The translations under genes and the position numbers were made by a program. This document shows, one piece after another, positions 1-35,733 of a stretch of DNA of 35,733 nt. The notes under the pieces were generated by a model. That model did no database searches. It saw only the letters and a program-made list of their open reading frames with translations, and was not told the DNA's origin. The DNA comes from Candidatus Tritonobacter lacicola (GTDB taxonomy: Bacteria > Auribacterota > Tritonobacteria > Tritonobacterales > Tritonobacteraceae): NCBI GenBank assembly GCA_030765135.1, contig JAVCDC010000124.1:1-35733 (forward strand). The letters are read 5' to 3'. Position 1 is the stretch's first letter, and the number at the start of each line of letters is the position of its first letter.

Positions 1-1
1 T

Positions 2-367
2 GAGCCGGAGTACAAGGCCAAAGTGTTGGCCTTTTATGCTTCTCCTGACTTCCGTAAACTGATACTAAAAGTCGGTTTTATTTTAACGATAGTTTCGTTC
101 GTTAGTTTCTCCATTGCTTCAGTAGCAAATATATCAAATTTTTCTCATCTAGATTTAGTTTTAGTCTCGTTGCTTATAGGCTGGTTTGTAGCGTTCCTTG
201 CTATTCCATTTTTTATAAGAGTTTTTATTATTCCATTCTGGAGCATGTCTTCCTTGCCATTTGCAGCAAGGTACATGTCAATTTTTATGGAAAGCTTTGG
301 CTATTTAGGCCTGGTTGTTTATTGTGTATATGCCACTCTTGCTCCATGGGGCATAGTTACAAATTAG
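2..367 (+). CDS. Membrane protein fragment, 5' end outside the window
   Basis: The reading frame is open from base 2 to a TAG at 365-367, so the gene probably starts upstream of the window; a GTG at 23 is the first internal start but no ribosome binding site supports it. The visible ~121 residues hold three hydrophobic stretches (roughly residues 20-40, 53-75 and 97-115 of the fragment), so this is an integral membrane protein or the membrane anchor of one. I do not recognise the family. The stretch is clearly more AT-rich than the genes that follow, which could mean a different origin or simply hydrophobic codon content. Function unknown. Confidence 0.5.
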   Translation, partial: EPEYKAKVLAFYASPDFRKLILKVGFILTIVSFVSFSIASVANISNFSHLDLVLVSLLIGWFVAFLAIPFFIRVFIIPFWSMSSLPFAARYMSIFMESFGYLGLVVYCVYATLAPWGIVTN

Positions 368-409
368 TGAATTTAAATGGGGACTATTACCTTCAATGTA
401 GAGCCAAAT

Positions 410-426
410 CTCCGACGAAGTCGGAG
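410..426. repeat. Short perfect hairpin (7-bp stem)
   Basis: CTCCGAC, a GAA loop, then GTCGGAG. It lies between the truncated membrane protein and the aminotransferase gene. No run of T follows on the plus strand, so it is a poor intrinsic terminator; it looks more like part of the composite repeat that fills 403-482. Confidence 0.5.
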
Positions 427-431
427 TATTA

Positions 432-482
432 ATAAATTCGCGAACGCCTGCCTGCCGGCAGGCAGGAAGTGAGCAAATTTAT
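432..482. repeat. Composite inverted element with a 20-bp palindrome core, directly before a start codon
   Basis: Positions 447-466 are a perfect palindrome with arms CCTGCCTGCC and GGCAGGCAGG. It is flanked by inverted AT-rich arms, ATAAATTCGCGAAC (432-445) and GTGAGCAAATTTAT (469-482). The right arm ends exactly at the ATG of the next gene at 483. Very similar arms surround a different centre at 5393-5423, again just ahead of a start codon. It is probably a small dispersed repeat that now forms the 5' untranslated region. Confidence 0.65.
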
Positions 483-1643
483 ATGAAGAAGTATCTGATG
501 ACGCCGGGGCCGTGTCCCGTGCCGCCCGAGGTGAGGCTTGCACTCTCCCGGCCGGTCATTCACCACAGGACGGAAGAATACCATGCTATTCACGCGGCAG
601 TTGTGGATGGCCTCAGGAAGATCCTGAAGACTGAGAAGAACGACGTCTTCCTCTTCGCCTCAACGGGGACGGGCGCTATGGAGAGCGCCGTGGCCAACAC
701 CCTTTCAGCCGGAGATAAGGCCATCGTGGTGAGGGGAGGCAAGTTCAGCGAGAGGTGGGGCGAGCTCTGCAGGGCCTACGGCGCGATTTTCATCCCCCTC
801 GATATCGAGTGGGGCAAGTCTGTGGATCCGGGCCTCATAGAGAAGCAGCTGACCGAAAATCCGGACGTGAGGGTCGTCTTCACGACCCTCTGCGAGACTT
901 CCACGGGGGCAAAGACGGACATCGAGGCGATAGGGACGATCGTCGCCGGGACGGGCGCGATTCTTGTCGTGGATGCCGTAACGGGCCTCGGCGTATCCGA
1001 GGTGGAGACAGACGCGTGGGGCCTGGATGTCGTGATCTGCGGCGGTCAGAAGGCGTTCATGGTTCCCACGGGCCTGGCGTTTGTGTGCGTAAGCGAGAAG
1101 GCCCGGGAGCGGGTCGATCTGGCAAAGTCTCCCCGCTATTACTTCGATTACCGGAGGGCGAAAAAGGCGGCCGATAAAAACGAGACGGCGTGGTCGGCGC
1201 CCGCTTCCCTGATCATCGCCTTGAAGGAGTCGATCGACAGGATACTCGGGGAGGGTGTTGAGAACGTTATTGCCCGCCACGCTTTGTTGAGCGGGGCGCT
1301 CCGGACGGGCGTGGAGGCCCTGGGGCTCAAGGTCCTCGCCGACTCACCCGCCGACGGCGTAACGGCGATCCTGCCTCCGGAGGGGATCCCGGCAGACGAC
1401 CTCAGAAAGACGATGCTCGATAAGTACGGTGTGCATGTCGCCGGAGGCCAGGAGAGGCTCAGGGGAAAGATTATCAGGATAGGCACCATGGGCTACTGCG
1501 ATACCTTAGATGTAATAGCCGCCCTCTCGGCGCTCGAGATGTCCCTCGTCAACCTGGGTTATACTGTTGACCTTGGTCTGGGTGTTCGTGCAGCCGAGGA
1601 GGTTTTAATGGCCACGAAGAAGCACAAGAGGCACAAAAAGTAG
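483..1643 (+). CDS. Class V aminotransferase (alanine/serine-glyoxylate or serine-pyruvate type)
   Basis: PLP-dependent fold type I enzyme of the class V (AGXT/SPT-like) family, 386 aa, the usual family length. The start region (MTPGPCPVPPEV), the phosphate-binding TGTGAMES stretch near residues 61-68, Asp164 in LVVDAVTG and the Schiff-base lysine Lys190 in CGGQKAFMVP are all present. Enzymes of this family move the amino group between serine, alanine or glycine and pyruvate, glyoxylate or hydroxypyruvate; some stand in for phosphoserine aminotransferase beside SerA. The next gene is serA-like, which supports a role in serine/glycine metabolism. The last ~11 residues (MATKKHKRHKK) are lysine-rich and encoded by what looks like an intergenic repeat, so the original end may lie earlier. 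The start has only a distant AGGAAG as ribosome binding site. The exact substrate cannot be told from sequence. Confidence 0.88.
   Translation: MKKYLMTPGPCPVPPEVRLALSRPVIHHRTEEYHAIHAAVVDGLRKILKTEKNDVFLFASTGTGAMESAVANTLSAGDKAIVVRGGKFSERWGELCRAYGAIFIPLDIEWGKSVDPGLIEKQLTENPDVRVVFTTLCETSTGAKTDIEAIGTIVAGTGAILVVDAVTGLGVSEVETDAWGLDVVICGGQKAFMVPTGLAFVCVSEKARERVDLAKSPRYYFDYRRAKKAADKNETAWSAPASLIIALKESIDRILGEGVENVIARHALLSGALRTGVEALGLKVLADSPADGVTAILPPEGIPADDLRKTMLDKYGVHVAGGQERLRGKIIRIGTMGYCDTLDVIAALSALEMSLVNLGYTVDLGLGVRAAEEVLMATKKHKRHKK
1611..1640. repeat. Low-complexity GCCACGAAG/GCACAA tract overlapping the aminotransferase 3' end
   Basis: An A/G/C-rich tract resembling the GCCACGAAGGCACAAAG stretch at 29756-29772 elsewhere in the window. 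It is read in frame as the lysine- and histidine-rich tail of the aminotransferase. Confidence 0.4.
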
Positions 1644-1699
1644 ATATGAGAGGCAATCGTAAGGTATTTGTTTTTTGCTTTAGTAATTTCCATATTTTT

Positions 1700-1726
1700 C
1701 AGTGGTTTCAGTGTCCTCAGTGGTTT
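1700..1726. repeat. CAGTGGTTT direct repeat in the gap before serA
   Basis: CAGTGGTTT occurs at 1700-1708 and 1718-1726 with a related CAGTGTCC between. The 123-nt gap between the aminotransferase and serA is AT-rich and holds this tract and the serA ribosome binding site, with no gene. Confidence 0.45.
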
Positions 1727-1766
1727 AAATTAAGTTATGTTCGATGAAAAGCAGGAGGTTAGTTCC

Positions 1767-2681
1767 ATGAAGAAAGTTTTAGTATGTGATCCGATTGCCC
1801 CCGAGGGTGTTAAGATGATGGAGGATGCCGGCTTTGAGGTCGATGCGCGCAAGGGCATCCCGCCGGAGGAGCTTGAAAAGATAGTGGGAGATTACAACGC
1901 GGTGATCGTCCGCAGTGCGACGAAGGTCACGGAGCCGGTCATCAAGGCGGGGAAGAACCTGGAGCTTATCGCGCGCGGCGGCGTCGGCCTGGACAACGTG
2001 GATCAAGCGGCGGCGAAGGAAGCCGGCGTAAAGGTGGTCAATACGCCCGAGGCCAGCTCTCGCTCTGTTGCGGAGCTAGCCCTCGCCCACATGCTGGCCG
2101 TGGCCAGGCACATACCCCGCGGGACGGCCGGAATGAAGGCCGGCAAGTGGGAGAAGAAGAAGCTCAAGGGTACCGAGCTGATGGACAAGACGGTCGGCAT
2201 CATCGGCATCGGGCGCATCGGCCGAACGCTTGCCGGTATGTGCAACGGCCTCGGCATGAAGGTCGTCGCGTACGACCTCCCGGAGGCCCTCTCGTCCCTT
2301 ACCGAGGATTACATCGAGCGCGCTTCCTCGCTCGACGATCTCCTGGCGAAGTCGGATTTTATCTCCCTGCACTTACCCAAGACGCCCAAGACGGCGAATA
2401 TGATATCGAGCGAGCAGTTCGGTAAGATGAAGGACGGCGTTATTATCGTGAACTGTTCCCGGGGCGGTGTCGTCGATGAGAAGGCCCTGGCGGAGGCACT
2501 CGCAAGCGGAAAGGTTGCCGGCGCGGGTATCGATGTCTTCGAGAAGGAACCGCCGGAGGAGAATCCGTTCGCGGGCATGGACAACGTCTCAATGACGCCG
2601 CACATCGGGGCGTCCACAAAGGAAGGGCAGTTCAGGGTCGGTCTCGCCGTGGCCGAAAAGGTGATAGAGCACTTGTCGTGA
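1767..2681 (+). CDS. serA: D-3-phosphoglycerate dehydrogenase, short form without ACT domain
   Basis: NAD-dependent oxidation of 3-phosphoglycerate to 3-phosphohydroxypyruvate, first step of serine synthesis, in the cytoplasm. I place the start at the ATG at 1767 because CAGGAGG (1752-1758) sits 8 nt upstream; an earlier in-frame ATG at 1737 lacks a site. The 304-aa product has the D-2-hydroxyacid dehydrogenase layout: dinucleotide motif GIGRIG (residues 147-152) and the catalytic set Arg232 (NCSRGG), Glu261 (EKEPP) and His279 (TPHIGAST). It ends right after the catalytic domain, so it lacks the C-terminal ASB/ACT regulatory part of longer SerA enzymes and probably the serine feedback that goes with it. 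The stop overlaps the GTG of the next gene by 4 nt, implying translational coupling. Another D-2-hydroxyacid dehydrogenase of the family is possible but less likely. Confidence 0.9.
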   Translation: MKKVLVCDPIAPEGVKMMEDAGFEVDARKGIPPEELEKIVGDYNAVIVRSATKVTEPVIKAGKNLELIARGGVGLDNVDQAAAKEAGVKVVNTPEASSRSVAELALAHMLAVARHIPRGTAGMKAGKWEKKKLKGTELMDKTVGIIGIGRIGRTLAGMCNGLGMKVVAYDLPEALSSLTEDYIERASSLDDLLAKSDFISLHLPKTPKTANMISSEQFGKMKDGVIIVNCSRGGVVDEKALAEALASGKVAGAGIDVFEKEPPEENPFAGMDNVSMTPHIGASTKEGQFRVGLAVAEKVIEHLS

Positions 2682-3973
2682 ATGGGAACGTGGATCAAGC
2701 TCAATGTCATGAATCCTTGAATCCATGGCATATAGCCCTGAAGCAGCTTGAGAATGTTGCCGGGGCCATCGATCTGGATCCAAACGTTTACGAGAGGCTG
2801 CGGTATCCCCAGAGAGAGCTGACGGTAGCGGTTCCCGTGAGGATGGACGACGGAAGGACGAGGGTCTTTATCGGCTACCGCGTCCAGCACAGCCTCATAC
2901 GGGGCCCCTCCAAGGGCGGCATACGCTTCCACCCCGCTGTCACCCTGGACGAGATCAAGGCGCTCGCCATGTGGATGACGTGGAAGTGCGCGGTCGTGAA
3001 CATACCCTACGGAGGGGCGAAGGGTGGTGTTATTTGTGACCCATTAAAACTTTCCACCAGGGAGCTAGAGGGGCTCTCACGCCGGTACGCTACTGAAATA
3101 AGTATCATCGTAGGCCCGACCAAGGATATCCCCGCCCCCGACCTGGGCACTGACAACCAGATCATGGCGTGGATGATGGACACGATCAGTATGCACAGGG
3201 GCTTTTCAGTGACGGGTGTTGTGACTGGCAAGCCCGTTTTACTGGCCGGCTCCCGCGGAAGGGCGGGGGCCACGGGCCGCGGCGTGATGTACACGATCCG
3301 AGAGACCTATAAGCACCTCGGGATGCAGATGAAGGGCTCGACGGTTGCCCTCCAGGGCTTCGGCAAGGTGGGCAAGAGCACCGCCCTCCGGCTCCATGAG
3401 ACGGGGTTTAAGGTAGTAGGCGTGACGGATGTCAGCGGCGGCCTCTTCGATCCGAACGGCATAGATATTATAGCTCTCATCCGGCATGTTGAGGATGATG
3501 GGATGCGGTTCATCGAGGGTTTCCGGGGCCCGGAGTTCGTAAAGGGAGCGGAGGCGAACGATCGCCTCTTCTCCATGGATGTCGATGTTCTCGTTCCCGC
3601 GGCGCTGGAGAACCAGATAACCGGCGAGAACGCGGATAGTATCAAGGCCAGGGTTGTCGCCGAGGGAGCGAACGGCCCCACGACGCCCGATGCCGACAGG
3701 ATACTGGAAGAGAAAGGGGTATTTATTATCCCCGACATCCTGGCGAATGCGGGAGGCGTGGTCGTCTCGTACTTCGAGTGGGTCCAGGACCTCCAGTCTT
3801 TCTTCTGGAACGAGGACCAGGTTAACACGCAACTCGAGAACGTCATGGTTAACGCGTTTGATGAAGTCTTAATGATAGCCCAGCGAGAAAAAGCATCCAT
3901 GAGGATGGCCGCCTATATGCTTGGAGTTGGCAAGGTGGCGGCGGCGATGAAGCTCAGGGGCCTCTACCCGTAA
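2678..3973 (+). CDS. gdhA: Glutamate dehydrogenase, first tandem copy
   Basis: Reversible oxidative deamination of glutamate to 2-oxoglutarate and ammonium; normally a cytoplasmic hexamer. 431 aa. The N-terminal domain keeps the substrate and catalytic residues Lys79 (RGPSKGG), Lys103 (MTWKC), Lys115 (YGGAKGG) and Asp155 (PAPDLG), at the spacing of the well-studied clostridial enzyme. The C-terminal Rossmann domain has GFGKVG (227-232) and an acidic Asp251 after strand 2, which suggests NAD(H) preference. The GTG start overlaps the serA stop by 4 nt and has no clear ribosome binding site, so translation is probably coupled. A close paralogue follows 23 nt downstream. Compared with it, this copy has a ~10-residue N-terminal extension and a less conserved segment after the Rossmann GG (FDPNGIDIIALIRHVEDD). 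Confidence 0.92.
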   Translation: MNGNVDQAQCHESLNPWHIALKQLENVAGAIDLDPNVYERLRYPQRELTVAVPVRMDDGRTRVFIGYRVQHSLIRGPSKGGIRFHPAVTLDEIKALAMWMTWKCAVVNIPYGGAKGGVICDPLKLSTRELEGLSRRYATEISIIVGPTKDIPAPDLGTDNQIMAWMMDTISMHRGFSVTGVVTGKPVLLAGSRGRAGATGRGVMYTIRETYKHLGMQMKGSTVALQGFGKVGKSTALRLHETGFKVVGVTDVSGGLFDPNGIDIIALIRHVEDDGMRFIEGFRGPEFVKGAEANDRLFSMDVDVLVPAALENQITGENADSIKARVVAEGANGPTTPDADRILEEKGVFIIPDILANAGGVVVSYFEWVQDLQSFFWNEDQVNTQLENVMVNAFDEVLMIAQREKASMRMAAYMLGVGKVAAAMKLRGLYP

Positions 3974-3996
3974 ACGCAAAAGCAAAAGGAAAGATA

Positions 3997-5244
3997 GTGA
4001 AGGAAGTAAATCCCTATGTTCTGGCTCTGAAGCAGCTCGACAGAGTGGCAAAAAAAATAAACCTCGATCCCGGTATCCACGAGAAGCTGAAGTATCCCAA
4101 GAGAGCGCTCATCGTCTCTATCCCCGTTGTAATGGACGATGGAAGGCTGGAAGTATTTACGGGGTATCGCGTTCAGCACAACGTGGACCGGGGACCGTCG
4201 AAAGGCGGGATACGTTTCCATCCCGATGTTACCCTGGACCACGTTAAGGCGCTCGCCATGTGGATGACGTGGAAATGCGCTGCAATGGGCCTTCCCTATG
4301 GAGGCGCGAAGGGGGGGGTGACGTGCGACCCCAGGAAGATGTCAAGGAGCGAGGTGGAGAAGCTTTCCAGGCGCTACGCGACCGAGATCGCTATCGTAAT
4401 AGGTCCTGACAGGGACATACCCGCCCCGGACGTTTATACGAATCCCCAGATTATGGGATGGATGATGGATACATACAGCATGCACGTGGGGCATGCCGTG
4501 CCTGGCGTTGTCACGGGCAAGCCTGTCGAGATCGGCGGGGCTTACGGAAGGGTTGAGGCGACCGCCAGGGGCTGTCTTTTCACCGTCGGGGAGGCCCTCA
4601 AATGCTCCGGGAAGGAGCTGAAGGGTTCAACTGTTGTTATCCAGGGGTACGGAAACGCGGGCTCTATCTCCCACAGGCTGGCCGAAGAGGAGGGTGCCCG
4701 CGTTATCGCGGTGTCCGACAGCAAGGGAGGCATCCTAAACAGCGAGGGTCTCAGTTTTTCCGGGGTTTCGGCCCATAAGAAAGAAACGGGTTCCGTAGTA
4801 GGGTTTCCCGGCGCGCATCCCCTCACCAACGCGGAGCTCCTGGAGCTGGAGTGCGACCTGCTGATACCGGCGGCCCTGGAGAACCAGATCACGGCCGATA
4901 ACGCGCCGAGGCTGAAGGCCGGTTTAATCGCCGAGGCCGCCAACGGGCCGACGACAGAGGAGGCAGGCGAGATACTTTTCAAGAGAAAGATCCCCGTTAT
5001 TCCTGATATCATAGCCAACGCCGGCGGCGTCGTCGTCAGCTGCTTCGAGTGGGCGCAGAACCTCATGGGCTATTTCTGGACGGAGGATGAGGTCAATAAG
5101 AAGCTGCATGATATCATGATCCCGGCTTTCAGGAACACTTACGAGCTGGCCGGGCAAGAGGGTATAGATTTGCGGCTGGCGGCTTACATGCTGGCCGTGG
5201 AGAGGGTAGCCGCCGCCGTAAAGATAAGAGGGGTTTACCCCTGA
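3997..5244 (+). CDS. gdhA: Glutamate dehydrogenase, second tandem copy
   Basis: Paralogue of the preceding gene, 415 aa, with a complete set of catalytic residues: Lys69, Lys93, Lys105 and Asp145. The dinucleotide motif is GYGNAG (217-222) with Asp241 after strand 2. Start is GTG at 3997 with AAGGA about 6 nt upstream. The copies are strongly alike in the substrate domain (GPSKGGIRFHP and ALAMWMTWKC are shared exactly) but diverge in the nucleotide domain and after it, so they may differ in coenzyme or regulation rather than being a fresh duplication. A tandem pair forming a hetero-complex with one regulatory subunit is known from Thermus; here neither copy has visibly lost its active site. 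A strong terminator follows at 5269-5301. Confidence 0.92.
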   Translation: MKEVNPYVLALKQLDRVAKKINLDPGIHEKLKYPKRALIVSIPVVMDDGRLEVFTGYRVQHNVDRGPSKGGIRFHPDVTLDHVKALAMWMTWKCAAMGLPYGGAKGGVTCDPRKMSRSEVEKLSRRYATEIAIVIGPDRDIPAPDVYTNPQIMGWMMDTYSMHVGHAVPGVVTGKPVEIGGAYGRVEATARGCLFTVGEALKCSGKELKGSTVVIQGYGNAGSISHRLAEEEGARVIAVSDSKGGILNSEGLSFSGVSAHKKETGSVVGFPGAHPLTNAELLELECDLLIPAALENQITADNAPRLKAGLIAEAANGPTTEEAGEILFKRKIPVIPDIIANAGGVVVSCFEWAQNLMGYFWTEDEVNKKLHDIMIPAFRNTYELAGQEGIDLRLAAYMLAVERVAAAVKIRGVYP

Positions 5245-5268
5245 TCAGCGACTCGAGGCAGAGCCGGA

Positions 5269-5301
5269 ATCAGCCCCGATAAAGATCGGGGCTGATTTTT
5301 T
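5269..5301 (+). terminator. Rho-independent terminator after the glutamate dehydrogenase pair
   Basis: Perfect 12-bp stem ATCAGCCCCGAT / ATCGGGGCTGAT with an AAAG loop, running into six T at 5296-5301. It lies 24 nt after the second glutamate dehydrogenase stop and separates this operon from the reductase genes. Confidence 0.92.
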
Positions 5302-5392
5302 ATGACTTGACTTTGATTATTCACAAACGAAAAAATACAAACCGCTGAATCCGCGGTTATCTTGATGGTATAGGAGTTTGTTATGTTTCCAC

Positions 5393-5423
5393 ATAAATTT
5401 GCGAGCGTAGCGAGCTAATTTAT
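5393..5423. repeat. Inverted element with GCGAGCGTAGCGAG centre, 5 nt before a start codon
   Basis: Arms ATAAATTTGCGAGC (5393-5406) and GCGAGCTAATTTAT (5410-5423) are near-perfect inverted copies around a 3-nt centre. The arms match those of the element at 432-482. The GAGCGTAGCGAG core also resembles the inverted repeat at the window end. It could form a hairpin in the leader of the NfnA-like gene, whose ATG is at 5429 and lacks a clear ribosome binding site. Confidence 0.6.
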
Positions 5424-5428
5424 ATAAA

Positions 5429-6280
5429 ATGAAAAACGTAATTATTTCAAAGGAAGAGATAGGCAGGGGAATATTCCGCTTTAATATTGAAGAGCCCCTG
5501 GTGGCATCGAAGCACAGGCCGGGCCAGTTCATCATCCTCATGGTGAACGAGACGGGTGAGCGGATTCCGCTGACGATAGCCGGCTCGGACCCCGCCGCCG
5601 GGACGATAACCATCGTATTCCAGGTGGCGGGCAAATCGACGGCCCTCCTCTCCTCGCTCGAAGCAGGGGACAGGATACAAAACCTCATCGGCCCCCTGGG
5701 GAGGCCCACGCCTATTGAGCGGTACGGGAGGGTGGCGTGCGTTATCGGAGGTGTCGGCGCCCCGTACGTCTATCCCATCCTGAAAGCCATGCGGGACGCG
5801 GGAAACTCTATCAGCGTCTTCCTCGGAGCGCGCTCGCGGGAACTCGTCATCATGGAGAAGGAACTGGGTGAGATAAGCGATACCCTCTCGGTATCGACGG
5901 ACGACGATACCTACGGTTACGGCGGCACCGTAGTCGACCTCTTCCGGGAGGCACTCGGTTCCGGCGGGAAGTTCGATATGGCCGTCGTTGTCGGGCCGGT
6001 CGGCATGATGGAGGCCGCGTGCGCGGTGACGAAGGAGGCCGGAATACGGACGATGGTCAGCCTGAACACGATAATGGTGGACGGCACCGGCATGTGCGGA
6101 AGCTGCAGGGTCACAATCGGGGGTGAGAGCAAGCTCGTCTGCTGTGACGGCCCGGAGTTCGACGGCCACCTCGTTGACTGGGCGGAGCTAAGGCACAGGC
6201 TCGGCCGGTTTTTGGACCAGGAGAAGGTCGCCATGAACCTGTATAAAAAAAGCATATTTGATCGGAACGGAATTAAGTGA
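5429..6280 (+). CDS. NfnA/SudB-like FAD and [2Fe-2S] subunit of NADH-dependent ferredoxin:NADP+ oxidoreductase
   Basis: 283 aa, a ferredoxin-NADP reductase-type flavoprotein with an iron-sulfur C-terminal segment. An FAD-binding RIPLTIAGS stretch lies at residues 45-53, an NAD(P)-binding region with GGVGAPYVYPI at 107-117, and the cluster region DGTGMCGSC at 218-226 with Cys223, Cys226, Cys238 and Cys239, followed by DGPEFDGHLVDW, typical of NfnA, SudB (sulfide dehydrogenase) and glutamate-synthase-associated reductases. NfnA works with NfnB, and a matching NfnB/GltD-like gene lies at 11567-12994 on the other strand instead of next door. The complex can bifurcate electrons between NADH, NADPH and ferredoxin; related pairs act as sulfide dehydrogenase, so the precise role is open. 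The next gene starts inside this stop codon. Confidence 0.85.
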   Translation: MKNVIISKEEIGRGIFRFNIEEPLVASKHRPGQFIILMVNETGERIPLTIAGSDPAAGTITIVFQVAGKSTALLSSLEAGDRIQNLIGPLGRPTPIERYGRVACVIGGVGAPYVYPILKAMRDAGNSISVFLGARSRELVIMEKELGEISDTLSVSTDDDTYGYGGTVVDLFREALGSGGKFDMAVVVGPVGMMEAACAVTKEAGIRTMVSLNTIMVDGTGMCGSCRVTIGGESKLVCCDGPEFDGHLVDWAELRHRLGRFLDQEKVAMNLYKKSIFDRNGIK

Positions 6281-7260
6281 CAGCTGAGAAGCGGTGGAAA
6301 GTCTACGTCACCCGCATGGTTCCCGGGCCCGGCATATCCATCCTAAAAGAAAAGGCTGATGTGGAGGTCTCCCCCGGCGATCTCCCCGTGCCGCGGGAGG
6401 TCCTCATGGAAAAGGTCCGTGACATCGATGGTCTCCTCTGCCTCCTTACGGACAAGATAGATAAAGAGGTCATAGCGGCTGCGAAGAAGCTCAGTGTGAT
6501 AGCCAACTATGCCGTGGGCCACGATAACGTAGACATCGAGGCCGCAACGAAGAGGGGGATTGCCGTGACGAACACGCCCGAGGTTCTGACGGAGACGACG
6601 GCTGACCTTGCCTGGAGCCTTCTCATGGCGGTCGCGCGAAGGATCGTCGAGGCCGACAGGTTCACAAGAGATGGGAGGTACCGCGCGTGGTCGCCTACTC
6701 TACTGTTAGGCAAGGACGTTCACGGGAAGATTCTCGGTATCGTCGGCGCGGGGAGGATAGGCTCGGCCGTAGCAAAAAGGGCTGCTGGATTCGGGATGAG
6801 GATTCTGTATTACGATACGGAGAGAAAGCCGGAGATAGAAAAGGAGACTGGCGCCCGCTACTCGGCCTTCGAGGACCTGCTCGGGGAGAGCGACTTCATA
6901 TCCGTTCACCTCCCCTTGAGCGGCGCGACGCGCCACATGATCGGCGAGAGGGAGTTAAAGATGATGAAAAGGTCGGCGATATTGATAAACACGTCCCGCG
7001 GCCCGGTGGTAAAAGAGAGCGATCTGGTCAGGGCTCTTGCGGATGGAACCATAGCGGGCGCCGGCCTTGATGTCTACGAGGCCGAACCCGCACTTGCGAA
7101 GGGGCTTGCCTCTCTGGAAAACGCCGTGCTCGCGCCGCATATAGGGAGCGGTTCGGAGGCGACGAGGTCGGAGATGGCGCGCCTCGCAGCTGCCTCCATC
7201 GTGGACCGGCTCGAGGGACGGGTCCCCGAAAACCTGGTCAACAGGGAGATCCTGGGATAA
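6277..7260 (+). CDS. gyaR: Glyoxylate/hydroxypyruvate reductase (D-2-hydroxyacid dehydrogenase)
   Basis: 327 aa, NAD(P)H-dependent reduction of glyoxylate to glycolate or hydroxypyruvate to D-glycerate. The family framework is complete: GAGRIG (157-162), Arg241 (NTSRGP), Glu270 (YEAEP) and His288 (APHIGS). The overall pattern (ANYAVGHDNVDIEAA, TETTADLAWSLLMA) is that of archaeal and bacterial glyoxylate reductases rather than SerA. The GTG start overlaps the upstream stop by 4 nt, so it is co-translated with the NfnA-like subunit. With the class V aminotransferase and SerA at the start of the window it makes a coherent serine-hydroxypyruvate-glyoxylate set. Substrate preference within the family is inference. 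Confidence 0.85.
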   Translation: MTAEKRWKVYVTRMVPGPGISILKEKADVEVSPGDLPVPREVLMEKVRDIDGLLCLLTDKIDKEVIAAAKKLSVIANYAVGHDNVDIEAATKRGIAVTNTPEVLTETTADLAWSLLMAVARRIVEADRFTRDGRYRAWSPTLLLGKDVHGKILGIVGAGRIGSAVAKRAAGFGMRILYYDTERKPEIEKETGARYSAFEDLLGESDFISVHLPLSGATRHMIGERELKMMKRSAILINTSRGPVVKESDLVRALADGTIAGAGLDVYEAEPALAKGLASLENAVLAPHIGSGSEATRSEMARLAAASIVDRLEGRVPENLVNREILG

Positions 7261-7353
7261 AAATTCCATTTCCTGAATACCGAACAAATTTCAAGTATGA
7301 ATTCTACAAATCGCTGATATCATTTTTAATCATTCGAACTTAGAATTTTTATC

Positions 7354-8883
7354 ATGAGGGCGAATCTCACGCTTGGCGATCTTCTGGATAGGGCGGCTGA
7401 AAGGTTTCCCGACAGGATAGCGATATACTCGGACAAGGGGCACCTCACGTACAGGGAGCTCCGCCGCCGTGTGAACGCGCTGGCGAACTGGTTTCTCGCA
7501 GGCGGGCTGCACAAGGGGGACAGGATCGCGGGGATGGTGAAAAGGACGCCCGCCCTGGTTATTTCCTTCCTGGCGGCCGCCAAAGCCGGCGGGATATACT
7601 GCCCTATCAACTACAAGCTTGCCGGCGAACAGCTGGGATTCCTGATAGAGTCGATCGACCCGTTCGCTATTATCGCAGACCAGGAACTCGAGAGCCAGTA
7701 CCGCTCGATCAGGGACGAGCTTTCCCCTGGCGCGGCGGTTCTCTGGGCCGGTGACGGGCCGTCAGGCGGCGAGGAGCTGCGAAAGGTGATCTCCTCGGCC
7801 AGGGGCGTCGATCCCATAGCCGATATCGATCCGTCCGACCCCGTTTACCTCAACTATACAAGCGGGAGCACCGGGGTGCCCAAGGGCGCCGTAACCACGC
7901 ACGCCAACCTCATGTGGAACACCATTTCCGCGATTGAGACGCTCGGGCTAACGCCGGACGATATTTTTCTCGGCATGTTCGCGGCTTTCTCCCACCCCCA
8001 CGACCTGTTCATGAGGGCGCTCTACCTCGGCGGGAGCATCGTGATGCTCGACTCCATCAATCCCCGGACGATCGTAAGGACGATCGCCACGTACCGTGTC
8101 GACCTGATGATGGGCGTCCCCTCGATGTACGAGATCATGGTCCCTCATATGCGTTTAAGGCGTGACGAGCTGGGGAGCTTGAGGATGCTCGAGCTTGGCG
8201 GGGCCCACGTAACGAGGGACCTGAACGACAATATCTACCGGATACTCGGTGCCCGGCTGGTGCCAGTCTGGGGAAGCACCGAGACCACGGGAATCGCCCT
8301 GGCAATGCCGGTGGACGGGGACTACAAGCAGGGGTCGGTGGGTAGGCCATGCAGATATTACAGGATCAAGCTGGTCGATGAGGACGGCGTCGAGGTAAGG
8401 GACGGTGCGGTGGGCGAGATGCTGGTCAGGGGGCCCGCCGTCATCTCGTCATACTGGAAGAACGGAGACGCGCTCTCATCGACGTTTGTAGACGGCTGGT
8501 ACCGCAGCGGCGACTACTTCAGGCGCGCCGCCGACGCGTACTATTTCTTCGCAGGGCGCAAGGACAACATGATAAAGGTCGGTGGTATTAAGGTCTTTCC
8601 CCTCGAGATAGAGAATGTCATAGCGAGCCATCCCGGGGTTGCCGAGGTCGCAGTTATCGGCGCCAGGGAGAAGCTCAGGGGGGAGATTCCCCGTGCCGTC
8701 ATCGTGGCTGGAAAAAACCCGTCAATCTCCGCGAAAGAGATACGGCGCTACTGCAGGGGGAAGCTCGCAGAGTATAAGGTTCCCCGGCTGGTCGATTTCG
8801 TAGAGGGCCTGCCGAAGACCGGCAGCGGCAAGCTCGACAGGAAGGCGATAAATGACATGTTCGGTTATCGTTCCCGTCCTTAA
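7354..8883 (+). CDS. AMP-forming acyl-CoA synthetase/ligase
   Basis: 509 aa member of the ANL adenylating superfamily: activates a carboxylic acid with ATP to an acyl-adenylate and passes it to CoA or another thiol. Core motifs are all visible: P-loop YTSGSTGVPKG (168-178), WGSTETTG, GWYRSGDYF, the hinge region GRKDNMIKVGGIKVFPLEIE and the C-terminal catalytic lysine in PKTGSGK (about residue 493). Substrate cannot be read from sequence; size and domain order fit a medium or long-chain or aromatic acyl-CoA ligase. It follows the reductase gene after 94 nt and overlaps the next gene, a glycosyltransferase, by 32 nt, suggesting a surface-lipid or glycolipid role rather than amino-acid metabolism. 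No good ribosome binding site precedes the ATG. Confidence 0.88.
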   Translation: MRANLTLGDLLDRAAERFPDRIAIYSDKGHLTYRELRRRVNALANWFLAGGLHKGDRIAGMVKRTPALVISFLAAAKAGGIYCPINYKLAGEQLGFLIESIDPFAIIADQELESQYRSIRDELSPGAAVLWAGDGPSGGEELRKVISSARGVDPIADIDPSDPVYLNYTSGSTGVPKGAVTTHANLMWNTISAIETLGLTPDDIFLGMFAAFSHPHDLFMRALYLGGSIVMLDSINPRTIVRTIATYRVDLMMGVPSMYEIMVPHMRLRRDELGSLRMLELGGAHVTRDLNDNIYRILGARLVPVWGSTETTGIALAMPVDGDYKQGSVGRPCRYYRIKLVDEDGVEVRDGAVGEMLVRGPAVISSYWKNGDALSSTFVDGWYRSGDYFRRAADAYYFFAGRKDNMIKVGGIKVFPLEIENVIASHPGVAEVAVIGAREKLRGEIPRAVIVAGKNPSISAKEIRRYCRGKLAEYKVPRLVDFVEGLPKTGSGKLDRKAINDMFGYRSRP

Positions 8884-9853
8884 CGGGAAGGCCACCATCG
8901 GCGGCTGCATCGAATCCCTCCTCAACCAGACCCTGCCCCGGAGCTCGTACGAGGTCATAGTCGTCGACGACGGCTCCACGGATGGGACGCCGGATATCGT
9001 CCGGAGATACGGTGTCAGGCTGAGCGTCGGTTCCCACCGCGGCCCTGCCGCTGCCAGGAACAGGGGCGTCGAGCTGGCGGAGGGAGAGATCGTCCTCTTT
9101 ACCGACGCCGATTGTCGTCCTGCTGAGAACTGGCTGGAGGAGATGGTCTCACCGTTTGATGCCGGCGATGTTGTTGCCGTCAAGGGGGCGTACCGGACCG
9201 GGCAGGCGGGCCTTGTGCCCCGCCTCGTCCAGGCGGAGTTCGAGGAGCGGTACAGGATGCTGTCGCGCTTCGAGCGGATTGATTTTGTGGACTCGTACTC
9301 GGCGGCCTTCAGGAAGGGTGTTTTTTTGAGGGCAGGCGGATTCGACTGCGCCTTCCCGCGGGCCGATAACGAGGACGTCGATCTCTCGTACCGCGTTTCC
9401 CGTCTGGGCGGCCGCATGGTATTCAACCCCCGGGCCGTGGTCTGCCACATTCATCCGGAGACGTTCTTCGAGTACTTCGGGCTGAAGCTCGGGAGGGGCT
9501 ACTGGCGAATGCTCGTCTACAGCCGTTTCCCCGGAAAGGCGGTCCGGGACACCTACACCCCGGCGTATCTCAAATTCGAGATCGCGGGCCTTCTCCTCGC
9601 CGCGCTGGGTCTGGCTGGCATGCCCTTAGCCAGGCTCCCATCACTGGTTGTTTCCGCCGCGGGCCTGTTGATATTTCTGGCCTCGACGCTTCCCTCCTAT
9701 ATGAGAAGCTACAGGGGATTCGGCCCGGCCGGACTCATCTTCATGTTCCTCCGGGCGGTGGCCCTTGCCGCGGGCAGCCTCTGGGGGCTCATTGTCCATC
9801 TGATTTCAGCTGTTCGTTGCAGGAACCTGCCACGAACGGCCGGAATTAGTTAA
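8852..9853 (+). CDS. Membrane glycosyltransferase, family 2
   Basis: 333 aa. The N-terminal GT-A domain starts SVIVPVLNG, has VVDDGSTDGT (about residues 36-45), the DXD-type TDADC (about 88-92) and an acceptor-region NEDVDLSYRV. Two to three hydrophobic segments follow in the C-terminal third, so the enzyme is anchored in the inner membrane facing the cytoplasm. It likely transfers a sugar from a nucleotide sugar to a lipid or growing glycan. The start lies inside the acyl ligase gene (32-nt overlap). The stop codon overlaps by 3 nt the stop of the convergent sugar transferase gene. Donor and acceptor unknown. Confidence 0.85.
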   Translation: MTCSVIVPVLNGKATIGGCIESLLNQTLPRSSYEVIVVDDGSTDGTPDIVRRYGVRLSVGSHRGPAAARNRGVELAEGEIVLFTDADCRPAENWLEEMVSPFDAGDVVAVKGAYRTGQAGLVPRLVQAEFEERYRMLSRFERIDFVDSYSAAFRKGVFLRAGGFDCAFPRADNEDVDLSYRVSRLGGRMVFNPRAVVCHIHPETFFEYFGLKLGRGYWRMLVYSRFPGKAVRDTYTPAYLKFEIAGLLLAALGLAGMPLARLPSLVVSAAGLLIFLASTLPSYMRSYRGFGPAGLIFMFLRAVALAAGSLWGLIVHLISAVRCRNLPRTAGIS

Positions 9854-11232
9854 AAGGCCCCGATTCCCCGGACAGTGGATAATATCGTCTTGAGGAAGAT
9901 GGCCATGTCCATGAAGAATGAGTGGTTCTCCATGTAGTAGAAGTCGTACTCGAGGTTTTCGTGGATCGGCACTCCCCGGTCGGCGCTGACCTGCCACAGG
10001 CCTGTTATGCCGGGCTTGACGAGAATCCTTTGCCGCGTGTTGCTGTCGTAGTGCTCCACGATGAACGGCATCTCGGGCCTCGGCCCGACGATGCTCATGT
10101 CTCCCCTGAGGACGTTCCACAGTTGCGGTAGCTCGTCCAGGCTCGTCCGGCGGAGAAAGCGGCCGACCCTGGTAACGCGGGAATCGTTGCCGCCAGTTGG
10201 GGCGTAGTCGTACTTGGGCAGCATTGCGTACATGGTGCGGAATTTCCAGAGCCTGAAGACCCTGCCGTTCAGGCCGATCCTCTTCTGGTTGAAGAGAGCC
10301 GGGCCGGGAGAGTTCTTCTTGATGAGGATGATCGTGATGAGGAACAGGGGGGAGAGCAGGAAGAGCAGCAGGGCCGAGATCATGATGTCGAAAACCCTCT
10401 TGGCGATTCTCTTCGGGAGGCCCATCCTGAAGTCGGCCATGCCTATGGCCGGCATCTGGGCGATGTCGAAGATATCCGACCTCCGGAACGCCGTTCTGGT
10501 GATGTCCGGTATGATCCAGAATTTCACGCCAAGCTTCCGGCACTCGTCGATCAGCTTCCACGTCTTCTTGTGGGGTGTGTCCATTCCCGCGATTAGGACG
10601 CCGTCTATTCCCATGCTGTCTATCACCTGGCCTGCAGTCTCCACGCCGCCGACGGTCGGCAGGAGGTCCTCCGCTGCATGCCCCGGGTTAACGTCGCCGT
10701 TTAGGAATCCGACGGGCTTGTAGCCGAACTTCGGAGATTGCAGCATGACCTTGGCGATCTTCTTGCCGAGGTCCCCGGCGGGGTAGATGAGGACGTGGCT
10801 GACTCCGAGTCCGGCCTTGTGGAAGTGCTGCTCGAGCTGAAAAAAGAGGAATCTCTCGAAGAGCATGAGGACGACGACGCAGAGCGAGAAAAGACATATA
10901 TAAAGCCTGGGCAGGAAGAAGCCCCTGATGAAGAAAGTGATGGACATGAATATAAGAAGGCCCATGAAGGAGCCCTTGAGTATGAGTTGCATCTCGTGAA
11001 TGTTCATCAAGCTGGAGCGCTTCTTGTACAGGCCCACGGCGAAGAACGTGGCCAGCTGGATTGCAGAGAGTGAGATGAGGATAGGGATGTTGAGGTGCCT
11101 GATGGTTAATCCCTTCACGATGAAGCGGAATCGCTCGGCAAGATAGAGGGAGAGGAGGATCACGGCGAAGTCCGCCACTACTTCACAAACGGTGATTATG
11201 GCAAATGCGTTTTTCTTTATAAATGCGTTCAT
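9850..11232 (-). CDS. Polyprenyl-phosphate sugar (glycosyl)phosphotransferase starting exopolysaccharide synthesis
   Basis: 460 aa, bacterial sugar transferase family (WbaP/EpsL/CpsE-like). It moves a sugar-1-phosphate from a nucleotide sugar to undecaprenyl phosphate at the inner membrane. The N-terminal ~115 residues hold four or five membrane helices, a Rossmann-like CoA-binding region follows ([19 protein letters not shown]), then a further membrane segment (about 270-295) and the catalytic C-terminal domain with [41 protein letters not shown] and [11 protein letters not shown]. Full length for the long form of the family. It sits tail to tail with a glycosyltransferase gene. The glycan it starts cannot be named. 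Confidence 0.9.
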
Positions 11233-11566
11233 GTCTGTAAATTGAGGTTAAGCGATATATTGCGCGCAAATCAAGCGGAAAGCCCCTGTATTTTAACGCC
11301 GTTTCTCCGGTGATGGTTTAATCAGGCGGTAAAGCATGCGTGCTCGCCCCCGCTTATCATATCCCTTCTTTCACCGTTTAAAAACGATACATTATCCTGA
11401 GTGGTGAAAGGCGTCACAGCGGATTGCTTCTTCACATATGAAGAAAGCAAGAAGCATGCCATTGTTTAAAGCGAGGAGCGATAGGAGGAGGATCTACGTC
11501 CTGGAGGCGTTTTTCCCGGCTTGCCAACATCGTTGGCGCAAGGATGGCCAGTGTACCTTTCGTATG
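11233..11566. other. Intergenic region between sugar transferase start and NfnB-like stop
   Basis: 334 nt with no credible gene; short frames here lack family resemblance and ribosome binding sites. It must hold the promoter of the minus-strand sugar transferase. The only structure seen is an imperfect hairpin at 11424-11450 (TTGCTTCTTCA against CATATGAAGAAAGCAA, 11 pairs with one bulge). No run of T follows it on either strand, so it is not a convincing terminator. Confidence 0.5.
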
Positions 11567-12994
11567 TCAGCCTCGGGGAGTGCCCGTTCCACCGGAGGAG
11601 AGGTAATTGTCTATATCCTGCGCCGCCCTCTTTCCAGCCCCCATGGCCTCTATCACAGTTGCGGCGCCGGTAACGATGTCGCCGCCCGCCCACACTCCGT
11701 CTTTGGAGGTCCTTCCGGCGTCCGGGTCTGCTATGATGTAGCTCTTCCTGTTCGTCTCAAGGCCTGGCGTGAGGGAGGGAAGAAGGGGGTTGGCCGTGGT
11801 CCCGATGCCGACTATAACGGTGCCCACCTCGATGGTGAACTCGCTGCCATCTATAGGGACCGGGCGTCTTCGCCCGCTTTCGTCGGGTTCCCCCAGCTCC
11901 ATTCTGATGCACTCCGCGGCCCTGACGCGGCCGTCCGGATCCCCGAGGTATCTCGTGGGGGCTGCCAGGAAGTCTATGACGACGCCCTCCTCCACCCCGT
12001 GCTCTATCTCCTCATCCCGCGCCGGCATCTCGGCCCTGGATCTTCTGTAGATGATCCTGACTTCTTCCGCACCCAGCCTGAGGGCGGTCCGTGCCGAGTC
12101 CATCGCCGTGTTCCCCCCGCCGATCACAGCCACCTTTTTGCATACGGGTACCGGTGTGTCGTATTCCGGGAAGAGGTAGCCCTTCATGAGGTTGACCCTG
12201 GTCAGGAACTCGTTTGACGAGAGGATGCCGTTGAGATTTTCGCCGGGTATGCCCATGTATCGCGGCGCTCCTGCCCCGATGCCTATAAAGACGGCCGAGT
12301 ATCCCATGGAGAAGAGTTCGTCCACGGTGTGGTAGCGCCCGACGACCGCGTCGGTGACGAACTCTACTCCCAGCCCGCGCAGGTAATCGACCTCGGCATC
12401 GACTATTTTTTTCGGGAGCCTGAATTCGGGTATGCCGTAGACGAGGACGCCGCCAGGCTTATGGAGGGCCTCGAAGACCGTGACGCCGTACCCCGCCTTC
12501 ACGAGGTCGCCGGCGCATGTCAGTCCGGCCGGCCCGGCCCCCACGACGGCTACCTTCGTACCCTTCCGCACGGGCTTTGCGGGTAGAACCATCTCGCCGC
12601 TTTCACGCTCATAGTCCGCGGCAAATCGCTCCAGTCTGCCGATTGCGACTGGTTCGCCTTTATTGCCGAGGATGCACGCTGTTTCGCACTGGTCCTCCTG
12701 GGGGCAGACCCTTCCGCAGATGGCCGGGAGGCTGTTCGCCTCCTTGAGTTTGCGGGCGCTCTCCACGAAGTGCCCCTCCTCGATGAGGCGTATGAAGGCC
12801 GGGATGTCTATCTCGACGGGGCAGCCCGCGATGCACTTTGGGTCTTTGCACTGGATGCACCTCGAGGCTTCGAGCTTTGCCGTCTCGGGGGAGTAGCCCA
12901 GGGGGACCTCGTCGAAGTTCTTGACCCTGGCGGCGGCGTCCTGCATCGGCATCTCCTGCCGAGGCGGCCTCTTTTTTTTCTTATCCTTTTCCAT
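11567..12994 (-). CDS. gltD: NfnB/GltD-like NADPH-dependent flavoprotein, glutamate synthase small-subunit family
   Basis: 475 aa. Two iron-sulfur cysteine groups lie at the N terminus: Cys46, Cys49, Cys54, Cys58 and Cys93, Cys97, Cys103, Cys107. FAD-binding GAGPAG (152-157), the family signature YGIPEFRLPK and an NADPH-binding GGGNTAMD follow. The family includes the GltD small subunit of glutamate synthase, NfnB of NADH-dependent ferredoxin:NADP+ oxidoreductase and SudA of sulfide dehydrogenase; the stand-alone form (often named gltA or homotetrameric glutamate synthase small subunit) pairs with an NfnA/SudB protein. Such a protein is encoded at 5429-6280, 5.3 kb away on the opposite strand; no glutamate synthase large subunit is present. 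An Nfn-like complex is therefore the best reading. The lysine-rich first ~15 residues are normal for the family. An AT-rich leader with no strong ribosome binding site precedes it. Confidence 0.87.
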   Translation of the reverse strand: MEKDKKKKRPPRQEMPMQDAAARVKNFDEVPLGYSPETAKLEASRCIQCKDPKCIAGCPVEIDIPAFIRLIEEGHFVESARKLKEANSLPAICGRVCPQEDQCETACILGNKGEPVAIGRLERFAADYERESGEMVLPAKPVRKGTKVAVVGAGPAGLTCAGDLVKAGYGVTVFEALHKPGGVLVYGIPEFRLPKKIVDAEVDYLRGLGVEFVTDAVVGRYHTVDELFSMGYSAVFIGIGAGAPRYMGIPGENLNGILSSNEFLTRVNLMKGYLFPEYDTPVPVCKKVAVIGGGNTAMDSARTALRLGAEEVRIIYRRSRAEMPARDEEIEHGVEEGVVIDFLAAPTRYLGDPDGRVRAAECIRMELGEPDESGRRRPVPIDGSEFTIEVGTVIVGIGTTANPLLPSLTPGLETNRKSYIIADPDAGRTSKDGVWAGGDIVTGAATVIEAMGAGKRAAQDIDNYLSSGGTGTPRG

Positions 12995-13145
12995 GAAAAT
13001 TTATATGCCTATATTATCAATTCCGGGGATGTAGCTTTAAAATACTATCCACAGCCTTCGCTGTCGTTCAAACAAATATTTTCTCGATTAGACAGGCTAA
13101 AAATTTGTGAAGAGATTTAGGTGTGAGCCTGGCAATTAGTCAAGC

Positions 13146-14009
13146 TTAAGGAAGTATGTCAGAGAAAATATTCCGCATGCCGCGTTCGAACAGGACGCCG
13201 ATGACGTAGTCCCTGTATTCGGGCGTGGACCTCACGTCGCCGATGGCCATCGATTCCGACGAGACGCTCTTGGCAGCTTCTTCTATAAGGCTGCCGGAAA
13301 TCTTCCTGCCCTTGAGGAGGGTTTCCGTTTTCGGGCACCTGATTACGGTCGGGGCGACGGCGCCGAGGGCCACCCTCGCTTCTTCTATTTTGCCGTTCGC
13401 AATGTGCAGGACCGCCGCAACGGAGGCCTTGGATATGGCCAGCGCCTTCCTCTGTCCGATCTTCTTGAAGAAGCCCTTGTCTTGCTCCATCATCTTCGGG
13501 AAGCCTATCTCTATTATAAGCTCGTCTTCCTTCAGGACTGTTTTGCCGGGCCCGGTGAAAAAATCCTCCACGGCGACGACTCTACGCCCCTCCTTTCCCA
13601 CTAGCGTGATATGCGCTCCGAGCGCGTAGATGGGAGGTATGCCGTCGGCCGCGGGGGAGGCATTGGCGATGTTTCCACCGATTGTGGCGGCGTTCTGTAT
13701 CTGGGGAGCCCCGATCTCCAGTGCGCCCTGGCGCAGTATGTAGCCGAATCTCTCTATCAGGGGGGAGGAGCCGATATCGGCGTAGCTCGCCAGCGAGCCT
13801 ATGGCAACGGTGCCGTCGGCTTCCCTGATCTCTTTCAGGGACTCGATGAAAGAAAGGTCTATCAGCGCTTCGGGCCGTACGGCGTCCTCCTTCAACTTTA
13901 CGAGGAGGTCGGTACCGCCTGCCAGGAAGGAGGCCTTCTTTCCGAGGCGGGCCTTCATCTCTATCGCCTCTTCGGCGGACTTCGGCCTCAGGTAATCGAA
14001 AGGTCTCAC
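13146..14009 (-). CDS. Molybdenum hydroxylase FAD-binding subunit (xanthine dehydrogenase/CoxM family)
   Basis: 287 aa, the usual size. FAD contacts are AGGTD (residues 30-34) and the ATIGGNIANASPAAD stretch (108-122). This subunit carries electrons from the iron-sulfur subunit to an acceptor such as NAD+. It shows no cysteine-rich loop of the kind found in 4-hydroxybenzoyl-CoA reductase. Its ATG overlaps the stop of the iron-sulfur subunit by 4 nt; it is the last gene of the three-gene operon. A 151-nt AT-rich spacer follows before the NfnB-like gene. Confidence 0.92.
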   Translation of the reverse strand: MRPFDYLRPKSAEEAIEMKARLGKKASFLAGGTDLLVKLKEDAVRPEALIDLSFIESLKEIREADGTVAIGSLASYADIGSSPLIERFGYILRQGALEIGAPQIQNAATIGGNIANASPAADGIPPIYALGAHITLVGKEGRRVVAVEDFFTGPGKTVLKEDELIIEIGFPKMMEQDKGFFKKIGQRKALAISKASVAAVLHIANGKIEEARVALGAVAPTVIRCPKTETLLKGRKISGSLIEEAAKSVSSESMAIGDVRSTPEYRDYVIGVLFERGMRNIFSDILP

Positions 14010-14503
14010 CGTGTCTCTCCTCCGCCCCCGGCATTTTTAAGCTTCTGCGCGGCCGCCCGCACGGCGTTGACTATCTTTGTGTAGCCCGTGCACCGGCACA
14101 GGTTGCCGCTGATGCCGGTTTTTATCTCGTCATCGGTCGGGTCGGGATTCCTGTCCAGGAGGAACTTTGCCGATATAACCATGCCGGGTGTGCAGTATCC
14201 GCACTGGATTGCACCCTCTTCGATAAAAGCCTCCTGGATGGGGTGGAGCTTTCCTTCATTCTCCAGCCCCTCTATGGTCGTGACCTCTTTCCCGTCGACC
14301 TGCGCGGCAAGTACAAGGCAGCTGTTCATGCTCTTGCCGTTTATCAGGACGGCGCACGCGCCGCATTCGCCCTTGTCGCATCCGATCTTCGTGCCGGTGA
14401 GGCCGAGTTCCTTGCGGAGCAGGTGTACGAGCGTCATGTTCGCGGGAACCGTGACTTTCGTTTTAGCTCCGTTCAGCGTGAATTCTATGTTGACCGTCTT
14501 CAT
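14006..14503 (-). CDS. Molybdenum hydroxylase [2Fe-2S] subunit (CoxS/XdhC-type small subunit)
   Basis: 165 aa. Two [2Fe-2S] clusters are evident: the plant-ferredoxin type Cys42, Cys47, Cys50, Cys62 (GCDKGECGAC) and the second, helical type Cys101, Cys104, Cys136, Cys138 (CGYC and CRC). It passes electrons from the molybdenum site to the FAD subunit. Start and stop codons overlap those of both neighbouring subunits by 4 nt, so the three are tightly coupled in the order large, small, FAD. Confidence 0.95.
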   Translation of the reverse strand: MKTVNIEFTLNGAKTKVTVPANMTLVHLLRKELGLTGTKIGCDKGECGACAVLINGKSMNSCLVLAAQVDGKEVTTIEGLENEGKLHPIQEAFIEEGAIQCGYCTPGMVISAKFLLDRNPDPTDDEIKTGISGNLCRCTGYTKIVNAVRAAAQKLKNAGGGGETR

Positions 14504-17013
14504 CGTTTTTCAGCTTTCAGTGCGTTAATGACTTTCTCTGGCGTGATGGGAAGGTCGTTTATCCTTATGCCGGCTGCGTTGTTAACCGCGTTCATGATGG
14601 CGGGTGTTATGGGGACCGTGGGCGCCTCGCCAACGCCCTTGGCGCCGTAGGGCCCGGTCTTCTCGGGGACCTCCACGATTATCGTCTCTATGTCGGGCGC
14701 GTCCACTGCTGTCGGGATAATGTAAGTGGTGAAGTTCGAGGTGAGGACTTGACCTTTCTCCATCTTGAGGTCCTCGTACAGCGCGTAGCCCTGCCCCATA
14801 ACGACGCCGCCCTCGCACTGCCCCTCGACGCCGTGGATGTTTATCGCCTTCCCCATCTCTGGGGCCGATACGGCCCGCAGGACGTCGACCTGTCCCGTCT
14901 TCAGGTCGACGCCGACGAGTGCAACCTGTGTGATGAAGGTGTAGTAGTTGTGGGGAAGGCCGTCGCCGAAGTCCTTGTCGGAGATTGCCATTATGTTTGC
15001 ACCGACGTCCTGGAGGGGCTTGTTCCTCCGGCAGCAGACCTCGGCGATGTTTTCTATCGATACTATCTTTTCCGCGTCCGATTTCGAGCGGACAGCGCCT
15101 TCCTCGTAAACGAGGTTGTTCGGGTCCTCGACCAGGATTGTTGCCGCCTCCAGGATAGCCCTTTTCTTGATCTTGTCGGCACCGTCTATTATTGCGTTCC
15201 CGTTGACGAGAACTGAGCGTGAAGCTGTCACCGATCCCGAGTCCGGGGTCTTGAAGGTGTCGCCGTGTGCGACTTCGATCCTCTCCATGTCGATCTCGAG
15301 CGCCTCGGCAAGCATCTGGGCGTAGGCCGTGATGTTCCCCTGGCCGATTTCGATGGCTCCCGTCTTGAGCACTATTTTGCCGTCGGGGTGAATCTCCAGA
15401 TCGATGTTGGCGAAGTCGGGTATGCCGACTCCCAGGCCGACCGCGTGCCACTCCGACGCCATGCCCACGCCGTGAAGCTTTCCGGGGTGTTTCTTGTTCA
15501 GTTCCCTGATGATTTTTTCCCTGTTTCGCCACAGGTCCGAATTTTCGGCGGCCTCGAGTGTCTCGGTGACGCCTACGCTGGTTTGCATCGTGTGGCCCAG
15601 GGACGATATGTCTCCCAGCTTGAGGGCGTTTCTCTTTCTTATCTCTATTGGGTCGATGCCGAGCTTCCCGGCGAGCTTGGCGATCTCCTGCTCCACTCCC
15701 CAGACCACCTGCGGCGCCCCGAAGCCCCTGAACTCTCCACCGATGGCGTTATTGGTGTAAACCGACCGGCCCTTGAAGTGGCTGTGGGGGTACTGGTAAG
15801 GGCCCGGGGAGGACTCGAGGGCCAGGTTGAGTATCGGTGCCCCGATCGTGTCGTGCGGGCCTGTGTCGGCCGTGACGTCGACGTCTATCGCCGTGAAGCG
15901 CCCGTCCTTCGTGGCCCCGATCTTGAACTTCGTCTTCATGGGGTGGCGCTTGGAGTTGACGATCAGGGTTTCCTCCCTTGTCCACCAGAGCTTGACCGGC
16001 TTTTTCGTGTGGTAAGCGAGAAGAGCCAGGTGGATCTGGACGGTGATCTCGTCTTTGCCGCCGAACGCGCCTCCGGTGGGCGATCCTATGACGCGTATCT
16101 TCCTCGGGTCCCAGTTCATCGCCCGGGCGATCTGGAGCTGGTCCCTGAAAGCGTACTGGCTGCCGCACCATATCGTTAGGATCCCTTCTTCCTCGTCGTA
16201 TATGCCGACACCTCCCGGCGGCTCGATGAATGCGTGATCCATGAACTGCGTGCTGTATTCGCCCTCTGTGATGACGTCGGCTTCTTCGAGCCCCTTCTCC
16301 ACGTCCCCCTTGCGCAGCTCCATAGTGTGCATGATGTTGCCCTTCTCGTGGAGCTGTGGGGCGTCTTCCCGCATGGCCTCCTCCGGGCTCGTCACCACGG
16401 GTAACTCCTCGTACTCGACCTCGATCAGCTCGCACGCTCTCTCCGCGGTCTCCTCGTCGACGGCGGCGACGAGGGCGATTGCATCCCCCATGTACATGAC
16501 TCTGTCCCTGCAAAGTACGGGCCAGTTGGGGGTGATGATTCCGAATCCGTTGTGGCCGGGAATATCGTCGGCGGTTAGGACCGCCTCGACGCCCGGGAGT
16601 TTACGGGCTTTTTCCACATCGAGCTTGAGAATATTCGCGTGGGGATACTCGCTCCTCTTTACCTTTGCCCACAGCATCCCGGGAAAGGAGAGGTCTGTTG
16701 AATATTTCGTCCTTCCCGTTACCTTGTCCCTGGCGTCTATGCGGGGAACCGGCTTGCCGACGTACCGGTAGAGCTTTTCCGCACCGCCGCCGATGGGCTG
16801 GAATATGTCCATGCGGTCACCGTCCTGCAGGTGGCGGTCGAACTTGACGCGTATGTTGTTGACGAGGACCATTGCGTAGCTCAGGTCGCGGTCGTTGAGT
16901 CCCAGTGACCTGAGGGCTTGGGCGACGGTCCCGCCGTTATCGAGGGAGATTCTATCGTCGTCCTTCGGGGCGTATTTTTTGAACTCCCCGTATAGTTTTA
17001 CGCCGATTTCCAT
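14500..17013 (-). CDS. Molybdenum hydroxylase large subunit with N-terminal MoaD/ThiS-like domain
   Basis: 837 aa. Residues 1-77 form a MoaD-like ubiquitin fold candidate (starts MEIGVKLYGEFKKYAP, ends LQDGDRMDIFQPIGGG), the place where free MoaD normally ends in Gly-Gly. From residue ~79 (EKLYRYVGKPVPRIDARDKVTG) the chain is a full xanthine dehydrogenase-type molybdopterin-binding subunit: GGAFGGKDE, the loop GGEFRGFGAPQ, EGGVVMGQGYALYE, and active-site Glu796 in GAKGVGEAP. The FRGFGAPQ loop is of the xanthine/aldehyde/aromatic hydroxylase type, not the carbon monoxide dehydrogenase type with VAYRCSFR. Substrate unknown. No in-frame start lies at the domain junction, so the fusion appears to be one polypeptide. 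The stop overlaps the small-subunit start. No molybdenum cofactor chaperone gene lies next to it. Confidence 0.9.
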   Translation of the reverse strand: MEIGVKLYGEFKKYAPKDDDRISLDNGGTVAQALRSLGLNDRDLSYAMVLVNNIRVKFDRHLQDGDRMDIFQPIGGGAEKLYRYVGKPVPRIDARDKVTGRTKYSTDLSFPGMLWAKVKRSEYPHANILKLDVEKARKLPGVEAVLTADDIPGHNGFGIITPNWPVLCRDRVMYMGDAIALVAAVDEETAERACELIEVEYEELPVVTSPEEAMREDAPQLHEKGNIMHTMELRKGDVEKGLEEADVITEGEYSTQFMDHAFIEPPGGVGIYDEEEGILTIWCGSQYAFRDQLQIARAMNWDPRKIRVIGSPTGGAFGGKDEITVQIHLALLAYHTKKPVKLWWTREETLIVNSKRHPMKTKFKIGATKDGRFTAIDVDVTADTGPHDTIGAPILNLALESSPGPYQYPHSHFKGRSVYTNNAIGGEFRGFGAPQVVWGVEQEIAKLAGKLGIDPIEIRKRNALKLGDISSLGHTMQTSVGVTETLEAAENSDLWRNREKIIRELNKKHPGKLHGVGMASEWHAVGLGVGIPDFANIDLEIHPDGKIVLKTGAIEIGQGNITAYAQMLAEALEIDMERIEVAHGDTFKTPDSGSVTASRSVLVNGNAIIDGADKIKKRAILEAATILVEDPNNLVYEEGAVRSKSDAEKIVSIENIAEVCCRRNKPLQDVGANIMAISDKDFGDGLPHNYYTFITQVALVGVDLKTGQVDVLRAVSAPEMGKAINIHGVEGQCEGGVVMGQGYALYEDLKMEKGQVLTSNFTTYIIPTAVDAPDIETIIVEVPEKTGPYGAKGVGEAPTVPITPAIMNAVNNAAGIRINDLPITPEKVINALKAEKR

Positions 17014-17077
17014 TTTATTATCCGCTCTTCAATCGAGAAATATTATCAACTAGCCAGGTCGCCGTCAATGGGCTTAT

Positions 17078-17099
17078 GCATAGTAAAAGCATAGTAAAA
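17078..17099. repeat. Tandem 11-bp duplication
   Basis: GCATAGTAAAA occurs twice back to back (17078-17088 and 17089-17099) upstream of the molybdenum hydroxylase operon. It may be a slippage product; no function is evident. Confidence 0.6.
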
Positions 17100-17135
17100 G
17101 GCAGATTCTGACTGTGCAATTGAAATGGTCGATCC

Positions 17136-17206
17136 ACAGGTAGCCGCACCCTTTAGGGTGCGTTTGTGTGCGGAAAAAAGCGCAGGCTGAGGCCTGCGCT
17201 ACCTGT
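17136..17206. repeat. 71-bp intergenic element with terminal inverted repeats and two internal hairpins
   Basis: ACAGGTAGC (17136-17144) and GCTACCTGT (17198-17206) are perfect terminal inverted repeats. Inside are a hairpin with 8-bp stem CGCACCCT/AGGGTGCG (17145-17162) and one with 9-bp stem AGCGCAGGC/GCCTGCGCT (17179-17200, loop TGAG). The design is that of a small non-coding mobile repeat or a paired terminator-like structure. It sits between the nadA stop and the molybdenum hydroxylase promoter region. Confidence 0.7.
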
Positions 17207-17238
17207 ATACGTATTTCTCAGGTTTCTACTAATCCATA

Positions 17239-18150
17239 TTAGACGATCTCAATCATCCTCTTCACGGCTATCCATGCCCTCTTCCGGATTTCCTCCGGCA
17301 CACTGATCACGTGGACCTTTTCCTTGAGGGATGTGAGGAGCTTCGGAAGCGTTATCCGCTTCATGTTGAGGCAGACGAGGGCCGGGCTGGGGAGGATGAA
17401 CGTCTTTCCGGGGTTCTCTTTCTTCAAGCCGTGAAGGATGCCCATTTCTGTCCCGATTATGTACTCTTCGGCCCCGGTCTCCTTGACGTAGGTGAACATG
17501 CCGGATGTGCTCGTTATGTGGTCGGCGTGCTTGAGGACGGATGGCTCGCACTCGGGGTGGGCGACGAAGAGGGCCTCCGGGTGCTCTTTCTTTGCTTTGA
17601 GCACCTCGTCCTCCCTCAGGCGCGCGTGCGTGGCGCAGCAGCCGGGCCAGATGACCAGTTCCTTCTCTGTCAGCTCCTGCACGTAGCGCCCCAGGTTCCT
17701 GTCCGGACAGAAGAGTATCTTGTTATCCGGGAGCGAGTTCACCACCTTGACGGCGTTGGACGAGGTACAGCAGATGTCGCTCTCTGCTTTTACTGCGGCC
17801 GAGGTATTCACGTATGAGACAACGGAGAGCCCCGGGTGCTCCTTCTTCCACTCCCGGAGCTGATCGGCCGTGATCATGTCCGCAAGGGGGCAGCCGGCGT
17901 CGGGCGCGGGAAGCAGGACGGTCTTGTCGGGCGAGAGTATGGCGGCGCTCTCCGCCATGAAGTGGACGCCGCAGAAGACGATTACGTCGGCGTCCGTCTC
18001 AGCGGCCTTCCTGCTGAGGGCCAGGGAGTCGCCGTGCATGTCGGCGATGTCCTGGATCTCCCCTTTCTGGTAGTTGTGGGCCAGGATGACGGCGTTTCTA
18101 TCGCGCTTTAGCTCCAGTATCCGCTCTCGTAGTTCTACCTGGTAGCTCAT
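17239..18150 (-). CDS. nadA: Quinolinate synthase
   Basis: 303 aa. Condenses iminoaspartate with dihydroxyacetone phosphate to quinolinate in de novo NAD synthesis; an oxygen-sensitive [4Fe-4S] enzyme. The three cluster cysteines are Cys87 (DAGCPLAD), Cys171/172 (PGCCATH) and Cys260 (LVCLNMK), at the spacing of the structurally known enzymes. Substrate residues in [11 protein letters not shown] (24-34) and HPECEP are kept. It is the last gene of the long minus-strand run and overlaps panC by 4 nt. No nadB or nadC is in the window, so the iminoaspartate source lies elsewhere. Confidence 0.96.
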
Positions 18151-18989
18151 TTGATGATTGCGTTGTCTATGAGGCGGGTCTTTCCAACGAAGGCGGCGAC
18201 TGCAATGACGACGGGAGGTGTGATCTCTTTGACGTGCGCTAAAGTGCGCGCGTCGATGATCTCGACGTACTCGATGCGGATGTCTTTGTGGAGCAGCAGG
18301 TCCTTGCTGATCATCTCCCGGATCTTCCGGGGGCTTCTCTCGCCCGCTGCTATCGCCTCCCGTGCTTCTACAAGGCTGGATGATATGGCGAGCGCCTGGC
18401 GCCGCTCTTCTTCCGTGAGGTATTCGTTTCTCGATGAAAGGGCAAGTCCGTCCTTATCGCGAACTATTGGTGATCCGACGATTTCTATGTCGAGGTTGAG
18501 GTCGGAGACCATTTTATTTATGACCATGAGCTGCTGGTAGTCTTTCTCGCCGAATACCGCGATGTCGGGCTCGACTATATTGAATAGCTTGAGGACGACA
18601 GTCGCCACACCCCTGAAATGGCCGGGCCGCGACCTCCCGCAGAGGCCGCGGGAGAGAGTCTCCTCCGTGACGTACGTCGAGTATCCTTCCGGGTACATCT
18701 CCTCGCTCTTCGGGTGAAAGATAATGTCCACACCGTTTTCTCCCGCGATCTTCATGTCGCGTTCGAGGTCCCGCGGGTAGCGGTCCAGATCCTCCCCGGG
18801 GCCGAACTGGGTGGGGTTGACGAAGATGGAGAGGACGACGGCGTCGGCTCTCTTTTTTGCCTCCCTTATGAGGCTGGCATGGGCTTCGTGGAGGTATCCC
18901 ATCGTGGGAACAAAGCCTATCTTTTTACATTCCGCCTTGAGGGAACGGCTTTTCAGGCGCATCGTCGGGGTGTCTTCGATGAAATCCAC
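18147..18989 (-). CDS. panC: Pantothenate synthetase
   Basis: 280 aa when started at GTG 18989, 1 nt after the panB stop. The resulting N terminus ([15 protein letters not shown]) lines up with the usual family start, whereas a longer frame to 19034 would overlap panB by 44 nt. ATP-dependent joining of pantoate and beta-alanine. Motifs: [12 protein letters not shown] (HIGH-like ATP site), [35 protein letters not shown] and the KMSKS-like LALSSRN. Translationally coupled to panB; the stop overlaps the nadA start by 4 nt. No panD is present in the window. Confidence 0.94.
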
Positions 18990-18990
18990 G

Positions 18991-19788
18991 TCAGTAGCTG
19001 TACTCGTCGGATGGGAAGGTCCCCTTCTCGACATCCTCTTTGTAGCGCCCGATCGCTTCTCTCATCGTCGCGCCTATATCGGCGTACCTCTTGACGAACT
19101 TAGGTGTGAACCTGCTGAAGAGGCCGAGCATGTCGTGCGTCACCAGGATCTGACCGTCGCAGCGTGGCCCCGCCCCTATTCCGATCGTGGGAATAGAGAG
19201 CTTATCCGTTATTGCCTGGGCCAGCTCCGCCGGTATGCACTCGAGGACGATGGCGAAGGCGCCGGCCCCCTCCATCGCGAGTGCGTCCTCGACGAGCCTC
19301 TCCGCCTCGGGCGCCTTGCGACCCTGGACTTTGTAGCCGCCCATGAGCAGCACGTCCTGGGGCGTCAGGCCTATGTGGCCCAGAACGGGTATGCCCGCGT
19401 CGATGATTGCCTTAACACGCGATGAGACCTCTTTCCCTCCCTCGAGTTTAACTGCTTCGGCGTGCGCCTCTTTGACCAGGCGTCCCGCGTTTCGCACAGT
19501 CTCCTGGTCGTTTATCTGGAAGGACATGAACGGCATGTCGCTGACGAGGAGGGCGGAGTCGTTCCCCCTTGCGACGGCCTTGGTGTGGTGGATTATCTCC
19601 TCCATGGTGACGGGGAGCGTGTTCTCGTACCCCAGGACGACCATCCCGAGAGAGTCGCCCACGAGGAGCACGTGGACGCCCGCCTCGTTGGCTATTTGCG
19701 CCGTGGCGTAATCGTACGCCGTCAGGGCCACGATCTTGCGCCCCTCCTTCTTCATTTTTTTCAGCGTCGCAGTCGTTATCTTCTTCAT
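18991..19788 (-). CDS. panB: 3-methyl-2-oxobutanoate hydroxymethyltransferase
   Basis: 265 aa, standard length. Transfers a hydroxymethyl group from methylenetetrahydrofolate to alpha-ketoisovalerate to form ketopantoate. Family motifs: ALTAYDYATAQIANEAG, VLLVGDSLGMV, the metal-binding and substrate region up to GLTPQDVLLMGGYKVQG, and IGIGAGPRCDGQILVTHD. Its ATG overlaps by 4 nt the stop of the upstream transposase-like gene, an odd neighbour for a vitamin gene. It needs a folate cofactor, and folK lies two genes upstream. Confidence 0.96.
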   Translation of the reverse strand: MKKITTATLKKMKKEGRKIVALTAYDYATAQIANEAGVHVLLVGDSLGMVVLGYENTLPVTMEEIIHHTKAVARGNDSALLVSDMPFMSFQINDQETVRNAGRLVKEAHAEAVKLEGGKEVSSRVKAIIDAGIPVLGHIGLTPQDVLLMGGYKVQGRKAPEAERLVEDALAMEGAGAFAIVLECIPAELAQAITDKLSIPTIGIGAGPRCDGQILVTHDMLGLFSRFTPKFVKRYADIGATMREAIGRYKEDVEKGTFPSDEYSY

Positions 19789-20477
19789 TTTATCAGTTCT
19801 TTTATCCGCTCCATGTCTTTAAGTGCCCATTCGTTTACGAAATTTTTATACTCTTTGCGGCTCTCTTTCCCGAAATATCCTAGCACAAAATCGGTTTTTA
19901 TTACAGAAGGGAAGTTCTTGATCCCGATGTAATCGAGATAGCTTGACCACCTGTATGATTTAAGGAAGGCGTTTGCGGCGTTCCAGTCTGCCACTCCCCT
20001 CTCCTTCCAGTCACCCTGGAAAAGGTTCAATGGATTTAAATGAATGTACCTCGAAAGGTGAATCAAGTACTCATCCTTCTCGATCGCTTTTGCCTTGAAC
20101 CTCCCTTCAAACAGTACACCTTTGCGCGAATATTTTTGGTTAAAGAATAGCGCATAGGCCATTCCCAGTTTATGCATGAATTTGCTTATCCCCTGTTCCT
20201 GTATTTGCCTCAGTATCAGGTGATAGTGATTTGGCATGATGGAGAAACAATGCACCTCCGCAAGCAGTTCCCTCTCCCTCTTAATAATGGCCTCCGGGAG
20301 GCCATTAATTGTTTTAAAACGTTGGCCGACGTTAAATATGTGCTTGGAATCATTCATTTCATATAGGTCGTGGATAAAACGATAGTAATCACGAGGATCA
20401 AAGAAGATCTGGCGTTTTTCAACGCCTCTATTATAGATATGATAGAATTTTCCAGTTGTGAATTGTATATTTCTCAT
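19785..20477 (-). CDS. REP-associated tyrosine transposase (RAYT), Y1_Tnp/IS200-like family
   Basis: 230 aa single-domain HUH nuclease. Visible are the metal-binding HYH (His84-Tyr85-His86 in MPNHYHLIL) and the probable nucleophile Tyr144 in LSRYIHLNPL; the N-terminal FYHIYNRGVEKRQIF pattern is typical of RAYTs. RAYTs are single-copy, non-mobile relatives of IS200/IS605 TnpA thought to move or process REP palindromes. Here a perfect palindrome (20478-20502) directly precedes the ATG, and an inverted copy of its core lies inside the gene (20286-20306), read as residues 57-65. The catalytic residues are intact. Start and stop overlap those of folK and panB by 4 nt, so the gene is wired into a biosynthetic operon. 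Confidence 0.88.
   Translation of the reverse strand: MRNIQFTTGKFYHIYNRGVEKRQIFFDPRDYYRFIHDLYEMNDSKHIFNVGQRFKTINGLPEAIIKRERELLAEVHCFSIMPNHYHLILRQIQEQGISKFMHKLGMAYALFFNQKYSRKGVLFEGRFKAKAIEKDEYLIHLSRYIHLNPLNLFQGDWKERGVADWNAANAFLKSYRWSSYLDYIGIKNFPSVIKTDFVLGYFGKESRKEYKNFVNEWALKDMERIKELIK
20286..20306. repeat. REP-like palindrome core inside the RAYT coding sequence
   Basis: Arms AATGGCCTCC (20286-20295) and GGAGGCCATT (20297-20306) around a central G. It is the exact reverse complement of the core at 20480-20500, so the two copies are inverted. It keeps the frame and encodes INGLPEAII. Confidence 0.85.
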
Positions 20478-21007
20478 ATAATGGCCTCCCGGAGGCCATT
20501 ATTATAATTCAAAGGGAGGGGTTTGGGGTAGAGCTTTACGGCGGGGGTTTTGCCCAGGTCGGCCAAGAGCTGTTTTAGCGGTTTATGCAGGCATGGATGG
20601 ATTAGGTTTTCATCGATCTCGAGGAGGGGAATGAGGACGAAGGCGCGCTTGTGGAGCTCCCGGTGCGGGATGGTGAGGTCCTTCTCTTCCACAAAGAGAT
20701 TCCCGTAGAGGAGTATGTCGAGGTCGACAACGCGAGGGCCGTGGCGAACAGACTCCTTCCGCCCCATTGCTCGCTCTATACCCTTCAGGGCCTTAAGGAG
20801 ATATAGAGGGGTGAGGTCCGATTCCGCCTCGATGACGCAGTTCAAGTACCATTCCTGGGGCGGGCCTCCGACGGGCTCGGTCTCATAGATGGAAGACGTC
20901 GATCGTACGGTGGTATCCGGTAGCGCCGCGACCCTCTTTATGGCATCGATGAGGTTACGGTGCTGGTTCCCCACGTTCGAGCCGATGCCGATAAAGAGCC
21001 TGTTCAT
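20474..21007 (-). CDS. folK: 2-amino-4-hydroxy-6-hydroxymethyldihydropteridine pyrophosphokinase
   Basis: 177 aa. Transfers pyrophosphate from ATP to hydroxymethyldihydropterin in folate synthesis. The family pattern is full: FIGIGSNVGNQHRNL, SSIYETEPVGGPPQEWYLNCV, and the signature RHGPRVVDLDILLYG (88-102) with the metal-binding DLD. The last 11 residues (NYNNGLREAII, 167-177) come from the palindromic repeat at 20478-20502 and are not part of the usual fold, so the native end seems to have been replaced or lengthened. No folB or folP is present here. It is separated by 117 nt from dapL upstream. Confidence 0.93.
   Translation of the reverse strand: MNRLFIGIGSNVGNQHRNLIDAIKRVAALPDTTVRSTSSIYETEPVGGPPQEWYLNCVIEAESDLTPLYLLKALKGIERAMGRKESVRHGPRVVDLDILLYGNLFVEEKDLTIPHRELHKRAFVLIPLLEIDENLIHPCLHKPLKQLLADLGKTPAVKLYPKPLPLNYNNGLREAII
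20478..20502 (-). promoter_or_regulatory. REP-like palindrome containing the RAYT Shine-Dalgarno sequence
   Basis: A perfect inverted repeat: 12-bp arms ATAATGGCCTCC and GGAGGCCATTAT around one base. It abuts the RAYT ATG. On the transcribed strand the right half supplies GGGAGG, 7 nt before the ATG, which is an ideal ribosome binding site but is paired with CCTCC when the hairpin forms. The same bases are also the last codons of folK. Ribosomes finishing folK would melt the stem, so translation of the RAYT may depend on folK translation (inference). Confidence 0.75.
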
Positions 21008-21124
21008 GGGAAGATGAACATGTGCGGATTATATTTCACCATCAATCTCGAGGTGATGTTACGGTTTCGGGTCCATTTCACTGGTGGCCTTGGTGAGTGG
21101 ATTACCATTGATAATGTGGGGGCA

Positions 21125-22288
21125 TTAAAGGATCCTGGCCATCCTCTCGACGGCCTCGCGGATGCGCTCCTTGCTCCGCGTCAGGGCGAACCTGATGTAC
21201 CCTTCCCCGTGGCTTCCGAGGCCGCTTCCGGGGGTCGCCACTATCGCGGCTCTTTCAAGGAGAGTCTTTGCCAGCGAGGCCGAGGTGTAGCCATCGGGGA
21301 CCGGGGCCCAGACGTAGAAGGTGGCCTTCGGCTTCTCCACCTTCCACCCCATGGCGTTCAGGCCGTCCACAAGAGCATCACGCCTCTCCCGGTAAATCCT
21401 GTTGTGCTCATCGACGTAATTCTGCGGGCCCGTGAGCGCCTCCACACCGGCTATCTGGACCGCGCCGAATATGCCGGAGTCTATGTTGGACTTTACGGTG
21501 CTCAGGCCCTTCAGAATGTCCGCATTGCCTACGGCGAAACCTAGCCTCCATCCCGTCATGTTGTAGGTCTTCGAGAGGGAGTGAAATTCTATCCCGACTT
21601 CCACGGCTCCTTCCGCCTGGAGGAAGCTCGGGGGCCGATATCCGTCGAAGGCGAGCTCGGTGTACGCCGCATCGTGGCAGACGATGATGCCGTTTTTCCT
21701 CGCGAAATCAACGAGCCTTTCGAAGAAATCAATGCCGCAGGTTGCAGCCGTCGGGTTGTTGGGGTAGTTCAGGAATATGAGCTTCGCTTTCGCCGCGGCC
21801 CCGGCAGGGATCGCGGCGAGGTCCGGTATGAAGCCGTTCTTCTCCAGGAGGGGGATTCTGAACGGCTCACCCCCCGCGAATATCGTCCCGCCGTTGTAGA
21901 CGGGATAGGCGGGATCGGGAACCAGAGCCGTGTCTCCCGGGTCGATGAAGGCCAGCGGGATGTGGCCGATGCCTTCCTTCGATCCGATGAGGGGGAGGAT
22001 CTCCGAGTCCGGGTCCAGCTCCACGCCGAAACGCCTGTCGTACCACGCGGCAATGGCGGCTCTGAGCTCGTCCATCCCGTAGTCGAGGGCGTACTTCTGG
22101 TTGGATGGGTCCCGGGCGGCGCGGTAAAGCGCCTCGACGATATTGGGCGGCGTTGGAAGGTCCGGGTCCCCCACGCCGAGGTCGATGATGTCCTTCCCTT
22201 CCGCGACGAGGGCGCGCTTGACCCTGTCTATCTCGGCGAATAGGTACGGCGGCAGCCTGTTTAATCTCCGGGCCAGCACAGGTTTCAT
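21125..22288 (-). CDS. dapL: LL-diaminopimelate aminotransferase-like class I/II aminotransferase
   Basis: 387 aa from the ATG at 22288, which has GAGGA about 5 nt upstream; an in-frame TTG at 22306 is less likely. PLP enzyme of fold type I: opening pattern [12 protein letters not shown] and [18 protein letters not shown] (175-180), Asp206 (CHDAAY), and Schiff-base Lys240 ([15 protein letters not shown]). This pattern is that of DapL enzymes that convert tetrahydrodipicolinate straight to LL-2,6-diaminopimelate. Being next to dapB and dapA on the same strand makes that role likely, giving a lysine and peptidoglycan precursor route without acyl intermediates. An aspartate or alanine aminotransferase is the alternative. 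Confidence 0.88.
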
Positions 22289-22353
22289 CTCTTCCTCACA
22301 ATTCAAAACGTTGCAACAATTATTTCCAGTGCACTCGGTAGCGCATTGATGGA

Positions 22354-23136
22354 TTACGAGAGGCCCAGTACGTCGGCCATGTCGTAGAGGCCCGGTTCCT
22401 TACCCACGATGAATTTTGCCGCCAGGAGTGCTCCGCGCGCGAAGGTGTCGCGGCTGTGGGCCCTGTGGGTCACCTCTATCCGTTCGCCGGGAGCGGAAAA
22501 GATGACGGTGTGATCGCCGACGATGTCCCCCGCCCTTATCGCGTGAACGGCGATCTGCCTCTTCGGCCTTGGTCCAGTCTCACCGTGTCTGCCGTACACG
22601 AGGTCTTTATCTTCGTCCCGGCCCGTAGCTTCGCAGATACGCCGCGCGATGCCGAGGGCCGTGCCGCTCGGGGCGTCCTTCTTCCGGTTATGGTGGGCCT
22701 CAACGATCTCTATGTCATAGCCGTCGCCCAGGGCGCGGGCGATCGCAGGCATGACCTTGAAAAGGAGGTTTACACCGAGGCTCATGTTCGGAGCTACGAG
22801 TACGGGGATAGTGCCCGAGCATTCCCGTATCTTCTCCATCTCGCCTCGCGTTAACCCCGTCGTTCCTATGACGACCGGTTTTCCATGACGGGCGCACGCG
22901 GCGGCGAAGACCGGGGATGCATCGTGGCAAGAGAAATCTATGACAACATCGGTATTATCGAGGCCGGCGTCGATGTCGGACGATAGAGAGACGTCCGCCG
23001 TTATCTTCTCGCCGATGTCCCGGTGGTTTAGCCTCTCAATCGCCCCGGCCAGAGCGAAGCCGCCGTCATCCCGTGCGCACGCCCATATTCTCCGGCCCAT
23101 GTGCCCCATAAAGCCGTAAATAGTGATTCTGATCAT
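22354..23136 (-). CDS. dapB: 4-hydroxy-tetrahydrodipicolinate reductase
   Basis: 260 aa from the ATG at 23136, supported by GAGGA 5 nt upstream and by the family start [17 protein letters not shown]; the longer frame to 23208 adds residues unlike the family. NAD(P)H-dependent second committed step of the diaminopimelate pathway. The dinucleotide region [22 protein letters not shown] and the catalytic [16 protein letters not shown] are all visible. It lies between dapA and dapL. Confidence 0.95.
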
Positions 23137-23179
23137 TGTTTCCTCGCAGTAGATTCGGCCCGGTTTAATATTTTTGTAG

Positions 23180-23220
23180 CTTCTCACCCACCCCCTACCC
23201 CCGGACAAGGAGAGGGAATA
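23180..23220. repeat. Pyrimidine-rich intergenic tract between dapA and dapB
   Basis: A C-rich run (CACCCACCCCCTACCCCC) followed by GGACAAGGAGAGGG. It is compositionally unlike the flanking genes and looks like a dispersed intergenic repeat. It falls in the 133-nt gap between the dapA stop and the dapB start. Confidence 0.35.
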
Positions 23221-23269
23221 TATGAAGCCACACTTTGTGTTTTAACGATGCTTTATCAGGATGAACCAG

Positions 23270-24136
23270 CTAAATGAGCGAGTAGCCCTTGAGGACCTCC
23301 TCCAGCTTTGCCCGGTTGGGTTCCGACATCGGGCAGAGCGGAAGCCTGAACTCCTCCTTTATCTTGCCCATCATGGCCAGGGCGGTTTTCACCGGTATCG
23401 GGTTGGTCTCGATGAAGAGCGCCTTGCTTATCGGGTATAGATGATAGTGGAGCTTCCGCGCCTCCTCGACCTTCCCGTTGTTGGCCAGGGAGACCATCTC
23501 CGCAACTTCATCCGGCATAATGTTGGCGACGACCGAGACCACACCCACGCCGCCATCGCAGATAACGGGGAACGTCAGGCTGTCGTCGCCGGAAAAGACG
23601 GCGATGTCGCAGAGGCTGAGGATGCCTGAGACCTGGTCAAGGGAACCGCTCGCCTCCTTGATGGCCACGATGTTCTCGATCTCCGAGAGTCGCGCCACTG
23701 TTTCGGGGGCAATGGAGACCCCTGTCCTGCCGGGGACGTTATAGATGAAGATGGGTATGTCGACCCCGGCGGCGATCTTGTGAAAGTGCCTGTAGAGGCC
23801 CTCCTGCGTGGGCTTGTTATAGTAAGGCGTGATCACAAGGGCCGCGTCGGCCCCGCAATTCCTGGCGTGCTTCGCAAGCCGCATCGCTTCCGCCGTGCTG
23901 TTCGACCCGCTGCCGGCCAGGACAGGCACCCGCCTGTTCACCTTCTCCACCACGAATTCGACTACCTTGTCGTGCTCCGGGTGGGAGAGGGTCGGCGACT
24001 CGCCGGTCGTCCCGCAGGGGAGGATTCCGCTCGTCCCGCCGGCAATCTGAAACTCAATGAGCCCGGCTAGCGTGTCCCAGTCCACCTCCCCGCCAGAGAA
24101 AGGCGTGACGATGGCTACGTAAGATCCACAGAGCAT
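23270..24136 (-). CDS. dapA: 4-hydroxy-tetrahydrodipicolinate synthase
   Basis: 288 aa TIM-barrel aldolase joining pyruvate and aspartate semialdehyde. The Schiff-base Lys160 (AIKEASG), Tyr132 (IYNVPGRTG) and the GTTGESPTL loop (42-50) match the well-studied enzyme almost position for position. GGGAGG lies 7 nt before the ATG, inside the 3' end of the preceding gene, whose stop is 1 nt upstream. First of the three dap genes in this operon. Confidence 0.95.
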   Translation of the reverse strand: MLCGSYVAIVTPFSGGEVDWDTLAGLIEFQIAGGTSGILPCGTTGESPTLSHPEHDKVVEFVVEKVNRRVPVLAGSGSNSTAEAMRLAKHARNCGADAALVITPYYNKPTQEGLYRHFHKIAAGVDIPIFIYNVPGRTGVSIAPETVARLSEIENIVAIKEASGSLDQVSGILSLCDIAVFSGDDSLTFPVICDGGVGVVSVVANIMPDEVAEMVSLANNGKVEEARKLHYHLYPISKALFIETNPIPVKTALAMMGKIKEEFRLPLCPMSEPNRAKLEEVLKGYSLI

Positions 24137-24137
24137 A

Positions 24138-24632
24138 TCAACCTCCCGCTCCTTCGGCTTCCTCCTGCGCCTTCTTCGAGAATGCCTTCCAGCACTTTTT
24201 GTTGCAGTAGTAGTTCCCGTTTCTGTAATACCAGCTTTTCTTACTGAGCGCTTTGTTGCATTCCTCGCAGTTGGTCGGCTTCTCCTTCTTGTATACGATA
24301 ACTTTCTCTTCCGTTGCGGTCGCCTTTTCAGGTGGTGGCGCAGCCTCGGCTGCTTCCTTCGCCTCTTCTTTCACCTCCGGCGTTTCCTCCGCGGCTGGCG
24401 CAGCTTCGGCTGTTTCCTTTGCCTCTTCTTTCACCTCCGGCGTTTCCTCCGCGGGTGGTGCAGCCTCGGCTGCTTCCTTCGCCTCTTCTTTCACCTCCGG
24501 CGCTTCCTCCGCGGCTGGCGCAGCCTCGGCTGCTTCCTTCGCCTCTTCTTTCACCTCCGGCGCTTCCTCCGCGGGTGGTGCTGCTTCGGTGGTTTCCTTC
24601 TGTTCCTCTTTCGGCTCTTCTATCATAATCAC
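24138..24632 (-). CDS. Glu/Ala/Pro-repeat protein with C-terminal four-cysteine zinc-binding motif
   Basis: 164 aa. Residues 17-96 are four 20-residue repeats of the form AAPPAEEAPEVKEEAKEAAE, acidic and probably disordered or helical. After a linker comes a small cysteine domain: Cys122, Cys125, Cys143, Cys147 (C-x2-C-x17-C-x3-C, with WYYRNGNYYC), resembling TRASH/YHS-type metal-binding modules. No signal peptide or membrane segment is seen. Its ATG overlaps by 4 nt the stop of an EF-Tu-domain-2-like protein, and dapA begins 1 nt after its stop. I do not recognise a named family; a metal-binding or scaffold role is a guess. Confidence 0.8.
   Translation of the reverse strand: MIMIEEPKEEQKETTEAAPPAEEAPEVKEEAKEAAEAAPAAEEAPEVKEEAKEAAEAAPPAEETPEVKEEAKETAEAAPAAEETPEVKEEAKEAAEAAPPPEKATATEEKVIVYKKEKPTNCEECNKALSKKSWYYRNGNYYCNKKCWKAFSKKAQEEAEGAGG
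24345..24584. repeat. Four tandem 60-bp coding repeats
   Basis: The sequence GCCTCTTCTTTCACCTCC recurs exactly every 60 bp (24361, 24421, 24481, 24541). Units alternate between APP and APA variants, and the first two units on the coding strand differ from the last two by Ala/Thr, hinting at growth by duplication of a pair. In-frame copy number could vary between strains. Confidence 0.9.
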
Positions 24633-24889
24633 TGCTCCGTTATTTTAAATACCCTGTCATGCTGCCGCGCATGCTCCTTTACCTTTATACCGATAGAGTC
24701 GCCGGCCTTAGCCGTCTCGACGGTTTCGTGCTCTATCTGCATGGATTCCACGACCTGGGTGAAGTCACTGGTGTGGCCCAGTATCCGGATCGTATCGCCT
24801 TTTTTAAGTGTCCCCCCCGTTAACTCTATGGCGGCGACCATCGGCTTCCCGAAATAGTGAGCAACCTTTCCTATCTCGACCTCAGCCAT
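24629..24889 (-). CDS. EF-Tu domain 2-like small protein (translation elongation factor-like)
   Basis: 86 aa, a lone beta-barrel of the elongation factor Tu domain 2 type: GKVAHYFGKPMVAAIELTGG, LKKGDTIRILG, the IEHETVETAKAGDSIGIKVK stretch and a final DRVFKITEQ. Such stand-alone proteins exist in various bacteria and archaea without a settled function; there is no GTPase domain. It starts 55 nt after the DUF72 gene and is coupled by a 4-nt overlap to the repeat/zinc protein, so the two probably act together. Confidence 0.82.
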   Translation of the reverse strand: MAEVEIGKVAHYFGKPMVAAIELTGGTLKKGDTIRILGHTSDFTQVVESMQIEHETVETAKAGDSIGIKVKEHARQHDRVFKITEQ

Positions 24890-24944
24890 CTTTCCCTCCC
24901 TGTGGGTGTTCCGGGTTTCCTCGCCCGCGAGCAGAAACTGTTGC

Positions 24945-25691
24945 TCAAGCGAGCTCCTCCATCATCTTCTCTATCATTGCCCTCAGTGTCAACGCGTTTT
25001 GCGCCGCGAAGGCCCGGTGGTCGTTGTTGAAGAAGATGTAGATATCCAGCCCGTCTTTAAGGGCTCGACAGATAAAATCGGCCCAATCGCCTAGTTCCCC
25101 GTCGCTGTATTTGCTCCTGTACCAGCTTTTCGCCCCGTGCATACGGATGTAAGCAAAGGGAGCGGTAACACGCCGTTCGCATTTTAGGCGAGGCGCGCTC
25201 ACTATGCAATAGCAAACGCCGTGCTTTTCGAGAAGCGAAAATGTCTCTTCGCAGATCCACGAGTCGTGCCTGAATTCCACGGCGTGGCGCATGCCGCCGG
25301 GAAGGAGGCCGATGAAATTCTCCAGTTTCCGGAGGTCTTTCTCCTGCTTCGGGGGGAGCTGGTAGAGGACGGGTCCCAGCTTTTTCCCCAGCCCCCCTAC
25401 CCTCTCCGCGAAGACATCCACGCTTTTCCCCTCCACGTTCAGCCTCTTCATGTGGGTGAGATAACGGCTTGCCTTCATTGCGAAGACGAAGTCCCCCGGT
25501 GTCTCCTTACCCCATTTCTCTATGGTCGAAGGGGAGGGCATGCGGTAGAAGCTGTAATTTATTTCGACCGCGGAGAAGGTTTTAACGTAGTGGGCGAACC
25601 ACTTCGACCTTGGAAGATCATCGGGATAGAAGAGCCCTTTCCAGTGGCCGTAGCTCCATCCCGAGGTCCCGACGAACAGCATTCCGGTCAT
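24945..25691 (-). CDS. DUF72 (YecE-like) family protein
   Basis: 248 aa from the ATG at 25691, whose ATGA overlaps the stop of the preceding gene. The frame stays open far upstream, but that part is a shadow of the phosphoesterase gene. DUF72 hallmarks: LFVGTSGWSYGHWKGLFYP, FSAVEINYSFYRMPS, FVFAMKASRYLTH, LGPVLYQLPP, AVEFRHDSW and YIFFNNDHRAFAAQNALTL. The family is predicted to be TIM-barrel-like; its biochemical role is unknown. Confidence 0.88.
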   Translation of the reverse strand: MTGMLFVGTSGWSYGHWKGLFYPDDLPRSKWFAHYVKTFSAVEINYSFYRMPSPSTIEKWGKETPGDFVFAMKASRYLTHMKRLNVEGKSVDVFAERVGGLGKKLGPVLYQLPPKQEKDLRKLENFIGLLPGGMRHAVEFRHDSWICEETFSLLEKHGVCYCIVSAPRLKCERRVTAPFAYIRMHGAKSWYRSKYSDGELGDWADFICRALKDGLDIYIFFNNDHRAFAAQNALTLRAMIEKMMEELA

Positions 25692-26551
25692 ACTTCGTCC
25701 CCTGGAAGGATAACGGGAGTGTCGGCCTCGCCGGGCTCGCACACGGAGACGACCGTGATCTCGGGCCTGCAGAGGAACCTGACTGGCCTCAGCGACCATC
25801 CCATTCCCCTGCTGACATAGAGGAACGTCCTCCTGACCTTGAAAAGGCCCTGCCGGTAGGCTGTATCGCGGGCGTACCCCGAGAACCGGTAGAGCTGCCG
25901 TATGCCGATCTGTCCGCCGTGAGTGTCGCCGGCGAATATGAGGTCGATGCCGGCGAGTGCGGCGGGCTTGGCGGCCGTCGGGGAGTGGGCGATCATGATC
26001 TTCGGCATATCTCCGGGGATACCATTTAACATTTTTTCCAGGTCGTACCTGTTCCTGCCGGTATCGACCCCTATCAGGCAGATGGGGTTTCCCGACTTCT
26101 TCCAGTCGACCTGTATGGCACGATCCTCCAGGATCGTCAGGCCCGCGGCTTTCCACCGGTCCCGGTGCTGCGGGGTGAAGAGGAACCTCTCATCCTCGCC
26201 GTATACGCCGTATTTCCATATCCTGGCCCTGAGCCGCCTCACGACTTCGATGGCGTCGTCGAGGGCCTCGGGCTTTCCGATGATGTCGCCGGTTATCAGA
26301 ATCACGTCGGGCTCGATGGAGGCCACCCTCCGTATGAGTTCCTCCTCCCGGAAGCCTATCCACCTGATGTGGAGGTCGGAGATCAAGAGTATGCGCAGCC
26401 CCCCGAGGTACGGGACGAGCTCCGGGCACCCGATGGCGACGTCCTCTACCGAGGGCCAGTTCGGCTCTATGAGGAATGAGGCCGTGTAGACGGACCATCC
26501 GGCCGCCAGGAGGAGCAGCGCGAGAAGTGAGAATACGAGCGCTGTCTTCAT
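25688..26551 (-). CDS. Membrane-anchored calcineurin-like metallophosphoesterase with altered metal site
   Basis: 287 aa. A hydrophobic helix at residues 3-25 anchors the protein, then comes a metallophosphoesterase fold. Kept motifs: Asp59 and His61 (SDLHI), Asp89 (TGDII), His189 (AHSP) and His211 (DTHGGQ). Two normal motifs are changed: the GNH(D/E) motif after GVY reads GED (118-120), with apparent loss of a few residues, and GHTHGGQ reads GDTHGGQ (Asp209). Relatives such as YkuE cleave phosphoesters at the membrane; with these changes activity or metal use may be different or lost. It overlaps glycosyltransferase and DUF72 genes by 4 nt on either side. Confidence 0.85.
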   Translation of the reverse strand: MKTALVFSLLALLLLAAGWSVYTASFLIEPNWPSVEDVAIGCPELVPYLGGLRILLISDLHIRWIGFREEELIRRVASIEPDVILITGDIIGKPEALDDAIEVVRRLRARIWKYGVYGEDERFLFTPQHRDRWKAAGLTILEDRAIQVDWKKSGNPICLIGVDTGRNRYDLEKMLNGIPGDMPKIMIAHSPTAAKPAALAGIDLIFAGDTHGGQIGIRQLYRFSGYARDTAYRQGLFKVRRTFLYVSRGMGWSLRPVRFLCRPEITVVSVCEPGEADTPVILPGDEV

Positions 26552-28566
26552 TTACGGCGCATGTTTCCTGTGAGCCTTCTGAGGAGTCTCTTCGCCCTGA
26601 GGCCGTATCTCACGGCGGGCCGCGAGAGTATATAGTCAAGCTCACCCCTCAGGCGCCCGGCCTGTTGTCTCTGCCTCCCGAGCTCGGCTATCAGCCAGTC
26701 TGTGAGGTCGATGCTCAGCCTGCCGAATCTTTCGGCCTTCTCCCCGATGGGTGTGGGCGGCCCCTCTATCAGCCCGGAGAAGTATTCCCATATGCGGTCC
26801 GCCTGGATGTCCCAGTCGAACCGCGCGGCGGTCTCCATGCCGTTTTTCACGATTTTTCTCCGGAGGTCGCCGTCGTCCATGAGCCTCATGACACTGTGGG
26901 CAAGCGCGTCCGGGTCGCCGGGAGGGACGAGAAGCGCGTTGATCCCATCGCGCGCGTATTCTCTTATGCCCCCGCAGTCGGTCAGCACCGACGGGACGCC
27001 CGAGGCCATTGCCTCCAGGCCTATCAGGCCGAAACCGTGGAAGGCGGAGGGGTCGATGACGACGTCCGCGCGGGAGAGGAGGAGGGCCGTCTCCTCCCTC
27101 GAAAGGACGCCGTGATGGACGTAAGAGAAATGGACCTTTCCGGGATCCACCCACGCCGGGCCGAAGAGGTACACCTTGACCTTCCTTCTGGCCGAGAGCA
27201 TCCGGAGAGCATTGAAGAGGTTCTCCCTACCGCGCCTCGGCTCGACCCGGACCATTGCCGCTACGTGGGCGGTTTTTCTTGCCGCCCCGCCGCGCGGATA
27301 GAAGAGATTCCTGTCCACGCCCAGGGGTATCATGATGCTTTCATGGCCGTGCTCGGAGAGGAGCTTGTCGTGGAGCCAGGTTGAAATCGTGATCCTGTTA
27401 TCTATGAGCGGGTAGGTGAGGACCGCCCCTTCCCGGGAACTTCCTTCGAACCATGACTCGTAGTCCTGTATATAGTAAGCGAGGCGGATGTCTTTCTCGT
27501 TCATGTAGGCGGAGCCGATCGGGTAAACGGTGTGGTGGGAGGTGGCGACCACCAGCTTTGCCCGCGGCGGCGAGCCCCTGAAAGCCGAGAGGCTATCGTA
27601 GACTATCGGCTCGAAGAGCGTCTCCATCTTCAGCGTCGGCGGCGAGAAAGTGGCTACCGAGGCGCGCACCCCCTTGAGGATGAGGCGGTTGACGATTTCG
27701 ATAATATCGATGACCCCGCCGTATGTGCCCATCTGCATCAGGACGAAGAGGACGTCGAGATCCCCTTCCCCACGCGGGACCGCAGCCGAAAGCTCCATCG
27801 TATCCTTATTCCTTAAGTAGCCGAGATCGTCCCGCCTTCCGTATTCGTCCATGTCCTTTCCATATTGTTTCTTCCACCTTGACATGAAGAGCTCCAGGTT
27901 CTCCTTCAGGGGCCAGTCGTAACTCCTCCTGGATGCGCCCTCGACGTGGTAAATGTAGGTATCGTCTGCTATCACCGCCGAAAAACCGGCGCTCGCGGCG
28001 CGGTACTGGTAGTCGCACTCTTCCGCGTAGCCCATTCCGAAGGCCTCGTCGAAGAGGCCGATCGCGTCGATGAGCTCCTGCGTGACGAGGAGGCAGAAGC
28101 CGACCACGGTTACTGCCGGAGGATAATTTTTCAGCGATGACTTCTCGATGAGCTCGTTTACCCGGGTGAAGTCGAGGCCGGGCGGCATCCGTATCGTCAG
28201 GGTCTGGGCGCTGTTCGACAGGGGGCTCACCAGGCCGACGTTCGGCCCGCTCCCGGCGGCGCGCGCGAGCTTCGTCAGCCATCCCGGCGTGACTATCGTG
28301 TCGCTGTTGAGGAGGACCTTGTATCTGCTCCTCGAGAAAGAGAGGCCCCTGTTCGCGCTTTTAAGATAGCCTATGCTCTTTTTATTGTTGAGTGCGGTAA
28401 CGCCCTTGAGGGAAGAGATATACTCCGTGGTGACCCTGTCGCTCCCGTCGTTCACAACGATGAGCCGGTAGTCCGTATAGAAGGTGTTTGCGCGCACGCT
28501 CTCCACGCACCTCGCCAGGTGGTGGAGACAGTTATGAACGCATATGATGATGTCGCACTCAGCCAT
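26548..28566 (-). CDS. Two-domain glycosyltransferase (family 2 plus family 4)
   Basis: 672 aa from the ATG at 28566 (MAECDIIICVHN); the 24 residues ahead of it in the open frame overlap the upstream gene and are not family-like. Residues 1-~270 are a GT2 domain (VVNDGSD, LLNSDT as DXD, GFCLLV, YAEECDYQYR). Residues ~300-650 are a GT4 GT-B domain with TSHHT, IDNRITISTWLHD, the acceptor motif HGFGLIGLEAMASGVPSVLTDCGG, and a donor site. Both halves appear complete, so one polypeptide may add two successive sugars to a surface glycan. It overlaps the preceding GT2 gene by 8 nt. Confidence 0.87.
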   Translation of the reverse strand: MAECDIIICVHNCLHHLARCVESVRANTFYTDYRLIVVNDGSDRVTTEYISSLKGVTALNNKKSIGYLKSANRGLSFSRSRYKVLLNSDTIVTPGWLTKLARAAGSGPNVGLVSPLSNSAQTLTIRMPPGLDFTRVNELIEKSSLKNYPPAVTVVGFCLLVTQELIDAIGLFDEAFGMGYAEECDYQYRAASAGFSAVIADDTYIYHVEGASRRSYDWPLKENLELFMSRWKKQYGKDMDEYGRRDDLGYLRNKDTMELSAAVPRGEGDLDVLFVLMQMGTYGGVIDIIEIVNRLILKGVRASVATFSPPTLKMETLFEPIVYDSLSAFRGSPPRAKLVVATSHHTVYPIGSAYMNEKDIRLAYYIQDYESWFEGSSREGAVLTYPLIDNRITISTWLHDKLLSEHGHESIMIPLGVDRNLFYPRGGAARKTAHVAAMVRVEPRRGRENLFNALRMLSARRKVKVYLFGPAWVDPGKVHFSYVHHGVLSREETALLLSRADVVIDPSAFHGFGLIGLEAMASGVPSVLTDCGGIREYARDGINALLVPPGDPDALAHSVMRLMDDGDLRRKIVKNGMETAARFDWDIQADRIWEYFSGLIEGPPTPIGEKAERFGRLSIDLTDWLIAELGRQRQQAGRLRGELDYILSRPAVRYGLRAKRLLRRLTGNMRRK

Positions 28567-29668
28567 CTGATACTCCGCCGATTCCGGCTTTGATCTTCCT
28601 GATGAACCAGCGGGGCAGTATCCTCCCCAGTTTATCAAGTACTTTGCCTGCTTTGATGATCCTCTCCTTATCCTCGAGGAGTCCCTCCAGCTCCTCTACA
28701 CGCCGCCGGAGTAGCTTCGTCTTCTCCACCATCGCAAGCTTCCACTCCATGTCCCAGCGCCCCTCGCCGTCTTCCATGTCGAGCCCGTCCTCCGCCCGCG
28801 AGCCGTCCGCTTTCTCATGCCGGAGGCCGTGCATGATGCCTACCAGGTAGTAATAGTCCAGGACGGCGTCGTAGAAGTCGCGCTTGAACTTCGGGTCCGC
28901 TATGCGGCGAAGGTTGAGATACTCTCCCAACTCCGGGTGCTTGAGGTAGAATATGGCAGCCGCCCTGCCGGCCCTGAGCTGGCGTTTGATGAACGCGGCC
29001 AGATCGGTCGGGTGGTAGTGGTAGGCGACGGCCCTCTCGTTGTATATGGTCCTTATCCCCTTCTTCCATATCCGGTAGCCGAGCTCGATGTCCTCGAAGG
29101 CGGCGTCCGGGAAGTCCTCGTCGAAGGCGCCGATATCCTCAACGATGCTTTTATTCATGGATAGGTTCGAGGCGTAGAAGTGGGGATAGCTGACGTTCAT
29201 CCTCTCGCTTTTGATCCTGGGGTAGTTGAACTGGAGCCTGGTGTTGATGTATCTCATGAAGGGGGTTATCTCGAGGGACGGGTGCCAGTCGATGTGTCCA
29301 AGGATGACCGAGCCAGGCCATTCGCCGTGGCCCTCCAGGTGCACGGCGACCAGCTGCGGGGACGCTATCATGTCGTCGCCGGAAAAGAGCAGAAGCGCTC
29401 CCCGGGCTTTCTCAATACCGGCGTTTCTCGCCCGCGCCGGACCCCCTGCCTCCCGCCTGATGCAGGTGAGGTCGAAGGGGGAGGAAGTCCTGAATTCCTC
29501 GACCATCTTTCCCGTTCCGTCGGTGCTTCCGTCGTCGACCACGATGACCTCGAAAGAGCGTGGCGGGATATCTTGACCGGCGTAACTGGCGAGGACCTTC
29601 GAGAGAATATCCCTCCTGTCCCTCGTGGGGATGATGACGCTTATCCTGGGGTATTTGTGCTCCTTCAT
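28559..29668 (-). CDS. Glycosyltransferase family 2 with C-terminal coiled coil
   Basis: 369 aa if started at the ATG at 29668 (MKEHKYPRISVIIPTRDR). The frame is open to 29770, but that part runs into an intergenic repeat. The GT-A domain has VVDDGSTDGT, GPARARNAGI, the DXD-like FSGDDM and FEDIELGYRIW. Residues ~295-350 are charged with heptad-like leucines (RRRVEELEGLLEDKERI), a likely coiled coil for partner binding, and the end is basic with aromatic residues (RWFIRKIKAG). Probably surface polysaccharide assembly with the next gene. The start has no clear ribosome binding site. Confidence 0.83.
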   Translation of the reverse strand: MKEHKYPRISVIIPTRDRRDILSKVLASYAGQDIPPRSFEVIVVDDGSTDGTGKMVEEFRTSSPFDLTCIRREAGGPARARNAGIEKARGALLLFSGDDMIASPQLVAVHLEGHGEWPGSVILGHIDWHPSLEITPFMRYINTRLQFNYPRIKSERMNVSYPHFYASNLSMNKSIVEDIGAFDEDFPDAAFEDIELGYRIWKKGIRTIYNERAVAYHYHPTDLAAFIKRQLRAGRAAAIFYLKHPELGEYLNLRRIADPKFKRDFYDAVLDYYYLVGIMHGLRHEKADGSRAEDGLDMEDGEGRWDMEWKLAMVEKTKLLRRRVEELEGLLEDKERIIKAGKVLDKLGRILPRWFIRKIKAGIGGVSDG

Positions 29669-29755
29669 GCCCGGTGACGCAATTGTAGCTTTCGCCACCA
29701 CGGTTTTGAAGCTTTTTAACGATTCCGACTTCGATAAATACTGATTAAACCACCT

Positions 29756-29795
29756 GCCACGAAGGCACAAAGTTCAGAAAAATATTAACACGAAA
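29756..29795. repeat. GCCACGAAGGCACAAAG-type intergenic tract
   Basis: GCCACGAAGGCACAAAG at 29756-29772 followed by ACACGAAAGCAC (29789-29800). It resembles the tract at 1611-1640 and lies in the divergent promoter gap between the glycosyltransferase and the symporter. The rest of this ~265-nt gap is AT-rich and holds no gene. Confidence 0.4.
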
Positions 29796-29934
29796 GCACT
29801 TTTCCTTTAACTTATATTTTTTTCCCACGTTAGGCAAAAGAGAATATAAAATATTTATTAAAAAATATCATGGGTGCTCCAAGGGTCGCCGCGAGGTTGT
29901 AACAGGTGGTGTAGTGTGGCATAATTTTATGCCT

Positions 29935-31509
29935 ATGAAGGCGCGCGAACACTGGAGCTCCGGCCTCGGCTTCGTCCTGGCCGCGGCGGGTTCCGCAATA
30001 GGCCTGGGAAACATCTGGAAGTTCCCCTACATCACCGGCGAGAACGGTGGAGGCGCGTTCGTCCTGATCTACCTCATATGCATCCTCGTCATAGGGATGC
30101 CCGTCATGCTCTGCGAGATCACACTCGGCAGGCATACGCAGAGGAATCCTGTCGGCGCCTTCAGGGCCGTCTCGCCCGGCTCGTCTGTCTTCGCTCACCT
30201 GATCGGCATCCTCGTCGTGCTGGGCGGGTTGATAATGCTCGTCTTCGGAAGTTGGGGATGGGGGGCGCTCCTCCTCGTGATCGGCGCGCTGATCTTCCGC
30301 TTCGGCTGGACGATGGCGGGCGCGATGGGCGTGATGTCGGGCTTCGTAATACTCTCCTTTTACAGCGTGGTCGCCGGCTGGACGATAGGGTACATCTGGA
30401 AGGCCCTCGCAGGCTCCCTGAGTTTCAACACGGTCTCCGAGGCCGGGGCGTACTTCAAAGTGTATTCCACGAACCCGTGGTGGGGCATCGGCTGCCACGG
30501 CCTCTTCATGATCATGTGCATAATGATAATTTATAAAGGGGTCCGCCGCGGCATAGAGCGCTGGTCCAAGATACTCATGCCCGTTCTGCTCCTCCTGCTC
30601 GTAGTTTTGATAGTCAGGGGGCTCACGCTCGAGGGTGCGGTAGAGGGGGTGCGGTTCTACCTCACACCCGACTTCAGCAAGATCGGCGCCAGGTCCGTGC
30701 TCATCGCCCTCGGCCACGCCTTCTTCTCGCTCAGCCTGGGGATGGGCGCCATGATCACATACGGAAGCTACGTCTCCCGCGAGGAAAACATATTCCGCTC
30801 GACCCTTTTTATATGCATTCTGGACACGGCGATAGCCATCATGGCGGGCCTGGCTATCTTCCCGGCGGTCTTCGCTTTCGGCTTTGAGCCCGGCACGGGC
30901 CCGGGTCTCGCGTTCCAGGTCCTGCCGGCCGTTTTTCACCAGATACCGGCGGGGTCCCTGTGGGCGGCCCTGTTTTTCCTGCTGTTGCTTGTCGCGGCGC
31001 TCACATCCGGCATAAGCCTGCTTGAGGTCGTGACGGCGTACTTCGTGGACGAGAGGAGATGGAGCAGGCACCGCGCGGCCATGTTCTTCGGTTTCGTCAT
31101 CTTTCTCATCGGGATCCCGTGTTCGTTGAGCATCCACGGCTGGGAGCGGGTCGAATGGCTCCATGTGCCCCTCGTGAAGGTGTTCCAGGTGTCGCAGGCC
31201 TCCTTCTTCGACTTCATGGACGACCTCGCCTCGAACTGGATGCTTCCCCTGGGCGGTCTGCTCATATCGCTCTTCGTTGGTTGGATCTGGGGGACGAAAA
31301 AGGCCATCGAGGAGATACGTCACGGATCGCGCAATTTCGCCGACGTCCACCTCGTGGCCCTTCTGGCGGGCCTGAGGGACGACCCCAGCCACAACTCCCC
31401 TATACATGTCCTCACGCTCGCCTCGCTCTGGGGCATATTCATCCGTTTCATAAGCCCCGTCGCGGTGACCATCGCCTTCCTCTTCACGGTCGGCTGGCTG
31501 AAGCTTTAA
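29935..31509 (+). CDS. Sodium:neurotransmitter symporter family transporter
   Basis: 524 aa from the ATG at 29935 (MKAREHWSSGLGF); an earlier GTG at 29914 is possible. Inner-membrane LeuT-fold transporter that uses the Na+ gradient to take up amino acids or related solutes. The TM1 sodium/substrate signature GSAIGLGNIWKFPY is at residues ~19-32, with about 12 hydrophobic segments through the protein. TM6 region FFSLSLGMGAMITYGSYV and TM8 region LTSGISLLE fit the family. Stand-alone gene, divergent from the glycosyltransferase run and convergent with the lipoprotein gene. The substrate cannot be assigned. Confidence 0.93.
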   Translation: MKAREHWSSGLGFVLAAAGSAIGLGNIWKFPYITGENGGGAFVLIYLICILVIGMPVMLCEITLGRHTQRNPVGAFRAVSPGSSVFAHLIGILVVLGGLIMLVFGSWGWGALLLVIGALIFRFGWTMAGAMGVMSGFVILSFYSVVAGWTIGYIWKALAGSLSFNTVSEAGAYFKVYSTNPWWGIGCHGLFMIMCIMIIYKGVRRGIERWSKILMPVLLLLLVVLIVRGLTLEGAVEGVRFYLTPDFSKIGARSVLIALGHAFFSLSLGMGAMITYGSYVSREENIFRSTLFICILDTAIAIMAGLAIFPAVFAFGFEPGTGPGLAFQVLPAVFHQIPAGSLWAALFFLLLLVAALTSGISLLEVVTAYFVDERRWSRHRAAMFFGFVIFLIGIPCSLSIHGWERVEWLHVPLVKVFQVSQASFFDFMDDLASNWMLPLGGLLISLFVGWIWGTKKAIEEIRHGSRNFADVHLVALLAGLRDDPSHNSPIHVLTLASLWGIFIRFISPVAVTIAFLFTVGWLKL

Positions 31510-31548
31510 GCTGTGGCCGGCCTGATCTTGGGGGTCTTTGGCGTTTTC

Positions 31549-31598
31549 CGGCCGTTGATCGGCCGAACACGTTTTGCCGCTGCGCCGCCGGCGGCGCA
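31549..31598. repeat. Two GC-rich inverted repeats in a convergent intergenic gap
   Basis: CGGCCG-TTGAT-CGGCCG (31549-31565) and an 18-bp perfect palindrome TGCGCCGCC/GGCGGCGCA (31581-31598). They lie between the convergent symporter and lipoprotein stops, where they could act as a bidirectional terminator even though the T tract is weak (only GTTTT at 31571-31575). Confidence 0.45.
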
Positions 31599-31604
31599 CG
31601 GAAA

Positions 31605-32420
31605 TCAGGTGCCCGGGGGGGCTATTTTCTTCTTGATGCGGTCTATGTCTTCCGCGTAGAGGGGGGAATGGGGGTTGCGGACGAACGCGTTCTGGTACGC
31701 CGTCATCGCGAGGTTATATCTGCCGCGCCTCTCCAGGGCGACGCCCAGGTTGTGGTACGCCGCCGAATCGGCCTGGTTGGTCCGTGCGGCGATCCACCAC
31801 TTCTTCTCGGCCTCCTCCCAGAGACCCACTCTGGCCAGGTGGACGCCGACCCGCGTCAGCTTGAACTGGCTTAGGCCGTATTCGAGAAGCAGCGTGAGTT
31901 CGACCGCGTGGGGCGTGAGGGAGCGGGCGACGCCTTCGGCGATGCCCTTGAGCGCCTCCTCCGGGTCTATTCTCTGGATGATCGCAGACTTCGAGAGCAG
32001 TTCCTCCCCGGTCGCGCCGCTGTAAAAGGCGTACGTTGCCTCCAGAGTGCTCCTGTCGCTCGTTAACGGGGGCGGGGCCACCCTGACGCCGATAAGCAGG
32101 TCCGCGCCCGCGGCTTTCGCGACCTCCGCGATCTTGCCGGCGTCTTCCGGTGCCGCTCCATCGGGAGCGGTCGTAATTTTGTAGCGCCCTGTTTTTTCAA
32201 TAGCCGCCGTTATTTCCTTCCCCAGAAAGGAGACGGGCCCGTCTTTGTCATCACCGTGGGAAAGGGGAAGCAGTGCGATTGTCTCGATGTTCGCGGTTTC
32301 TATGGAAGGGGGAGCGAGCTCCCGTATGACCACCGGGGCGGTCGTGGGAGCGCAGCCCGCGGCGGTTGCAAGGAGCAAAATGATGGTCGAGCGTCTCACT
32401 GTGGCGTTATATTTCTCCAA
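31605..32420 (-). CDS. Probable lipoprotein with C-terminal TPR motifs
   Basis: 271 aa. The N terminus is basic, then hydrophobic (TIILLLATAAGC), with Cys23 as probable lipidation site; the residues before it only loosely fit a lipobox. The middle part (IETIALLPLSHGD, FLGKEITAAIEKTGRYKI, ADLLIGVRVAPPP) resembles outer-membrane lipoproteins of the LpoB/CsgG-like fold that compute a protein level from several genes. The end has TPR-like pairs (AARTNQADSAAYHNLGVALE, YNLAMTAYQNAFVRNPHSPL). Likely periplasmic face of the outer or inner membrane. It begins 2 nt after the DUF151 gene. Confidence 0.75.
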   Translation of the reverse strand: MEKYNATVRRSTIILLLATAAGCAPTTAPVVIRELAPPSIETANIETIALLPLSHGDDKDGPVSFLGKEITAAIEKTGRYKITTAPDGAAPEDAGKIAEVAKAAGADLLIGVRVAPPPLTSDRSTLEATYAFYSGATGEELLSKSAIIQRIDPEEALKGIAEGVARSLTPHAVELTLLLEYGLSQFKLTRVGVHLARVGLWEEAEKKWWIAARTNQADSAAYHNLGVALERRGRYNLAMTAYQNAFVRNPHSPLYAEDIDRIKKKIAPPGT

Positions 32421-32422
32421 TG

Positions 32423-32836
32423 CTATTTCTCGAAAAGCTTCCCGATATCCTCTACCTGATCAAACACCTTTTCTTCCACGTATACCCTCCCTTTTTGCTG
32501 CATAGCGAGCGCTATGGAATCGCTTGGCCTGGCATCGATCTCGAAAATCTTTTTATATTTCCCGTTCTCGGAATACAGGTATATCCGGGCGAAAAAGGTG
32601 TTGTCCCTAAGGTCGTTTATCACGACCTTGTCGAGCTTTACGTTGAACCCCTTCAGGATGCTCCCTATCAGGTCATGGGTGAGCGGCCTGGCCCTCTTTA
32701 TGTCCCTGGCGAGCATCGATATCGCCATGCCTATTCCGGAGCTCACGTGTATGATGAAAGTCTTCTCTTCGTTCCCGATGAGCAGGGCGCACCCGTGGGG
32801 GGTCTGTATGATGGATTTTACGCGGACCTCGATCAT
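32423..32836 (-). CDS. Bifunctional nuclease family (DUF151/BFN) protein
   Basis: 137 aa, a complete single BFN domain: GCALLIGNEEKTFIIHVS, RPLTHDLIGSILKGF, LRDNTFFARIYL and the signature EIDARPSDSIALAM. Plant and bacterial members have reported nuclease activity, but the usual bacterial role is unclear. It lies between an exported coiled-coil protein (7-nt gap) and a lipoprotein (2-nt gap), so the three are probably one operon. Confidence 0.92.
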   Translation of the reverse strand: MIEVRVKSIIQTPHGCALLIGNEEKTFIIHVSSGIGMAISMLARDIKRARPLTHDLIGSILKGFNVKLDKVVINDLRDNTFFARIYLYSENGKYKKIFEIDARPSDSIALAMQQKGRVYVEEKVFDQVEDIGKLFEK

Positions 32837-32843
32837 TGCCGGA

Positions 32844-33518
32844 TCAATCGGAAGGCGTTGGGTAGGGGGTAAACCCGTCTATCTTCGGCGCCACCCAAAT
32901 GTGCGGGGGCCTCTGCCCGATCTCCCTCTTTTCCGCTTTCTTCTGGAATTCCAGGGCTTCCTGCTGCTGCTTCAGCATCTCCATGCTCAGCTTGATCTGT
33001 TCCTGGGAGTGCTGCCCGATTTGATCTTTCAGCGTGGCTATTTCCTGCTTGAGGTCGGAGTTCTCGGTCTTGAGGGAATCCAACTCCCTCCTGAGATCGG
33101 CGATCTCCTTCTCCCGGGATTCACCGGTCTCCGTCTCCATCTCCTGCTTCTCTATCTCGGCGCGCTTCTCCGGTGTTATCCATGCCCCATTGTACATGAC
33201 GAGGCCTTTAGCCCTCTGCCGTTCCTCGAAGCTCGCTTTCTCGGTTTGCTCTTGCTCTTTTTTCTTGCGCTCCTTCTCCCACTTCACTTTTGTCTTATCG
33301 ATGGCTTCGGCGGAGGATCTCTGGATCGATTCTATGGCCGATTTTGAGAGAGACATGTTCCCGGCCGGCATCTCTATGTAGATAAACTCGTCCGTCTCGC
33401 GCGTGATGATCCCCTCTATCTGGTTGCCGTTCTTCAGGTAGATTGTATCGGCGCGGGCCTGGATCACCACGAGAATCCACGCGCACGCAACGACAAAGCT
33501 GATTGCATATTTACGCAT
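32844..33518 (-). CDS. Exported coiled-coil protein of unknown function
   Basis: 224 aa from the ATG at 33518, chosen because it opens a clear signal peptide (MRKYAISFVVACAWILVVIQARA) and follows a GGAG; the frame extends to 33650 but that part is not protein-like. After the signal comes a short beta module (DTIYLKNGNQIEGIITRETDEFIYIEMPAG), as seen in other exported proteins, then a long charged helix with heptads (about residues 70-200; LRRELDSLKTENSDLKQEIATLKDQI). Likely periplasmic or envelope-associated. I do not recognise a named function. Confidence 0.78.
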   Translation of the reverse strand: MRKYAISFVVACAWILVVIQARADTIYLKNGNQIEGIITRETDEFIYIEMPAGNMSLSKSAIESIQRSSAEAIDKTKVKWEKERKKKEQEQTEKASFEERQRAKGLVMYNGAWITPEKRAEIEKQEMETETGESREKEIADLRRELDSLKTENSDLKQEIATLKDQIGQHSQEQIKLSMEMLKQQQEALEFQKKAEKREIGQRPPHIWVAPKIDGFTPYPTPSD

Positions 33519-33671
33519 AAGCCGCGCTCCCACACATAATCTATACCATCTGCCCTCTTTCAAGTCAAGGCGCCCCCCGGGGCGGGGCGGCAGAAGCTCC
33601 CATTTCCGACAGTCAGGTGCCGGGATGAAGCAAAAAGGCCTCTTTATCATGCCTGGGCCTGTGTTAGTTTA

Positions 33672-33677
33672 TATAAT
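33672..33677 (+). promoter_or_regulatory. Possible -10 box before the M28 peptidase gene
   Basis: A perfect TATAAT 52 nt upstream of the peptidase start. No good -35 hexamer stands 16-18 nt ahead, so this is a weak promoter call. Confidence 0.3.
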
Positions 33678-33729
33678 GGACCTGTTGTCGCTGTTCGCGG
33701 CACCGGGAAGGACCCGGAGAGGCTGACAA

Positions 33730-34785
33730 TTGAGCAAGGCGATCCGGCCGTTTTTTATTATCATTACGGTTACCATAATCGGGGTCCTGCTGCTTGCTGT
33801 ATATCTCATGGTGGCCGGACCCGGCGGCAACGGGGGCAGGTATGTTATGAGCGAGGAGGATATGCCGGTTACGGGGGAGCTTGAGGCTCGCCTGAGGAGG
33901 CACGTTTTCTCTCTGGCGGATGAGATTGGCGAGCGGAACATCTTCGCGCGGGGCAGTCTCCAGAAGGCCGCGTCCTGCATCCGCTCGGCATGGGAGGAAG
34001 TGGGATATGACATAAGAGCCCAGAGGTATACTCTGGAGAACACGGAGTGCGAGAACCTCTCCGTGGAGATACCGGGCGGAATAAGCCCCGGCGAGATTGT
34101 CCTGGTCGGCGCCCATTATGACACCGTGCTCGGGTCGCCAGGGGCGAACGACAACGGCTCCGCCGTCGCCGCCCTCCTGGAGATAAGCCGCCTGTTCAAC
34201 AATGAACCGCGGGACAGGACGGTGCGCTTCGTCGCTTTCGTCAACGAGGAGCCGCCCTTCTTCAGAACAGGCTCGATGGGGAGCCGGATCTACGCGCGGG
34301 CGTGCAGGGAGAGGGGTGAGGAGATATCAGCCATGGTGTGCCTGGAGACGATTGGCTATTACAGCGATAAGAAGGGTAGCCAGCAATATCCTCTCCCGTT
34401 TGGTTTCTTCTATCCGGATAAAGGGAATTTCATAGCCGTAGTCGGCAATCTCAAGTCCAGGCCCTTGGTGAATTCTTTCGTCCGCTTCTTCACGGAGGAG
34501 AGCGACTTCCCTATAGAGAGCGTCGTGTCGTTCTCCTGGATTCCGGGGATAGACTGGTCGGACCACGGCTCTTTCTGGGCGCACGGCTATCCCGCAATAA
34601 TGATCACCGACACCGCCCTCTACAGGTACCCGTATTACCATACGCCTTCGGACACACCCGATAAGCTGGACTATACATCCCTGGCGAGAGTTACCCACGG
34701 TATCTATAAAGCTGTGGAGAGGCTGGCGGAGGGAGACGATGCGCGAGAGACGATGGACGACGGACGATGGTCGACGGACGACTGA
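33730..34785 (+). CDS. M28 family metallopeptidase (aminopeptidase-like), membrane-anchored
   Basis: 351 aa. Start is TTG at 33730, backed by GAGAGG about 7 nt upstream. A signal anchor (residues 8-28) places the catalytic domain outside the cytoplasm. Di-zinc ligands of family M28 are visible: His129 (GAHYDT), Asp141 (GANDNGSA), Glu173/Glu174 (NEEPP, with catalytic Glu173), Glu206 (LETIGY) and His304 (YYHTPSDT). Such enzymes trim peptides from the N terminus. The last ~12 residues (ETMDDGRWSTDD) are coded by a GACGATGG/ACGACGG microrepeat and look like read-through into intergenic DNA. Confidence 0.88.
   Translation: MSKAIRPFFIIITVTIIGVLLLAVYLMVAGPGGNGGRYVMSEEDMPVTGELEARLRRHVFSLADEIGERNIFARGSLQKAASCIRSAWEEVGYDIRAQRYTLENTECENLSVEIPGGISPGEIVLVGAHYDTVLGSPGANDNGSAVAALLEISRLFNNEPRDRTVRFVAFVNEEPPFFRTGSMGSRIYARACRERGEEISAMVCLETIGYYSDKKGSQQYPLPFGFFYPDKGNFIAVVGNLKSRPLVNSFVRFFTEESDFPIESVVSFSWIPGIDWSDHGSFWAHGYPAIMITDTALYRYPYYHTPSDTPDKLDYTSLARVTHGIYKAVERLAEGDDARETMDDGRWSTDD
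34747..34784. repeat. GACGATGGACGACG microrepeat at the peptidase 3' end
   Basis: Repeated GACGATGG and GACGGACGA units. It encodes the Asp-rich C-terminal tail of the peptidase; an AT-rich ATTGAATATTGGTTATTGG stretch follows in the 41-nt convergent gap. Confidence 0.5.
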
Positions 34786-34826
34786 TCGTTTGAAAATTGA
34801 ATATTGGTTATTGGAAATTCGTTTTT

Positions 34827-35513
34827 TTAGTAGCCGCCTTCGGCTGTTTTGCCGGTGACGAGCTCGACCGAGTGGCTCGTCCCGATGCGGTCGGCGCCGG
34901 CCTCTATGAGCTCGTGGGCGAACTCACTTGTATTGATGCCGCCGCTGGCCTTGATGAGGACCTCGTCCCCGACCACTTCCCGCATGAGCCGCACGTCCTC
35001 GACAGTTGCTCCGCCCTCCTCCTTGCCCGTCGATGTCTTGATGAACCTCGCCCCTGCCGTCTTGGCCAGGCAGCAGGCGCAGATCTTCTCGGCCTCCGTC
35101 AGGAGGGCGGTCTCGATGATGACCTTGACGGGCTTACCCTCGCACGCCTTAACCACCTGCTGGATGTCCTCCAGGACGAGGATGTAGTGCTTGCTCTTCA
35201 GGGCGCTGACGTTTATCACCATGTCTATCTCCTGCGCGCCCCGGTTCGAGATGGCGTCGTGGGCCTCGAAGGCCTTGGCCACGGGCGTCATCTGGCCGTG
35301 GGGGAATCCCACGACGGCTATCGGGATGACGTCCGAACCCTTCAGTTTCCCTGCGACGTATTCCACGTCCCCGGAGAAGACGCACACGGAGCGGAAATGG
35401 TACTTCTTGGCCTCCTCGCAGACGCGGTCGAAGTCCTCTTTACTGGTGTCGGTTTTGAGAAGCGTGTGGTCGATGATGCGTGCGAGTTCCCTGTCATAAT
35501 CCTGTTCCTTCAA
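34827..35513 (-). CDS. deoC: Deoxyribose-phosphate aldolase
   Basis: 228 aa class I aldolase splitting 2-deoxyribose 5-phosphate into glyceraldehyde 3-phosphate and acetaldehyde in nucleoside breakdown. The start is TTG at 35513, decided by a strong AAGGAGG 6 nt upstream. Active-site residues: Asp98 (EIDMVIN), Schiff-base Lys159 (FIKTSTG) and Lys188 (LIKASGG). The usual Phe after STG is Lys here (STGKEEGGAT), a modest deviation. No other deo genes are in the window. Confidence 0.94.
   Translation of the reverse strand: MKEQDYDRELARIIDHTLLKTDTSKEDFDRVCEEAKKYHFRSVCVFSGDVEYVAGKLKGSDVIPIAVVGFPHGQMTPVAKAFEAHDAISNRGAQEIDMVINVSALKSKHYILVLEDIQQVVKACEGKPVKVIIETALLTEAEKICACCLAKTAGARFIKTSTGKEEGGATVEDVRLMREVVGDEVLIKASGGINTSEFAHELIEAGADRIGTSHSVELVTGKTAEGGY
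34832..34849 (+). terminator. Weak terminator-like hairpin within the deoC 3' end
   Basis: AGCCG-CCTT-CGGCT then GTTTT, reading out of the peptidase gene on the plus strand. It lies inside the last codons of the convergent deoC. Short stem and short T run. Confidence 0.3.
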
Positions 35514-35561
35514 TTTAATCCTCCTTTTGCCAGCGAATTAATATAACCGTGGATTTAGCGG

Positions 35562-35567
35562 ATTATA
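35562..35567 (-). promoter_or_regulatory. Possible -10 box of deoC
   Basis: TATAAT on the minus strand, about 49 nt upstream of the deoC start. No matching -35 box is evident, so the call is weak. Confidence 0.3.
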
Positions 35568-35650
35568 ATGATTATTAGCTTATTTATAGCTTTTCCAGCT
35601 TTCTAGCCTGAATTATTCACTGGATATTTAAAATGCCGAAATAAAAAGCG

Positions 35651-35721
35651 AGATTGCCGCGTCGCTTCGCTCCTCGCAATGACACTACCCCTTGTCATTG
35701 CGAGCGTTAGCGAAGCAATCT
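35651..35721. repeat. REP-like inverted pair upstream of deoC
   Basis: Left arm starts AGATTGC and ends CTCGCAATGACA (35651-35684). Right arm starts TGTCATTGCGAGCG and ends GCGAAGCAATCT (35693-35721). The arms are inverted copies with a few indels around an 8-nt spacer, able to form a long hairpin. It belongs to the common GCGAGCG(T)TAGCGAAGCAATCT class of intergenic repeats and shares its core with the element at 5393-5423. Confidence 0.75.
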
Positions 35722-35733
35722 TACAATAAACAA

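Follow-up and report, generated by a model that had tools for sequence, protein, structure and literature searches.

MoaD and ThiS are small proteins that normally ferry sulfur for the making of molybdenum enzymes, and in carriers of this family a free C-terminal Gly-Gly undergoes adenylation and thiocarboxylation. XdhC is a known maturation factor of enzymes of the xanthine dehydrogenase (XDH) family; to our knowledge, a dedicated ubiquitin-like carrier for that family has not been described. In MoaX of Mycobacterium tuberculosis (PMC4326299) and DrMoaD-MoaE of Deinococcus radiodurans (PMC8832034), an N-terminal MoaD with internal glycines is followed directly by its partner, MoaE, the sulfur-receiving synthase subunit, and neither protein functions until it is cleaved behind the glycines. 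In MoaX, the essential cut falls at Gly82-Ser83 (PMC4326299); DrMoaD-MoaE is cut by DrJAMM, which leaves a C-terminal Gly (PMC8832034). In 2006, Iyer et al. suggested that JAB peptidases set fused ThiS/MoaD free (PMC1779556). In the Azoarcus MoaD-AOR and ThiS-sulfite reductase fusions, the ThiS/MoaD domain serves or neighbors the cofactor pathway of the redox enzyme to which it is joined, and it sits at the C terminus, where its glycines can stay free (PMC1779556). MoaD-like genes also lie beside genes for aldehyde ferredoxin oxidoreductases (PMC1779556, PMC2948915, PMC11323500). A survey of domain fusions in molybdoproteins, published in 2018, has no ThiS/MoaD entry among the XO-family fusions that it lists as new (Table 4, PMC6147048), and a search of the open-access literature (most subscription papers being outside its coverage) found no report of a molybdenum hydroxylase with an N-terminal carrier.

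The stretch of DNA analyzed here (the window, 35,733 nt, from Candidatus Tritonobacter lacicola, an uncultured bacterium of the phylum Auribacterota) encodes, in one frame, a MoaD/ThiS domain fused to the large subunit of a molybdenum hydroxylase (Table 1). As in MoaX and DrMoaD-MoaE, a MoaD domain, its glycines, and a partner share one chain, but the partner here is XdhA, i.e., the hydroxylase itself, and MoaE is undetectable in the genome. Like the MoaD-AOR and ThiS-sulfite reductase fusions, the protein joins a carrier to a redox enzyme; here, however, the carrier is N-terminal and the glycines are internal. The locus also recalls the carriers that adjoin genes for Mo/W enzymes, and carrier-AOR pairs occur elsewhere in the same genome (contig C134, possibly C106). 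In contrast with those, the enzyme here belongs to the XDH family, and the unfused relatives have XdhC and MocA-like neighbors. Residues 82 to 837 are an ordinary large subunit like those of 3HRD and 1RM6, with FeS and FAD subunits encoded downstream; unlike in the solved members of the family, an N-terminal carrier domain is present.

Table 1. Features of the fused gene and its downstream neighbors (window coordinates)
Feature	Coordinates	Strand	Basis or remark
Fused ThiS-XdhA gene	14500-17013	minus	One open frame, ATG start, 837 aa
MoaD/ThiS beta-grasp domain, residues 1-77	16783..17013	minus	Pfam ThiS, predicted fold, Foldseek, identity to free carriers
Internal Gly75-Gly76-Gly77	16783..16791	minus	Codons GGC GGC GGT
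Linker Ala-Glu-Lys-Leu, 4 residues, between GGG and conserved YRYVGK of the large subunit	16771..16782	minus	Codons, alignment, low model confidence
XdhA-like molybdopterin-binding large subunit, xanthine-dehydrogenase family, residues 78-837	14500..16782	minus	Pfam, PDB sequence and fold matches
[2Fe-2S] small subunit	14006..14503	minus	Pfam Fer2 and Fer2_2; start shares 4 nt with the end of the fused gene
FAD-binding medium subunit	13146..14009	minus	Pfam FAD_binding_5 and CO_deh_flav_C
GltD-type NAD(P)/FAD oxidoreductase	11567..12994	minus	Pfam Fer4_20 and Pyr_redox_2; NCBIfam TIGR01316 above cutoff

Residues 5 to 77 match Pfam ThiS (PF02597) over profile positions 1 to 76 of 76 with 38.9 bits (curated cutoff, 22.5) and an E value of 1.3e-9 for the full protein or 2.5e-11 for residues 1 to 77 alone. 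AlphaFold predicted a ubiquitin-like beta-grasp fold for residues 1 to 81 (29 relatives; pLDDT 89), and the best PDB matches of this model in Foldseek were SAMP1 (E, 1.4e-6) and Escherichia coli MoaD (E, 1.5e-5). By sequence, the top PDB match was the Pyrococcus MoaD-like protein 1VJK (E, 1.5e-4). Leu62 and Gly76-Gly77, which are invariant columns in a 30-sequence alignment, are kept in the fused domain, and the domain is 45 to 48% identical to the free carriers of related genomes. Given the Pfam score, the predicted fold with its Foldseek matches, and the retained invariant columns, the MoaD/ThiS match is judged to be far beyond chance. The GGG of the encoded chain is internal rather than a free C-terminal Gly-Gly, and the comparisons place the domain in the carrier family without making it a demonstrated carrier. 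Thiamine ThiS was set aside, as no thiamine gene was recognized beside the fused gene or the orthologous carriers.

At the junction, the codons GGC GGC GGT / GCG GAA AAG CTC TAC carry GGG into XdhA with no start codon (junction peptide, FQPIGGGAEKLYRYVGK). The next in-frame start codon past residue 77 is at residue 113, within the hammerhead domain, so a separate XdhA start is impossible without the loss of conserved sequence. The sequence-only reading of this locus, which had called a MoaD-like domain on a hydroxylase large subunit, an internal GGG, and a junction without a start codon, was right in all three, and the absence of a MoaD/ThiS fold, which would have spoken against it, was not what structure prediction returned. 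In the model of residues 1 to 81, residues 79 to 81 have pLDDT values below 50. When the full-length chain was modeled from aligned large subunits, XdhA came out well, but the carrier domain was unreliable and the domain packing was not confident; residues 52 to 78 and most of residues 1 to 78 fell below a pLDDT of 50, owing to the lack of a paired alignment for the carrier. A joint alignment of carrier and large subunit placed carriers inside XdhA and was left unused for structure prediction. The low model confidence at the junction would be compatible with an exposed, flexible link.

After ThiS, the fused protein matches Ald_Xan_dh_C (residues 99 to 205), MoCoBD_1 (222 to 463), and MoCoBD_2 (494 to 773), the XDH-type architecture of a hammerhead and two MoCo-binding domains. 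The closest PDB entry to the large subunit by sequence was nicotinate dehydrogenase (3HRD), the closest fold was 4-hydroxybenzoyl-CoA reductase (1RM6; TM score of 0.84 by query length), and the column of the active-site-type Glu796 was conserved in the alignment. None of the NCBIfam equivalog cutoffs for hydroxylase substrate was reached, the best being pucD with 650.4 of 783.65 bits. Upstream of the fused gene lie nadA, panC, and panB. The GltD-type gene sits downstream of the hydroxylase genes, after a gap, and the operon of the relatives also holds a GltD/YgfK-like gene; from its position, it is possible that the GltD-type oxidoreductase is the electron partner of the hydroxylase. Assignment to the selenium-dependent molybdenum hydroxylases was rejected, as YqeB (TIGR03309) was not found in the genome of the window (G000); it was found only in a relative, G013.

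We searched 384 genomes, none of them apart from G000 being of its family, with a ThiS-subfamily profile. A carrier in a frame of XdhA length was present in one of the 384, namely, G000 itself, and no second ThiS-XdhA fusion was found. Contig scans gave no confirmed relative with the whole fused protein and six loci, none of them fused, with the ThiS alignment; in the phylum of G091, the wider search took in a single genome. Of the two things that the sequence-only reading had proposed to look for in relatives, the fusion itself and separate carrier genes, it is the second that appeared: in 14 relatives from two phyla, the gene directly upstream of xdhA encodes a carrier. In the five of the same class (G001 to G005), a separate carrier gene ending in FQPVGGG and a stop immediately precedes the corresponding xdhA; the operon has the order upp-MocA-XdhC-ThiS-XdhA-FeS-FAD (full order read in G004). 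In the other nine, which belong to family f263 of a second phylum, the order is XdhC-FAD-ThiS-XdhA, with a carrier ending in APIGGG and a stop just before xdhA, and in G409 a MocA-like gene stands in front of this operon. Carrier tails in relatives read FQPVGGG, FQPIGGG, or APIGGG before the stop, and all close relatives have GGG-stop. In G416, another of the nine (contig C90, L165:2699-2941), carrier and xdhA are in frame with only TGA ACT between the carrier and the ATG of xdhA; this genome is one stop codon short of the same fusion, in another phylum.

The nearest XdhA copies, 58 to 65% identical to that of the window, belong to family f9 (G013, G028, and G031), whose carriers are located away from xdhA and adjoin an E1-type adenylyltransferase; the cluster of the orthologous free carrier in G013 contains NifU, MOSC, YqeB, XdhC, E1, and ThiS. 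A different small MoaD-like protein, in an f2 genome (G004:C45, L101:880-2014, minus strand), adjoins an N-terminally extended type of E1 such as pairs with the f9 carrier. In the XdhA tree, the proteins of all these genomes that correspond to the window XdhA formed one clade (support, 100/99) within which the window protein grouped with f9 (100/100), and the other XdhA-like proteins of G000, which are without ThiS, fell outside that clade. In the carrier tree (75 columns), the fused domain and the f9 carriers fell together with only moderate support (85/83), in agreement with the XdhA tree. From the neighboring genes in relatives, carrier and XdhA very probably belong together; the pair is old and likely functional, and the pairing suggests that the carrier serves the XdhA hydroxylase. 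Because a separate carrier ending in GGG-stop lies upstream of the same xdhA clade, and because the two G416 genes are in frame across TGA ACT only, the comparison indicates that the fusion is the loss of a stop codon and spacer between dedicated operon partners. It is a late event, of a kind from which G416 is a single stop codon away.

Candidate genes for carrier processing and enzyme maturation are found elsewhere in G000. On contig C51, the gene for a MoeB-type E1 has those for XdhC and a MocA-like protein nearby. Contig C39 encodes a stand-alone JAMM peptidase of 132 aa (HSHPGLQPFPSARD; HSHP...PSARD motif), related to PDB JAMM1 and of the type that processes MoaD fusions; its gene (L100:7130-7528, minus strand) is unlinked to the fused gene and has a bioB-like gene just downstream (the two within L100:6045-7528, minus strand). 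At least three other MoaD-like carriers are encoded on contigs C134 and C106; they are of different lineages from the fused domain, and, read by eye, most adjoin aldehyde ferredoxin oxidoreductase genes. One carrier on C134 (L035:10799-11116, plus strand) has a 14-residue tail after its Gly-Gly (AGG-CEIGFCCLPTREGF) and is a candidate for C-terminal processing. On contig C33, the gene for an E1-like protein (586 aa) overlaps a JAB-domain gene (173 aa) beside restriction-modification-like genes (L099:5290-7544, minus strand), a pair that resembles E2/E1/JAB defense-type operons.

By analogy, the most probable mode of action of the fused chain is that of the MoaD-MoaE fusions, with a cut after GGG. 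We give about an even chance to the full proposal that a dedicated carrier was fused to its enzyme by loss of stop and spacer, that the chain is cut after Gly77, and that the carrier supplies sulfur for the hydroxylase cofactor. A peptidase, plausibly the stand-alone JAMM protein, would cut after Gly77, freeing a carrier with a C-terminal GGG and a normal XdhA starting AEKLYRYVGK and so restoring two products as in relatives. The MoeB-type E1 would then adenylate and thiocarboxylate the freed carrier, which would give sulfur for maturation of the hydroxylase cofactor together with XdhC and MocA; the sulfur delivered might be that of the dithiolene or the terminal sulfido ligand. In favor of cleavage, the fused copy retains both GGG and the FQP tail (FQPIGGG), and JAMM peptidase, E1, XdhC, and MocA-like protein are all encoded in the genome. 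On the other side, the unlinked C39 JAMM protein may serve another carrier, e.g., the tailed one at C134:10799-11116; the retained GGG could simply reflect a recent fusion; the fused carrier may not be needed, as there are other free MoaD-like carriers; no second fused genome was found; and, with MoaE undetectable, the sulfur acceptor lacks a candidate.

Several of these points would suit a chain that stays uncut, with the beta-grasp domain as a tethered docking or assembly module for XdhC, a sulfurase, or another maturation factor and no longer a thiocarboxylate donor. The partner gene is conserved beside xdhA and xdhC, which makes an interaction with XdhA or XdhC plausible; other free carriers exist; the JAMM gene is unlinked; and the linker is just four residues. 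However, the FQPIGGG tail, which a docking role does not need, is fully kept, MoaD-MoaE fusions left uncut were inactive in the cases tested (PMC4326299, PMC8832034), and the full-length model, lacking a paired carrier alignment, shows no confident packing of the domain against XdhA. We regard a tethered module as tentative and on the unlikely side. What could be docked is narrowed by the missing MoaE (PF02391), which was not found in the fused protein, G000, or ten relatives and was detected in 1 of 44 Auribacterota genomes (not in the other 43, G000 included). Docking of molybdopterin synthase, which the sequence-only reading had offered alongside cleavage and docking of a sulfuration factor, is therefore disfavored for the canonical enzyme, and docking of a sulfuration factor (XdhC) is possible. 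MoaC is present in G000 (G000:C145:82960-83358) and in 9 of the 11 genomes tested. Acetogens, too, have been reported to lack MoaE (PMC5039349), so the gap is not peculiar to Auribacterota, a phylum in which Mo/W enzymes and MoaD-like carriers are present despite the near-absence of detectable MoaE.

Rather more doubtful is that the attached carrier acts in cis, so that this XDH-family enzyme, in a phylum largely without MoaE, would have its own ubiquitin-like maturation domain and sulfur transfer or recruitment of a sulfuration factor would take place on the enzyme and not via free MoaD. An idle leftover, in which the stop was lost recently, other MoaD-like proteins do the job of the carrier, and XdhA tolerates the extra domain, would fit a fusion that occurs once in a genome with at least three other carriers. 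We consider it improbable, since the fused domain keeps the conserved positions of its subfamily and the other carriers are of different lineages, mostly adjoining genes for aldehyde ferredoxin oxidoreductases. An artifact at the junction, by frameshift or misassembly, raised earlier as grounds for splitting the gene, is unlikely: although the fusion is known from one MAG of 148 contigs with no same-family relative in the comparison set, and 6 of 192 single-base edits across 24 nt would give an overlapping carrier (ending GGGA or GGGAE) and an xdhA from an overlapping GTG, all six are insertions at a few specific positions, no deletion or substitution among the 192 yields a valid pair, the resulting carrier would end in GGGA or longer where every close relative ends in GGG, and GC3 is uniform across the junction (0.78 versus 0.79).

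The pairing of these genes in two phyla, once in fused form, connects one particular MoaD/ThiS-type carrier with one particular clade of molybdenum hydroxylases. For a phylum that has MoaC but in which MoaE is nearly always missing, it suggests a place to look for the sulfur transfer in cofactor synthesis.

Follow-up and report, generated by a model that had tools for sequence, protein, structure and literature searches.

A perfect palindrome shared by the end of folK and the start of a RAYT gene in Candidatus Tritonobacter lacicola is probably a REP-like repeat cognate to the RAYT

The window, which is the whole analysed stretch of 35,733 nucleotides, carries a gene for a RAYT/TnpAREP-like transposase between folK and panB, and a perfect palindrome at the folK/RAYT junction. 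We conclude that this palindrome is probably a REP-like repeat cognate to the RAYT, and that the two entered the folK-panB operon as one unit (probability of about 0.74). Partnerships between such repeats and their transposases are already known, and the arrangement at folK/RAYT is an unusual variant of them.

A perfect palindrome joins folK to the RAYT gene

The features of the cluster are as follows.

18991 to 19788, minus strand: panB (TIGR00222), whose start overlaps the RAYT stop as ATGA, without a good visible Shine-Dalgarno (SD) sequence
19785 to 20477, minus strand: RAYT/TnpAREP-like HuH (Y1) transposase of 230 aa (PF01797, E = 7.9e-9; NHYH at residue 83, YIHLNP at residue 144; 41% GC)
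20285 to 20307, minus strand: a second palindrome copy, which the RAYT gene reads in frame as residues 58-64 (NGLPEAI)
20474 to 20477, minus strand: ATGA overlap between the folK stop TGA (20474-20476) and the RAYT start ATG
20474 to 21007, minus strand: folK (HPPK), 177 aa (PF01288, TIGR01498), its last nine residues encoded by the repeat and its flank
20478 to 20502, minus strand: junction copy of the REP-like palindrome, ATAATGGCCTCC-G-GGAGGCCATTAT
20485 to 20490, minus strand: GGGAGG, the SD of the RAYT, in the 3' half of the palindrome and 7 nt from the ATG
20491 to 20495, minus strand: CCTCC in the complementary 5' half, opposite the SD, as read from the sequence

Direct reading of positions 20478-20502 gave an inverted repeat with 12-bp arms, a 1-nt centre (12-1-12) and no mismatch. 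On the minus strand it runs 5' to 3' as ATAATGGCCTCC G GGAGGCCATTAT and then ATGA, within a junction that reads TTGAATTATAATAATGGCCTCCGGGAGGCCATTAT-ATGAGAAATATAC, and it abuts the RAYT ATG at 20477. The C-terminus of FolK (...N-N-G-L-R-E-A-I-I*) is read through it. The RAYT start is backed by homologues, which show MRKxxFxxGKFYHIYNRG at the N-terminus in the same register. None of 100 shuffles of the window gave the two palindrome sites found (shuffle mean 0.00). The original prediction had described a perfect 25-bp palindrome against the RAYT ATG, GGGAGG 7 nt from that ATG with CCTCC in the 5' half, last FolK residues encoded by the palindrome, and a stop/start overlap of ATGA; this account of the junction is correct in all details. 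The second copy at 20285-20307 and eight further copies in the genome had been missed. An assembly chimera was judged unlikely, as the ATGA joins are exact on either side and lie in one contig.

The RAYT gene lies between folK and panB as a probable insertion

The window RAYT has both the HuH and the YIxxNP motifs of an HuH-Y1 transposase domain. Its predicted fold (mean pLDDT 87.7) matched best with 4er8, a TnpAREP-REP hairpin complex (E = 3.3e-6), and its score with the NCBI equivalog NF047646 was 40.9 bits, under the cut-off of 80 bits. In nearly all phylum relatives tested, panB directly follows folK, often with an ATGA overlap, and none of those tested has a RAYT between the two genes. 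The GC content of the RAYT gene is 41%, against 56-62% in the neighbouring genes. Because the relatives lack a RAYT at this place and its GC content is low, the comparison indicates that a RAYT unit was inserted between folK and panB, with each join now being ATGA.

FolK is mostly 158-176 aa long in relatives and 177 aa here, with an unusually long tail past the domain and final residues encoded by the repeat. A different perfect palindrome, odd and 39 bp long, runs from the folK stop, before panB, in a genome from another family of the same phylum (G013; L116, 1379-1417). That genome has two exact copies of its core and one with 3 mismatches.

Ten copies of the palindrome are dispersed in the genome

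Exactly ten copies of the palindrome (consensus AAATRATGGCCTCCSGGAGGCCATYATTT) were found in the 3.2-Mb assembly, which is 94% complete. Besides the two at the RAYT gene they are located as follows.

L003: overlaps the stop of a TIGR04073-like gene, at the gene end
L004: about 13 nt past the stop of a 5'-nucleotidase-like gene
L005, 1497-1525 (contig C98 of genome G000): within a family 2 glycosyltransferase gene, right after the NPDS motif
L006: overlaps the hypE stop
L007: start of an ERCC4-type nuclease gene
L008 and L009: the two remaining of the ten
L010: overlaps the stop of the same nuclease gene as L007

A cluster of three copies, at the hypE end and at the start and end of the ERCC4-type nuclease gene, is contained in about 1.1 kb (L146, 4936-6002, contig C110 of G000). 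A 2015 study by Liang is said to have placed REPs near stop codons. Placement at gene ends is typical of REPs (PMC3733652).

The 19-bp core is invariant across the ten copies except for the centre base. The outer arms vary yet stay complementary, with 97.1% of cells paired and four pairs showing double-sided changes, a result that none of 500 shuffles reached. Their consensus is AAAT/ATTT with covarying departures, and the covariation spans 29 bp around the 1-nt centre; the idea that the outer arms are random host sequence was dropped for this reason. The assembly held no decayed copies of the core (≤2 mismatches), and a control search with the reversed pattern gave 0 matches. Pattern scans of 58 other genomes, GTDB contigs and IMG/VR viral contigs found no copy of the palindrome, as expected for a lineage-specific REP.

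A dispersed palindrome that is also present at the RAYT locus is what a REP would be, and two of the ten copies lie in or at the 0.7-kb RAYT gene (chance probability about 2e-6, rising to 1.6e-5 when 7 RAYTs are taken into account). Together with the palindromes that related RAYTs have of their own at the same positions (see below), this enrichment supports the earlier proposal that the palindrome is the RAYT's own REP-like repeat. The repeat is not a canonical REP, because it has no conserved GTAG-type guide beside the stem and only ten copies: the alignment of the ten revealed no conserved GT[AG]G at the stem foot, and REPs usually number more than 100. A DNA-uptake signal was judged less likely, since most occurrences of the half site ATGGCCTCC (20 of 25 in 143 kb) fall within the palindromes. 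A parS-like or operator site, a terminator and chance were each likewise judged less likely than a repeat cognate to the RAYT.

Some copies at gene ends have A- and T-rich flanks (L003, L007), as dispersed bidirectional transcription terminators would. That the repeat serves as such a terminator is nonetheless hardly credible: copies lie within coding genes, termination needs no identical cores, and an intrinsic terminator test found no U-run after the folK/RAYT junction stem, where ATGAGAAATA comes next. A separate hairpin at 5268-5297 of the window, with 13-bp arms and a 4-nt loop, may be an ordinary terminator.

In the glycosyltransferase, alignment showed the palindrome-coded segment to be gap-free against nearly all of about 19 homologues. 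The host codons seem to have been overwritten by the palindrome, not split by it, with gene length kept. This length-neutral copy and the in-frame copy before the HuH motif of the RAYT are the more unusual points of the system.

Related RAYT genes have palindromes of their own

Related RAYT loci (L053-L113) from Patescibacteria, Bacteroidota and other groups were scanned for palindromes, and densities were counted over 53 of them. Palindromes were about 20 times denser at the RAYT genes, with 58 in 49 kb, than in the rest of these 53 loci, with 19 in 333 kb (p = 1e-35). By position, 22 were upstream, 24 downstream and 9 internal, and the strict scan gave internal palindromes in nine of the 53 loci. 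The loci of the class's RAYT paralogues, which are mostly longer, contained 3 palindromes in 73 kb. At the related RAYTs the palindromes are perfect, differ from lineage to lineage, and typically lie 10-60 nt upstream of the start and 2-21 nt past the stop. The closest relative (L053, 46%) has its own palindrome pair on both flanks, and L059 is flanked on both sides as well; the L053 genome has three core copies, two of which flank the RAYT. In the L058 genome the core of its own palindrome occurs 17 times, mostly as inverted doublets. In Cytophagaceae, the RAYTs L068, L075, L077, L080, L082 and L085 have palindromes on their flanks that are nearly identical and always equally far from the gene, which resembles a conserved mobile unit; no 3' palindrome was seen at L080 in the sequence examined.

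The window RAYT is not flanked by two inverted copies; one copy is upstream, one is internal, and none follows the stop. The internal copy is the identical palindrome, inverted relative to the junction copy as judged by the centre base, and residues 58-64 lie in a low-confidence loop preceding the HuH strand in the predicted fold. An in-frame internal palindrome occupies the same stretch before the HuH motif in L055, L057 and L058. The one in L055 differs from the pair flanking that gene, and in L057 and L058 the RAYT gene is broken further downstream of it. L058, a Moraniibacteriota RAYT, has a double palindrome (4153-4206; two GGCTCTwAGAGCC units) in frame before HuH, followed by a frameshift close to where a short stretch (CTAAACC) is duplicated. 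In the Bacteroidota examples the internal palindrome is placed after HuH.

These loci also bear on a different role for the palindromes, as dyad sites bound by another DNA-binding protein and with no relation to the RAYT; an operator or a chromosome-organising site would be of this kind. Chromosome-organising sites are likewise perfect and invariant, and some are inside genes; the perfection, the invariance, the number of about ten and the location of some copies within genes would suit that explanation. We consider it very improbable, however, because two copies are in the RAYT gene, the repeat is lineage-specific, covariation of the outer arms extends over 29 bp around a 1-nt centre, and other RAYTs carry different palindromes at equivalent places.

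The junction hairpin is predicted to mask the RAYT ribosome binding site

The junction hairpin was predicted at -15.1 kcal/mol, and the SD bases had a predicted unpaired probability of ≤0.02, apart from the first G at the loop end. Opening the region from -15 to +3 at the RAYT start was calculated to cost 17.4 kcal/mol, the highest value among seven starts in the cluster (0.6-14.7 for the other six). Over the whole 101-nt junction, the gain in stability relative to shuffles was only modest (z = -1.55). With the hairpin folded as predicted, free initiation on the RAYT would be very costly (about 17 kcal/mol). The stem would thus pair the transposase SD in the manner of IS200, and the 4-nt overlap known from coupled pairs is present at 20474-20477. 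Since the predicted hairpin hides the SD and folK overlaps the RAYT by these 4 nt, coupled, low-level synthesis is the best prediction for the RAYT, and coupling to folK is likely the default. The start of panB is open (0.6 kcal/mol) and has no clear SD, so panB likely relies on translation of the RAYT, which argues against a silent RAYT.

Sixteen related RAYT loci were examined at their starts. Where one of these has a palindrome, 10-13 nt or more usually separate its end from the ATG, and none of the 16 has an SD within the palindrome. As no SD lies inside these palindromes, SD masking is not conserved in this RAYT type. A stem still lies within the 30S footprint upstream of several of these genes, and such positioning is common. 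In the genome studied here, GGAGG/CCTCC is part of all ten repeat copies, most of them away from any start codon. Because the SD and its complement belong to the dispersed repeat, masking may be a by-product of repeat position. The simplest account is that it follows from which repeat happened to land at this site, and selection for masking may also have acted. The original prediction held that the RAYT is silent unless folK is translated. The coupling part of that claim agrees with the predicted masking and the ATGA overlap, whereas a dedicated silencing function is at odds with the GGAGG/CCTCC of all ten copies and the SD-free palindromes of the 16 related loci.

The stem could alternatively be a purpose-built autoregulatory switch, selected to keep the RAYT silent unless folK is translated and bound by the RAYT, as RNA or DNA, to repress its own synthesis. 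Strong predicted masking, the ATGA overlap and the stems that several related RAYTs have upstream within the 30S footprint would fit such a switch, as would related published designs, namely the RBS-sequestering stem of IS200 (PMC12594629) and coupled pairs with hairpins (PMC12548453). We regard it as unlikely, given that the SD and its complement recur in all ten dispersed copies, most of them not at a start codon, that palindromes of related RAYTs have no SD, and that panB downstream appears to need RAYT translation. Binding of the RAYT to its own mRNA or promoter is speculation.

A model for the RAYT-repeat unit in the folK-panB operon

On the preferred reading, a unit of RAYT plus repeat would have inserted into the folK-panB operon, where one repeat copy was turned into the folK 3' end and the RAYT ribosome binding site, and the other came to sit in a tolerant loop of the RAYT protein. 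Judging from its family, the RAYT presumably recognises the single-stranded DNA hairpin and has carried the repeat to its ten sites. Once transcribed into mRNA, the repeat is predicted to form a strong stem over the SD; the masking would have been brought along by the repeat's own sequence. Sequence and folding predict that a ribosome finishing folK would open the stem and re-initiate at ATGA, that the RAYT would be made only then, and that its translation would feed panB via the second ATGA.

Several observations stand against this reading: no palindrome lies past the RAYT stop, the NF047646 score is below its cut-off, and the z value of the 101-nt junction is modest. Simple insertion also fails to account for copies in coding sequences that look length-neutral, as at least the glycosyltransferase copy does. 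That gap-free copy suggests a further reading, in which the repeat of this RAYT lineage would serve at once as a target of transposition, as a protein segment read in frame and as a mask over the start site, would spread by overwriting host DNA with gene length unchanged, and would tie RAYT output to translation of the host operon; we rate this as rather improbable.

With the RAYT and its cognate repeat inserted as proposed, the locus illustrates how an HuH enzyme, selfish or domesticated, can get locked into an essential vitamin operon. Host codons, a ribosome site and a predicted translational brake all come from the repeat, and panB appears to depend on RAYT translation. The findings extend RAYT-repeat pairing, in-frame internal repeats included, to a RAYT type whose motifs had no reported repeats, and the folK-RAYT junction offers a simple, testable locus for asking whether RAYT expression is limited by its own repeat.

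Comparison with known systems

The claim that such a unit was not known to be described was too strong, since RAYT-REP units, REPs overlapping RAYT ends, in-frame REPs in RAYT genes and RBS-hiding stems of IS200 have all been published. The nearest system is the REPtron of RAYT/TnpAREP and cognate REPs (Nunvar 2010, PMC2817692; Quentin 2018, PMC6006769). It shares with the window locus an HuH-Y1 protein, with a fold nearest TnpAREP (4er8), and a lineage-specific repeat that occurs at the gene as well as across the genome, frequently where genes have their 3' ends. Here, in contrast, there is no GTAG guide, the palindrome is perfect around a 1-nt centre, the copies number ten, and none flanks the gene on its 3' side. 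The NHYH and YIHLNP motifs resemble those of TnpAREP subclass 2.1, for which no REPs have been reported. In subclass 2.4, tnpAREP genes contain in-frame REP insertions, which generally lie between HuH and Y (PMC6006769). The window RAYT is similar in having a cognate palindrome within the gene with the frame intact, but its palindrome encodes residues 58-64, before HuH at residue 83 rather than between HuH and Y, and it is likewise before HuH in L055, L057 and L058.

Palindromic repeats read as protein within host genes are also found among in-gene REPs and Rickettsia palindromic elements (PMC3733652), from which the present repeat differs in sequence and in its glycosyltransferase copy, which is length-neutral and not inserted. 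A 5' stem-loop sequesters the RBS of IS200 tnpA (PMC12594629), and in both cases the element's stem covers the transposase SD, here by prediction; the stem described here, however, is formed by the dispersed repeat and doubles as a host gene's 3' end, with no leader of its own seen. Translational coupling between overlapping genes has been established in other cases (PMC12548453, PMC6728339), including pairs with a hairpin at the downstream start, such as VII/IX of phage f1 with a -4 overlap (PMC12548453; PMC6728339). The folK/RAYT pair has the same 4-nt stop/start overlap and a stem that upstream translation would open, and is distinguished by its downstream gene, a foreign RAYT inside a vitamin operon.
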